A DNA stretch of 64,000 nucleotides from Hydnum rufescens UP504 (lineage: Eukaryota; Basidiomycota; Agaricomycetes; Cantharellales; Hydnaceae). The position numbers and the translations under genes were made by a program. The stretch covers positions 302,097-366,096 of the forward strand of contig MU128938.1 of assembly GCA_014904985.1 (NCBI GenBank), in the 5' to 3' direction. Below, piece by piece: positions 1 to 64,000 of this stretch. Position 1 is the first letter of the stretch. Each line of letters opens with the position of its first letter. Under the pieces are notes generated by a model. That model was not told the origin of the DNA. It did not search any database and saw only the letters and a program-made list of their open reading frames with translations.

Positions 1-149
1 TCCAGTTCTGGAGCTGGAACTTATTATCCAACAATATCCTCTCTTTTGTTGGTGTTCAATCTCTTGTGGCATATGTGAAACAAATTGTAAAGAATTACAT
101 GGCACAGTTCATTGTGGCTGGAAGGGTTAGGGAAGGGAATGGTAAATGT

Positions 150-686
150 TCACTTCGCTCGCCATTTTCCATGCTTCTTTTCAGACTCACCCATGATCTT
201 CACAATGTTGCTGTCATTGTCTGTTGCTGAGGCTGCATTATCAGCCATGCCATTGTGAGCTTCACCATCTAAGTCAGGCAGCACATCAATTGGAGTATCC
301 AGAGTGGGAAGGTTTGTCATTATAGGGGTTGGGCATCCTTTCTTGTGGGAGGTGCCCTTGCCATCACCATCTGCTTTGCACTTGAAGAGTGGTTTTTTTG
401 TGGGTGATTTTTTGGGGGATGGTGTGGATGTTGTAGGAGTGTGCAGGAGGTATGTGAGCTCCTCAGTAGAGAAGTGTGGAAGGTCTGTGTTGTGGTCTAT
501 CATGCACATATGGTCATATGAGAGCCAACAGTGGGGGGGTTGACATTCTGCCATTGTCATGTGGCTGGGAGATTGCATATGGCACACCAACATACAATGG
601 TTTTTGGACTTTGATGTGAGAGGACTTTGAGGTGAGCACAAAGTGGTGTATATGGAGAATGTGGTGAACACATACCTTGAAGTCAT
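150..686 (-). CDS. Hypothetical Ser/Thr/Lys-rich ORF at the left edge
   Basis: A 178-codon minus-strand open frame. The first half has no recognisable domain. The middle is a low-complexity SPKKSPTKKP stretch (about 370-430) and the last third is Asp/Asn-rich. Basic Ser-Pro-Lys tails of this type occur in DNA-binding and nuclear proteins, but nothing here proves that. A GT (AAG|GTATGT) at the very start of the frame suggests that part of it could be intronic. It may belong to the accessory gene at 1276-1533, or may be random open frame in CpG-poor DNA. Confidence 0.25.
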   Translation of the reverse strand: MTSRYVFTTFSIYTTLCSPQSPLTSKSKNHCMLVCHMQSPSHMTMAECQPPHCWLSYDHMCMIDHNTDLPHFSTEELTYLLHTPTTSTPSPKKSPTKKPLFKCKADGDGKGTSHKKGCPTPIMTNLPTLDTPIDVLPDLDGEAHNGMADNAASATDNDSNIVKIMGESEKKHGKWRAK

Positions 687-1275
687 AGTGACCTGTCTCT
701 ATAGTGAAAGTGTAATATAGTGATCCAATCTTATTGCATATGCTCTTGTCCTTAACCTCTTTCCTAGGTTAGTTGCTGATGTAATTAGCATAGCCACAAG
801 GATTGTAGCTGCAGGCCTAGCTGAGAATAATTATCTTTTGCCTGGACTTCTATGCAATGTGTGAAACTGTGACCTCTGCCCTCTCTCCATCTAGCCTTGC
901 ATCTCAATGACACAGTCATGATACTAATGTATGAACAGGTACAACCATGGCTGCTCCACAAGCCAGCTGTATATGAAGGATCTGGGGTACAAGTTGTATA
1001 TGAGTGCAACTCATGCAGTAAGTTGATCCCCCTAGCCTCCAATCGCTAACACTCCTTCCCCCCTTCTAGACAGCTGTTGCACCCCTTGGCCAACAGCTGC
1101 CACTCCATCCTCCCATTCCCCTCTTCCCTTCCCTTGCTTCTCCTGTGTTCAAGGTGAAGCCAGTGCCTAGCCTCATATGCAGTCTCCCTGTTCAAAGTGA
1201 GTGCTTAGAATGGCAGGATTTCCTTTCCCTTTCTGTTCACAGACAAGTTGACTCCATCTTGTCCAATGATGACTC

Positions 1276-1533
1276 TCATGCATATTCAAAGTCAGATAGT
1301 GTGTTATTACAGAAAGAGTGGTCTGCAATGGCAGTGACAGAGCCTGTGAGTTGGAAAGTTGCAGTGGATTCATTATCAGGTTCAAGGCTGCTGATATGGT
1401 CAGCATTGAGTATTGTGTTGACAGACATGCCATCAACTGTGCCAATGAAGTCATCACCAATTTTTTGCACCCTAACAGAACCAGATATGAATGCAACTGC
1501 ATCTTTGGTGAGGGAATGAGGAGCATTTCCCAT
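1276..1533 (-). CDS. Hypothetical ORF 3' of the Helitron helicase, possibly OB-fold-like
   Basis: An 85-codon open stretch downstream of the helicase on the same strand. It alternates short hydrophobic strands and glycines (AFISGSVRVQKIGDDFIGTV and FQLTGSVTAI), a pattern that would suit a small beta-barrel. A second open stretch further downstream (690-725) reads LYYTFTIETGHYDF and may be a later exon of the same gene. Many eukaryotic Helitrons carry RPA-like single-strand-binding ORFs, so an accessory protein is possible, but I recognise no diagnostic motif. It could equally be a captured host fragment. The frame opens with ATG at 1533 and no intron boundary is proven. Confidence 0.35.
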   Translation of the reverse strand: MGNAPHSLTKDAVAFISGSVRVQKIGDDFIGTVDGMSVNTILNADHISSLEPDNESTATFQLTGSVTAIADHSFCNNTLSDFEYA

Positions 1534-1899
1534 TAAAGCAGTAATGTTCAGTGGGAGTGTGTCTTCACCCTCACTACCAATAGCAGAAGGAAAACTGAGT
1601 CACTGTGCTTGTATAGAAGGCATGGACATCACAGGCATGATCATGGTAATAGATGCAGAGAGTGGTGAGTTTGAAGCCATCACAACATAGATTGAGTGTA
1701 GGCAAGAGGATGTGATGTTGCAGCTGCAGGGGGTTGCATGGAAAGGTGGAGACAGGTGAGTATAAATAATAAAGTAGGGGGCAGACTGGGGATTGAATGG
1801 AAAGGTGGAGACAGTAAGGGGCAGTCAGATGAGCAGGCACATGGTGTGGACATTGAGGGTCTCTGACACCAAGCCAGTGTCTGAGACATTAGAGGATTT

Positions 1900-4800
1900 T
1901 GTGTGCAGTTAAGTGTGTGGTAGGAGTAGGTGATGGTGCACAATGTTAGCAGTTTCTCATTTGAGATGCATAGGAGGGTGTCATTGTGGCATCTTACTCT
2001 TGATATGGCTGTGTAAAGCCAGCCATGGGAAAACACATTGCTCCTTCCATCTAGGACAATGAAATCAAAAGTCTGTCCCTGGCAGCTGTTAAAGGTTGTG
2101 GAGTAAGCAAGCCATAGTGGGAACTGTTTTCAGTGCACTGTATAGGACATGAATGGGGGTGGAAGTCAAATATAATTTGGGGTATACACTGGGTGGTGTT
2201 TGGGCAGTAACCATGGTCCAGGAGTTGGACTTCAATGTAGTGTGATCATGTTGATACAACAATAACATGTTGGTTCTTCACTAACCCCTTTGAAATGGAT
2301 AGGTTGTGCATCAGACAGCATATGGCACCAACCTTGAGGTGGAGGTCATGATTTGGCACATCTTGCAATGTGATCTGTGCAAGGAAATCTTGCATGTGCT
2401 CTGGATGTGATGTGTTGGGAGCTGTGTTGGCTTTGATGATTGAGTCAAAGCTGTGATGGGTTGCTGTAGCCCTCAATGTGGTAAGAGGGGTGGGGATTGA
2501 TTTTTCAAAAATGGAGATGCACATGTAGGACCTTGTAGGTGGTCAAGTGTAACTGCATTAAATTGATCGACATCAAAGTTGAGTGGGGTGAGGAAAGCAT
2601 GGTGAACACAGGCTTTGGGATCAGAGAGAATGGCATTGGGAAAGAGTTCATGTTGAACACAGTCATAATCATTTGTCCTTGGAATGAATTGGTTGAGGTT
2701 CACATGATCCCCACTGATATCATTGCCAACAGTGTCAACAAAGTCAGCAAAAGCTGGGTCAGATGCATTTTGGACAGGTTCAGAGAGGTAGAAGACTTGA
2801 AATTCATGCCAAAGTGGAGAAGACAATATTGAAGTGAGATATGATGCAGTTGGACCACCTCCAGGCATGACTGGGGAGATCTGGTGGAAGTCACATGCCT
2901 GAAGAGAGTCTTGCCTCCAAAAGGTTGTGTAGAAGCCATGAGTTGTTGCATGAGAATATCAACAGCCTTGAAAGCAGCTACATTAGCCATTGGGAGCTCA
3001 TCCCAAATGAAGAAAGAAGCAGCTCATAGGTAGTCAGCATGGGCACCTTCATCAGGGATGGAGGAGATGATGTTGGTGTTGTCATGAGTTACAGGGAGGT
3101 GAAACATGCTGTGGGCAGTTCAACCACCATCAATGCAGTCATGCCTATGACAACAATGATGTGGCCATGTGATCTGGCTTCCACAATGATTGTCTCAATC
3201 ACAAAAGTTTTTCCTTGGCCAGCTTTGCCTGTAAGGAAGCAAAGGTGGGGTTGATGGGTAGAAGTAGAAATAATGGTGTTGAAGGTATTGTATGTTGTAC
3301 ATTGTTTGTGATTCATAAGATATATATTGTGCATAGCAAATTCATGTAGGGTATGTGATTGTGGGGCAAAATATCTCCTCTCAGAATCAATCTCTGCAGA
3401 GTGGATGGAAACAGGAGGGAGTGAGAAATGTGTTGTAGAGTGGCTGTGCTCCTGAAGGAGGTGCTCAATCTGCTCAAGTGCAAGTTCATGAGTGACATGA
3501 GACACTTTGCCATTCATGTTGCCACTGAAATCATGAGAAAGGTCATGAGTGAAATGCTGCCAGATCTCTACTGCAGGAGAACCTTCAAGTATAAGGATGA
3601 TGAAAAGAAATTGCAGCTGCACAGGTGACTTGTATTGTGATATGGCATCCTCAATGGCAAGGAGCCCCTCATTAGACTCTTGAAATAAGCCAGCAGCCTG
3701 GGCTGCAAGTTGAAATGATGGGAAAGTGTGGCTGTTAATGGTTTGAAGGTGATCAAAGTCATGAGCTGCATGGTGGTAAAGGAGTGCATGTATGTAGAAT
3801 GCTTTGCCATGGCCAGGGCACACTGTCTGGATTTGTGTGACCTTCTCTCCTCGGGAGTGGCACTGTATGATTTTGGGGGGCATGTCCAGCAGTTCAGTAG
3901 CCTCACACCACCACTTGACACCTAGAGATGTGAGATCTGGATTGTCTGGGTAGGGGCAGTGAACAAAGTGTTCATAGAATGTGGTGTACAGCAACTCATC
4001 AAAAATAGGGTCAGTGGGTCAATTGAGGTAATGTATAAGTGTTGAAGCCTGAGAAATGGTAGGCCAGCCAAAAGGGTACTGGTGATGATTCTGGCCAGGC
4101 TCATGCACAGCCAGGTGCTGTACAGAAGGATTTTGATGGCTGATGTTGAAAGAAAAAATGCACCAGACAGCCTCTGGTGTTGAGATGTAGTGAGTGTGGA
4201 TGTAATCATCAATAGCATCTAATTCATGACTTGATATGGAGAACAAAGCATGGTTGGGACCTTTGAATAAGTACTTATAAATGTATAGGAAAGCATCAAC
4301 AGTGAATATAGCTTCAATGTTGATGTGACCATCCCAAAGGAGTAGGAGAGGTGGAGAGTAAGGAACAATCCAAGCATCAAGCTCAGATTGGCAGTAGTCA
4401 ACTTGTTGGTGGTCATTGATCTTGGTGTATGGGTTAGGTGCATGTGGGTAGTTGTATATGCAGTGGCCATTCGCTGTCCTGCATGGATTGGCACATGTGC
4501 AGAGATGACATAATTGATATCTTCCAGGCACATCCCATGCTGTAGCTAGAGAAAATAGACATTAGCAAGTAGAGAATAGAAGAGACACAAAGGGGTATAG
4601 TACCTTCACAATGATGTGTGCATGAGGCAGGCCATGCTTCTGGAACTCAATGACATAAACACAGTATTGTATGTGGAGGAGCTTCTTAATCTGGGCCAAC
4701 AGCATTTGCAGTCATGTCTATTGGTATAAGGGGAAAGTCACATGTGAATGAAATATGGATCATTGAATCCTTACTTTAAACACATGGTTTGTGACATGGG

Positions 4801-5645
4801 AGACTTCAATAGCAGATTGGCCATGTCTGAGGTGAACTTTTATCTCTGGCCAGTTTGGATTACATGTTGCTGTGATCATGAGGTTGGGTTTCCCCTTTTG
4901 TTGTGCAAGGGCAAGGGCATCAGCCACCTTTTCAGAGTAGTATTTGGGGGATCTTGTGAAGCTGGCAGGGAGTGTGAAAGAGTCATCCATATTATCTTGA
5001 TTGTCATCAGAGTCCTCAGTGTGGAAGCAGTCCAATTCAGCATGCTTTCCTTTTCTGATGAAGTCTAGGACCTCATCTTCTACACACGAGTACATGTCAC
5101 ATGACCACTCACAACCTAGCCAGCCAAAGGTGGTGAAGCATGGCTCTGTGAGTAATCAGGCTTTATAGTAAGCATGTTGAGTGAACTCTTTGTGTATATT
5201 ATAACCCCAGCCAGGTGTGGCATGAGGGTAAAGTAATGGGTATTGTAGAGCCTTGTATAAAGGGTGTAAAATGGGAACTTTAATGGGTGTAGAGTCTGCA
5301 GCCCACTGCACAAACAACTGTCATGAATTTGGTGCAGTGCATTCCCAATATGGTACAAAGCAGCTATCTCTGAAGTAGCAGGTGGAGCATCAAGGAGCTC
5401 TATGTAAGCATGTTCCACCTCAGGGTGAAACATAGTAAAATTTGTATAAATATGGAGTAAGGGGTTGTATAATTCCATATCATGCTGCACAGCATGAACC
5501 ATGGCAGATGGTACATGATGGGCTTCAGCAACTCTAGCTAGACCAGCAGGATCATACAGGAACCAATGCAAGGGGTGGTCTGGCCACTCTGTTGGGAATG
5601 AGTGGTGGTATGTCTGACTGGACATAGCAAGCCAATAGGAACCAC
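1900..5645 (-). pseudogene. Helitron RepHel protein, main part (HUH Rep plus PIF1-like helicase)
   Basis: A rolling-circle Rep/helicase gene, read right to left. Motifs in order: Helitron_like_N around 4840-4930 (TCNPNWPEI); HUH motif HAH in GLPHAHIIV at 4616-4624; a Tyr-rich YIYKYLFKG segment near 4270; Walker A GKAGQGKT at 3206-3229; Walker B WDELPM near 3000; a PGG..S segment near 2860; LKVGA..MHNLS near 2300; and the last helicase motif HGWLYTAISRVR near 2010. A 58-nt GT..AG intron (4603 down to 4546) lies just after the HUH motif. Upstream the frame splices to the 15.7-16.2 kb exon. Several frame changes between blocks show that it is a pseudogene. In the family, the Rep domain nicks and joins single strands and the helicase unwinds the donor. 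Confidence 0.85.
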
Positions 5646-5680
5646 CTAAGGAGAATAAGAAATGATAGAGTACAGAAGAG

Positions 5681-6193
5681 TGTTAATTTGGTAGAGTCCA
5701 AATTAGGTTTGGGGCGGTTAAGCAGTCCCAGTGGGGTTCCAGATTGGGCTTTGGTCCATGTTTACCTTCGACAGGATTGTGTGTTAGTTTGAAGGTAGGG
5801 TCTGGGAACGTTCTAGGATGAGTCTCTAGACATAGGTCCATAGGTCTGGGTTTTGCCATGATGTTAGAAATAAGAGTAAAGTTCTGTGGTAAGGTCACAC
5901 AGTGCGAGAATCGCAGTGTACTGTTCCAGTACACTGTGGGTAGCAGCCAAGTGAGTGGAAAAAAGATACATTTCCAGATCTTCCCGTGGCTAGCTATTCG
6001 AGTCTACTTACATAAACAAATACGAATCTAGCTAAAGCCGGGGCAGCACCAAACTCCTGTGGAGAAGCTTTCCACCAGAGTGTTTGAGAAGAAAAGGAAA
6101 AAAGGAAGTAAGAAAGGAGGGAATACATTGGTTCATAGTGGTAGCAACGTTTTAATAGGGCCAAGTGCCAGTCGGACTAATATCCCACTAACA
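5681..6193 (-). repeat. 3' LTR of the chromovirus
   Basis: 513 bp, the partner of 15171-15684, with the same TG..CA ends. It abuts the duplication AAGAG at 5676-5680. A related solo LTR lies at 47856-48367 on the other strand. Confidence 0.95.
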
Positions 6194-6208
6194 ATGCCCC
6201 CCAGTCTG
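6194..6208 (-). promoter_or_regulatory. Probable polypurine tract before the 3' LTR
   Basis: On the minus strand the bases just before the 3' LTR read GACTGGGGGGCAT. A G-run at this place is expected for plus-strand priming. Confidence 0.5.
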
Positions 6209-8159
6209 GTGGAATGAAGGCCTTAATGTTGGTCGGAGTGTTGTTTGGGTGCCTGTCCTCATTGCTGTCGTAAGAGCTATGGTATCAATCCCTACGTACT
6301 TCCGAGCATATAGCCCTTCTTTGAGGCCCACTGGTTCCTGCATGAGCCATTTCCAGTTCCATTCGTTCGTGGGGATGGAGTCGATCCGGCCTAGGGGGAA
6401 AGGTCCCCAGTTGGATCATGGGGGCCTCTTGCCAAGAGCCATCTGCAGCATTTATGAAGGGTATGCTGCCCACTATTTGGGGCCGGGGCGGTAAAAGTGT
6501 TTGAGGCGTCGAGTAGGAAGCCATCGTGTTGGGCCCAGCTGAGTAATACTGATCTAGGGTTTGCGATGGGGAGTTTCGACGATTTTCGATCTCTTCATAT
6601 GAAGATTCCCATGGTTGAGTTCGACATTCCGATGAACGTGGCCGTCTGGACGTGCCGGACCAGCATGAGGCTTCCTCATGCTGGTGCCGGGTTTCTTTGT
6701 CGGGTCGCCAGTGTCTGTCACTCTCCAGTATTCCTGGGATATGGCTGGGCCCTGTACGAGGGTCTCTTTGACAGCCCCTTGACACCATCTGGGAGGCGTA
6801 ATCGGTGTAGACTGGGGCAGGTTCGGAATATCTGACCATGGATGGGGCTGGTAATGTGGGCAGAGTATCCCACCACTTGTCTGGGTCCGTGTCACTCCTC
6901 AAGGTATTTTCAGAGGGTTCTGTAGTAGGATTGTCATCTTCCCACGTTGGCGAGGACATGGGTATGTCGAACGACGGGACGGTAGGTTCTGTGACATCTC
7001 CCTCCGGTAGTGGTTTGGTATTCATGGTTCAACGTTCTGCGGCTGTCATGAAGGTACCATCTGGCTGGTAGTACACTGCAGAGTACAGGTGTTTTGTAGC
7101 ATTGTCCAGGACATCAAAGTTGTCCGGACGTGGTGGCGGCCCTGGGAATACATCTTCCCACTTGTAGGTTTCGCGACTATCCATTCCCGGAAATGGTGGA
7201 GCCTCTCCTTTGAAGGAGTCACATAGGATGAGTGGTTCCCATAGTCTGGCTTCATTAGTCGCAAAGTAGCCGTCTTGTATCAGCACTAGTTGGGATTCCG
7301 GTAGAGCTTCAGTTGTATGGATGGTATGGCTGGAGTCAGCAAATGCACACAGTCTATACACATGTAACTGTTTCCAGAGCAAGGTACTTGTGGTCTCGTC
7401 TGCAGACTTAGTCCAGACGAAACCAATGGGGGTGCTCAGAAGCCATGGAATGGCAGGCATATCTTCAGATCATCTGTACGGGGAATGAGAACTAACGAAT
7501 AGCTGGTGTGCGACGACATAGTTGGAGTATGCCAAAAGTACTGCGATTATTCGTGTGATTTGGAGGTAGTGGGTGTGGAGAGCGTCGCTACAATACCAGG
7601 GTTTGAACAGGTTTTCGAATCATGGGCAGTCGGGTGCATCGATACGGTAATGGATATTTCTGATATAGATAGGGATCAGGAGGTTGGAGGTCTGTTCGTT
7701 TTCCTCCACTTGACCCCAGGCGTAGTCCCATGATGATTGAAGGGCATCCAGGCATTCCTTTCTGATGACAGCTTGTTTGTTTTCATCTCGTGTTTCGCAA
7801 ATCAGTTGTAGGAAGGTCGGTATGAATGCTGCCAGTAGACTAAGCAGTTGCACAGAGGTAATCAGTTCGAATGAGGGCCGTTGTCCTAAGATATCCAATA
7901 TTCCCATATGTCCCGACTGGGTAAGATGTGCGATTGGTGGTGTAAGGATGTGGTGGTAAGTCTCGTGGAAGGTATAGCTGTATTGTGCCTCTCCCACGTA
8001 ACGGGCTGGACTGTGGTCTTGGAAATCGGTACGGGACCTCATGTTGGGGTTAGGGAATGGCATGTCATTCTCAAACCTGGCTATCACTGTGAACAGGACA
8101 GGTAGGACTCCAGGGTCTGGGATAATGTTAGTGGCTGTGCGATCCTTGAACTCCTTCAC
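6194..8159 (-). pseudogene. Unusual C-terminal extension after the chromodomain
   Basis: The same reading frame runs on from the chromodomain for roughly 650 codons to the 3' LTR, stopped only by TGA (7617, about 7464, 7026 and 6282). Pieces: 8159-7620, partly hydrophobic (LLSLLAAFIPTFLQLI); 7460-7029; and a Pro/Ser/Arg-rich part, 7025-6285. I recognise no domain. Most Ty3/gypsy pol genes end soon after the chromodomain. It could be an extra domain, or a separate 3' gene that happens to share the frame. No clear membrane topology, signal peptide or envelope motif was seen. Confidence 0.6.
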
Positions 8160-8305
8160 TACCTCCGGAGCGTTACATAGGTCTCAATTGGATTGCCATG
8201 AGTCATGTTCGGGTCCATATCCATGCCAATGAACCTGGTACTCCATGGCACATTTTTTCTTGTTGTACTGTGAACCTATAATCCTTTCTACTTCATATTC
8301 TTCCG
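8160..8305 (-). pseudogene. Chromodomain
   Basis: EYEVERIIGS..EYQVHWHGYG..HDSWQSN then DLCNAPEVVKEF matches the chromodomain pattern E-VE-I, Y-VKW-GY, W-P, L-NA-x-x-EF. A TGA (8184-8186) splits it between the W block and NAPE. In chromoviruses this domain tethers integration to modified histones. It puts the element in the chromovirus branch of Ty3/gypsy. Confidence 0.88.
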
Positions 8306-8599
8306 AAGTCTTTAGACCATCCCAAGGATTTGCCAGTGTGGGTTGGTCCTTATCTTGGGATCAGCAGTATAGGGTGAGGTGTTCCAGGTTGACCACATTA
8401 TGCATAGGCATCGAGTCCAGGAGTCTCAACCGGTAAGTACTAGGGCTAAGGACCTCAGTAATCTCGAACGGGCCGATTCTATGTTGCATAAGTTTACGGC
8501 CTGTGCCTTTGACATCCATGAGTTCCAGGGAATGCGGGTTTAAAAGTACTTTGTCCCCTACCTTGTAAAGAACAGCCCTTCGTTTCTTGTTCTACTGGT

Positions 8600-9670
8600 A
8601 CGCTTGCAAGTCGGCGGCCCGAATAATGGCATCACGGGCCAAGTCCCATCATACTCGGAGGGTGCCTATGCGACAGTCTGCTAATGGACTATCAGTGAGC
8701 ATCAACCCCATTGACTCTTGTAATAGATGTAGTGGTGTCCAAGGCATATACCCCAATAACAGTATGGTGGGCGACGTTTGTGTGGCCGAATGCGTAGCCC
8801 TATTATAGGCAGATGCTAGTACGTCCAACCAGTCAGCCCAATCAGTATGGTTGGCATTTATGTAACATTGTATCATGGTCTCCAAATGCTGGTTCATTAC
8901 TTCAGTCTGGCTGTCGGTTTGAGGGTGGTGTGAGGTAGACATGGCCAGTCGGGTGTCAAAGTAATTCGCTAGGGAGCACCAAAAGTTACTTATGATCGCT
9001 CATGATTCGGGTTGGCAGTCCAAAATGTTTGTACACTTCTCTGTGTAGCAGGGCAGCCACCTTGTCTGTGGTTACGTGGGTAGTAGTAGGAATAAAAATA
9101 CCATATTTCGTAAATTTGTCCACGACGACCAGTATTGCATCATGTCCCTTAGATTTAGGTAGTCCTGTAACAAAGTCCATACTGATGACCTCAAATGGCA
9201 GTTTGGGTACGTCGAGCGGCCTTAGGTACCCTTTGGGCCCCAGTCGGTCATGTTTAGTCTTTTGACAAATGTCGCAGGTTTCACAGTAACATAGAACGTC
9301 CCTTCACATGGTTTTCCAGTAGAACCCTTGCTGGAGTACTTCCAAGGTCTTCCCCCACCAACCATGGGCGGACTCGTGGGGAGCATCATGGGCTTCTTTG
9401 ACAAGGATAAGCTGTTCCTTTACAGGTACACATAGCCTGGAACGGCCATCAGCATCCTTGAAGAGTAGGAGTCCGTTGTCACTTTTGGTGAACTGGCGAA
9501 ATCGTTTGAGTTCAACCTTTCAACCTCGGGCAGTCTGGGGTTTAGTGTCATCCTCCATTCTGGTCCAGACCATCTTGAATTCTGGATCATTAACATATCC
9601 TTTGTGGAAGTGCCTGATTGTTTCTAGGGATATGGACAAGTTTAACCCTGGCGAGTACTTATCTGAACCT
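8600..9670 (-). pseudogene. Integrase (HHCC zinc finger and DDE core)
   Basis: Zinc-finger block: H..H followed by CYCETCDICQKTK (about 9250-9390). Core: SMDFVTGLPKSKGHDA (first Asp, near 9178), RIMSDH (second Asp, near 9003) and SHHPQTDSQTEVMNQ (Glu, near 8905), so all three catalytic residues are visible. TGAs at 9667, 9520 and 9304 and a 1-nt shift near 8990 interrupt it. The shift near 9970 and this one compensate each other. The C-terminal part (VGDKVLLNPHSLEL) is at about 8530. Integrase inserts the cDNA. Confidence 0.9.
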
Positions 9671-9959
9671 CAGGTTGTGATGACTGGCTCCGAGGCTTCA
9701 ATGGGGTAGACCCCTGACAGGGTGTTCATGGAGGACTCGTTCCATGTGGTCATTTGGGATTGTGTTAGTACAAATGTGGCCTTTCCCAAACTAGGCGGTC
9801 TGTTAGAGGGACCTAGGTTACTGGATTGGTCGGTCTTGCTCATAATCAATTTGGGGAAATTGGGATCCTTGGGTGACACTACTTCGGGGGTCAGTGGTAA
9901 TTGGGATAGGGGGTCCACATTGGAGTGGATACGACCTGGCTGATGTACTATGATCATCC

Positions 9960-10399
9960 TGGGAAAGGCTGCAAACATGGTCCCCATGCACTAAGATGAT
10001 GGTTGGCGTTCTTGTAGGTCTTCGCCCATTGTAGTGCTGCATGGTTGGTTATGAGGAGAATTTGTTCTCCTTCTATGAAAGGCAGGAACCGGATTAGGCT
10101 GTCCTTGGCTGCTAAGGCCTCCTGTTCCATAGTGGAGTACCAGGTTTCGGCGGGTTTACAAGTGTGGCTCCAGTAGGCAATGACCCTTTCTACATGGATG
10201 GTAGTATCCTCGAATGAACTTGCCCACGACCCTGGTGCTGGACGATCGTCATGGATCTCGGAGAGTTTGATGGTCAATTCAGGTACCGGACTCCCCTCAT
10301 CGTATGCTTTATGGAGACACTCGTAGGTTTTGGTGTCTCGTAGGTCCCGTATTAGTATGGGCTGGATCTGTTGCAAGGCTCCGGCGAGGGCCACATCAG
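9960..10399 (-). pseudogene. RNase H domain with one catalytic Asp replaced
   Basis: LYTDTSDVALAG (first Asp kept), TMEQEALAA (Glu kept), then LITNHAALQW where relatives have TDHAAL. The Asn codon AAC is at 10044-10046 and follows ACC, so CCGAC to CCAAC again fits CpG decay. Just after LSAWG, near 9970, a 1-nt shift is needed to enter the next block AAFPRMIIVHQPGRIHSNVD, which is the usual end of this domain. Confidence 0.85.
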
Positions 10400-11972
10400 A
10401 AGTGTCGGTGTATAGTCGGTAACCCTGGCCCCGGATGGGGTGACCCCGAATGGGTGCCAACGTCAATGCTAGCTTCATCATTCTATAGGCCTCCTCATGC
10501 TCAGCTTTCCAGCTCCAGGGTGAGGCCTTCCGGAGTAGTATGAATAAGGGCGTGGCGATTCCAGAGAAACAGGGTATGTATGCGGCGAAGTAGACAGCCA
10601 TCCCCAGGAAGGTCTCTAGGTCCTTGCGATGATGAGGAGTAGCTAGAGTGGTAACCGCTTGTATTTTTTCTGCATTGGTGGACAGTCCTAATCGTGACAC
10701 CTTTTGTCCTAGAAGCTGTATACTGTGATACCCTACATGACACTTGTGCAGTGCCAACGTAATACCGGATTTCCTGATGGCTTCAAGAACCGTACTGATG
10801 TGGTCAAGGTGTTCATTGAAAGTCCCAGAGTAAACCACAATATTGTCAATGTATACTAGTGTGAATATCCACAAGTAAGGGGCTAGGATTTCTTGCATTA
10901 CTCATTGGAATATAGGAGGTCCGTTTCTCCATCTGAAAGGCATTCTAGTGAACTGGTGTAGTCCACGGTGCGTCCTCATGGTGGTGTATGGTTGGGAAAT
11001 ATCATTGAATTCCAGTTGAGTGAATCTGGCTAGGGCATCAAAAGAGGACAGATATTGCACCCCTGAAAGGGCTTGGAGGATGTTGCTTTGTCATGGTATA
11101 GGGAATTGGTCAGGCACGGTGGCTGCGTTCAGTTTTCTCCAATCGACACAAAGTTGGTCCTTGCCATTTTTATGCATGATTAACATGGGGGCTCCCCAGG
11201 GGCTGTTCGATGGTTCGATCACTCCCTGTTTTAACCACAGATCCAACTGTTTGTTGATGAGGTCCCTTTTGGCTGGTGAGGCGATGTACAGAGTGGCTGA
11301 GATAGGTTTAGTACCGGGCATTAATTCAATGTGTACCTTGGTAGGGTGTTTGCCTAATCGTACATCGAACCCAAAAGCCATTTTGTGTTTTTGTAATACC
11401 CCATATAGTCGAGTGCGTTGGTCGGCCGTCAACGACAGGTCCACATCGATTAAGGATTCCAGGTCCTGGGACTTTAGTTCATCCATGTCACTGGACTCTG
11501 CAGTTTTCGGGCCTCCCCCCATAAACTCTGGGGCTCCTGTTTCTAGGGCGTTAACCTGAACCTTGTCATGGTCATCTGGTTCTCCCCGGTTTAGATCCTT
11601 TTTGCTAAGGGACCCGTCTATGAGTGTACGAACGAACAGGGCTTTTCATTCGAACCAGTCCCTATCTTCTGGGCTCAAATTGGCTTCCTTACTGAGGCAT
11701 ATGGCAGGATTTAACATCTGTCCTAATACTTCACCCTTACGAAGCAGTTTGGGTGAAGAGGAGGGGTTGGCAACTGGTAGGGATAGTTCCTCCGACGTGT
11801 CTACTATGCAGTCGACTGTGGCTAGGAAACTATGGCTACCTCTCCATATTATCCTCTTTTCGATTAATCGTGGACCATCATTTTGATTGTAGTTTCCCTT
11901 AATTCGTACTCGAGCCACATGTCCTCCTGGGATGAGAGTGTCTTCTAGGGCCACAACCCATCCTTGGCCCAT
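10400..11972 (-). pseudogene. Reverse transcriptase, catalytic box mutated to YIDN
   Basis: Recognisable blocks: LCVDWRKLNAAT near 11130, DQFPIP, FDALARFTQLEF near 11020, HQFTRMPFRWRN near 10940, YIDNIVVYS at 10835-10853 (canonical Y-x-D-D) and HLDHISTVLEAIR. The second catalytic Asp is Asn (codon AAT); GAC GAT to GAC AAT is a CpG-to-CpA change. In-frame TGAs lie at 11643, 11088 and about 10903. The last sits where family members have the Arg of FQRxM, so CGA to TGA is the simple explanation. Polymerase activity of this copy is very unlikely. Confidence 0.9.
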
Positions 11973-12077
11973 TCGTTCCCTTTTAGGGGGGATGACGTTC
12001 GGATTCCTTTCCGAATCAGCCTTTATGGACGATTCATCTTCAGTTCGCCAGGAGGCAACGAAGGCCTCTTGGTCCTT

Positions 12078-12420
12078 TCAGGTACGGCTGGTGGGTATTC
12101 GGTGTTTGCTATCTCCTACTTGCCAGTAGGCTTCCTGTTCGGGCCTCATGGTATGCAGTTGCCAAGCCCGGTGCGTGTCTTCCCTGATTAGGAGGTTGGC
12201 GTTCATTCCTTCCACTATGTAGGCTTCAACACCTCGTAATAACATGGACCCCAATTGGCTACGAAAGTATAGATCGAGTGTGACATAACCCAGGCATTTG
12301 GCTTCTCCCGTAAGGTGTAGTAGTCTCAGTTTTAACCCCTGTTTAATTGGGGGGGATTGACCCTTCAGGGCTCCCAGGCACTTGGCAGACACCAAGGTGG
12401 CCACGGCTCCAGAATCGGCG
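12078..12420 (-). pseudogene. Retropepsin-like protease region
   Basis: ADSGA at 12405-12419 is the DSG active-site form typical of retropepsins of Ty3/gypsy elements, followed by hydrophobic strands (ATLVS, LKLRLLHLTG). The frame is continuous with the upstream zinc knuckle. A TGA interrupts it at 12075, before the linker to reverse transcriptase. Confidence 0.75.
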
Positions 12421-13972
12421 ACCACCTCAAGTATGGGCCCATTCACATCATTGACACAACATTCCAATTTAAAGGCGTCCATGCCCAGACTAGCCAAACC
12501 CAGAGGCCTTTTCACTGTGGGCTCCAGGGCGTATACGTCTCCAGGAAGGACCTCGTCCTTTTTAGCACTTAACTCGGGGACAGGCCCATTCTTACTCAAA
12601 GCAGTGTAACAGGCAGCTCCCTCTAGGGGTGATTCATTGGGTATGACAAATAAAACATCAGTTTCCTTGTCCTCTTCCCCACTGCTGAGAGCTTCGTGGG
12701 CAGCCATCATAGCAGCTTGATAAACTTCTTCCAATCCCGAGGACATAGCAATGTAAGCTTTATGATAAGCAACATCACGCCTGGTACTTGTGGATGGCTT
12801 GGTGCATTTGGGATCCTTTTTGTAGGAGCCACAGTCGTAATCATAATGTAGCTCGCTTCCACAGTGTTGACACGGCTGAATAGGTTTCCTTTTAGACCTC
12901 ACGTCACTAAGGTCATACTCGTAGGTGGGTCCCGTGGTACTAGTACTGGCCAACATCACAGGAGTACGGAATTGACTCCATCTGAGATCTTCCTGTACAT
13001 GACATATTACCTCGTTGGTTATGTCTTCGGTTTGCCATACATTGGAAAGGTTCGATATGGCAAGAAGGGCATCTTCTTGGTCCTTGACCCTGGTAAATAG
13101 GGCGTCCGTGTCATGGCAAAGATCCATGTCCACATAGGCCCGCCAAGAAGGTGGAGCATGTTCCATGAGGGTACCCACCTCCAGGGAGTCAAATGTGGGA
13201 TCCGGGATTTCAGGGGGTGGATGCAGGACCCGGAGAGCCCTCACCTTTCGGGTCAGCCATTCAGTGGGAGTCTCTCTCTCATGCCCACGATTACGGAATT
13301 GTAGTTCGTCGTAGATAGTAACCTGCTTGTCATACCAATGGGTGCCTAGTAGTTGGGTCCGCATGATAAATTTTAATGAGTCCCAATCTTGACTAGCTTG
13401 TATCTTTGTAGCGTTGGGCAGACTTCACCACCAGACGTCTGCATGTTTGGTAAACCGCATAGTAGTGGCAAAGGCTAGTTGTTCTTGCATCTGATGACTT
13501 CCTGCGGCATAACGATCTAGATCTTCAGTCCAGGAGACAAAAGCATTGTCTGATCCGTCATATTCCGGTAAATCACTAGGTCGGAATTCGAGTTTGAACT
13601 TGGGTTCATAGTAGGCTTTGCGTTGCCTGAGTCTGTCGGGGACCTCATTGGCACCTACAGGTGGAGCTCCTCTGTTGGGGGGACTGGGCCCAGGTGGACC
13701 ATTACTCGGCCATCCTCGTTCGGGGTACCCACCCCTGGGTCCTATGGGGGGACGACTGGGGTGGACAGATCTCCCTACAGGGGGACCTCCTTCATCTCCA
13801 GGATCATCATCATCTGGGGGCCCTCCACCCAGTGGGTTCCAATGGTTACCTTCTGGTCTACCTGGATTGGGTCGTATGTGTTGGGCCGAAGAGGGGTCCA
13901 TTGCCCAGGACAGCAATACTGATCTATGTTCCCAGGACCCGATTCCTCACGGGTTCGGTGTCTTGGGGGCAT
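12420..13972 (-). pseudogene. Gag: proline/glycine-rich head, capsid-like region, CCHC zinc knuckle
   Basis: Read leftward: a Gly/Pro/Asp-rich head (13916-13650), then a capsid-like segment (LRQRKAYYEPKFKLEFRPSD, near 13600) running to TKHADVWW where an in-frame TGA lies at 13422. The frame then continues through WLTRKVRALRVL to a zinc knuckle CQHC-x4-H-x4-C at 12831-12872. Gag packages the element RNA and the knuckle binds nucleic acid. The same head and capsid pattern occurs in the second element at 33.7-34.3 kb. Confidence 0.85.
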
Positions 13973-14029
13973 TCACCGTGATCTGTTGATGTAATGGGTC
14001 CACTGAGGGCCGAGGTCATCTAGCATTGA

Positions 14030-15098
14030 ACCAGGGACGGGGCAGTTGTGTCCCCTTGTCACTGACCAAGGTTCCAGGTGTCAGAATCTCCTGGTTCTGC
14101 CACGGTAGCCCTTGCTCTCATTCAGAGTATGCAGCTAGCGGCGAGATGACTCTAGGGGGGTTGTTTACTACTCCTGTCATGTACCCCTGTGCTTTGGAGT
14201 TTGTAGTATAAGCCACTGATTCGCTTTCGTCGACGCTTTGGAGTTGTGCTATGATCTTGAGTCCAGTACGTAACCGACATAAGCCCAGGGCAGCTAACTG
14301 TAGGACCTTATCTTCCAATGGGACTCCTGCTTCCATATGGACAGCAAGTACTCCTCCCAGATCGAATTTGTAGGGGTCTGGGTCAGATACAAAGTAATGC
14401 TTGGCGATTTTGGCTGCAGTATCCTGTAGTATTTGGCCACACTGTAGTAATGTCAGGCTGAATTCCATATCAGGCTTAAAGACTGTAGGTTGACCCATAT
14501 GGGACACTCGAACGACAGTGTCAGTAAAGGAGGACGATTCTATGTCGAGAATGTATGCCAGGTGGTATAAGGATGTGTTAATCAGACGTATATCGGCCAC
14601 TGCACTAGGTCCCTGTTCCCGACATAGGGATTCGACCACTGACAACAGTAAGGTTCTACAACGAAGTACCTCCTGGTCCATGGAGGCTTCAGCAGACGGA
14701 ATTTTGTTGGTTGTGGATCTGGCCCTTTCGTCCATGATGGATGTAGCTGGTCTGCTACTTCAACGAGAGTCCTGGGGAGTGCCTCGAGAAGTGTGCATGG
14801 TGAGATCACGATACGTAGGCCTAGTATACTTTACAGACCTTGGACATTCCTTAAGTATGTTTTCGGGTTCGTTTAGCCATAGGTCTGAGTGATCACGGCG
14901 TGGCAGGTGGCCCGGTTTCCAGGCCATTCTTGTGAGGCTGGAAGCAGTGGAGTCTGGACTACTGCCAGATCCTGGACTGGATCTGGCCCAGTTCCTGGAA
15001 GTGAAGTCTAGAGCTTCATTATTTTTTGGGGGAGTGACCACCCCTTTTGAGGTATCCACCCTGGTTAAGAGGGGGCTGCGAATCTTTGATGATAACAT
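14030..15098 (-). pseudogene. N-terminal part of the chromovirus polyprotein, upstream of gag
   Basis: The frame opens with ATG at 15098, soon after the primer site, and stays in the same frame as the later gag-pol, broken only by TGA codons (near 14757, 14115 and 14021). The sequence is not obviously a capsid. The middle (about 14735-14118) is predicted helical with regular Leu/Ala spacing (for example LLLSVVESLCREQG). It may be an extended Gag N-terminus. I do not recognise a domain. Confidence 0.55.
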
Positions 15099-15148
15099 AT
15101 TGTAGGCTCAGTCGAGTATAGGCGAAATGAGTGTTGAGCCCCAGATAC

Positions 15149-15170
15149 GGGTTCTCACACACTCCACCAG
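15149..15170 (-). promoter_or_regulatory. Probable primer-binding site next to the 5' LTR
   Basis: One base after the LTR the minus strand reads TGGTGGAGTGTGTGAGAAC. TGG is what pairs with a tRNA CCA end. I could not assign the tRNA. Confidence 0.45.
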
Positions 15171-15684
15171 TGTTAATTCGGTAGAGTCCGAATTAGGTTT
15201 GGGGTGGTTAAGCAGTCCTGGTGGGGGTTCTGGATTGGGCTTTGGTCCATGTTTACCTTCAACAGGATTGTGTGTTAGTTTGAAGGTAGGGTCCAGGAAC
15301 GTTCTAGGATGAGTCTCTAGACGTAGGTCCATAGGTCCGGGTTTTGCCATGATGTTAGAAATAAGAGTAAAGTTCTGTGGTAAGGTCACACAGTGCGAGA
15401 ATCGCAGTGTACTGTTCCAGTACACTGTGGGTAGCAGCCAAGTGAGTGGAAAAAAGATACATTTCTGGATCTTCCCGTGGCTAGCTATTCAAATCTACTT
15501 ACGTAAACAGATATGAATCTAGCTAAAGCTGGGGCAGCACCAAACTCCTGTGGAGAAGCTTTCCACCAGAGTGTTTGAGAAGAAAAGGAAAAAAGGAAGT
15601 AAGAAAGGAGGGAATACATTGGTTCATAGTGGTAGTGACGTTTTAATAGGGCCAAGTGCCGGTCGGACTAATATCCCACTAACA
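15171..15684 (-). repeat. 5' LTR of the chromovirus
   Basis: 514 bp, beginning (minus strand) TGTTAGTGGG and ending ..AATTAACA. It is directly repeated at 5681-6193. By eye the two copies differ by about 23 substitutions and one 1-bp indel. All substitutions are transitions, and all but two fall in a CpG, TpG or CpA context. Confidence 0.95.
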
Positions 15685-15707
15685 AAGAGGGAGAACATTA
15701 GCAATAC

Positions 15708-16164
15708 CTTGGTAGTTAGAGAAGCCCTCAGACACTCCAATGGCACTGAAGTTGAAGAAGTAATTAAGCTCATGTGAGTGGACAGAGGCAGCAGCTGGAG
15801 CAGAATTGACCATGTCCTGAATCCATGGCAGGAGTGGTGGAAGTCATGGCAGAACCTTAGTCCCACCCTTGCAACACCAACTGAGAGGCTCTACCTGAAG
15901 CAGGAGAGCACCACAGTACTTGCAAGGAATGGACCACCATGAAGCACTAATATGTGATGGAGTAAGAAGGCAGAAGTGTGCATATGGGGGGGAAGGTGGT
16001 GGATGGGGTGAAGCACAGGAGTGAGTGGAATCATGATGATGGGAGGCTCTCCTCACTCTAGCATGGTCACATGCTGGAGTTAGTCTAGCCTCACATTCAA
16101 CAGGAGATTCCCTGCGGTGTGTGAGGCAGAGACTGATAGCACCAGGAGTTGATGAAGGAGCCAT
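15708..16164 (-). pseudogene. Helitron N-terminal exon
   Basis: The minus frame holds a Cys-rich segment (PCKYCGALLL..WCCKGG, about 15870-15930) like the putative zinc-binding N-terminus of basidiomycete Helitron proteins. A downstream block (LNYFFNFSAIGVSEGFSNYQ) leads to a 5' splice site AAG|GTATTG at 15707. One in-frame TGA follows KVLP. Exon 2 resumes at 5645 after CTTAG. The intron is only 53 nt once the LTR element and one copy of its target duplication are removed. The start at 16164 is the first plausible one and is not secure. Confidence 0.75.
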
Positions 16165-16298
16165 GGAACCTAGCAGACCACTTGAAAAAACAAGGGGGCA
16201 GATGATAAGTGAGGCAAGGAGACAGATGAAATTGGTGAAAAGTGGACCAATCAGAAGCCATGCACAAACACTTCATTTCCCTTACAGCTTTTATATAT

Positions 16299-16900
16299 TT
16301 AGATTAAACACCATGCAAAAAGAGCAGCAAAAGCTGCTGTTTTTGCATGGCTGTAGCTACTGGGCTGGGGACTTGCCTTATATAGGACCACACACCTGCC
16401 ATGGCAGGTGTGTGGTTCCTGGGACCTCATTTGGCACAGTGCCATATGTTGCATTGTTGGCACAGTGCCATATGGCATGTCATTGGTGTGGTACCATAGG
16501 TCACATTGTTGGGGTGTTGGGGTGTGTTGTGTTGTTGGCATGTTGCTGTACATTGTGTCATTGGCATGGTACCATAGATCATGTTGTTGGGGTGTTGGCA
16601 TGTGTAGCATCATTGGTGCATTGTTGTATGTCACATTGTTTGGTGTGTCTTTGCTTGGGGAATTGCTGTTTGGGCCCTCATTTTGTGTGTTTTCATTGTG
16701 CCTTGGACCCCAGGTCTCAATATAGAAGAATACAAAATATGTTAGTAAAAAGATTCAAAGGAGCACAAAAAGAGCAGCTTTCACTGCTCTTTTTGTGCCA
16801 TTGTATCTACTAGGGAAAACATTCACCTTGTGACCACACCCCCACAGCAGCAGGTGTGTGGTCATGTGCTTGCCTTTCCAGGTGGTTGCTTGTTTTGGTT
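16299..16900 (-). repeat. Paired-hairpin intron-like modules, locus 1
   Basis: Two modules. Module a: hairpin A CCACACCCCCACAGCAGCAG.. at 16834-16862, exon end CACAAG, 5' splice GTGAAT at 16826 (minus), intron hairpin B (16769-16800, GCACAAAAAGAGCAG paired with its complement), TACTAAC at 16747-16741, 3' AG at 16716: a 111-nt intron. Module b: hairpin A at 16389-16416 (ACACACCTGCC/GGCAGGTGTGT), splice-like TAAG|GCAAGT at 16376 and hairpin B at 16316-16347, but no clear TACTAAC. The exon between them is a Thr/Pro/Gln-rich tandem repeat (TPTPQQ). The layout matches 28.2-33.7 kb. Confidence 0.7.
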
Positions 16901-17081
16901 GTGGAGATGTGAAGGAAGATGCAAACTCAACACCAGCAATTGCCAGTATTTAAGAAGTGCCCAGTGCTGATGCTACAAGCACAGTACACATTAATAGTAA
17001 GCATGTAGATGCAAAGTAAATATTATATAATAAATATTTGTCCAAGAAAATTCTAAGAAGAAGAAGATAATGAGTTAAAGC

Positions 17082-17729
17082 TATGGTTGCCATGGTCAGG
17101 TTTTGCCCAATTTGGGCAAAACCTAAACCTGACCAGGTTCCAAAATCACCCATGAGGGCAAAACCTGAATCTTACCTGAGGTTTGGTTCCATTCAGGTCA
17201 GGTTCAGGTTTTAACCCAGTTTAAACCTGAAACCTGAGGTATGGGAGAAGCCAACATTTTAAGGGGGTACTACAGAATATCTAGACCCTCTGCTCAAGTG
17301 TCTGCCTCTGCCACTCCCTTTACATCCTGCTTTAGATCCATATCTCCTTCCTAGCCCCCTTTCACTTCAATTTACTGCTCACACATCTTCTGGAGATGGT
17401 ATTTAGTCACTACATTCTGTCATGTGACTTGTGACCTGCACCAATTGCCTCATTTCATTGCTGAGTCATGTGACTTTGAACTCCAGAACTATAGTCACAT
17501 CTGTAAATTGCCAGATTTGGTGCCAAAATAATGGTCAATGTACATGGAATGGAACCTACATCCTACCTTTCAGGTTCAGGTTTAAACCTGGTTTGAGACC
17601 AGTTTTTGGATTCAGGGCAAGGGTAAAACCTGAACCTGACCTGAAGAAAATAAAATGAAACCTGACCTGGGTCAGGTTCAGGTTTAAACTCAAGTTCCAC
17701 AGGTTTAAGCCTGAACCACAGCATCCATA
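17082..17729 (+). mobile_element. hAT-like MITE, family M1, copy 1
   Basis: Begins TATGGTTGCC and ends GCATCCATA, an imperfect terminal inverted repeat. It is flanked by GTTAAAGC (17074-17081) and GTCAGAGC (17730-17737), an 8-bp duplication with two transitions. The interior is rich in AGGTTTAAACCTG and AACCTGACCTGA motifs that form many local inverted repeats. No transposase. Confidence 0.8.
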
Positions 17730-18039
17730 GTCAGAGCTCAATAAGGTGTGATATGGCTAATTGCAAAGTGGATTGGGCCACTTCTATACATCAGAATTGG
17801 CTGAAATTTGAATATATATAGTGGTATATATGCACTCTACATGGGTGATGAGTTATATTGGACATTCTGGGCATTTTTCAATTTTTCACACCTTCAAACT
17901 ACAAGACTATGTGAGATCTGCAGGTTTGATCTCTCTTAATCACATCAGTACCATGCTCACTAAGAAAATAAGATTTGAAGCATACTCATGAAGCTTGAAT
18001 CAAACAGAAGACCATGATGGGGCCAGACATAGTAGCCTA

Positions 18040-18690
18040 TCCAACCCCATTGTCAGAATGGGATAGAGATTATCTGCATTGGACTTACAAGGCAAGATTG
18101 GCAGTGTGCAACATGTAGACAGGTGAGGTATGGACTGGGTGGAGTGTTGAACAGACAAGGTCTAGTCAGAATGATATAGAGAGATTTTCACATGGACTTA
18201 CTATGCAATGTGTAGACAGGTGAGGAGCAATCAGAATGAGACACAAATTCTAGACAATGGACTTGCTAGGCAAGGTGTAGGACAGGCAAGGCATAGTCAG
18301 AACAGGATAGAGATTCTTCACAGTGGACTTACTAGGCAAGGTGTAGAACAGGAAAGGGGTGGTCAAAATGGGGTAGAGATTCCTCACAATGGACTGGCTA
18401 GGCAAGGTGCAGAACAGGCAAGAGTTAGTCAGAACAGGATGGAGATTCTAGGCAATGGACTTACTATGCAAGGTTAGAACAGGTGAGGTGTAGTCAGAAC
18501 AGGATAGAGATTCTTCACAATGGACTAACTAAGCAAGGTGTAGAATGGCTGAGGGGTAGTCAGAACAGGATAGAGATTCTAGACAATGAACTTACTGGGC
18601 AAGGTGTAGAACAGGTAAAGGGTAGTCAGAATGGGATAGAGATTCTTAACAACAGACTTACTAGACATGGTGTAGAACACTTGACATGTA
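18040..18690 (+). repeat. 66-bp minisatellite with open frame
   Basis: About nine to ten imperfect copies of a ~66-bp unit containing AGTCAGAACAGGATAGAGAT and GGACTTACTAGGCAAGG. The unit is a multiple of three, so an open frame runs through most of it (18208-18477 and 18483-18731), giving a 22-residue repeat like SQNRIEILHNGLTRQGVEQ. No known domain; the open frame may simply follow from the unit length. Confidence 0.85.
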
Positions 18691-18821
18691 GACAGGCAAG
18701 GTATAGACCAGGCAAGGTGCAGAATAGGTAAGAAGCAGAACAGACAAGACAACAAAGACCAAGCTAAGCCAAGGGTGAGGAAAGAGGAGAGGCTGAGGAG
18801 GCATGGAAGAAGCAAGAGACA

Positions 18822-18844
18822 ATGATGGTGGTGGTGGTGGTGGA
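18822..18844 (+). repeat. (GGT)n microsatellite
   Basis: Six to seven GGT units followed by an A-run. Confidence 0.85.
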
Positions 18845-18859
18845 AAAAAAATTTCATGG

Positions 18860-19704
18860 AGAATCCTGTGATATACCAATGAAATTTGATTCTGCTCTAC
18901 TAATTCCCACTCACTGCTGTTCATCAGCTGTCCATAGATATATGGATGAGACAGAATGTATTGCTGTAAAGGATTTATGGGTGACCATAAATATGAGGCA
19001 ATACATTAATTTAATCACCCTCAAATAGGAAATTGGGACTCCTATGAAGCTGGGCTGGCATTAGAATAATAGGAGTGAGCTGCTGCATAATAGGTAGAGA
19101 GCAGTCTAAGCAATCCCACTAAATTCAGGCCAAAGCTCTGCAGATTCACTAGGAATCCTATCACAGACCAAAGTAATTTATTATGGTTTACTCATATGAG
19201 TATCCTTCAACCATAGCTTGGTCACATGTCACAGCAACATTTTTCTGACCTGGAAATGCCCTCCAAACTTTATTGGGGTTCAGAAGGCAGTTTCTGAAAA
19301 ATAGTTTTCCTTACCAACTTGAAATGGTACAGTAGGGGATATCACAGTCCTCAAATTTTTGTGAAATCCTCAAATAGCACCCAAAATAGTACAGACCAGT
19401 GTCATTTGAGAGTGATTTGAAGAAGAATTTAGACCTTGGGGTCAAATGCCTTCAATTTCACATCTCACACATGGGGGATTCATAATTGTTGTAATCAGGA
19501 AACAAGCACATGGGAAGTAAAAGGTCTAATATAAGGAGAAATTACTTCTACATGTCTGCCCTGAAGCACATTCCCATATCTAATCCATCCAACTGCTGCA
19601 CTTGGGACATGATAATAGACAGAACATGATATGCTGATCACAAGTGGTGATGTTGTTTCCCTGTGTACTGCATTAAGTCAAGTTGAGTAAAATGGATGGT
19701 GTTC
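18860..19704. other. Stretch without a supported gene
   Basis: AT-rich and CpG-poor. I see no open frame over 70 codons with recognisable content, and no terminal repeats. Confidence 0.6.
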
Positions 19705-20400
19705 TCATATGCACCATGAGTGGAATACTCCAGTTTGCAAGCCTTTTGTGGGCAGGTACCAGTGCCTACCCAAAGACACTTCCATAGTCTCTTGAGACAT
19801 TGGCAGATTCATGAGCAATACCACAGGTTGCAACCCAATTGTGCTGCCAGCATTTGGTTGGGGACTCAAAGGGGGAATCAGTGCAGGACTAGGGATAGCC
19901 ACAGAATCAGTGGAATTCATCATACACCAGGCCATGGGCCTGATGCTGGGTCCATCCATAAGCTCCTCATTGAGCTCAGTGGGGGATATGACATCAGGAA
20001 TGGGTGCACCATTAATTGTGGAAAGTGATGGGGGAATAGGAGTTACCATCTCAAGGGACAGATTCCTCATCTCTATAGCAGCAGTGAGTTCAGAAATTTC
20101 CTGGCTAAGCAGAGAAATTTGGGTGGATACTGTAAAGAAATGGTGTGCAGTTAGTGGACTGAATTGTAATGAGATGGCTTTTTACTTACAACTGAGTGGT
20201 GGTACCACTGGGATATTGGTAGTATTTGGAATCAGTACATTGACCACCATAGTGGATGTGTCCTGGAGACCAAATTCATTGAACAATGTTGCATGCACCT
20301 CAAATGTGGATGGATGGAAATAACTGCATTTGATCCCACTTCTCCACTCATTTCACCATGGCACCTTGTCTGTGGGCTGAAGATACCAGCTGATTAAATT
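19705..20400 (-). pseudogene. Unknown two-exon gene remnant
   Basis: Two minus-strand coding blocks, WRSGIKCSYFHPSTFEVHAT.. (about 20370-20195) and ISLLSQEISELTAAIEMRNL.. (20130-19705), join through a good intron GTAAGT..CTAAC..TTTACAG (about 20194-20134). An in-frame TGA interrupts the first block. The second exon begins with a short coiled-coil-like helix and then turns Pro/Ser-rich. Not recognised. Confidence 0.45.
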
Positions 20401-21541
20401 GGCTCCATGAATGTGGACCATCATACTGGGCTGCTGTGGTTGCAAAAACTAAGGTTTCATTTCTTGAGAATATCTATCACAGCTGGTTTGAGATGTATCA
20501 CTGGAGCCTTGATGTTAAAGTCAAGCCTGACATGACAATGATTTTTATCAAGCCCACAGATGAGGAGGGTATATTAAAAAAGAATAAGGCCATTATTCTT
20601 AGAAAAGAGGTATATGTGGTTGCTCTGTTTTGAGTAGTGGAAATTTTACTGAGTCATATTGACTATTTACAGTCTCTGGCCCACTGGTTTGCAGCCAAAT
20701 ATGATGACTTAAACACATCAAACTTGAAGACCATTACTCACAATCCTTTCCCTACTGTCAATCCCACCAATCTTCTCATGGTGCAGAAAGTTAAACCAGC
20801 TGCAAAGGTGAAGCCAAAAATGCCCCAAATCAATCATGTCTATTTGTCAATATATTATAAGTCAAAAATCTGCCCACTAGTTGCTGAATGCTGGGCCCAA
20901 GACAAGGGCAAAATGGGACCAAAAAACAAGCTTTTCAGCAAGGTTTCATCATTGCAGGCCTTGACCAAAGAAATGTGGGAGAAGGAGTCAGATGAAGTTC
21001 ATGTGAAGATCCAAAATGCATGCCAGGCACAATATGAGGAAGCAATGGCTGAGTACAACTGAGTTCAACTGGTTGGCTCACAGTCTCCAGAACAATTCCA
21101 AAAGTAAGCCCTCAGCAATTAATAATTCTCTACTTGTGGCTTAATGAAGTTTTTACAGTGCCATTGATCACATATATCCATACCTGCAGCAGGTGGCCAC
21201 TGTCATCACTGAGCATACCAGATTTGTGATCTCCATCATTGTTGGAGGACCCTTGCCTGCCACCAAAGGTGAAATAGTAACCAGCCAGTATGTATTGTGA
21301 TATCTGTACATCAGGTTGAATTTCCTAACCATATTTATGGCGCTCTAGTATTCATAAAGGAGAGATCTCTGGTGATCACCTGCTTGACTTCAGCAGCTAT
21401 GCACATGACATTTTTGCTGATGTTGTAATGCCCAAATTCATCAAGTTCGTGAATCAAGTCTTTTGTACATGGTCTTCATTGACTCTATGACAATTTGCTA
21501 ATAAAACCCTTCAACAGCTCAAGACATCCAGGACTCATGAT

Positions 21542-22158
21542 TATGGATGCCTAGGTTCAGTTTTGGTTTGGTTTTTCCCATTTTGGGCAAAACCTAAACC
21601 AGACCTGAACCTGAAATCACCCATGAGGGCAAAACCTGAACCTGACCTGAGGTTTGGTTTAGGTTCTGGTTTAAACCTGAAACCTGAGGTATGGGGGCAG
21701 GCAACATCTTCAGGGGGTACTACAGAATATCTACACCCTCTCCTCAAGTCTCTGCCTCCGCCACTCCCTTTACATCCTGCTTTAGATCCACATCTCCTTC
21801 CTAGCCCCCTTTCACTTCAATTTATTGCTCACACATCTTGTAGAGATGGTATTTAGTCACTATATTCTGTCATGTGACTTGTGACCTGCACCAATTACCT
21901 CATTTGATTGCTGAGTCATGTGACTTCTGACTCCAGAACTATAGTCACATCTGTAAATTGGCAGATTTGGTACCAGAATCATGGTCAATGTACATGGAAT
22001 GGAAGCTACACCCTACCTTTCAGGTTCAGGTTTAAACCTGGTTTGAGACCAGTTTTTGGATTCAGGGCAAGGGCAAAACCTGAATGGAACCAGACCTGGG
22101 TCTGGTTTAGGTTTAAACCCAGGTTCTGTAGGTTTAAACCAGACCAAAGGCATCCATA
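21542..22158 (+). mobile_element. hAT-like MITE, family M1, copy 2
   Basis: Perfect 10-bp inverted ends TATGGATGCC/GGCATCCATA and a perfect 8-bp duplication CTCATGAT (21534-21541 and 22159-22166). 617 bp. This is the best-preserved copy for defining the family. It sits inside the gene remnant 20436-23842. Confidence 0.92.
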
Positions 22159-22844
22159 CTCATGATCCCTAATGCCAGAAAAATCATTGACTCCAGAGGT
22201 GGCACTGCTGGAGGCTGCTGCTGATGGTGCAGCTACTGTATCTGTGCCTGATGCCCACAATCCAAGTCTGATTTCATCTTGAGATCATTCTCATTCCTCA
22301 ACCCTCTCCACCAATACTTTACCACCCAGTTGTAAGGCCAAAGAGTTCAGTGCTGAAAATGACCTTGAGGACAAGGATTGTGATGCTGATGACAGTGTTG
22401 CTGACAATGAGGACTCTGACAGCAATGACCACAACAGCAAGGATGAATGTGTCACCTTCAATCATTATTCATGTGTGGTTTCCCACTTCCCTACACCAGC
22501 TGTATGGGATTCTGCAAGTCCCTGCCTTGCCACTGATTTCTTGTCTAAGACCAAAGTGCCATTGTTAATGCAGAAAACATCATCATTGTTGGCAACTGAT
22601 CCCAAGTTTCCAGGAACCATGGGGATTTCCTCATTGGGAATGCCTCTTTTGGAAGCTTCTGACCCCTTGACCTCCCCTTTTGTTTCTCAGCATTCTGATT
22701 CCCATGTCACACATGGTACAGGAGCTCTGTGACATCCTGAAAAGAATCAGCAATGTTATGATGCCAAGTGTAAGGCACACACATCTGGAGTGTCAGGAAT
22801 GCAGTCCCCCCCTCATTTGAAAAGCACACAGTTATTGAAACCTT

Positions 22845-23175
22845 ACCTGACTCTGCTGTCTTGTCATTGCAAGACTCTGAAATCCCATTGTTGCAAGACT
22901 CTGTTGTCCCATTGTTGCAAGACTCTACAGTCCCATAATTGCAAGAGACTATAGTCCCATCACTACAAGACTCTACAGCCCTGTCATTGTGAGACTCTAC
23001 AGTCCCTTCATTGTGACAAGACTCAACTGCCACATTGTTGTGAGACTCTGCAGCCCCATCATTGCAAGACTCTATAGTCCCTTCATTGTGACAAGACTCA
23101 ACAGCCCTGTCATTGCAGGACTCTATGGCTCCATCATTGTGAGACCCTGCAGTCCTATTGTTGCAAAACTCTATG
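22845..23175 (+). repeat. 24-27-bp minisatellite inside the gene remnant
   Basis: About a dozen copies of a unit like CATTGTTGCAAGACTCTGTT, read on the plus strand as an 8-9 residue repeat around LQDSxxPS. Several units carry TGTGAGAC where others have TGCAAGAC. Confidence 0.8.
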
Positions 23176-23842
23176 GAGCATAAGAGACCCCATCATAGTA
23201 TTCCTAAGTCACTGGCCACTGTTGCTGTTAGTGAAAAATCATCCATAGATGCCACAAAGACTCCAGGTGCTGAAGAGAGCTGGTATACTCAGCATTTGGA
23301 ACATGCAGATTTGCTGGTGGCCTCAAAGGACTGGGGTACCCTCCTTGCCAATTGAGCCTCACTTGAGGAAGATCTTGCCAATTCCAAAGAGAATGTATGT
23401 GCACATTCACCATAATCACCAATTTAATACTGATTTGACTTATATACTTGAACAGTTGCCATCCAGGCTGACTTCCAAAAACTGTCCAATTGCTATCCAC
23501 AATTGGGGTCAGTGTGCTCGAAGCCTCACTTGGATGCCCAATCTATCTGATGCCAAAGGATTGAAGGCATACAGTGATAAATGGCATGAATGGTGGGCAG
23601 CCTGCCAGCCAACTTGGAGGGTTAAGAAGCCCAATAGCAATGAATTTCTCCCTTCAAATGGTCAAGGAGATTTGTCTATATTGTGCATTGGAGGTAATAA
23701 TGGTTTGCTCCTACATGTCATGGCTTTGGCATGGTGGGGGAATGTGAGTCTACATAATGTGAAAGAGACTAAATGGTGGACTGCAGCCATTAAAGGAGTC
23801 TCATGGGTACTTGGCCACATGCTGACATCACATAGGAAGTAG

Positions 23843-24370
23843 CTATCTCTCTGCCTTTCATCTATTGTTACATGGCTTAGTTTTGCTACTCTTAATTTGT
23901 GGGTGCACCAAAAAAATATGAGTCCATTATTATATTGAATCCTGATATGGGAATTCTCTATATGGGGATTCCCAATAAGGAAATTAATATTTATATAGAC
24001 AGTGATGAGGGAGGGAATGATGCTGTTGAGCCATTTTGGGGTACCAGTGGTATTGATATATCCTGATATATTGGGGATGGTAAGTTACCACAGGTGGTAG
24101 TTATCAGGTTTGATATATAAATTAAACATGGTACCATACTGTGTTTGTTAATTCAGTAGTATCCAATGTGGAAGATAAAAACATCCAGTATCAGAAAATG
24201 CGAAATCACACCACTTCCAGCCATTGGACAATCACATGACCAATTATGAAATTAATTACAGCTATGTGTGGAAATCAAATTTGTTCTATAATTCTGCCAG
24301 TTTTGATCAGAAAGGTACGTCCATACAACACTTAGAAAGCTACAATTCACACCTTTCAAACGGTACCAAA
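23843..24370. other. Stretch without a supported gene
   Basis: Contains a run of near-palindromic text around 23990-24110 (CCTGATATATTGGGGA..) but no terminal repeat I could define and no recognisable ORF. Confidence 0.5.
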
Positions 24371-24375
24371 CACAA

Positions 24376-24700
24376 GTCGAACGAACCAAAACTGCACTCT
24401 CCAGACCAATTTTACTATCAAAATCCAGAATTTCCAGTAAAAAACGAATTTCTCTGTCAGTTCACATCGGATCTTCTCGGAACCACCGCACCCAGAAATA
24501 TATAAAAAATACGCATCCAACGGTACTGAACGCACAAAGAACAGATCAAAACTGAACTCTACAGAATGATATTACTATCAGAATCAACACCCATCAGTAA
24601 AAAACAAATTTATCTGTCAGTTCACATTGGATCTGCTTGGAACCACTGCACCCAGAAAGCTGTTAAAAATCCGCATCTAATGATACCAAGAACATCTATT
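24376..24700 (+). repeat. Two-copy tandem duplication, about 165 bp per unit
   Basis: The unit starting near 24376 (CGAACGAACCAAAACTGCAC..TCTGTCAGTTCACATCGGAT..ACCGCACCCAGAAA) recurs from about 24543 with many C-to-T/G-to-A differences, for example CATCGGAT/CATTGGAT and ACCGCACC/ACTGCACC. The first copy keeps more CpG. Confidence 0.7.
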
Positions 24701-24939
24701 GCGGATGCAAACTGCTGTTCCTGCATCAAATCCCATCCTATGCACTTGTCCCCATTATCAACCAGCAACAAAACACCTTAACCATTGGACTATGCCCAAA
24801 TTAATCTCCAAAACCCAGAGATATCCTTTCATTTTGCCTCCAGAATGCTCCACATGGTCAGTGACCTCATGCTCCAAGCATTCCACATGCTCAGCAAATT
24901 GGTGACATCACCCCCCTCATGATTCCTTTTGTTCTCTTT

Positions 24940-25140
24940 ATGAATGACATCACTATGACATCACACTTTATGGATTACTCAGCTATGACCACATTATGAC
25001 ATCATAGTTTTATTACTCTTTTGTTCTACTCCACTATGACCTCATAGTTTTATTACTCTTTTGTTCTTGCTCCACACACAGCCACCTCCAGAAAGGTATA
25101 AAAGCTGGTAGATTTCCTGTATCCCCCCATCATCTCCTCT
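24940..25140 (+). promoter_or_regulatory. Promoter-like region with TATA box
   Basis: A repeated block CACTATGACCTCATAG..TTTTGTTCT (about 24970-25070) lies just ahead of GGTATAAAAGCTGG (25096-25109) and a CT-rich stretch. The arrangement resembles an LTR or polymerase II promoter, but I could not find the partner repeat or a downstream gene. Confidence 0.35.
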
Positions 25141-25504
25141 CTGGAAATCATCACTGTCAACCACTGTCAACTTTTCTGCTTGCCTCTAAAGAACAGTTTG
25201 TCTGTAGGCCATCTGGAGCTAAGTCATCTTCAAGGTTGTTGAGACAAAGCCACTGGTAGCCCTCTATGTGAATCACTAAAGCCAAGGATAGTTGCAGGAC
25301 CTAAGGTTAGAGTTGCTGGACATCCAAGGAAAAGTAAGCATAACGAAATATGAATCAAGTTTTGAAGAAAGAAGGAAGAAACATACTAACAAGACTAACC
25401 AAGCACTGACCAGTCTATAACCCACAGATATCCGCATTTTGACCAGGAGAATGTAAACAAGAATACACAAATATCAGTAAACAGACCAACACAACACAAA
25501 CAAC

Positions 25505-25655
25505 ATATAAGCCTTTCTATAAGCATCCCCTATGTATAAGCCTTTCCACAAGCATCCTACATGATGTATAAGCCTTTCTATAAGCATCCCTGACATATAA
25601 GCCTTTCCATAAGCATCCTACACAATGTATAAGCCTTTCCACAAGCATCCCAGAT
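25505..25655 (+). repeat. ~30-bp minisatellite
   Basis: Five copies of TATAAGCCTTTCYAYAAGCATCC separated by short variable spacers (CCTATG, TACATGATG, CTGACA..). Confidence 0.85.
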
Positions 25656-25849
25656 GATATATCATTGACTACAGCTAGTCCATATCCCATCCCATTCTCC
25701 ACTGAACACCATACACATCTTGCAGAGTGTGATCAACCATTGAAGCAAACCAACCCAATGAAAACAACAGAAATACAGTCTCCCATCTACACACTGGCTG
25801 AACCAGATTTTGATTTGACAGTCATTGGAGCTCCCAACCCTTCTTCTAT

Positions 25850-27285
25850 ACTGAATTAAGGAATGGGGAGGAACCAGAAGGTGGAGGAGGTTCCAGTTCT
25901 AATGGGTTAGTCCAGTCTGTAGGACTGAGGCCATTTTGTATGGCCTGACAAGTCAGTAGTTCACCTAATGCACCCTCAAAATAGTACCTCTTAGGTGGTT
26001 TGAGTTTGCATCTGCAAACCACCTAAGAGGTGTTCTGAGTATAGGCATGTCTAAGACACGCCTGAGGGGTATTTTTGGGGAATTTTTTTTCTAAGTTCAC
26101 TATATAGACATGTCTAAAATAGCCTGCCACAGGCACCGCCCGGGAGGGTTTGTTCACTGGCTGGAGAGTGTTGCAGGTCTAATTTAGGCACATCTAATAA
26201 GAGATTTTCTGGAGCCTTAGAGGTGTCTATCATCCTTACTGTGTGTCTACTGGTGTCTAAATCAACATTTTGAGCCCAAGACCTCTGGTGGCAGTACTAA
26301 TAGGTGTCTAATGTTGTCTAGATCCAATAATAATCCAATAATAATGGTGCTATTGTGGATGCATGTCTACTAGTGTCTAAATTAGACCAAAGGCATCTGC
26401 TCAGGGGGAGATCATTAGACATGTCTAGAGATGTCTAGAGATGTCTAGGTGTGTCTAGACATCTCTAGACATGTCTAATGATCTCCCCCTGAGCAGATGC
26501 CTTTGGTCTAATTTAGACACTAGTAGACATGCATCCACAATAGCACCATTATTATTGGATTATTATTGGATCTAGACAACATTAGACACCTATTAGTACT
26601 GCCACCAGAGGTCTTGGGCTCAAAATGTTGATTTAGACACCAGTAGACACACAGTAAGGATGATAGACACCTCTAAGGCTCCAGAAAATATCTTATTAGA
26701 CATGCCTAAATTAGACCTGTAACACTCTCCAGCCAGTGAACAAACCCTCCTGGGCAGTGCCTGCAGCGGGCTATTTTAGACATGTCTATATAGTGAACTT
26801 AGAAAAAAAATTCCCCAAAAATACCCCTCAGGCATGTCTTAGACATGCCTATACTCAGAACACCTCTTAGGTGGTTTGCAGATGCAAACTCAAACTACCT
26901 AAGAGGTACTATTTTGAGGGTGCATTAGGTGCAGTAGTTCTTGGAGGGAAAGAGTTTTTATGCCCACAAGGGCAAAGTAGGTGGACTTAGTCATTAGGAC
27001 TGGGGTTGCACAGTGTGTAGTGCATAATCTGTAAGTCCACAACTCTGTGAGACAGACAGATGGTAGTGGCAGAAAAGATACATTCCCTGGGCTTTGCCAT
27101 GGCTCTTTCCATACAGTTGAGTGACTAAGGAATGCTAGGTAAGAAAGGGGCAACTCCCAGGGCAGCACCAAACTCCTCAGTGAGGAGAAGCTTTCCACCG
27201 GTTTGTACTTAAGAAAGCTATAGTAAACCCAATTTAGAAAGATGAGGTCTCCCCATGGCTTAAGGGACTCATGACACCACTAACA
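25850..27285 (-). repeat. Second Ty3-like LTR, interrupted by a fold-back element
   Basis: The right part (26940-27285) matches the LTR pattern of the first element: GGGCAGCACCAAACTCC, GAGAAGCTTTCCACC and a CACTAACA end at 27285. The left part (about 25850-25961) carries GAATTAAGGAATGGGG, like the other LTR edge. The fold-back 25962-26931 splits it. The left boundary is approximate. Confidence 0.6.
25962..26931. mobile_element. 970-bp fold-back (palindromic) element, family F1
   Basis: Near-perfect inverted arms meeting near 26445 (GACATGTCTAG-rich centre), ends CACCTAATGC/GCATTAGGTG, and the 8-bp duplication CAGTAGTT at 25954-25961 and 26932-26939. It has no ORF. The 8-bp duplication suggests a hAT-type mobiliser. 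Half of a related copy lies at 43671-43942. Confidence 0.9.
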
Positions 27286-27479
27286 GTGTTTGATATATCC
27301 ATACTACAGCATGGCCTGTCTTGGAAAACCCAAGAAGGATTTCATGGGAGGGGGAAGCTGTATATTACTCATTGCTACATTTACATTATGCAATAAGTGT
27401 TCTTGAGTCTCTATATACATGGGCTTCCAATAAGTTACAGGGGAACTAGATGGCAAATCTGGGTTTGTCCATCCTGTAA

Positions 27480-28173
27480 TTAAGAATCCTGGCCAGAATC
27501 TATGGCAGCTGAATATGTTGCTTTATAATTAGGCATCTCATAATGCTGGTGTTCCTTTTTGAGCATCCTCCTCTCAAGATGGTTGGAATATGCTCCATAG
27601 TGTTTACATTCCCAGACCCAATGCTTCTCACTCCCACAGGCAAAACACTTCTGGCTGGGCTTATTGTGGCTGACCACAGAGTCATCTCAAGGATACAGGT
27701 ACATCTTTTCAACATTGTCTGCCATCTTGTTTGATGAAGGTATGTGACACTGAGGATGATGGGATCAGCCTGCCAGGCACTTTCCCATGTTAAACACTGT
27801 CAAGGAGGCCCTATTTCCTTCTGCTTCCTCACTGGAGTAGTAGAAGGCTCCCTCTGAATCATCCTTGAAGGGGGAGTGCAGGGAATCCTCCTCATCCCTT
27901 TCTTCATTGTTCCCTTGCACAGCTAAATTGGCTCTCTTGGAGCTCCTTGCTCCTCAACAATGTCAGTAGTACTGTGAAGATCTCCACTGAGTGATCAACA
28001 TGGCTTCAAATTTCTTGGCCAACATCAGGACTGATTCTATCAGGGGTCAGTCACTCCAGCACAGGATGACATCCCACTCAGTTGGTGCATTGTTCATGAC
28101 CGAAGCCATTTCCTTGGGACTATTGGGAGTGAATTGCAAGAAAATGTGTGAGAGGAGGATTTGCTGTTGTATG
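27480..28173 (-). pseudogene. Second Ty3-like gag, C-terminal part with zinc knuckle
   Basis: Minus-strand coding: EYIQQQILLSHIFLQF (28170 down), NNAPTEWDVILCW, in-frame TGA, then CFACGSEKHWVWEC (CCHC knuckle, about 27604-27645), ending at 27480 with a stop. It continues from 33682-34300 when the 5.5-kb palindrome is removed. Only about 200 bp separates this end from the LTR, so protease, RT and integrase are absent. Confidence 0.75.
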
Positions 28174-29054
28174 CACCTTAGGCAGCCCAATTTCCGTACC
28201 TAATTAGATAGTCTTTTTCTGGTAGAATATGGGGTCTAATAGACCTATAGGCCCATGGCCCCACATGTCTTAAGAATGTAACCATGGCCCCCTGGGGCCT
28301 CCTGAATATCAGGACCCATGGGCCCATGCCAGGGGATTTTTAGACACTGGCCCCATGAAAACCCCCCTCAGCTCTTCACTCTCTGCAGACAACATTCATT
28401 CCAGCCTCCGCCTTCATTTTCGTCCAAGACAGCTAGTGGGCGCATTGGTCATCACCTATTCAAATAAATAATTTACATCTGCTACATCCAAAAAACTCGC
28501 CGCCATCCATCGGTGCCCACCCCCTCTGGCAGCAGGGTCACTGTGCAGGGCAGCAGACAGCCCCAAATGATAGCCATACACCGGAAATCAGCCCACCACG
28601 GCTACCCATTCACTCTGCGCAGTCATTGCCCATTCAAAAGCAGCGGGGTTTCCTTATTTGGAAATCACATGTTCATTCGGACTTGCATATTCCAGCCTGC
28701 TACAAGGCCTTTTTTGGCTGCTAATTGGGCAGCACAGTACCCTGCATTTATCTCTATTTTACATTACAAAGAAGGGGCTACCAAAGAAAAAAATACAAAA
28801 TTGAATTCACACAAAAAAAAACATGTGCACCCGGTGCCTACAGGGACCGGGCACACGATCTGAAGGGGTAATATGTTGGAGGAAACCCAGGAGTCCATGC
28901 ACACAAATTTTCGTGTGCATAGGTGCCCAGGTTCCTCCGTTATTTGCGATTTCGTACAGGTCTATCCTTTTGAACCAGCCACAGGCTTTGGCTGGTCAAA
29001 ATTGCCGGAAACAAGGACGATCCCGTCATCGTGGGATCGCCCTTATCACCATTC

Positions 29055-30490
29055 AGGGTAGGTGGGAAAGATAATTAGTCCCTATAATGAAAATAACTCG
29101 GATTGTTAGTACGGACCGCAAACAAGGCAGCTTAAAGCAGCCCTGTCCGCACTAAAGGAGAGGCGGGTTTGGGGGGACTTAGCTCATCACCACACCCCGG
29201 CCTTGCTGGGGTGTGGTGTCCCGACCTATTGTGTGTGTGGTTGGAGTCTTCGGGTTCTTCAGTCGCGCGGATCGTGTAGAATCATAAGATCCGCAGTCGT
29301 TCGCAATGACAACGCTGGGATTGCCGTCGTTATTGCTATCAGTCGAGGTAGGCGAGGGGGGTGCGGGCGAGCATGATGATCCCTAAAGTGAAAGTAATCG
29401 GATTGTTAGTACATAATTAAAGCAGCACAAAAAGGGCTGCCTAAGCTGCCCTTTTTGTACGATACGAGATGAAGGACAAATATACTTACCTGATTACCAC
29501 ACCCCAGCAAAGCTGGGGTGTGGTTTCCTGTCGCGGGTGCTTCATCGCTGGGTTCTGTGGTCGCGCGGGGCCATATGAGCCGTAATCGCCCGCGACGATT
29601 CCATAATTTGAAGGGAAGGAGGAGGGTGAGCAGCGGTGATACATCCTGTAACGAAAGGACTTTGAATCGTTAGTAAAGAATGAAACCTATGCAAAGAAGG
29701 CAGCTTAAGAGCCGCCCTCTTCGCGAAAGACGAGACATAAATACTGTACATACCTTATCACCACACCCCAGCCTTGCTGGGGTGTGGTGTCCTGTTCATG
29801 GTGGCTTGTTGTTGGCTTCTTCGGTCGCGCGGGGTCGAAAGCTCCGTAATCGTACATGGCGATTACCGGATCGTCATCGTCGTTCCAAGTGCAAGCGGCG
29901 GTTGGGGAGGTGTAATAGTACCTAGGATGAATACGGTTCAAAATGTTAGTAAAAAATTAAAAGCTGCACAAACGAGGCAGCTTAAAGCTGCCCCACCCGT
30001 GCAAAAAGTATCAATACACGTACCTGCTCACCACACCCCAGCAAGGCTGGGGTGTGATGACCTAGTTGGTTGGTCGCGCGGGGTCATATCCAGAATCGAG
30101 TGGACGATGACGATAGCATCGTCCTTGTCCTCGTCATCATCATCGTCCTCGTCCTCGTCATCATCCTCATCATGTCATGTCATGTCATTGTCATTGTCAT
30201 CTTCATCGTCCTCATCATCGATTTATGTCCGGGGGGTGGGCCTGAGCGATAGCCCTGATAATGAAACGAATTCGAGATGTTAGTAGATAATATAAGGAGT
30301 GCAAAAGGACCGGCTTGGACCGGTTCCTTTTGCACAAAAACGTAAATAAAAAACCATACCTTATTACCACACCCCAGCATCGTCGCTGGGGTGTGGTGCT
30401 CGCTTGCTCCATAATTGGGTGTCGGGTGAAGCCGCGACTCAACTCCGGCAAGTGCCAGGTTCAAAAAAGGCGCCCAACACCAGCAGAACA
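29055..30490 (-). other. Left-arm copy of the exon/intron array
   Basis: The inverted copy of 31370-32800, reading outward on the minus strand, so the palindrome holds two divergent copies. Hairpin A copies lie near 29190, 29497, 29762, 30033 and 30367. Hairpin B copies lie near 29115, 29412, 29693, 29966 and 30300. TTAGTA (complement of TACTAA) precedes each hairpin B on the plus strand. Confidence 0.6.
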
Positions 30491-32334
30491 GACGCCACAA
30501 AACATTGTTGAAGTGTATATGCAGATGAAAACGCATGTTGGATATATGAATAATTATTTGGGTCATAGTATTAAAGAAAAGGCAAGAATGAGCAAGATCT
30601 GAATAAGGCAATGTATTATGACACTGAACAGGGGATTGGGCCGCCTGTATGGATCAGAGTGCCCCAAAAATTAAATATTGGGATTATATATATGTGTGCT
30701 ACATGGTATATTCATAAAAATGGGTACCAGAGACGCCTAATAGTATAATTTCCTTATTTGGGCATGTGTATTTCCTCATTCTTTCAGTCACTTCACGGTA
30801 TTAGAGCCTAGGAATTAGGGATTGGAAGTGTATCTATTATGCCCACAAAATGGTATTTTTTTCATAATTTTTAATGGAAATGCTATGTCACGAGTTCTGC
30901 ACCATCAGAGTTGTTGGTTCTGACGGTAGCTGCCACCGTCAGAACCAACAACTCTGATGGTGCAGAACTCGTGACATAGCATTTCCATTAAAAATTATGA
31001 AAAAATATCATTTTGTGGGCATAATAGATACACTTCCAATCCCTAATTCCTAGGCTCTAATACCGTGAAGTGACTGAAAGAATGAGGAAATACACATGCC
31101 CAAATAAGGAAATTATACTATTAGGCGTCTCTGGTACCCATTTTTATGAATATACCATGTAGCACACATATATATAATCCCAATATTTAATTTTTGGGGC
31201 ACTCTGATCCATACAGGCGGCCCAATCCCCTGTTCAGTGTCATAATACATTGCCTTATTCAGATCTTGCTCATTCTTGCCTTTTCTTTAATACTATGACC
31301 CAAATAATTATTCATATATCCAACATGCGTTTTCATCTGCATATACACTTCAACAATGTTTTGTGGCGTCTGTTCTGCTGGTGTTGGGCGCCTTTTTTGA
31401 ACCTGGCACTTGCCGGAGTTGAGTCGCGGCTTCACCCGACACCCAATTATGGAGCAAGCGAGCACCACACCCCAGCGACGATGCTGGGGTGTGGTAATAA
31501 GGTATGGTTTTTTATTTACGTTTTTGTGCAAAAGGAACCGGTCCAAGCCGGTCCTTTTGCACTCCTTATATTATCTACTAACATCTCGAATTCATTTCAT
31601 TATCAGGGCTATCGCTCAGGCCCACCCCCCGGACATAAATCGATGATGAGGACGATGAAGATGACAATGACAGATGACAATGACATGATGAGATGATGAC
31701 GAGGACGAGGACGATGATGATGACGAGGACAAGGACGATGCTATCGTCATCGTCCACTCGATTCTGGATATGACCCCGCGCGACCAACCAACTAGGTCAT
31801 CACACCCCAGCCTTGCTGGGGTGTGGTGAGCAGGTACGTGTATTGATACTTTTTGCACGGGTGGGGCAGCTTTAAGCTGCCTCGTTTGTGCAGCTTTTAA
31901 TTTTTTACTAACATTTTGAACCGTATTCATCCTAGGTACTATTACACCTCCCCAACCGCCGCTTGCACTTGGAACGACGATGACGATCCGGTAATCGCCA
32001 TGTACGATTACGGAGCTTTCGACCCCGCGCGACCGAAGAAGCCAACAACAAGCCACCATGAACAGGACACCACACCCCAGCAAGGCTGGGGTGTGGTGAT
32101 AAGGTATGTACAGTATTTATGTCTCGTCTTTCGCGAAGAGGGCGGCTCTTAAGCTGCCTTCTTTGCATAGGTTTCATTCTTTACTAACGATTCAAAGTCC
32201 TTTCGTTACAGGATGTATCACCGCTGCTCACCCTCCTCCTTCCCTTCAAATTATGGAATCGTCGCGGGCGATTACGGCTCATATGGCCCCGCGCGACCAC
32301 AGAACCCAGCGATGAAGCACCCGCGACAGGAAAC

Positions 32335-32361
32335 CACACCCCAGCTTTGCTGGGGTGTGGT
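32335..32361 (+). other. Representative exon-end hairpin A
   Basis: CCACACCCCAGC, a 3-nt loop, GCTGGGGTGTGG: a perfect 12-bp stem ending 6 nt before the GTAAGT of the next intron. Four further copies in the right arm (near 31467, 31799, 32069 and 32639) keep the stem with different loops. Confidence 0.85.
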
Positions 32362-32397
32362 AATCAGGTAAGTATATTTGTCCTTCATCTCGTATCG

Positions 32398-32430
32398 TAC
32401 AAAAAGGGCAGCTTAGGCAGCCCTTTTTGT
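32398..32430 (+). other. Representative intron hairpin B
   Basis: ACAAAAAGGGCAGC paired with the later GCAGCCCTTTTTGT across a short loop, 30 nt into the intron. In the first intron the same place holds GGAACCGG/CCGGTCC (31526-31562), so the stem is kept while the sequence changes. Confidence 0.8.
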
Positions 32431-32811
32431 GCTGCTTTAATTATGTACTAACAATCCGATTACTTTCACTTTAGGGATCATCATGCTCGCCCGCACCCCC
32501 CTCGCCTACCTCGACTGATAGCAATAACGACGGCAATCCCGGCGTTGTCATTGCGAACGACTGCGGATCTTATGATTCTACACGATCCGCGCGACTGAAG
32601 AACCCGAAGACTCCAACCACACACACAATAGGCGGGACACCACACCCCAGCAAGGCCGGGGTGTGGTGATGAGCTAAGTCCCCCCAAACCCGCCTCTCCT
32701 TTAGCGCGGACAGGGCTGCTTTAAGCTGCCTTGTTCGCGGTCCGTACTAACAATCCGAGTTATTTTCATTATAGGGACTAATTATCTTTCCCGCCTACCC
32801 TGAATGGTGAT

Positions 32812-33036
32812 AAGGGCGATCCCACGATGACGGGATCGTCCTTGTTTCCGGCAATTTTGACCAGCCAAAGCCTGTGGCTGGTTCAAAAGGATAGACCTGT
32901 ACGAAATCGCGAATAACGGAGGAACCTGGGCACCTATGCACACGAAAATTTGTGTGCATGGACTCCTGGGTTTCCTCCAACATATTACCCCTTCAGATCG
33001 TGTGCCCGGTCCCTGTAGGCACCGGGCGCACATGTT
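32812..33036 (+). other. Three further hairpins in the outer right arm
   Basis: CCAGCCA..TGGCTGG (about 32860-32881), ATGCACACGAA..TTTGTGTGCAT (32936-32959) and GTGCCCGGT..ACCGGGCGCAC (about 33001-33031). They continue the hairpin chain beyond the last intron. The mirror copies are at about 28820-29050. Confidence 0.7.
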
Positions 33037-33681
33037 TTTTTTTGTGTGAATTCAATTTTGTATTTTTTTCTTTGGTAGCCCCTTCTTTGTAATGTAAAAT
33101 AGAGATAAATGCAGGGTACTGTGCTGCCCAATTAGCAGCCAAAAAAGGCCTTGTAGCAGGCTGGAATATGCAAGTCCGAATGAACATGTGATTTCCAAAT
33201 AAGGAAACCCCGCTGCTTTTGAATGGGCAATGACTGCGCAGAGTGAATGGGTAGCCGTGGTGGGCTGATTTCCAGTGTATGGCTATCATTTGGGGCTGTC
33301 CGCTGCCCTGCACAGTGACCCTGCTGCCAGAGGGGCGGGCACCGATGGATGGCGGCGAGTTTTTTGGATGTAGCAGATGTAAATTATTTATTTGAATAGG
33401 TGATGACCAGATGCGCCCACTAGCTGTCTTGGACGAAAATGAAGGCAGAGGCTGGAATGAATGTTGTCTGCAGAGAGTGAAGAGCTGAGGGGGTTTTCAT
33501 GGGGCCAGTGTCTAAAAATCCCCTGGCATGGGCCCATGGGTCCTGATATTCAGGAGGCCCCAGGGGGCCATGGTTACATTCTTAAGACATGTGGGGCCAT
33601 GGGCCTATAGGTCTATTAGACCCCATATTCTACCAGAAAAAGACTATCTAATTAGGTACGGAAATTGGGCTGCCTAAGGTG

Positions 33682-34300
33682 TTGTATGTACTCCACAGGT
33701 GATTCATTGGGGTACTTGGCATTATGGAAGACCTCTTTGTTGTATTTGAGGTGCTGTGCCATGTACCAGACCTCTCCTAGATAGTGATGTAAGACCCACT
33801 CACACAGGTTGTCCCATGACTGGAGAATTGAGTTTGACAGGCAAGGAGTGTGCCCACCAAGCAGTTGCTACTGCTCCTTTAAAACAGCATGTTGCTATCA
33901 TGGGCAACTGGCCCTCCAACATGGGGCCTAGACTCACAAGGTCATTACATTCATACAGCCAGTTGATTGCTGTCTCATGAGCTCTGTCCCATTCAGGTAT
34001 GGTGGACCATTTAAGCTTGTTGTCCCACACAATGCCAGAGGGTGGGGCATTGGAGAGCAGTCCTTCAGGTCCAGGGGGAACTGGTGGGCCTGGAGGGCCA
34101 GGAGGGCCTGGAGGGCCAGGAGGGCCAGTGGGAATGGGGGGGCCTGAGGGACCTCCACTAGGAGGGGTTCCTGGCCCTTGGCTTCCTTGTCCTGGACCTC
34201 CTCTGCTACCTGGGCCTCCACTTCCACTGCCTGGACCTCCACCTCCACTAGGGCCTTCACTGTTGCCCCCTTCCAGCTGGCCACCCCCACTACCCTTCAA
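33682..34300 (-). pseudogene. Second Ty3-like gag, N-terminal part
   Basis: Gly/Pro-rich head (GGPGSGSGGPG.., PPGPPGPPGPP) followed by a capsid-like segment (LKWSTIPEWDRAHETAINWL, near 34000; GAVATAWWAHSLP, near 33850) and KYPNESPVEY at the palindrome edge. It is the counterpart of gag in the first element. The plus-strand collagen-like frame across 33999-34313 is only its complement. Confidence 0.75.
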
Positions 34301-35059
34301 GCTGTGGGGTTGAGAGGGAAGTGGATCCTTGATTCATAGGTCTCCCATGAAATATTTGGGGCTCACACCCCTTGAAGGACCTGGGGGAGGTGTGTTCCAT
34401 TTGACACTTGGGAAATGATGGGGCTTGCCCTAATTTGGATAATGGGCTTGTATTGGGTTACTCATGAAGAGCAAGCTGAGTGGGGGCATCAGGGCCACTT
34501 TGATTAGGCCTGAATAATAGTCATGGGCTCTGGTGGCTCCCAGGGCAGGTAGGGCAGGCATGTCAGTGATGAGGTTCCATGCCTGGCCTGGAGGTAACCT
34601 CATGTTTTCTGCTACATTCAATTGCACTATGAGATAGCTGGCATGTGGCAAATGACCCTGCACTTGTTGGGTTGGTCCTAAGGCTGGGGCAATCCTGTTT
34701 GATTATTTTTGGATTGTCTGGCCTAATACAGCCCCCATTTCCCATGCTCCTGCAGGCTCCCTACTTGATCCCAGCAGTCATGGCTTTGATGGGGTCCAGA
34801 GGGTATTCTTTAACCCTTCCTCAAGAGTGGAGATTCACTGGGACAGGACCTCAAAGCAATTCTTGGGATTTGGGGTGACAGGGATGCTCTCTTGGGGTCA
34901 TTGATCCTCAAGGGGAATGTCTTGCCAAATGGCTGGTGATGCTTCCAAATCAATAGATGAAGCCTGGAGCATGGAGGAACTTCCTTGTAAGCCCTGCCTG
35001 GATGACTGGGCAGGCCAGGCAGGCAAATCTACTATTGAGCCAGTGCCTGCTCTTGGACT

Positions 35060-35967
35060 TCATGAGAAGTCATGATTCATGTTTCTGCTGGGCTCCTGGA
35101 GTTCATCTGGGGGGAGGAATAGCCCCAAGCCATGGGGATCTGTGTTTACACAGGGGAGGGGCTGAACTCTGAGGGCATCTTCCAGCTTAGCATTGTAGTA
35201 TGTGTACTTCAGGGCTTGGCTGCCTGAGAAGGGGTACCTTGTGGCCTGGCTGATAGGGTGAGTGCCATTTAGATCAGCTTCAATTGCTTCCCATCCCACA
35301 GTGAGGGCCTGACAAGCCACATTCTTGGTAGGGAGACATGATCAAGCCACACTTTATGCAGACAGTCCTTCAATTCAGGTGTAGGGGGAAGGGAGTCCTC
35401 CATAGCCATAGGAGTTGATAAGGTTTCCCCCTGATGCAGCTTTCTGAGCTTGGTGAGTCTCTCAAATGTTAAGTTGACTTGCAATTTTAACAGCCTATCA
35501 GCCATCATGAGCTCCTTGAGTTGATTGGACATCCACAATTGCTCTGTTAATTTGGAGTCATGATCTATTACAAAATGATGTGGCTCCTCCCCCACTATCC
35601 CTATGACATCCATAATGATGTGCTGCAGCCTCTCCAGGGCTGTCTGGATTGTGATAATGAGTTCCCTGTCCACGAACCATCTCTGCTGCTCTTCATCAAA
35701 CAGGAAGTAGGCAGTGTAGTACTGCACTGGAGTGAATTTCATCCATACCATCAAGAATTGGTACATGGTGACAGGGGCCACAGAGAAAGGGTCCATATAG
35801 TTGCCTACCAGCTTGTCTAATCTATGCATGATTTCAAGGTAACATTCTAGAGAACAGAGACAAGGGGGAATGGTGATGCATTCATGTGTGGTGGGGTGAT
35901 ACAGAATGTCATAATGCTGAGATGAAGGGACATGATGCAGGACTGCATCATTAGCATTGGGTTTCAA
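35060..35967 (-). CDS. Unknown ORFs upstream of the second gag
   Basis: A 232-codon frame (35967-35269) and an overlapping shifted one (35320-35060). The first begins ATG..PNANDAVLHHVPSSQHYDIL, includes a helical segment (ELIITIQTALERLQHIIMDV) and a stretch rich in Leu and Lys. The position corresponds to the N-terminal region of the first element's polyprotein, but I see no sequence match by eye. No domain recognised. Confidence 0.4.
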
Positions 35968-35999
35968 AGGTCAACCCCATTTACTCATATCTCATGGGG

Positions 36000-36640
36000 T
36001 GGATTAGAGTGAGCAGGACAGGGAATCTGGTGATGGCAAAGGGTTGGTTGGTTCAACCACCTCATCAGCTAGAGGGAACCAATGTAATAACATGGTCCTC
36101 AACTTCAAGGGGCTGCTGTATTTGTTGTCATTAGATGAGGTGGATTCAAGAGACCTGTGAACAGAAGTGGGAAAGTAATCCAACTGCTCTAAGCACTGGC
36201 TTCACTTCAGACAGGGGAGAAGCAAGAGGGGAGGGAGGAATGGGCAAGGGAGAATAGTAGTAGCTGGCCAAAGGGCTCAGCTACTATCTAGGGGGGCAAA
36301 GGGATAGTTAGATAGTACACTAAAGAAGTGTACTTACTTAGTAGAGTCATGCTTGTACATGACTCTCCATGTCCATCTCTGCCCCATGCTCTATGGTGAC
36401 AGTTCACATGTCTTGAGGTGTTGAGGTCATGGCATGGTCCTATTGATGTGGCTATGGCATAGCTGTGTTGGTTTCACAGTTTGTGTGTGAGCTACAAAGT
36501 CTGGGAAAAAGAATAGTTTGATTCTGGCACCACTGGGACTTAGAATCCTCATGGCCATGCTATTACATAAGGTACAAATGGGATGTTACAAGTATATACC
36601 TTAAGAAATATGGCTCTATATTACAATTACTCTTTCTAAT
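36000..36640. other. Stretch without a supported gene
   Basis: Purine-rich and CpG-poor. The 5' LTR of the second Ty3-like element would be expected here, but I could not recognise it. TACTATCTA..TAGATAGTA gives a weak inverted repeat near 36285-36330. Confidence 0.45.
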
Positions 36641-37042
36641 ATTACAGTCATAAATCCATACTGTACACAATTCTCACCACATGAGAATGGGATACCCTGG
36701 GCATTCAAGACCTCTTCAAGCTCAGCCATAAATGTGTCATTATTAGTAGAGTTATCTAGTGTCCACCATCCAATCTATGATCCTTGAGTTCAGTGGCTGG
36801 TGCATCCAAAACAGAGTTTTGAGATGAGTGGCCTCCCATACCTTGTTCATGGCATTGGCACACTCAAGGAATTCCTTAGCAGCTTGACATATGGCTTTTC
36901 CAGTATGACTCCCAGGCAGACAACAGAAAGCAATAAGATCAGCACAGAGATGTAGTGACCCATCTTCCAGTCTTTGTATCCAGTGAGCAATTACAGCAAG
37001 AAATGGTCACAGTTGGCAATCAGACCATATATTGGCTGTGAA

Positions 37043-38411
37043 TATGGTTGCCAAAGTCAGGTTCAGGTCAGGTTTTGCCCCATTTGGGCAAAACCTGAAC
37101 TTAACCAAAACCTGAATCTCCTCAATTGGCAAAACCTGAACCTAACCTGAAGAAAACCTATCTTAGGTTAGGTTCAGATCAGGTTCAGGTTTAACCCAGG
37201 TTCAAACCTGAAATCATGAGCCCCTTCAGACATGAGAAATATCTGAGCTGAACACTGATTTTAACCATAATCCAGAATGAGTCATCAATTCTGGCTATGG
37301 TTGCCATGGTCAGGTTTTGGTCAGGTTTTGCCCAATTGGGCAAAACCTAAACCTGACCAGGTTCCAAAATCACCCATGAGGGCAAAACCTGAATCTGACC
37401 TGAGGCTCAGTCTCATTCAGGTCAGGTTCAGGTTTAAACCTGGTTTAAACCTGAAACCTGAGGTATGAGGGAAGCCAGCATTTTCAGGGGGTACTACAGA
37501 ATATCTAGACCCCCTGCTCACATCTCTGCCTCTGCTACTCCCTTTACATCCTGCTTTAGATCCACACCTCCTTCCTAGCCCCCTTTCACTTCAATTTACT
37601 GCTCACACATCTTCTGGAGATGGTATTTAGTCACTACATTCTGTCATGTGACTTATGACCTGCACCAATTACCTCATTTGATGGCCAAGTCATGGGACTT
37701 CTGACTCCAGAACTATAGTCACATCTGTAAATTGCCAGATTTGGTGCCAGAATAGTGGTCAATTTACATGGAGTGGAACCTACACCCTACCTTTCAGGTT
37801 CAGGTTTAAACCTGGTTTCAGACCAGTTTTTGGATTCAGGGCAAGGGCAAAACCTGAACCTGACCTGAAGAAAACTAAATGAAACCTGACCCCAATGGAA
37901 CCAGACCTGGGTCAGGTTCAGGTTTAAACTCAGGTTTCACAGGTTTAAACCTGAACTGCAGCATCCATAAAATTTTGGCAAGTTCCAGAGTTATGTAAGC
38001 AGGTTCCTTGGTGGAGAAATAGGTTACTTTGAACTGAAGTTAACCTCATGCAAAGTTTATATTGACTATACATAGTCTATGTATAGTCAATATAAACTTT
38101 CCATGAGGTTAACTTCAGTTCAAAGTAACCTATTTCTCCACCAAGGAACCTGCTTACATAACTCTGGAACTTGCTAGAATTGATGACTCATTCTGGTTAA
38201 AATCAGTGTTCAGCTCAGATATTTCTCATGTCTGAAGGGGCTCATGATTTCAGGTTTGAACCTGGGTTAAACCTGAACCTGACCTGAACCTGAAAACATG
38301 GGGGAAAAACCTGAAATCACCCATGAGGGCAAAAACCTGAACCTGACCACAGGTCAGGTTCAGGTTCAAACTCAGGTTTCCAGGGTTTGTAACCTGACTT
38401 CAGCAACCATA
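37043..38411. mobile_element. Fold-back element, family F2, copy 1, with nested M1 MITE
   Basis: Ends TATGGTTGCC/CAGCAACCATA. Perfect 8-bp duplication GCTGTGAA (37035-37042 and 38412-38419). Arms meet near 38070 at AAGTTTATATTGACTATACA/TGTATAGTCAATATAAACTT. It inserts in the hAT transposase gene, and removal restores the local sequence. An M1 MITE lies in its left arm. Confidence 0.9.
37296..37971 (+). mobile_element. hAT-like MITE, family M1, copy 3, nested in F2
   Basis: Starts TATGGTTGCC and ends GCATCCATA(AA). The flanks ATTCTGGC (37288-37295) and ATTTTGGC (37972-37979) form an 8-bp duplication with one C/T change. The other F2 arm shows the uninterrupted sequence. Confidence 0.85.
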
Positions 38412-38419
38412 GCTGTGAA

Positions 38420-39465
38420 GGAAACCTTCCCCAGTGAATCCTTTGTGTACCATCAGCAAATTCAGATTGTGTTTTGTTGCATCAGTTCTATGTGGGTCTT
38501 ACTTCTAATTCCCTTGTAAGCTTAAGGAATTCCTCATGTCACATTGTAAGGATGGACATTCTAATTTTGGTACAGCCTGGGATATCATCATTGGTAAGGT
38601 ATTCTTGTAAGTAGAGAAGTAGGTTTCAAAATTCTGGACACTTGATGGCATTCATGGCCTAGGAATTTAACATAGATCAGATGCTGCCATGGGTGAGGCA
38701 TGCCATAAAACCATGCACCTGGTCATTGGCCACAATCCACTGAGTAATGTGGTGAGTAAGGCCACTAACACTGAACTCAACATTTTGAGTCATGGCAGAT
38801 CCTTTTTCTTTGTCTGAGTAGGCATGTTCTCACAGAGAGATGCAATCACAATTGGCCACTTCATCATCTTGCATTTATCAACATATGCCTCTGAATGATA
38901 CCACTCCATGTGCAAATGGAGAGTAGTATTGCTAGACTGACAGTACCTCCAGGTGTGGCCCTTGAGACTTGGATGGGAGGAATTTTCATCATAGAGTTGC
39001 CTGGGTTGTATTACTTCAGTGCTTAGAGGTGGCCTTGTAGGGATGCCTCATCATACCTGCACAATTGGCACTCAGAGCCTATTCCACCTTTCTTGTGATG
39101 GAACTCTTGAAAGAAATATTATACATCATGTGCAGAGCAGAATTTCTTCTCTTTTTTGTAGACAATAGGTGTGCCCTGAGGCATGGATGCACTCAAGGGG
39201 TGGGCTGGGGTCACTGGGATAATATCTTGAGGTTGCAGATTGGATGAACCTGGGGATGTTGTCAATAGACTAGGGTTGATAGCAACAAACTTAGCATGCT
39301 TCTCAGGAGTGCTTGCTCCATCATGAGCTCACTTTTTGAGCATATAGGTAGGTTGGGGAAGAGAAATGGTGAAAATTGATTTTTTTCCATCAGTATTTTG
39401 GTGACCCCCAACCAGTAAACCATTAATTGAATAAGTAAACCACCACTGCAGCTTTAGTAGCTTTA
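38420..39465. other. Upstream part of the hAT gene and its 5' flank
   Basis: Holds the N-terminal transposase blocks described at 36650-39330. The last ~130 bp (39330-39465) is unassigned. Confidence 0.45.
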
Positions 39466-40116
39466 GGGCCCCTTCGGCTGCACGAGAAACGTTTCTGAAG
39501 ACTGTTTCTGCAAGGTGTTTCTGAAAGTGTTTCTGCAATTTAGAAATACCTATTTACTTCTGACAGTTGGTCTAATACCCGGGCTAACCAGAATTCACAT
39601 GCTGGCCCATTTTGGGAACATCCGGAAGCAAGACCAGAAATTCGGTGCCGCAACTCAACGCTGGCCCAGGTGAGGGGGTGCATAAGCCTGTTTAGGCCCA
39701 TACAATGCACAGAAGTAGACTCTTAGTTATATTTTAAGCTTACTCAAGAAGTCCCAGGTGATTTTGAAGAAGATAATCGAAAATTCCCAAAAAGGGAATT
39801 TTCAATTATCTTGTTCAAAATCACCTGGGACTTCTTGAGTAAGCTTAAAATATAACTAAGAGTCTACTTCTGTGCATTGTATGGGCCTAAACAGGCTTAT
39901 ACACCCCCTCACCTGGGCCAGCGTTGAGTTGCAGCACCGAATTTCTGGTCTTGCTTCCGGATGTTCCCAAAATGGGCCAGCACGTGAATTCTAGTTAGCC
40001 CGGGTAATAGACCAACTGTCGGAAGTAAATAGGTATTTCTAAATTGCAGAAACACTTTCAGAAACACCCTGCAGAAACAGTCTTCAGAAACATTTCTCGT
40101 GCAGCCGAAGGGGCCC
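39466..40116. mobile_element. Harbinger/Tourist-like fold-back element
   Basis: 651 bp. Long inverted arms starting GGGCCCCTTCGGCTGCACG and ending in the complement, centre near 39790 (GGGAATTTTC..). Flanking TTA on both sides (39463-39465 and 40117-40119). A 3-bp TTA duplication and GGGCC ends are typical of PIF/Harbinger MITEs. No ORF. It keeps several CpGs, so it looks younger than its flanks. Confidence 0.85.
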
Positions 40117-40119
40117 TTA

Positions 40120-40674
40120 TATTAATTAACAGGGGATCTGCATTGGATAGTATATACTGTATACTACTGTCCATATTATGCTATCTGTGTGCAACTTGAG
40201 TTGACCTAAACTGATGTCTGCGACTTGACTTGCAACTTGAGTCAACTTGAGTCCCAAGTTGTGGCAACACTATTCTGAGGTGGCCAACATTGAGACTTAT
40301 ATTTTTTTATTACTCAGAATGAGAAAAGAAGTGTTTTACCTCATCACACTTTTGAATTACAAAGCTCCACAACTGGGAAATTTATTCAAAATTGGAGCAG
40401 ATCAAGTTCATGTTGGAATCTGGATCTGATGGGCAGAGTTAATGGTTATGGATGGATGACCCCCATTTAGTAACACAGACTGAATCAAGCACACCTACAG
40501 TATTTGGAAGGGACCTGTCAGTGTCTCCTGAGACCACAATGGGCTTCCTGTGCTTGCCTCCTTGGGTGTCACCTTATTTCCCTTCTTTCTTTTTTCTTCA
40601 AGTTTCCTTACTCTTTTGTACCACATGTAATTCTCTCCTATTTTGTAGGCCATAAATTGGCTGGTCATATAAAT
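40120..40674. other. Stretch without a supported gene
   Basis: Contains three to four close copies of CAACTTGAGTYRACYT near 40190-40255. No coding evidence. Confidence 0.5.
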
Positions 40675-41933
40675 TATGGTTGCTGAAGTTAGGTTACAAA
40701 CCCTGGAAACCTGAGTTTGAACCTGAACCTGACCACAGGTCAGGTTCAGGTTAAGTTCAGGTTTTGGGCCTCCAGGTTTTCAGGTTAGGTTCAGGTTTAA
40801 CCCAGGTTCAAACCTGAAATCATGAGCCCCTTCAGACATGAGAAATATCTGAGATGAACACTAATTTTAACCATAATCCAGAATGAGTCATCAATTATGC
40901 CAAGTTCCAGAGTTATGTAAGCAGGTTCCTTGGTGGAGAAATATGTTACTTTGAAGTGAAGTTAAACATAAAACCTCATGTGAAGTTTATATTGACTATA
41001 TAGTCTATGTATAGTCAATATAAACTTTGCATGAGGTTTTATGTTTAACTTCACTTTGAAGTATGGATGCTGCAGTTCAGGTTTAAACCTGTGAAACCTG
41101 AGTTTAAACCTGGACCTGACCCAGGTCAGGTTCAGGTTTTGCCCTTGCCCTGAATCCAAAAACCAGTCTCAAACAGGTTTAAACCTGAACCTGAAAGGTA
41201 GGGTGTAGGTTCCATTCCATGTACATTGACCATTATTTTGGCACCAAATCTGGCAATTTACAGATGTGACTATAGTTCTGGAGTCAGCAGTCACATGACA
41301 GAATCTAGTGACTAAATACCATTTCCAGAAGATGTGTGAGCAGTAAATTGAAGTGAAAGGGGGCTAGGAAGGAGATGTGGATCTAAAGCAGGATGTAAAG
41401 GGAGTGGCAGAGGCAGAGACTTGAGGAGAGGGTGTAGATATTCTGTAGTACCCTCTGAAAATGATGGCTTCTCCCATACCTCAGGTTTCAGGTTTAAACT
41501 GGGTTTAAACCTGAACCTGACCTGAATGGAACCAAACCTCAGGTCAGGTTCAGGTTTTTCCCTCAGGGGTGATTTTGGAACCTGGTCAGGTTTAGGTTTT
41601 TCCCAAATTGGGCAAAACCTGACCAAAACCTGACCATGGCAACCATACTTCAAAGTAACATATTTCTCCACTAAGGAACCTGCCAGAATTGATGACTCAT
41701 TCTGGATTATGGTTAAAATCAGTGTTCAGCTCAGATATTTCTCATGTCTGAAGGGGCTCATGATTTTAGGTTTGAACCTGGGTTAAACCTGAACCTAACC
41801 TGAACCTAACCTAACATAGGTTTCTTCAGGTCAGGTTCAGGTTTTGCCAATTGAGGAGGTTCAGGTTTTGGTTAAGTTCAGGTTTTGCCCAAATGGGGAA
41901 AAACCTGACCTGAACCTGACTTTGGCAACCATA
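40675..41933. mobile_element. Fold-back element, family F2, copy 2, with nested M1 MITE
   Basis: Same arms as 37043-38411. Flanks ATATAAAT (40667-40674) and ATATGAAT (41934-41941), 8 bp with one transition. Centre near 41002. The M1 copy sits at a different place in the arm than in copy 1, so the two nestings were independent events. Confidence 0.88.
41062..41647 (-). mobile_element. hAT-like MITE, family M1, copy 4, nested in F2
   Basis: Reverse orientation: TATGGATGC..GGCAACCATA. Flanks CTTTGAAG (41054-41061) and CTTCAAAG (41648-41655). Both differ from CTTCGAAG by one CpG transition, one on each strand, so an 8-bp duplication CTTCGAAG is the likely original. Confidence 0.85.
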
Positions 41934-41941
41934 ATATGAAT

Positions 41942-42985
41942 ATCAAGAAGATTTCTCTTTCACCCACCCTCACTCTGGTTGAGCATTTAGGCTCCCCTAT
42001 AAGGATTCATCTGCTCTCATCATTGGTCACTGGAGCAGCATTTCCATATCCACAAGTCCAAAGTAGGACCATTTCCAGCCTTCTGTCTGCTCTGATAAGG
42101 TCTCAAGTCTTGCAGTGCAGAGCTTAAGGACATTGAAAATTTGACCAGAATGTGCCACCATAGTGATCACTTATGAATGACAGCTACCTTACAACAATCT
42201 TGCCTTTAATATAATCATAGGACCAAGGATCCTTGACCTGGTTTTCTGGGTCTTGCTGACCACTGAGTTAGAGCATGTTGCTATGGTCCTCTTGTTCATC
42301 AGGATGATTTGTATGTTCCTTTCTTCCAATTTATGGGGCCATTCACCTGCCATCACCAGAACCACTCTGAAAATGACAGTTGGAAGGCTGATGGCCCCAA
42401 GGAAGTTAGGGCCCTGTCTGAAGTACTTGCCCTTCTGAGATGCTCACCTGTGATCATTGATGCAGTATGCCTGAATCACTGCCTGATCCCTCTCCAAATG
42501 GGGCATTAAACCCATTGTCAATACTATGTTCTTCATGCACCACAATGTTCTGAAGCAGCCTGGTAAGATGACATTAAAGAGCTTGAGATGTTTCCTCAGT
42601 AACTTATTCTGGCCTAAAGGTGGAAAGAAATGGCATGATGCCCCACCTTGGTCAGTCACCTAAGCCTACCCAATTAGGTATCACCTCCAGGGCAGATAAT
42701 GCCTAAGTAGGTCCCATCATTATTCTGGCCAAATTCAGTCTTTCATGGTTTTCACCTCCTGGCCCAAAATTTCCTGAAATGGGCTGAAACTGGGACTTAG
42801 AGAATCTCAGACTTGCAGTGGGCCATATGGGCTTATCAGGGATAATGTGATCCATTTATAATTATTTATAGGCCCCCAGGTCAATGGGTTTTGTTCAGTG
42901 GTCCTGTGTTTCATTACTTGTTTATTTATTTATTTAAAAATTGACAAAAAACATGCCATACAGTGGTGTGTGGGACCAGGCATAG
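41942..42985. other. Stretch without a supported gene
   Basis: CpG-poor, short frames only (up to 81 codons), no domain recognised and no terminal repeats seen. Confidence 0.55.
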
Positions 42986-42989
42986 AAAT

Positions 42990-43475
42990 CAAAAAAAAAA
43001 AAAACTACTTAGTAGCACCACACACCTGTTCTAGCAGGTGTGTGCTACTGTCCATAGAAATCAAAAAAAAAAAAAATCAAAAAAGAGACTATCTAGTAGC
43101 ACCACACCTGCTTGGGTGGGTGTGGTCATCCATACAGATTTAAATATATATATAGTAGCACCTCACACCTGCTTGGGTGGGTGTGTGGTCCTGTCCATAG
43201 AAATTACAAACAAAACACTATCTAGTAGCACCACACACCTGATAGGGCAGTGTGTGGTGCCTTCCCTTGCTTCATTGGGGGTTTGGCCAGTTTTCAAAGG
43301 GGGGGGGGATATCACAGGCAGTATCTATTGTATGATAACCTAGAATTTAAAAAAAAAATAGCTTAGCTTGATGCAGAAAGAGCAGCTCATGCTGCTCTTT
43401 CTGCACCACTTGCTAACCTCAAACAAAAAACAGACTCACCTTTTGTACCACACCCCCCTCAGCAGGTGTGGTACC
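42990..43475 (-). repeat. Paired-hairpin intron-like modules, locus 3
   Basis: Five hairpin A-like copies (near 43018, 43101, 43164, 43229 and 43449), each ACACC-type stem paired with GGTGT. The rightmost is followed on the minus strand by AAAAG|GTGAGT (43439), a hairpin B (43372-43406, TGCAGAAAGAGCAGC paired) and a 3' AG at about 43340, a 100-nt intron-like unit. The other four are spaced 65-85 bp apart with A-rich spacers and GTGCTACTAG..GGACAG on the minus strand. Confidence 0.65.
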
Positions 43476-43670
43476 AGGCATTGCTGCCTTGGGGGCTTGG
43501 ACAGGGGTTCAGCCAGCTCACCAGCCACTGTTTTGGGGGGTGTGCCTTGGTGGTTCACCATTGGGCAGGTTGTTTGGACAGATTGTGGGTGTCCATTGGG
43601 GTGTTGTCATTTTGGGACCTTCAAATTCCCTAGAATAATACCTTATGTCAATAAAAAAGTTTGAAATGAC

Positions 43671-43942
43671 CACCTAGTGCACCCTCAAAACAGGTGGTTT
43701 GAGTCTGAATCCACAACCCACCTAAGAGGTGTTCTCAGTATAGGCAGGTCTAAAACACACCTGAGTAGTATTTTCAGGGGATTTTTTTCTAAGTTCATGA
43801 TATAGACATGTCCAAAATAGTCCCCCACAGCTACCACCCAGGAGGGTTTGTTCACCAGTTGGAGAGTGTTACAGGTCTAGTTTAAGCATGTCTAATAAGA
43901 TATTTTCTGCAGCCTTAGATGTCTATCATCCTTACTCTGTGT
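43671..43942 (+). mobile_element. Half copy of fold-back family F1
   Basis: Starts CACCTAGTGCACCCTCAAAA and follows the left arm of 25962-26931 (AGGTGGTTTGAG, TAGACATGTC, GGAGGGTTTGTTCACC) to about 43942, where it breaks off. The second arm is missing. Confidence 0.8.
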
Positions 43943-44310
43943 TGTAAGCAAGAGAAAAAGGGGGAATCTTGCTACACACAATATGGAATTGAGAACAAAG
44001 AGTGGGGGCTGCAAGATCAATTCAATTGTTCAGGTCCATATGAATGGAGGTCTTTTGGATAGAAGGAAATCCACTGTAAGCAGTAGTAGCCCAAGCATGT
44101 AAAAGGTGAAACTGTGTTACAAATACCACACTCTAAGGTCCTAATCTTAAGGCCCTAGCCAAAGTGTAGTAGGATCAAAGTGTAACAAAGTGCCTCCCAG
44201 ATTCAGGTTGTTGTCATACTTGGACCAAGTGGAGTTGGCAGGTTAGGAGCAGGATGGGGGGGAATAGGAGAAGGAGAAAGGATAATCACACCACCCTTAG
44301 CACTAGACTA
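43943..44310. other. Stretch without a supported gene
   Basis: Begins TGTTGTAAGCAAGAG, where the F1 half-copy stops abruptly. This may be the edge of another insertion, but I cannot identify it. Confidence 0.4.
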
Positions 44311-44314
44311 TTAC

Positions 44315-44485
44315 TATATATAAAAATATTACATAAGCATTATGTAATACAATTACATGATTGATTACATAAGATTTCCATATATGGCAATATCCCAGTG
44401 AATAATATCACCATATATGGAAATATTACATAATCATTTATGTAATAATATTATGTAATCTTACCATATATGGTGTATTCCCAAT
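44315..44485. repeat. AT-rich palindromic block
   Basis: Repeated ATTACATAA/TTATGTAAT and CCATATATGG words in both orientations give several overlapping inverted repeats. No coding content. Confidence 0.7.
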
Positions 44486-44511
44486 ATAGTAGCAATGTTG
44501 AGGGTTGTTCA

Positions 44512-44742
44512 TCCAACTCATGAGTCTGGGGGTCCAACTCATGAGCCTGATGGCCTGACTCATGAGTCTGAGGGCCCAATTCATGAGTCTGAGGGCCCAA
44601 TTCATGAGTCTGAGGGCCCAATTCATGAGTCTGATGGCCCAATTCATGAGTCTGATGGCCCAACTCATGAGTCTGAGGGTCCAATTCATGAGTCTGATGG
44701 CCCAACTCATAAGTCTGAGGGTCCAACTCATGAGCCTTGACA
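44512..44742 (+). repeat. 21-bp minisatellite
   Basis: About eleven copies of CATGAGTCTGAGGGCCCAAT(T). The unit is a multiple of three and holds no stop, so frames on both strands are open (peptides like THESEGP or HELGPQT). This is open by construction and is no evidence of a gene. Confidence 0.92.
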
Positions 44743-44759
44743 ATGCTCCCCATGCTCTT

Positions 44760-45540
44760 CCCCCTCAAATATTATCCTATAGCCAAACATTCTACAAGTA
44801 CTGTGGCAGTGTGTAGTCTAGGATTGCATGTGCATTGACTAGGACAGATATCTTACCTGGAATATCATAGCAATGGAATCATATCTGAGGAATCCTGAGG
44901 CCAGGGTGGGGAAAAAACAGCTTAAAAAGATAATCATCTGGAAGCAGTATTGCCACAAGTCAATTTGAGCCAGCAGAAGCCATCTGGGGGTGAAGTGGAA
45001 GCAAATGTTGTTTATGTACTGTGATGTTTTCAAACTCTGCTCTCTTCATCCAACTTCCTTCATCCTTGTTCCTCCTCCTTTACCTCCTCATCACTGTGCC
45101 TCCATCCCATTCTCTTCCTTGTTCTCAGTCTTGGTTCCACATATAGGACTGGCACATGTTAAATCCTGGTGATTGGGGGGATGATGGATGGATGCCACAG
45201 TATGTATGGCACATGTCTATCTCTTAACAGATTTTCTGACCAGTTGCTTGTGTGCAGAATAACATGTACTGGATATGTATGTATATTTTGTATCTGTCCT
45301 TGGTGCTGAACTGACTTGCTGCATTTTAGGTGTGTATTGGGTGTCTACTCTGGTAAGTCTCATCCATGTTCAAATATTTAAACACTAGACACTGAAATCC
45401 ATGCTTCCCATACACAGTTTTGTCTTTTATGCTGGAGATTGTTTTGCAACAACAGTTTTATGAGAATGGGATGGCCTTACACATAGTCTTTTTTCTGTCA
45501 ACTTTTCACCTGATAGACTCTAAATATAGCTAGTTTTATC
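44760..45540. other. Stretch without a supported gene
   Basis: Short frames only. It could hold 5' exons of the 45546 ORF, which lacks a convincing start. Confidence 0.4.
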
Positions 45541-45545
45541 TCTGT

Positions 45546-46266
45546 TTGATTGAAGCCTCAGAGCTTATAGAGCTTGGCTTCTGTGATGCAAAGACACTTC
45601 AGAAAGCTCCAGAAGGCTTCAGAAGACATGAAGCTTATGCTTCAAAGGCTCAGAATAAGGACCATGCTTATTTTGGTTCTCAGGCTTCAAGGCCTTCACA
45701 AGTCTCTGAACCCATTCTTAGTTTTCCTGATGCTACTCATACTAAAGTCATTAATCCCATTCACTATCATAACCCACCATCATCTCAGTCCCAGGAATAC
45801 ATGGGTGCCTTGGTTGCCAATATGTTGCAGAGTCAGCATCTTGTCATAAATGCAATCAACTATGGCTTGGGCTCAGGGTATCAATATTCACCTATGTATG
45901 ACTTTGCCACCATTCCTTCCAGTGGCTATGCCATTGCCCCCATCAAGGGACAGAACATCTTTGCTAATTGCAACATCCATACCCAGAAGAATACATATGG
46001 TACTATTCCTGAACCTCCAACTGAGACTCTTGTCAGCAAGGGCCAGCCAAATGGTCAAGAAGGGGCTTCCAGATGATAATTACTTTTCCATGCCTTACAC
46101 TCAGGCAAGTCCTGAAGCTCCATGGCCCACTGATGAGGAGGCTGCATATGCTGCCAACCCAATGGGTTATCACCAGGAACTCCCAATTGAAGGTTCAGAG
46201 TGGCATTACATGGATAACCCAGCCCAAGAGGATCCCACACCAGGTTACAAGTACAACTATCAGTAA
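45546..46266 (+). pseudogene. Unknown ORF pair, one frame change
   Basis: A 176-codon frame (45546-46076) rich in Ser, Gln, Pro and Tyr (SRPSQVSEPILSFPDA, NYGLGSGYQYSPMYDFA) gives way to another frame that continues to 46266 (YTQASPEAPWPTDEEAAYAA..). The change near 46060 could be a 1-nt indel. The composition resembles a disordered C-terminal region. The listed start is not ATG, so the true start is unknown. Confidence 0.4.
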
Positions 46267-46269
46267 CTA

Positions 46270-46995
46270 GTCCAATAAATCAAACTTTGTTCACCTTGAG
46301 GCAGAATAAGAGGAATTGGCAAGCTGGTGATTATAAACTCAATGTTCTTGTACTTCAGAAATGGGCTGGAATACATTTATGTTCAATATAGATATATCCT
46401 GCACTTGAACCAACCATAGGCTTTGTCTGCCATGACTGACCCACATGCTTGATAGAGGAATGGAATGGGCACATCCTTATGTGTAACAAGAATACATTTG
46501 TCTATAGTACTTAGTGAATATACATTCACAGCTTATGTAATTAGTTCTCACATTCATGAGGCTGCAGCATTTTCCAAATGAAATACATCTTTTTTTCCTA
46601 CACTCTAACTGCTGTTGCTAAGGTCACACTTCATCTCTTGTAGCCATTTGTACAAATGATACAACCCAGCCACATTCCTGCACTCCTCTCTGCTTACTCT
46701 AGACTCTACAACTCATAGGCCATACCTCTGATGACCATAAGTACAGGTGTGTGCTGTAGTGTCTATATGCCTGCCAGAAGTGCAACTCATTGTGTTTATT
46801 AACCTTTAAAACATCGCTACCTTCCCTTTCCTATTCCCACTCCCTGTCCATCTCTAAAACATGGGAAGGCAAGTGCCCAACATGGAATATGAGAACAGAA
46901 CAAGAGGCCAGTGCCAATCATGCTGCTTTCACTATTTCCCCCATAGGTTTCACCTTGTTACCATCAACCCTCAACCCTCAACTCTCAACTCTTGG
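46270..46995. other. Stretch without a supported gene
   Basis: CpG-poor and AT-rich. No repeat or ORF recognised. Confidence 0.5.
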
Positions 46996-46998
46996 CTC

Positions 46999-47636
46999 TC
47001 ATGCCCCCAACTTGGGTGCATCTGTTATATGATGGATATCCTCATTATAGTTCCATTGAAGCCATGCTTTTATGGACAAGAATGACTGCTCTATGGGGTT
47101 GTAGTCAGGTAAATATTGTGGCAAATACATCAGTTTTCCACCTAATGAAAAGTAAGTATGGAAAAATTGGCCCAAAAGGCATGACATACCAACTTCTCCC
47201 CCAATAATATCTTGAACAACTGGTCCATAATGGAGTGGACAGTTGTCCAAGAGGAGGACACTGTGCAGGCTGGGGTAAGGGTGCATTATGGGAGCCTAGC
47301 AAGCAACCCATAAAGCAAATCAGATCAGGGAACTTGTCACATTCAATGCACTTACCACATGTTCCCACAGAAATTTTTCAAACATCTCACCTGTAACAGC
47401 ACCCTCAAATACCTCATATGCAAGATATCCATCAATACCAAGAAGTGGAAGGATCAAATACCACTTGCCATGGATAAATGGTTCCTGGGAATAACAGCAC
47501 ACCCCAAGGCAAGAGTAGCCCCATCTCCTGGATATGTTCTTCTTGTCCTTTGAGCTCTCATCTGTACAGACAAGCATTTCTGGATGAGTAATGACCTCTG
47601 CCATCTCATTGATGAATGCAGCATGGAGAACTTTGT
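46999..47636 (-). pseudogene. Tc1/mariner-like (IS630 type) transposase, DDE domain with intron
   Basis: Exon 1 (47636-47356): FINEMAEVITHPEMLVCTDES with the first Asp, SRRWGYS, LLPLLGIDGYLAYEVFEG, WEHV. A 60-nt intron runs from 47355 to 47296 (GTAAGT..GCTAG). Exon 2 (47295-46999): SVLLLDNCPLHYG (second Asp), YLPQYLPDYNPIEQSFLSIKAWL (catalytic Glu). All three catalytic residues and the family's PDYNPIE block are kept. The N-terminal DNA-binding half is missing where the 47.65-kb repeat begins, so the copy is truncated. Confidence 0.85.
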
Positions 47637-47653
47637 TCCATTCTTTTTCCTTG

Positions 47654-47855
47654 ATTAGGGGGTTTCACAATACACAAATAACATTCCAAATAGCATCCAA
47701 ATGAGTTCCAAATGAGTTTCCAAATGAAGTCCAAACATGATTTGGAAAGTGATTTGGGACACTTTTGGAGACCTGTTTGGAGCTCTTGAGCTCCAAACTG
47801 CTTGTCCAAAAGTCTTCCAAATCACTTCCCTCCAAATCCAACTACCCATAACCTC
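47654..47855 (+). mobile_element. Repeat/MITE family M2, copy 1 (continues after the solo LTR at 48368)
   Basis: Starts TTAGGGGGTTTCACAATACA and contains GGAGCTC..GAGCTCC and CCAAATGAG words. It matches 50030-50260 in reverse, including ACCTCCATCTTAGC on the far side of the LTR at 48368-48385, which shows that the LTR landed inside it. Confidence 0.7.
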
Positions 47856-48367
47856 TGTTAGTGGTGTGTAAGCCCAGTGGGCACATGGCTTCACTGATGA
47901 CTCATAAACTTGTTGTATACTGTATACTCATTTCCCTCCTTTATTTGCTTCTTACTTCCTTCCCCCACAACCAGTGGAAAGCTTCTCCCACAGGGAGTTT
48001 GGTGCTGCCCCAGGTTTAGCTAACTTCTGCTTACTTAATAGTGTAGCAGTCTAGTAGCCAATCTGGGTTGTCCCAAATGTATCTTTTTCCTCCACTCACT
48101 CAGTCTGCTAACTGCAGTGTACTGAACCATACACTGCAATCTACATACTGTGTGACCTCCTCTATGAATATCTTCAGTCCTACCATACCTGGAAGTCCAC
48201 CTGCCTCATCAGGTAACCCCTGTCCAACTGTCCTCAGCTGACCCACTCTTCCTTCTGGTCCAATCCCTACTCTGTTGAACAATGGTCACTGTCATAAGCC
48301 TAGTCTGGAGCCCCCTCCTCTAGTCACATGTCATCATGACCTTAGTTCAGATACAACTGAACTAACA
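47856..48367 (+). mobile_element. Solo LTR related to the chromovirus LTR
   Basis: 512 bp, TGTTAGTGGTG..GAACTAACA, flanked by the perfect 5-bp duplication ACCTC (47851-47855 and 48368-48372). It shares GGAAAGCTTCTCC, TTTGGTGCTGCCCC and CAGTGTACTG blocks with the LTRs at 5.7 and 15.2 kb in opposite orientation. A solo LTR forms by recombination between two LTRs of a full element. Confidence 0.92.
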
Positions 48368-48428
48368 ACCTCCATCTTAGCTCTGCTACCTCCTCCCTCA
48401 GTGTTTGCCTTTTCAATGTTGTTTCTTC

Positions 48429-49896
48429 ATGCCCATGGCAAAGTGTGCCACTGGACAGGCTGCTGCTGCTGCTGCCCCCACCCTTGATCTCACTAAGAAT
48501 AGGTGAGTCTGCAAACCCACCCCAAGAGTAAAGGAGTCTGTGGAAGTATCTCCACCATCCAAGCTGAGTGTCAAATGTGCTAAAAAACCTAGTATTCCAT
48601 GGTCTAAGCACCCAGAGTGGACAGATATACTTGTTTCAGCTCTCCTTGATAATTCAAAGCCTTGCCAAGGACTCTTTAGCTTTTCTAAGCATGATCAGCC
48701 TGGGGCTCAAACTAGTGGCACCTGTAAGAGTGATCATCATGAAGAATTAGCTGCACTGATCTTCAAGGACCATCTGGACTATGAAACTGAGTATATGGCA
48801 GATCCTGGGAGATTTGGGAGAGCAGTTGAAGGCCATCTTAGCAGGTATGTGTATAACTTTCTGGACCCCACATACTTTCTAACTACTTGCTATGGATAGT
48901 TTGAAAGATTCTTACAAGGCATTCCAGGTGAAACTTGGTGGGACAGGTGCTGGTTTGGCCATCAGCCAAGCTACCAATGGTTCAAAGTGTGCCAATATGA
49001 TCAGTACAATTACCATTATTATGATTATGCCTAGCCACTGAGTTATTTTCTCCTGGAGAACAATTCCAGCAAGACTTTCCCCGGTATGAAGATCTCCATA
49101 GCATGTGGAGGGAAAATCCATCCTACAATCCCATTGGTGTTGCCAATATGTCAACCATAAGTGGCTCTCAACAGGCTGAGGATTTGGCAAACCTGTATGC
49201 ATCTCACAATAACAAAGAAGGTGACAACAAACACCTTGATGACTCACCAGACATCAAAGGCAAGGAAACTAAGCTTGATCCCAATGGTGCTGATGACAAT
49301 TTTGATCACTTCATACACATGAGCCCTGGTCCTGAGGAAAAGGTCATTTGACACATGTTCTTACATGTATCAGCACCACTGACTAAAAATGAGCAGCTAT
49401 CACATCATAGAACAGGAAGACACACCTCCTCCATTGCATCCCAGTCCTCCCACTCAGCCTCTCTCTCCACCTATCACACATGCTGCACCCCCAATGATGA
49501 AAAAAACAGAAGTTGATCAGCAGACCAACACCTGAACCCTCAACTCTCACAGCTTCAAAACATAAATGTGGAAGCAATATTATTGAGACATTTGATGAAG
49601 TTTCTCACCAAGATGATGCCATGATGAAAGCTCGCCTGGATGCCTCCACCTAGATTCATCTTTGTGAGCTTGAATTGAAAGCTCAAGAAAAGCAGGAGGA
49701 ATGTGCAGCTGTGGAGCATAAATCAATGTGTAAATATGAGATGCAGAATCAGCACCAGAAGTACATGCTCCAGATGCAGCTCCTATTAATGCAGCTTCAA
49801 CTTCAAATGGCACAGGCTAAGTCAGGCTCATCTTCAGTGTTGCTTGGTCTTGATGGCTTCAAGATGGATGGTCTTAGTATGCCAGTGGATCCCTGA
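48429..49896 (+). pseudogene. Hypothetical SANT/Myb-like gene of a fungal repeat-associated type
   Basis: ATG at 48429, then an Ala run and an in-frame TGA. The next block, WSKHPEWTDILVSALLDN (near 48610), has the spacing of a SANT/Myb-like helix, with KDHLDYETEYMADPGRFGRA following. Intron 48845-48899 (GTATGT..GGATAG), then SLKDSYKAFQVKLGGTGAGL. Further blocks: FPRYEDLHSMWRENPSYNPI (near 49110), acidic tail to 49351, and a Gln-rich coiled coil (49675-49896, ELKAQEKQEECAAVEH..QMQLLLMQLQLQM). LGxTGAGL and DLH..WR..P.YNP.G blocks recur in hypothetical proteins of mushroom genomes. Function unknown. Confidence 0.5.
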
Positions 49897-50029
49897 CAGA
49901 AGTTCAAGCACTTCATTCCAGTAGTGTTGTCTAAGCTGTGCTGCATATGTTAATATGCAGTGGTAAATACTTTCACAATGTGATAGCGCTGGCATTGCAT
50001 CACAACAGCAAGGAGAGACAAGGAGTTTA

Positions 50030-50260
50030 GGATTAGGGATGGGGCTAAGATGGAGGTAACAGGTAACTGGATTTGGAGGGAAGGCTTTTGGAAAGCTTTT
50101 GGACAAGCAGTTTGGAGCTCTTGAGCTCCAAACACATCCCAAAAGTGTCCCAAATCACTTTCCAAATCATGTTTGGACTTCATTTGGAAACTCATTTGGA
50201 ACTCATTCAAATGCTATTTGGAATGTTATTTGTGTATCATGAAACCCCCTATTGACACTT
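50030..50260 (-). mobile_element. Repeat/MITE family M2, copy 2
   Basis: The reverse complement matches 47654-47855 nearly throughout (ATAGGGGGTTTCAT.., ACATTCCAAATAGC, GGAGCTC centre) and continues ACCTCCATCTTAGCC. It lies between the SANT-like gene and the inverted-repeat arm. Confidence 0.75.
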
Positions 50261-50685
50261 ATTTCTGAGTTATGCACAAGTCATTGGGCACACACTTTAT
50301 TGTGGCTTTCGACACAAATACCACATGAGAGGTTCTCAGTCAGTCCTGAATCTCATCCAATTACAATGTATGATCATGATCAAGAAATTTTTCAATGAAA
50401 TCAACATCCTCACCACTGAGAACATGTTTGCAACCCTTTCCTTCAAGGTATGGATTGTACAGAAGACCATGGTGAGAATCATGAATCATTATTGAGAGTA
50501 GTGTAGACAAGAGTGCACCTGACTCCAAGAGTGCCACAAATCTGCAGGGGAGTCAAGCCTTTAGATCACTAGAGTATGGCTTAGGCATAGTGTGAATGAG
50601 GGAGATGTGGCTGATGGTAGCTTACCACAGCTCAAAGTCAGCTCAGGCCATGAGTCAAGTTGCCCAGAACTTACCTCAAAGCTGT
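50261..50685. other. Stretch without a supported gene
   Basis: One short plus-strand run near 50320-50400 has a spacing vaguely like Harbinger transposase N-termini, but stops interrupt it. I do not call it. Confidence 0.4.
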
Positions 50686-51523
50686 CAGGATCAAATTGAC
50701 ATTTGCTTCTGCCTGTGGACTTACCTATCAGAGTATCATTCTTTGTTGACTCTATCATATGGTGCCTACTTCTTCAAATGCACTCATCTCCTCTCTCCCC
50801 CCATTCAGTAAGGGGGTTATTGTCATCCTTGCCATTATTGGCATTTCTCTTATTATTATTGCCCTCATACTATTGGACCTCAACCAGCAGGCCATGGGCT
50901 GGGTAGTCAACCAGTGGCAGCATTGGCACCCTTGTCAGCACCCCTCATTCCCTCACTCCCTGCATGAGTCCATGCAGTTGCTAATCCATACTCCTCCTCC
51001 TCCTCCTCCTCCTACTCTGCCCCCAGTCCCTGAATCCACACCACCTGTCCCAATCCCTACTCCCTCAGCATCACTACAGTCTTTCAACTCCTTTGACTCC
51101 TTTGGAGTACCTAGTCATACACTGCCTTGGAAGTATATACACTAAGGGGGATGCATATGGAAGTTAGGGCATAGCCATGTGGAGGTGTGCACAGGATTCA
51201 TAACATGGCTGCATCAGCTTAGTGAGGCTTAGTGATGGCAGCTGTGGAGGCTGACTGATGGGCTGTGTCTGTGATGGAGATGTGTCATCTTGATGGGCTG
51301 TGGTGGCTGTGGTGGCTGTGTGCAGGAAGTAGTACTTATAGCCCTTCACAGTTGGGGGATCACCAGTTTTGACCTCTGAGGATTCCCACTGCAATAGGTG
51401 CAAGACTTGTGTGTCCCTTGTTGTGTGGTGTATACTCAGGATTCCCACTGTGATAGCATGTGGTTAATTAATCTCTTTCCTCTTTCTCTTTGTGGCTTCA
51501 ATGGCAATGTTGCCCTGACAAAA
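50686..51523 (+). repeat. Inverted repeat arm, left
   Basis: From GTCAGGATCAAATTGACATT to the TTTGTGGCTT region near 51500, this stretch is repeated in inverted orientation at 53727-54571. The arm holds the small membrane-protein ORF. The match includes non-coding text (CACAGTTGGGGGATCACCAG, ATTCCCACTGTGATAG), so the whole unit was duplicated. Confidence 0.85.
50759..51145 (+). CDS. Small membrane protein with proline-rich tail, copy 1
   Basis: 128 codons from ATG at 50759. Residues 1-18 polar (SSNALISSLPPF), 19-39 one strong transmembrane helix (GVIVILAIIGISLIIIALIL), then WVVNQWQHWHPCQH, then a proline-rich tail (TPPPPPPPTLPPVPE) and a conserved end (LPWKYIH). A single-pass protein with N-terminal signal anchor is likely. 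The copy at 54498-54121 is also open over the same length, with substitutions concentrated outside the helix and W-rich segment. No family recognised. Confidence 0.55.
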   Translation: MVPTSSNALISSLPPFSKGVIVILAIIGISLIIIALILLDLNQQAMGWVVNQWQHWHPCQHPSFPHSLHESMQLLIHTPPPPPPPTLPPVPESTPPVPIPTPSASLQSFNSFDSFGVPSHTLPWKYIH

Positions 51524-51539
51524 GCCAAGTTGAGCCCAA

Positions 51540-51845
51540 CTGATCCCCAACTGAATAGGGGATTTCATGCACCCCAAATTGTCCCCAAATTGCTCCCAAA
51601 TAGTGTAGCCAAATGATATTCAAGAGTTTCACAAAAACTGATTTGAGCATGATTTGAAAAGTGATTTGGGGCCACCTGAGCCCCAAATCACTTTTTAAAT
51701 CACTCCCAAATCCATTTTTGAAAGGAAATGTGAAGATTTGGACACTTTTGAGAAGTGATTTGGAGCTCAGGTAGCTCCAAATCCATTTTCAAATCACTCA
51801 CAAGCCAGTTTTGGGGAAACTCCCAAATCTCATTTGACTACAGTG
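51540..51845 (+). mobile_element. Diverged M2-like repeat
   Basis: Starts ATAGGGGATTTCATGCACC and has the same CCAAATC/GATTTGG build, with two internal inverted repeats (GATTTGGGGC..GCCCCAAATC; GATTTGGAGCTC..AGCTCCAAATC). Clearly related in style to the copies at 47.7 and 50.1 kb, but much diverged. Confidence 0.6.
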
Positions 51846-51849
51846 TCAC

Positions 51850-52440
51850 AAGTCATACTCATAACCTCTTACATAACCTCATCATGTGACCCCTCCTCAT
51901 TGCACCACATATCATACCATGTATCATACTGCATATTGTACCACCTATACACCTCCACCCTCCTTAATAATTCCTCTTACCAATCCCTTCATCTACTAAG
52001 GTAGATGACATACAAAAGTCATCACTATGCTGGCTAATGCCAATGTGGCTGTGCAGTGCAAAAATCATCAACACAGATTCTTAGATTGAGTCTGGACAAG
52101 GTAACTGTAATGGGGTTGGTTAGAAATACCCTTTATGGTTTTTTAACTATATGTACTGGAATTACTGGACTGATTTTGAGGCCATCCATTCCTGTATCAT
52201 CCCTCATGTTGCATCCACAGGCATCTGATGGTGCCCATGATATTTTCTCATGGCCCATGCAGCCTCTCAGCCATCCATGTAGTGCAGAGACTGGTTTGAA
52301 AACCTAAGGACATGAATCAGATGAAGTTATGACTGGGGATTAAGAGCCTCAGTCACCTACCACCATATTGAAAGTATGGAGACTCTATTGAGTGCAGCCT
52401 TTGAGTTCCTTTCAACATCCTCTATCTTGGAAGATGGTGG
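51850..52440. other. Stretch without a supported gene
   Basis: No domain or repeat recognised. Adjoins the 3' side of the transposase at 52447. Confidence 0.5.
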
Positions 52441-52446
52441 TGCTTC

Positions 52447-53689
52447 TCAATATTCCTCCTTGGCAAAGCCCCACACCTGCTCAATGAAGTTCAATTCACA
52501 ATGAAACTTTGGTAAGAATAGCACATCAAAGCCTCTGGCTTTGCAATGCACCATTAGCAGGCATGGAACATTGATGAAGTTGGCTGAATAAAAAAGAATG
52601 TTCCAACAACAGCAGTTGTTGGAAATAGACTGGCAGCTGAAGTTTGGACACTGAGTGTGAAGTGAATTAATTTTTTGATGTCCATGCTCATTCAAAATCT
52701 GTGCCATTCCCTTGAATTTGCCTGGGTGTACCAGGTGATCATCTGGGAAGTAAAGAGTCTGTTGTTGGCCATTGAAAGCTGTGTTGGCCATGCATTTGAC
52801 CTCAGTGTGTGGCTTTCCATTCAGGACATAAATGGTTTTTCCATTTGGATCATGTGTGGGGACAGTCATGCCCCAATGCTTGGGGTTACAAGGCATATGG
52901 AGAACAGAGAGAGCATCCTTGGCATGCTTAGCATGTGTATGAGCATTGTCAAAGACAAAGACATGTTTTTCATTCAGGTACTTTTGAGACAGGATGTCCT
53001 TAGCTCAAGTAGCCTGTTGCAGTACTTCTTAATTAGAGAAATATCCCTCACAATTCTTTCCAGGCTTAAGCAGAACACATGCATCACAGTCATCTCCTTG
53101 CAACCAACCATAGTCAGCAGATACAAAGTCGGCAACCATCAGAGAAGCCCCATCTCCCTTGGCATATGGCTTGGCAGACTCAGAATCATGGACCCAGCAA
53201 ACTTTGTGGCAATTGTGAGCATAGAAGATTGATTCATCATGGAACCAGACAACAGTCCATTTTTCAGGGGGTGATGTGGGAACTTCCTCCTTTCCCTCAT
53301 CATCCCACTTCCACATTGACTTTGCATACTCTGCCACAGCTGGAAAAAACACACTCTGGCAATCTTGTATGACATCCTCACACTCATGGCCATCTGAGTA
53401 CTGGCCTTTCTGTTCCTTCTGCCAATTGTAGCCCATGATCCAAAGCCAGTGCTGTGTGGTTCAAAGTGAAATCAGCTTGTTGCTTAGTCATATCTTCATC
53501 TCTGGAGTGCTCAAAAATTGCACAATATCTGTAGCAGCAATGTAAGGCCCAATGCCACAAAGGTGAGTCTGGATTTTGTGTCTGACATCCTTGTCCATAA
53601 GGAGTACTGACGACTTCCATGTCCCATAGATATTCCTCAGAAATGTTGTGAGGTCTGACATGTATGCATGACACCACTTTCAAAGGCAT
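52447..53689 (-). pseudogene. DDE transposase of a basidiomycete Tc1/mariner-like type
   Basis: Three open blocks in order: 53689-53384 (Cys/His-containing upstream part), 53436-53029 (KWTVVWFHDESIFYAHN with an Asp, KGDGASLMVADFVSADYGW, AGKN-like GKNCEGYF) and 52896-52447 (NPKHWGMTVPTHDPNGK, PGKFKGMAQILNEHG, CKARGFDVLFLPKFHCELNF, IEQVWG with the catalytic Glu). These blocks recur in fungal DDE transposases. The blocks lie in different frames; introns or indels separate them. The right inverted-repeat arm lies immediately upstream. Confidence 0.75.
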
Positions 53690-53726
53690 GATGCATAAGA
53701 GGTGCCTTCATTCCATGTGATTGAAA

Positions 53727-54571
53727 CTGTGAGGGCGACACTGCCATCAAAGCCACAAACAGAAAGAGGAAAGAGATTAATTAACCACACGCTATCACAG
53801 TGGGAATACTGAGTATACACCACACAACAAGGGACACACAAGTCTCGCACCTATCACAGTGGGAATCCTGAGAGATCAAAACTGGTGATCCCCCAACTGT
53901 GAAGGGCTATAAATACTATTTCCTGCACACAGCCTCCAACCTTCCAGAGCCTTCCACCGTCTTCCATAACCTTCTGGATCCTCCTAGAATGCCGGCTCCA
54001 CAGCCCATCAGTCAGCCTCCACAGCCACCATCACTAAGCCTCACTAAGCTGATGCAGCCGTGTTACAAATCCTGTGTGCACCTCCACATGGCTATGCCCC
54101 AACTTCCATATGTATCCCCCTTAGCATATGTACTTCCAAGGCAGTGTATGCCTGGGTACTCCAAAGGTGTCCAAAGTGTCAAAGGACTGTAATGATGTGG
54201 ATGGAGTACGGATTGGGACAGGTGATGTGGATTCAGGGACTGGGGGTAGAGGAGGAGGAGGGGGAGTCTGGATTGGCAACTCCATGGACTCACATGGGGA
54301 GCAAGGGAATGACAGGTGCTGACAAGGGTGCCAATGCTGCCACTGGTTGACTACCCAGCCCATAGCCCACTGGCCAAGGCCTGATAGAATGAGGGCAATA
54401 ATAATAAGAGAAATGCCAATAATGGCAAGGATGACAATAACCCCCATAGTGAATGGAGGGAGAGAGGAGACAAGAGCATTTGAGGAAGTAGGCGCCATAT
54501 GATAGGGTTGATGAAGAATGATACTCTGATGGGTAAGTCCTTAGGCAGAAGCAAATGTCAATTTGATCCTG
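53727..54571 (-). repeat. Inverted repeat arm, right
   Basis: Partner of 50686-51523. It differs by a ~60-bp block near 53930-53995 (CCTTCCAGAGCCTTCC..) that replaces CTGTGGTGGCTGTG text in the left arm. It starts 38 bp upstream of the transposase blocks. Confidence 0.85.
54121..54498 (-). CDS. Small membrane protein with proline-rich tail, copy 2
   Basis: 125 codons from ATG at 54498, the inverted partner of 50759-51145. The transmembrane helix and the WVVNQWQHWHPCQH segment are identical, the proline-rich tail is shorter (TPPPPPLPPVPES) and the end is LPWKYIC. It is transcriptionally upstream of, and on the same strand as, the DDE transposase, so it could be an accessory gene of that element. 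Confidence 0.55.
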   Translation of the reverse strand: MAPTSSNALVSSLPPFTMGVIVILAIIGISLIIIALILSGLGQWAMGWVVNQWQHWHPCQHLSFPCSPCESMELPIQTPPPPPLPPVPESTSPVPIRTPSTSLQSFDTLDTFGVPRHTLPWKYIC

Positions 54572-54589
54572 ACAGAAACCCACTGTGAT

Positions 54590-56379
54590 GCCTCAATCCA
54601 GCCTTTCTTGTCACCAAAGGCTGTTGCCTTGGTGCTGTATGCATGTAAGACCATGAGCATCTGCTCATATCACATCTGAGATGGAAGATCCAGCCCTGGA
54701 TCCTTGTGGCCTCCACCTTTATTTCAGGGAGGCCAAACAACCTTCTTGAGTCAGTTGGCAGCTGCAGCCACATCCTCTCTTTTTGGTGCTGGAATGAACA
54801 TATGGATGGAGTGAGTGGTCACATCAGGACTGTTGAGGTCATTCTCAGAACCCACTTCATCCCCCATCATGGGACTGAGAATAAGGAACTGAGGGGAAGG
54901 TAAAGGTGTGGATAGCATTGAAACTTCAATGTTGGGGGACTGACTTCATGCTTGTGGCATCTCTGAGGATATGGCATTGTCAAATCCAGTGTCCAAGAGA
55001 TCAATATCAACTGGGGCAGGGGTAGATGAGGCGATATTACATTTTGGGGAGAAATAGTCATTTATCACATGCTTCTTGTGGTTGTAAGCTGTCTTCCTCT
55101 TCATCTCCTCAATAACACACATGATTCTATTCAATGGTATTCTCACTGGTGAGTAATGAGAGAAGGAGAGCTTAGGCTATGCAATGCTGACTGACCCATA
55201 TCAGGTCAGCCTTCAACTCCCATGCCAGTATGGAAATGCTGAGAACTAAGTCACTTTATTAGCAATGCATACTGCAACAGGGCTATAGGCCAAGCTTACA
55301 ACACAACAGCCATTGGGACAACATCAGTTGAGTGGATGGTAGCAGAGGCAAGAGTGGAGAACACAAATAGACACTTAGACTCAATGAGCATTCAAATGTC
55401 TGTGTCAGGGTCAGCCATATTGGTTCAATCAATCTAGGATAGAGTAGAAAGAAAGAAAAAGGAAATCCATACTTCAGTACAAGGTGCTGTAAGTCACCTC
55501 CTAGGGAGTTGTACCAACACTAACTGGATGGGTGCATAGCAAAGCATTACTTCATCACAGTGTTGGCAACCACCAGCTGATGAGAACACATCAATCCCAA
55601 TATCTTTCAGTGGGGCCTTACCCCAACTCACATGCTGGTGTTGCACCTGTGCATAAAATTTAGTGGCTCAACCAAATTTGGAGCCACATTGTATTTCCCA
55701 AAAGCTCAACGGCCCAGATCCAGCTGAGAAACAGCGGTTATCATGGAAGTGCGGGCTCCGTGAAAAAAAAAATGCTTGGGTGCAAGAAAACACAATTGGC
55801 GCCTTTGTGTTGTGAGGAACAAAAATGGACCCTAGATTCGATCAATCGGCCCGATTTAGAGCTCTGGGATTGAATGTGAGCGGCTGTCACAGTTAGACTC
55901 TCAATCATGGAATTCAAGATTGCCGATTATACCAATGCACATGCACATGAGAATGCCAATAGAGGTGCTAGACTGGCCTTGAAGCATGTTCTCTCCATGG
56001 CGGTAGAACATTAGACTGGCAGCAACTGGAATGCCCGACCCCAAATCGAGCAGATCGATAGAATCTAGGGGGTTTTTTTGCGGCCATCAAGGCCGACGAG
56101 CACGACATAACGGCAAGGGAGATACTTTTGGTCCGAAGAGAATGGATTATTGGAATTCCAATGAGTAATGACTTGCACGAACAAGTCGGAACAGCCCCCT
56201 GTGCTTGATGTCCCGTCGTACTAGAATGCGCTGATAAACTTGCGTTCTCGTCGGGGGGGCGGATCCGCGGATGACGGCACTTAAGAAAAGTTTGACAGAT
56301 CTGACAGATCTATTTATTTCTTCCACTTCTTATAATACTCCCACGCCCCCGCTGTAGTGTTGCGACCTCACCACGCATC
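54590..56379. other. Transition from repeat-rich DNA to host gene island
   Basis: 54590-55700 is CpG-poor with short frames only (largest 71 codons). From about 55710 CpG becomes common. TATTTATTTCTTCC..CTTATAATACTCCC at 56308-56345 is a plausible promoter for the 56380 gene. Confidence 0.5.
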
Positions 56380-57466
56380 ATGATCTACCTTGTGGACCGA
56401 CTTCGTCTCCTCTCGAAACTGACCGGGTGGGCATTGCTCAAGTTGCCTCTGTCCCTCCTCTCCATCGTGGTGTGGCTGGGCAAAAAGCTCCAGGGACTCC
56501 TCGTCTTCTTAGGACTGCTCATTTGGGACTTTGGTCTGAGTCTTTCGAACGTCGTTACCCCCCGGCTGAAAAAAGGTTCTGTGGTCAAGGAGGGGAAAGC
56601 AGGATACAAGCGTATATGGCCCGAGTTTATCCAACGTCAACCTGGCGACTCGCGTTCCCCATGCCCTGGTCTGAGTTAGTAGTCAAATCCCATCAACGTT
56701 CTATGATGACTGCTCATGACTGCTCTCCTCTAGACGCCTTGGCCAATCACGGAATACTCCCCAGGGATGGACGAAATATCACAAAAGAAATGTTCCAAAA
56801 GGCGTTGGAGGACGCCTTTAACTTTTCCCCAACGCTCACGAGGAACACGACCAACACCGTCGAGGCTCTCTACGGGCACTCTGTGATTGACCTGGAACAT
56901 CTGTGCTGCCATAACATCATAGAGCACGACGGAAGCCTTACTCGTGCGTAGTGTCCAGTCGCTTTATCGATGTGATGTCGGAGGCTTACTTTCTGCATGG
57001 ACTCGTCAGGTCGCGATGCCTGGTTTGAGCCTAACCAAACCATCCCTGATCGACATCTCATCGAGGACCTCCTCAATTCCGCCTCGGGGCCTGTCAGTGC
57101 TGAACACCCCGAAGGGCACATCACGCCAATGGATCTCTCGCGTCAGCTCTCCCTTCGATTCGCCCACTCCAAAAAGGAGAATCCCGTCTTTTCCATATCG
57201 ACATCCCAGAAATTCTTCGCCGCATCTAACTCCAGCCTGCTCTATGAAGTTTTTCATGGGGATGTGGCCACGCTTCGGACAGTATTGAATGAAGAGCGCC
57301 TCCCGGAGAACTTTGAGACTTCGTATGTTCCCGCACCAGCTATCCCGTCCCCCTCATATAATTCCGCTCGAATCACAGGTTGAGGACGCGCAATGGCTAC
57401 ACCATACTTGATTTTACGCTCCGCTCTATAGAGATAGCCCTCGGAGTGCACACCGTCAAGCTCTAA
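56380..57466 (+). CDS. Heme-thiolate peroxidase/peroxygenase (chloroperoxidase family)
   Basis: Four exons, 56380-56674, 56734-56943, 57010-57322 and 57379-57466, give a 301-residue protein; the introns are 59, 66 and 56 nt with GT..AG ends. The splice at 56674/56734 creates PCPGLNALANHG, with Cys95 as proximal heme ligand. IIEHDGSLTR (Glu162-His163-Asp164) is the EHD motif of the short, CPO-like group; long peroxygenases carry EGD instead. The family uses H2O2 to oxygenate or halogenate organic substrates, usually as secreted glycoproteins. Unusual: 94 residues precede PCP and hold two hydrophobic segments (about 16-31 and 38-57), so membrane anchoring is possible. The neighbouring esterase lies on the same strand 945 bp downstream. 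Intact by eye. Confidence 0.88.
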
Positions 57467-58410
57467 GGTGCCCTCTTGTCAGCTGAGGATGCTCGCGATA
57501 CATGGCCGGCGCTAATTGTATACGCGTTGATTTTGTTCCCGTTGTCACAACTTTGGATTGTTCTGAAACCCCATCTGTCTTCTACCATTATCCTGACCTG
57601 ACCCTCTCGCTGTACGCTTGGTGTACGCATGTATATCTATAATGGATGTGTTCTGCCTGGGAGAACCGAGCATCATACTCTTCTCACTAACACGGGACTC
57701 AGACACAGGATCAATATTAATGGTGTTGGCGATGTTTCGCATACGTCCCGGACAGAGCTAAACATCCCCAGGAAATCAACTATTCTCCTTTCAACTTCCA
57801 ATGACTGGGGGATATCCAAATTACCACGACCAAAAGGACCGTGTGCCACCTGGCGAATCGTTAATACACAGTCTTCCGAGCATCTCTGTCTTGATTGATC
57901 GATATTGTCCTCTGATGGTACAGTAATAGTTTGCAAATCATGACAATTGCCTGAATAGCACAACATTCATATGCTTGCATGGACCCTTCAGCTGCAGAGA
58001 TTACAGCACAATTAGACCGTGTTCCTCCAAATTACAATAGTCAGGGAGCCATCTTCATGACGCATCAATTATATGGTTCAAAGTTCTAGAGTGCAGGGCC
58101 GTGGCCTGAATTTGCACCTGTTAAGGCGACGGTCTAACGAGCTGTACTTGGAAACTGTGAAGAATAGTTTCTGCAGTTCATTACGTGGAATTGCCAGGGA
58201 TCCCGTGATATCAGGTTCCCCTGACGGGACGGCAGATGCGGACCACAGGACACGGGAATATACACGGACCCGAATCCGCGACAAGCTCGCCCCGTCGCGC
58301 CAACTGTCACGCCACTAGATTGGCAAACTCGGTCAGTGCGGCATGTCACATGACCTTGCTTCTGTCTCGAATTCTGTTTTCCGGACTTCCTCTACTCTGA
58401 GGAAGCACCG
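57467..58410. other. Intergenic region between two host genes
   Basis: CpG-containing, no coding pattern. It should hold the 3' end of the peroxygenase gene and the promoter of the esterase. Short frames on both strands look random. Confidence 0.6.
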
Positions 58411-60906
58411 ATGGGATTCATACGTTCGGCCCTGGCTGTAGCCCTTATCGCCTTTGTGATAGTCCAGTATCCATTCCTCTGGGACCTCCTTCCGGATTTC
58501 ACTGCCTTATATGGCCAGTTGATATCACGAAGACATCCCATTGTGAAGCTAAGCCAGGGCATCGTCTACGGCGAACACACCTATCTATCAAACTCTCCGA
58601 TTGAACGTTTCCTTGGTGAAATCGCTTGTATTCCTCCATGATTTCTTACTTCTGATCGTCGATAACAATTAGGCATTCCCTTCGCCCTGCCTCCCGTTGG
58701 GAATCTCCGTTTTGACGCGCCTAGAGCAATCCCCGATGATCCAAATCGAATCATAAGCGCAAAAGCTTATGGTCTATCTTGCATCCAAACCACTTCCGTC
58801 CGTATCATGCGCCTTCTGTACATTCACTAGTTATCTGATGTACTGACGTTGGTTTAGCAAGACCACGTCTCAGAAGATTGTCTGACAGTGAATGTCATTA
58901 GACCTGCGTCCACTGATTCGTACGTGCGGTGACACCATTGTGAGCTATGACTGGGCTTTGCTCACCATGCTCTCCACTAGCTCTGCCAAACTCCCCGTAA
59001 TGGTCTGGATATACGGAGGAGGATTTACTGATGGAGCATCTGTTCTCTACGATGGATCAGAACTCGTTAAGCAGAGTCTCGCCATAGTATGTTGTTTCGC
59101 TGGACGACTTATACTGATCGCGTATTGACAATGTCACCGTGGACCTGTGTCCATAGAAACGTCCAATCATCTACGTTTCGATGAATTATGTCAGTTTTCT
59201 TTGATTTGTTCAACCCAAGGCAGAGTGCACAGTACCCTGTTCTTACCATTTTGACTTTCAGCGCTTGAACCTATTTGGGTTCCTTGCGTCCTCAGAGGTC
59301 GAAAAGAGGGCCAAGTCGAAAGGGGATGCGGTTCTTAATGCGGGTTTACTAGACCAGCGCCTTGCCCTTCAATGGGTCCAAAAGAATATTGATGCTTTCG
59401 GAGGGGATAGAGAAAAGGTGGCTCTATAGACGATCAACTTCACGGGACAAGACTCACTATGTAAATCACACAGGTGGTGGTCTTTGGACAGAGCGCCGGT
59501 GCGATCTCTATCGGTTCACACTTGCTTTCCAACCACGGAAAACATAGCGGGTTGTTCAGGGGTGCCATCCTCGAATCTGGAGGCAGCGTTGGGTATGGAA
59601 TTGTTCTCTTCGTATTGCTCCTCCAATGACGTATCCCCCCCATCCCTTAATGGTAACTAGAATTCCGATCATCCCTGCCAAGGAATACGATGCTTCATAC
59701 GCCAAATTAGCAGAACGAGTGGCTTGTAATTCGTCGTCGTCTTCCAGTGTGTTCGATTGTCTGCGGACAGTTCCTGTCGATACATTCCAGGCTGTACTTG
59801 AAGAGAGGCGCAGCGGTGTGACGGCCTTTGCCCTCAAGGAACAACCCAATAACGTCGTTCAGGATGATGACTTCCATCACGCCAGACCCAGCGAGGCGTT
59901 CAAAACGGGAAAAATTGCGAGGGTTCCCACGATAATTGGTGCGAGCTCTGACAGATCTTTCCTTTCACGTCAAACTGAATCATCTGATATTCTGGTAGGG
60001 ACGGTCCTGGATGAAGGCGTGGAGTTTGGCACAGATAAGCTCACGTCAGAGAACGAACTTCGAGAATTCATAATAGGCATGTATTCTCCGCGGCATATTT
60101 GGCTCCTATTAATGATCCTTCCTCTGCCAGAGAATTGGGTGTTCAACAAGCCCAAGTCATTATCCAGAACGCTGAACACATTGCTGCGGCATTATCCAGA
60201 TATTCCCTCCCTTGGATCCCCATATCCTTCACCCTCTCGAACAGGGGGCTCTTGGGACGACAACAGCCGGTTATTCGAGCCTCTCGACAGCAACCAATTC
60301 AAGCGCGTGAGCTCCATTGCCGGAGATCTTATCTTCGAGAGTGGACGACGTGTACAACTGGACGACCTTGCCCGCGCTGGGGTTCCGGTCTGGAATTACC
60401 GATTCATGCAACCCCCGGGTGATCGTGAGACAAATACGGGTGTATATCATGGGGGCGAGCTGCAATATGGTGAGTGCATCATGTTGTTTTGTCTTGTTTC
60501 CTGTGTTCCCGTGCCGTCTTGCTGATGTATGCATGAATCTTCCCTCCCCCCCTTAAAAGTTTTTGCTAGGCTGGCGGATCGGCAAGACGCGCATGGCGAG
60601 ATCTCTCGAATTATGTCTCGTGCATGGATTCACTTCGCCCACGATCTTGATCCAAACGGACCCGAACGTGAGTCATCCATTCTAGGTATTATTGCTCCCC
60701 AGAATTATATTCCAAATGCCCTCCGCACCCACACCTTCCCCTTGTATTGCGGTATAGTTCCCTCCTGGCCGGCATTCTCCCTTGCGAAAAGAGAATCTCT
60801 TCAGATCCTGTATGGAAACACTACTGTCATCCGGGACGACTACCGGAAAGAAGCAATGGACTGGATGGGACGTGATTATAATTGGCTGGCTGTTAGTGTG
60901 CGCTAA
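58411..60906 (+). CDS. Type-B carboxylesterase/lipase
   Basis: Ten exons by eye: 58411-58615, 58673-58797, 58858-58919, 58981-59086, 59157-59189, 59262-59417, 59474-59592, 59661-60469, 60560-60667, 60758-60906 (623 residues, total divisible by three). N-terminal hydrophobic segment (residues 4-20) for secretion or anchoring. [27 protein letters not shown] (oxyanion hole), [15 protein letters not shown] with nucleophile Ser236 and HGGELQYVF with His532 fit the family. Odd points: Gln in place of the common Glu in the elbow, and SSDRSF where relatives have DEGT, so the usual acid of the triad is Arg367. Residues about 420-455 (exon 8) look abnormal and may hide an extra intron or a frame change. 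Confidence 0.85.
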
Positions 60907-61685
60907 GTGCACTCCCTGATCTGGACATTAGTGCATTCCAGATTTAAGATAATGTAAACGTAGCAAAATGCTTTGGCGGTGCTCTTTGTACTCTTGGATC
61001 TCAATCCAATAATATTTGTGTTCTGTATAATATGTATTCTACAAGAAACGCACTCGTTCGTTAGTGAGATCCGCCCTGCCGTGCGTACTATAGTTATGCA
61101 CCCTCCGCTTCATTTTATACGCTGTTAATCGACATCATTTTCCGGGGGAGGGCCACAGGCCACACGGTTGTAGCATACACTTTCAAAACAACAAGACTCA
61201 AACTGGTGCCAATGAATGAAACCGAATCATGTGATTTCCGGAGACGCCCGTTGACAGTTTTGGGTATCGTTGGTACCGTGTAGGCTCCCGCAGGGGGCCA
61301 AGAGCGGTTCAACTACATGATGGCTCTGTACTTGAAATTATTCTAAGGGTGGGTGGGGTATTATGAAGGGGGTGTGTGAAGGGGGTGGATTCTGGTTGAT
61401 TCTAATATGGTCTAGTGAGAAGGGTGAGAGAGAGCCATAATTGGGCATAGAAAAAGGGAGGCATGATAGACTGAATAAAAGTGGAACAGTGGGCCATGGT
61501 GGTATGCCAGGTTACTCCCCCATATGAAAGCTGACAGGGTGGGTGTATGTGTGTGTATTATCTGGCAGCCCCTCAGTCATGGAGGTGAGGGAGAAAACAA
61601 GTAGTCAGAGAAATGGGCCATTTGGTTATTCATGAGGTACATATGGCCTGTGTGAATTTATGACTGTCAGTCAATGCTGCAATTA
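60907..61685. other. Host-to-LINE boundary
   Basis: 60907-61310 is CpG-containing, without a gene. Near 61320 the text turns purine-rich (GGGTGGGTGGGG, AAGGGGGTG) and CpG-poor, likely the 3' untranslated part of the LINE. Confidence 0.5.
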
Positions 61686-61689
61686 TTAT

Positions 61690-62100
61690 GTCTTTGAAAA
61701 TGCCCCAGATGCCTTGATAGCAGCAAGGTGGAGGTTACCCTCAGGTGTGCCTAGGAGTTTTGGTGTGTTGCAGTCTTGGTCTGTCACCCCTAGCAAGTGG
61801 CAGTGATTTGTGAATAGCACACAAGTGTGTAGCATGTGTTTGCAGGTCTGGAAGTCTTCACCACATGGGCAACCAACTTCTTCTGTTGGGATGAATCTGG
61901 AGTAGTAGCTCCCAAGGTGGGCATGCCCCATCATGCACTGTATGAGGCAGCTGAAGTTATGTCAGCCAAGGCTGTTGCACAATGAGGTGGGCTGGAGGCA
62001 TGGGGTGAATTTATCAGCCAGGAAGAATGCTGAGCTTCATTTCCAAGGTGCTGTGACCCATTCTTTTTGCCAGCATTCCAGAAGTTCTCTCTTCTGGAGG
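61690..62100 (-). pseudogene. LINE 3' coding end with CPCGE..C..H..C motif
   Basis: ELLECWQKEWVTAPWK.. (about 62090) then QCMMGHAHLGSYYSRFIP and CPCGEDFQTCKHMLHTC (about 61820-61875), a Cys/His cluster found at the C-terminus of fungal LINE proteins. The two pieces need one frame change. It joins the RNase H block when 62114-62421 is removed. Confidence 0.75.
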
Positions 62101-62111
62101 CTCCCTGTGTA

Positions 62112-62424
62112 TAGGGGTGTTCACGGTAGCAAAACTGGAGTAAAAGTGTGACACAACTGAAAAATCAAAACTGGAAAAGACTTGGCAAAACTGGGCAAAA
62201 CTGGAACAAATGTGCAGTTTTGCTCCAGTTTCATGAAGCAGCTCCAGAGGTCCAAGTGGTGGAAAACTGGAACAAAACTGGGCTTCACCCAGTTCTGTGA
62301 AGTACAGCCACTTCTGTGGGACTGTCATCAAATCTGGTGTATTGCTGCAAAAACAAAACTGGCACTTGTGTCACACTTTTGCTTTCAGTTTTGCTCTAGT
62401 TTTCTCTACCGTGAAGCCCCCTTA
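62112..62424. mobile_element. Small non-autonomous element inserted in the LINE
   Basis: Ends GGGGTGTTCACGGTAG (62114-62129) and CTACCGTGAAGCCCCC (62406-62421) match as inverted repeats at 14 of 16 positions. The interior is a run of AAAACTGG/CCAGTTTT words in both orientations. Flanking TA on both sides is possible. No ORF. Confidence 0.75.
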
Positions 62425-62445
62425 TGAGAGGGAGAGGTATCTGGG

Positions 62446-63231
62446 TCACTCCATAGCCATTCTGCCCCCTCTCTTTGCAAGGACATCTGCTCTTTCATTG
62501 CCAATTATGTCAAGATGACCTGGTGCCCACCCCAAGAGGATGGAAAGTGCATTGTTAGCATCCAATAATTCCAGTGTGGCCTTACAGAAGCATCTTGAGC
62601 ATTCTTGGGCCTTCCTGGGCTTAGTGCTGAATGCCCTGTATAGGGCCCCCATATTGTCTGAGAAGAAGGCTATGTGGCTGATCACCTGAGGATCTGGTAG
62701 CACAAGGACATAATCCCTGGTGAGCTCAGCTGCCACTGCCATACCTTCCATCTCTGTATCATACACTACCATGTGCTCCCTGAGTGATGCTGACTTTTCA
62801 AATATTGCCTCACCAAGGTGGTATGCTACTACCCCCAGGCCAGTTTTATGGATCCTCTGCTGGAACATCATGGAACCATCAGAGTACACAGCTAACTGAC
62901 TTTCATCTTGATTATGAGTGATGGCCTCAGTTTTGTGCCTCTTTGCCCAATTCTTTTTGGATGACTTTCCCTTTGATGATGGTGGGATTGCAGTGGTGAC
63001 ACATCCTCTCAGGTCATTGTCCCATTCTGACTGGTGCCAAGGTGGATCTATGAATAGCTTGATCTTCTTGGTTCCCATTATCAACCATTGTGACATTTTC
63101 CATAATCTGGTGTATTTAGTGTGCTTTGTGGCATTCTCAGCAATTTTATGTGCATTGGGGCCATTAACTGCCCAGTTCTTCATCTTCCTGTGTGGAGGGT
63201 TGACAGGGGGGGACCAAGGTCTCTTCCCCAT
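62446..63231 (-). pseudogene. LINE RNase H domain
   Basis: LAVYSDGSMM (Asp), DTEMEGMAVAAEL (Glu), IAFFSDNMGALY (Asp) and GHLDIIGNERADVLAK (Asp) give the full DEDD-type set. It ends at a TGA at 62446 just before the inserted element. The domain removes RNA from the RNA/DNA hybrid. Confidence 0.87.
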
Positions 63232-63997
63232 CTTGCTTTGCCACAGGAAGGCAGCAGATTACTGGGTTGCATTCATCGAGCTTATTCCACCTGTTGACAG
63301 CATGATCAGACAGGTACTCCAGGTGGAGGTGGACTGGTACAAGTGAGCATAGCATTGCCATAGCAGCTGTTGGAGTCATCTTGAATGCACCACTGATTAT
63401 GTGTGTGGCTTTATTTTGGACAGTTTGGAGAGCCAATGCATGGGTTTTGGATCCTGCGTACCATACTGTACTACAGAATGTCATGACTGGGAGGACACAT
63501 GTGTTATAGAGAGTGCAGAAATGCAGCTGGTGCAGACCCTGGAGTGAGTTGCCCAGCATTCTCAGTAGGGAGAGTGCCTGGTTGCCCTTGTTCACCACTA
63601 GTTCAATGTGTTTATTAAATGTCAGCTTTGAATCATACATTATCCCAAGCCATTTCAGATACTTTGATGGTTTGATGATGATTGGTGCATCTGGGTCTTC
63701 AGTTTGGATAACCACTGGTGGTGACACTTCATGTCTGGTATGCCAGCTGGAATGTTGGAGTTCACACTTGATCTCATCCATTGCTAGCCCCCATGATGTC
63801 AGCCACTTGCAGGCAGCTGTGAGAGCCACTGCCAGGACCTTGGAATTGGTACTCAGCTTGAGAGATGCCACAGCAAGCCTCCCATCATCCACATAGAGTG
63901 GTGTCAAAAGCCTGCTGCATTGGTTCTTCTTCATCTCCCATTTCAATGAGACTCTGACTTGATTGCTGGAGACTGCATCTTGGATGAAGGATGCCAT
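63164..63997 (-). pseudogene. LINE reverse transcriptase, C-terminal half
   Basis: LTPLYVDDGRLAVAS (catalytic YVDD, about 63881-63900) followed by KYLKWLGIMYDSKLTFNKHI and VLPVMTFCSTVWYAG, the usual thumb blocks of LINE RTs. The frame starts inside the gene at the window edge and ends at 63164. A frame change is needed to reach the RNase H block. The catalytic Asps are present, unlike in the chromovirus. Confidence 0.87.
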
Positions 63998-64000
63998 GGG

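Follow-up and report, generated by a model that had tools for sequence, protein, structure and literature searches.

A palindromic, non-autonomous KDZ-type transposon of Hydnum rufescens whose arms may encode a spliced, hairpin-rich non-coding RNA

Judged by its ends and target site duplications, a 5.5-kb palindrome in the window (the whole 64,000-nucleotide stretch of Hydnum rufescens UP504 contig MU128938.1 analyzed here) is a non-autonomous KDZ (Kyakuja-Dileera-Zisupton) transposon. The pattern of conservation in its interior suggests that it is probably a foldback passenger, with arms that encode a non-coding RNA which is spliced and rich in hairpins.

A palindromic insertion with outward-facing modules

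When the window was compared with itself by blastn, positions 28174-33681 matched their own complement (99.1% over 5519 columns), with base 30931 as the axis (Table 1). The arms make up 2757 and 2750 nt of the 5508 nt, so that long inverted repeats form most of the element, as in foldback transposons. The original prediction of a palindromic transposon with divergent hairpin/exon/intron modules agrees with this self-alignment and with the mirrored outward arrays; the start that it gave was correct, and its end (33680) falls one base short. The element has inserted with duplication of 7 bp of its target: genome matches to the joined flanks crossed the junction in 32 of 35 cases, 29 of them over nearly the whole query. 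The two arms differ at some sites, indels included, and an arm mostly resembles its partner in the element more than it does the arms of other elements. A gradient of conversion from the center was considered and dropped, as arm differences were low at the center and low again near the ends (copies C16, C204 and C158). The central region has relatives in other copies, in both orientations, and contains blocks common to a second hairpin family. Further palindromes of 970, 653 and 211 bp occur in the same window, and palindromic repeats are thus not rare in it. Elsewhere in the window, an esterase-like open reading frame (59548-60525) matched a Hydnum rufescens protein at 92% over 43% of the query, behind higher-ranking unnamed proteins, a match in keeping with a host in or near Hydnum.

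Each arm holds five TACTAAC motifs in its own sense and none antisense, one per intron-like block. The five blocks per arm predicted earlier (101-108 nt, four with GT donors, all with TACTAAC) were recovered, and the CT at donor 5 recurs in copies C30, C488, C317, C521 and C162. Other measures required adjustment: the distance from branch point to AG is nearly constant as proposed, yet a recount between the branch-point A and the acceptor G gave 23-25 rather than 22-24 nt; the exon hairpins lie close to the donors, with the core stopping 7 nt short of each rather than within about 6 nt; and their description as perfect holds for three of the five in the right arm, numbers 2 and 5 being the exceptions.

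Table 1. Features of the palindromic element (window coordinates)
Feature	Position	Strand	Remarks
Whole palindromic element	28174..33681	.	Ends CACCTTAGGCAGCC...GGCTGCCTAAGGTG exact; self-alignment 99.1%
Left arm	28174..30930	-	Read outward
Right arm	30932..33681	+	Read outward
Left target site duplication	28167..28173	.	TTGTATG, 7 bp
Right target site duplication	33682..33688	.	TTGTATG, 7 bp
Terminal region common to KDZ-type elements	33428..33681	+	Mirrored at left end
Central region	30412..31450	.	Proposed mirror-symmetric promoter/leader (putative function)
Exon-1 end hairpin	31465..31494	+
Intron-like block 1	31502..31606	+	105 nt; GTATGG, TACTAAC at 31576, CAG; internal hairpin about 31526-31562
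Exon-2 end hairpin	31800..31826	+	One T-G pair
Intron-like block 2	31834..31935	+	102 nt
Exon-3 end hairpin	32070..32096	+
Intron-like block 3	32104..32211	+	108 nt
Exon-4 end hairpin	32334..32360	+
Intron-like block 4	32368..32474	+	107 nt; internal hairpin about 32396-32431
Exon-5 end hairpin	32640..32666	+	One A-C mismatch in right arm
Intron-like block 5	32674..32774	+	101 nt; donor CT (CTAAGT), not GT
Left-arm intron-like block 1	30255..30359	-
Left-arm intron-like block 2	29922..30023	-
Left-arm intron-like block 3	29646..29753	-
Left-arm intron-like block 4	29383..29489	-
Left-arm intron-like block 5	29082..29182	-	CT donor

Ends shared with KDZ transposons of the same genome

The element has CA..TG termini and a duplication within the 7-8-bp range, both features of fungal KDZ DNA transposons in the published descriptions consulted. 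Its exact end occurred 71 times in the genome (reversed control: 0). A 124-aa piece of the KDZ gene of the C6 element, used as query with 150 of 320 candidates scored, identified 17 loci at ≥66% identity, and among these the exact end lay on the expected side at 13 (at 1.7-2.3 kb in 12; in one, at a distance of 10.2 kb, measured to the opposite end). The remaining loci comprised C369, with a match to the terminal region only, and three with neither. Other elements carry these ends too, along with duplications of 7-8 bp, and six of eight of them contain one KDZ transposase subfamily; PF18758 matches lay inside the end pairs of C6, C42 and C183 and beside the ends of C158 and C121. The terminal region itself aligned with the C48 element at 75% over 258 columns and with the C6 element at 76% over 191. 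Target duplications were 8 bp in four, 7 bp in two and absent in three of nine palindromic copies tested, and 8 bp in four, 7 bp in one and absent in three of eight other paired ends tested. The idea of a self-standing kind of transposon is not supported, since KDZ elements elsewhere in this genome have the same ends and target duplications. No KDZ transposase was located in the element among the PF18758 and KDZ-subfamily matches listed, and its five open reading frames of at least 150 aa are arm repeats; for this reason the element is called non-autonomous.

Distribution, conservation and folding of the modules

With up to two mismatches, the hairpin was found at 217 sites in the 63-Mb genome (reversed pattern: 0), and the hairpin plus donor motif (≤1 mismatch) occurred 144 times forward and 144 times reverse against 0 and 0 for controls; viral contigs held no exact match to the hairpin plus donor pattern. 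The spacing of hairpin to donor and of branch point to AG is kept in these other copies, which decides in favor of the original prediction the genomic half of the condition that it had set for its own refutation. Across nine elements, the full donor/branch/acceptor signature stood on the outward side of 39 of 62 hairpins and on the inward side of one. The second hairpin family shares this module arrangement, and the one center examined in it is palindromic. Copies C30, C6 and C74 differ by about 0.5-1.3%, closeness which indicates that the family has moved recently.

Divergence was compared with the C30 arm as reference and CpG-affected sites excluded (one-sided tests with single-test P values; lineages not independent). 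Against the arms of C16, C204 and C84, divergence was 0.08-0.14 in exon hairpins, 0.11-0.13 in intron hairpins, 0.17-0.21 in splice signals, 0.26-0.30 in the rest of the exons and 0.30-0.32 in the rest of the introns. Splice signals diverged less than sequence elsewhere at P < 0.05 in six of eight comparisons, again one-sided, single-test and not independent (for C521, 2/86 vs 112/665, P = 5 × 10−5), the exceptions being C84 (19/90, P = 0.15) and C74b (3/87, P = 0.07). In deep pairs this effect was weaker than that of the hairpins. In the three closest pairs, exon hairpins showed no significant slowing (C74b, P = 0.46; C317, P = 0.08; C488, P = 0.29), and the same held for intron hairpins in C74b (P = 0.052) and C488 (P = 0.34). 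Among diverged copies, the comparisons suggest slower change in hairpins, and to a lesser degree in splice signals, than in exon bodies and the remaining intron sequence.

The intron helix also showed covariation. Across 51 introns, 90.0% of cells were paired (shuffled: 79.3%; 0/500 as high), 89 cells had changes on both sides (shuffled: 29.8; 0/500), and two-sided changes with pairing kept were seen at 10 of 12 pairs (5/500 as high); when slid out of place, the helix was at most 62% paired. In a chosen set of 33 introns, pairing reached 94.1%, with 55 such cells against 18.9 shuffled. Covariation in exon hairpins was modest (22 compensated cells vs 5.7 shuffled, in a set that includes out-of-register matches) and was set aside as a sole support, being too weak and noisy. 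Correction of the stems as DNA could contribute to the signals of exon and intron hairpins alike. Folding z-scores ranged from −3.65 to −5.93 in five hairpin-plus-donor stretches (shuffles folding as well: 2/200 in one stretch, 0 in the others); the two introns that were folded gave −5.05 (intron 1) and −4.39 (intron 4). The original prediction raised control of splicing through pairing at the 5' site as a possibility. The stem itself ends 7 nt ahead of the donor, but in isolated folds the donor letters were unpaired only in the first of the five stretches, with weaker other pairs in the remaining four. An Rfam search of the window gave no match at gathering score, and a tRNA gene search returned none.

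Alternative explanations

An unlikely alternative to a spliced RNA is a structure that works at the DNA level, with the hairpins serving as binding or cruciform sites for transposition or replication, maintained by template switching, and the splice-like signals being incidental. The loops of one module occur in either orientation, depending on the copy (TTT/AAA, AAG/CTT), a mark of DNA-level flipping; the tip of the intron-4 hairpin includes the terminal motif CTTAGGCAGCCC; and the second family also has hairpin arrays without introns. Against this stand the fixed, one-sided placing of donor, branch point and acceptor (39 outward against 1 inward) and the slower change of splice signals in six of eight comparisons, as well as the KDZ elements that share the ends: inside C6, C42, C48, C105 and C129, no exact hairpin was among the matches listed. 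Pieces of such elements, searched for stems of ≥8 bp (L047 1-1621, L049) or examined by sequence reading and blastn (L050), likewise showed no exon hairpin. Together with the lack of exact hairpins among the matches listed, this set back the candidate role of the exon hairpin as a transposase-binding site. Slightly less likely again is a source of small RNAs, in which Dicer would cut the hairpins or arm-to-arm double-stranded RNA. The hairpins are stable in folding and a transcript of the whole element would give a 2.7-kb duplex, but at about 12-20 bp the stems are short for cutting by Dicer, and the modules face outward, away from formation of a long duplex. The long double-stranded RNA envisaged originally is unsupported as stated, as it needs read-through of the center, which outward modules would avoid.

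Descent from a protein-coding gene whose exons were duplicated in tandem is improbable. In the C30 copy, one frame is open in some exons and an ATG in exon 1 precedes a hydrophobic stretch, and exon 5 differences are somewhat uneven by codon position (93/90/64). However, reading frames fail to join across all introns, stops are present in the close relative C488 too, the frame of exon 1 differs between families 1 and 2, and exons 4 and 5 are broken by indels of 28, 29, 1, −1, −10, −11 and 2 nt. Counts in exon 4 are even (62/60/50), and the exon 5 unevenness is no codon signal because intron 4 is more uneven (50/38/21). The coding reading was dropped after these tests of frame and codon position, which point to no clear codon signal, and hence no clear coding constraint, in the two exons compared (exons 4 and 5). 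Very improbable is an introner-like array, each hairpin-intron cassette having been inserted separately: similar introns are repeated, and many introners are described as deriving from non-autonomous DNA transposons (PMC9860276), but exon and intron stretches here repeat jointly (118-nt matches, 264-nt spacing), pointing to tandem duplication, and by sequence reading the intron borders carry no visible duplication or inverted ends. That the palindrome is an inverted chimera of the assembly is scarcely credible. Near-perfect palindromes can be such artifacts, and palindromy in the C204 copy runs 1.6 kb into the flanks with no target duplication; against this, target duplications flank six of nine palindromic copies tested, the arms differ by indels among other changes, and empty sites were found.

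A proposed spliced RNA and its relation to known elements

Our preferred reading is a transposon with transcribed arms. The KDZ transposase of end-sharing elements would move the element in trans, and, as conservation suggests, each arm would be a transcription unit running outward from a mirror-symmetric central promoter. The spliceosome would remove four or five short introns per arm transcript, the hairpin within each intron bringing donor and branch point closer together and a stable, GC-rich hairpin closing each exon just before the donor. The product would be a non-coding RNA that, once spliced, consists of near-identical hairpins strung together by little-constrained spacers, and the arms may be kept alike by conversion between them or because the palindrome re-forms repeatedly. 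We tentatively raise the possibility that these mobile loci, each with mirror symmetry, represent a new class of structured RNA gene. Their sole product would be a spliced, non-coding RNA made of serial hairpins, hairpins and spliceosomal signals would be conserved jointly while exons drift, and the loci would form diverged families within a single fungal genome and act on behalf of the transposon, for example in protection from silencing or in binding a dedicated protein. More doubtful is our best guess at the role of the RNA, that the hairpins bind a protein or stabilize the RNA and that well-spliced, outward transcription keeps the element expressed while avoiding arm-to-arm double-stranded RNA.

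FB and Galileo are foldback transposons with very long inverted repeats and copies without transposase. The present element resembles these and Tetris in both respects, and differs in arms that bear outward arrays of spliced-looking modules; we know of no such array in FB, Galileo or Tetris. From KDZ transposons it differs in having no transposase, in being nearly all inverted repeat and in its cargo of hairpin/intron modules. In published descriptions, Kyakuja has a 7-bp target duplication and CA..TG termini, and Zisupton an 8-bp duplication and inverted repeats (PMC12730594), while Cryptococcus KDZ1-3 have duplications of 4-8 bp and inverted repeats of 139-241 bp (PMC12810828). Published Kyakuja families are said to be without terminal inverted repeats, unlike the element described here. 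Introners (PMC9860276) and stwintrons (PMC12403724, PMC8469720) also involve short spliceosomal introns that recur and are linked to mobile DNA, whereas the introns here sit in a fixed array inside a transposon and are apparently not the moving unit. Searches of open-licence PMC papers, judged by titles and abstract openings, revealed no element with this plan, which does not prove absence.

The interior of this element appears to be under constraint on RNA-type features (hairpins and introns), with no clear coding constraint, whereas DNA transposons without a transposase are usually regarded as passengers with an unimportant interior. If an RNA is made, the family would offer a tractable non-coding transposon product in which splicing is selected without a protein, and would also be a case of palindromes kept alike within mobile DNA.

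An inserted palindrome with modular arms

The palindrome with hairpin and intron modules announced in the original prediction is real. Its arms mirror each other in the self-alignment, and TTGTATG stands on either flank. When the flanks of the element were joined and matched against the genome (63.2 Mb, 539 contigs), 35 matches were obtained, of which 32 span the junction and 29 of those cover nearly the whole query (21 of the 29 at 82 to 93% identity); of the three left over, two are the flanks of the element itself and one is a partial match. Since the joined flanks match so many junction-spanning sites, the element is an insertion into repeated sequence.

Five intron-like blocks of 105, 102, 108, 107 and 101 nt follow one another in each arm, counted from the axis outward. 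Four donors are GT and one is CT, and TACTAAC and a YAG end occur in all five, the arms being mirror images; the predicted donors, branch points, acceptors and lengths of 101 to 108 nt are thus borne out on both arms. The intron with CT at donor 5 may be retained in the lineage of the window copy (C30; copies are named after their contigs) and four others (Table). Each exon ends in a hairpin whose 12-bp core stops 7 nt upstream of the donor, about as close to the splice site as anticipated; the further claim that all these hairpins are perfect held for three of five in the right arm, the other two having a T-G pair and an A-C mismatch, respectively. Of five stretches of hairpin plus donor folded in isolation, the first alone leaves its donor wholly unpaired, so there is room for regulatory pairing. 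One exon hairpin has its loop in opposite orientations in different copies, which looks like an inversion of the hairpin.

Table. Coordinates of the element and of other features (window positions unless a contig, C, or fetched stretch, L, is named)
Feature	Location	Extent and identity	Remarks
Palindromic element (C30)	28174-33681	5508 bases; arms 2757 and 2750 nt; 99.1% over 5519 columns	Axis at base 30931
CT for GT at donor 5	32674, 29182		Likewise in copies C488, C317, C521, C162
Exon hairpin loop in both orientations between copies	32334-32360		Equivalents in L031, L032, L033, L036; TTT/AAA, CTT/AAG
Other palindrome	25962-26931	970 columns, 96.9%	Looks unrelated to the element; part has a relative at 43671-43942
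Other palindrome	39465-40117	653 columns, 96.2%	
Other palindrome	37971-38181	211 columns, 96.7%	
Short palindrome adjoining C16 copy	L036 7922-8382		Ends like those of next, rich in AACCTGAACCTG
Short palindrome adjoining C6 copy	L029 1385-1860		Ends like those of previous, rich in AACCTGAACCTG
C204 palindrome	L038 792-9223		Extends 1.6 kb into both flanks
Second-family centre	C26:373900-375400	1426 columns, 97.9%	Palindromic; sole second-family centre fetched
Second-family hairpin array, no recognisable introns	C7 473860-474150 (L065)	~75-nt spacing	Near apparent second-family end
Second-family hairpin array, no recognisable introns	C317 L033 9430-9640	~75-nt spacing	Near apparent second-family end

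Relatives and sequence constraint

Arms, ends and centres of the element have relatives on many contigs. Hairpin sites number 217 genome-wide (≤2 mismatches) and the hairpin plus donor motif 144 per strand (≤1 mismatch), with no match to either reversed pattern, so that, as predicted, other copies keep the hairpin-donor arrangement. Among hairpins of nine elements, the intron signature lies on the outward side of 39 of 62 and on the inward side of one. An inverted pair of >150 nt was present in 16 of 20 fetched stretches and absent from four, some of the pairs falling outside the element (e.g., L043).

Covariation of the intron hairpin was first counted in 33 hand-chosen introns (32 from 58 modules plus the fifth window intron; near-duplicates and some weak stems excluded), giving 94.1% of helix cells paired and two-sided changes in 55 cells against 18.9 in shuffled sets. 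To undo the hand choice, the count was repeated on 51 introns (all 50 listed introns of 86 to 125 nt plus the fifth window intron, eight of other lengths being excluded) with the helix taken from the first set. Here 90.0% of cells were paired (79.3 shuffled; 0/500 shuffles as high), two-sided changes affected 89 cells (29.8 shuffled; 0/500) and 10 of 12 helix pairs (5/500), and further pair types numbered 25 (21.2 shuffled; 10/500); slid versions of the helix were at most 62% paired. Covariation of the exon hairpin was modest (22 versus 5.7 shuffled).

Divergence from a C30 arm was compared with CpG-affected sites excluded, in one-sided, uncorrected tests across lineages that are not independent. 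Against the C16, C204 and C84 arms, exon hairpins (0.08 to 0.14) and intron hairpins (0.11 to 0.13) diverged less than the rest of exons (0.26 to 0.30) and introns (0.30 to 0.32; P = 2e-4 to 3e-8). For splice signals, defined as donor −3 to +6, TACTAAC and the last three bases, divergence was 0.19 (P = 0.012), 0.17 (P = 0.011) and 0.21 (P = 0.15), respectively; in closer pairs these signals differed at 0/84 sites in C317 (P = 0.0015), 0/92 in C488 (P = 0.022), 2/86 in C521 (P = 5e-5), 9/91 in C162 (P = 0.031) and 3/87 in C74b (P = 0.07). Exon hairpins were not significantly slower in C74b (P = 0.46), C317 (P = 0.08) or C488 (P = 0.29), nor intron hairpins in C74b (P = 0.052) or C488 (P = 0.34). 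Exons 4 and 5 gave no clear codon signal in non-CpG differences by position or in indels: summed over ten comparisons with shared history, the positions held 62/60/50 differences in exon 4, 93/90/64 in exon 5 and 50/38/21 in intron 4, and indels measured 28, 29, 1, −1, −10, −11 and 2 nt, with some of −3, 3, 27 and −9.

Common ends with KDZ transposons

The end CACCTTAGGCAGCC occurs exactly 71 times in the genome. Eight pairs of such ends outside the palindromic copies, spaced 3.5 to 20 kb, were tested; one Kyakuja-Dileera-Zisupton (KDZ) transposase subfamily lies inside six (C6, C42, C48, C105, C129, C183) and is absent from the C148 and C19 pairs. The KDZ domain profile PF18758 has at least 154 matches (best 150 of 584 candidates scored), those listed including matches within the C6, C42 and C183 pairs and at similar distance from single ends on C158 and C121. 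With a 124-aa piece of the C6 KDZ gene as query, this subfamily was traced to at least 17 loci at ≥66% identity (best 150 of 320 candidates scored). At 13 of the 17 the end stands without mismatch where it is expected, C369 has a terminal-region match only, and C226, C134 and C136 have neither. The element's end also aligns with end regions of same-ended elements on C48 (75%, 258 columns), C158 (71%, 194) and C6 (76%, 191).

Target duplications in these eight pairs measure 8 bp (C42, C48, C129, C148) or 7 bp (C6), none being found at C183, C105 and C19; among nine palindromic copies they measure 8 bp (C6, C74, C84, C49) or 7 bp (C30, C16), with none at C204, C158 and C317. PMC12730594 describes CA..TG ends, 7-bp duplications and a lack of inverted repeats for Kyakuja, and duplications of 8 bp together with inverted repeats for Zisupton; PMC12810828 gives 4 to 8 bp for Cryptococcus KDZ elements. 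Given common ends and duplication lengths like the published ones, we file the element as a non-autonomous KDZ transposon, which a KDZ protein would cut.

How the arms stay alike

Had arms diverged independently since the copies split, those of one element would not be mutually closest. Among seven elements with both arms present in the central region, they are so in five (C30, C488, C521, C16, C158), tied in C204 and not so in C362; in the array they are so in six of eight (C30, C488, C317, C84, C204, C286), the C16 and C49 arms not being mutually closest by distance and the tree joining those of C16. The C30 arms are not sisters in the central tree, where copies are nearly identical. In C362 (L039) the arms are 71% alike, the left grouping with the C233 copy and the right with the C16 group; its left flank beside the end is identical to that of the C233 copy (L040) over 22 bases.

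CpG transitions account for most differences between arms in five of seven elements profiled (C30, C521, C16, C204, C158), and other transitions for most of those in C488. Many KDZ domain matches (at least 154 listed, best 150 of 584 candidates scored) contain in-frame TGA, and CpG methylation decay is a possible source of both. In C16, C204 and C158 the differences peak in the array and drop again toward the ends (outer bins of C488, C521 and C286 lie beyond the aligned arm and were excluded), so composition explains much of the profile. The extended C204 palindrome, which lacks a target duplication, suggests either that the palindrome re-formed or spread once the element was inserted, or that the assembly is faulty at this locus. 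Given the further palindromes in the window, the tendency to form palindromes may belong to the host's repeats rather than to the element family.

Possible function and a second family

The preferred reading places a mirror promoter at the centre, from which transcription would run outward along each arm; the transcript would be spliced, and the hairpin RNA so formed would be the selected product. The intron hairpin would bring the donor closer to the branch point by a shorter path; the exon stem ends 7 nt before the donor. A role of this RNA in protein binding or anti-silencing is our guess, and an improbable one. The strongest rival holds that the hairpins act at the DNA level, and is ranked so because hairpin loops switch orientation between copies. 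As a mobile element it belongs with the non-autonomous foldback transposons, a known kind of which it is a new form; searches of the open-licence literature listed no match to its hairpin/intron-module cargo.

A second family of modules lies within the C317 stretch and on C53, C7, C5, C6 and C26. Its exon hairpin, CCACACACCCGC..GCGGGTGTGTGG, has 53 sites (≤2 mismatches), its intron hairpin core also differs from that of the window element's family, and its ends, where apparently visible, resemble CACCTTGGTCAGTC..TACCTAGTTAGGTACC; some signals of the module are missing from decayed copies. Hairpin arrays of this family also occur on C7 and C317 (Table). The order of exon, hairpin, donor, intron hairpin, branch point and AG is the same in both families, and the C26 centre and first exon align block-wise with the first family. 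The two therefore look like distant relatives, whose plan has outlived much of their sequence.
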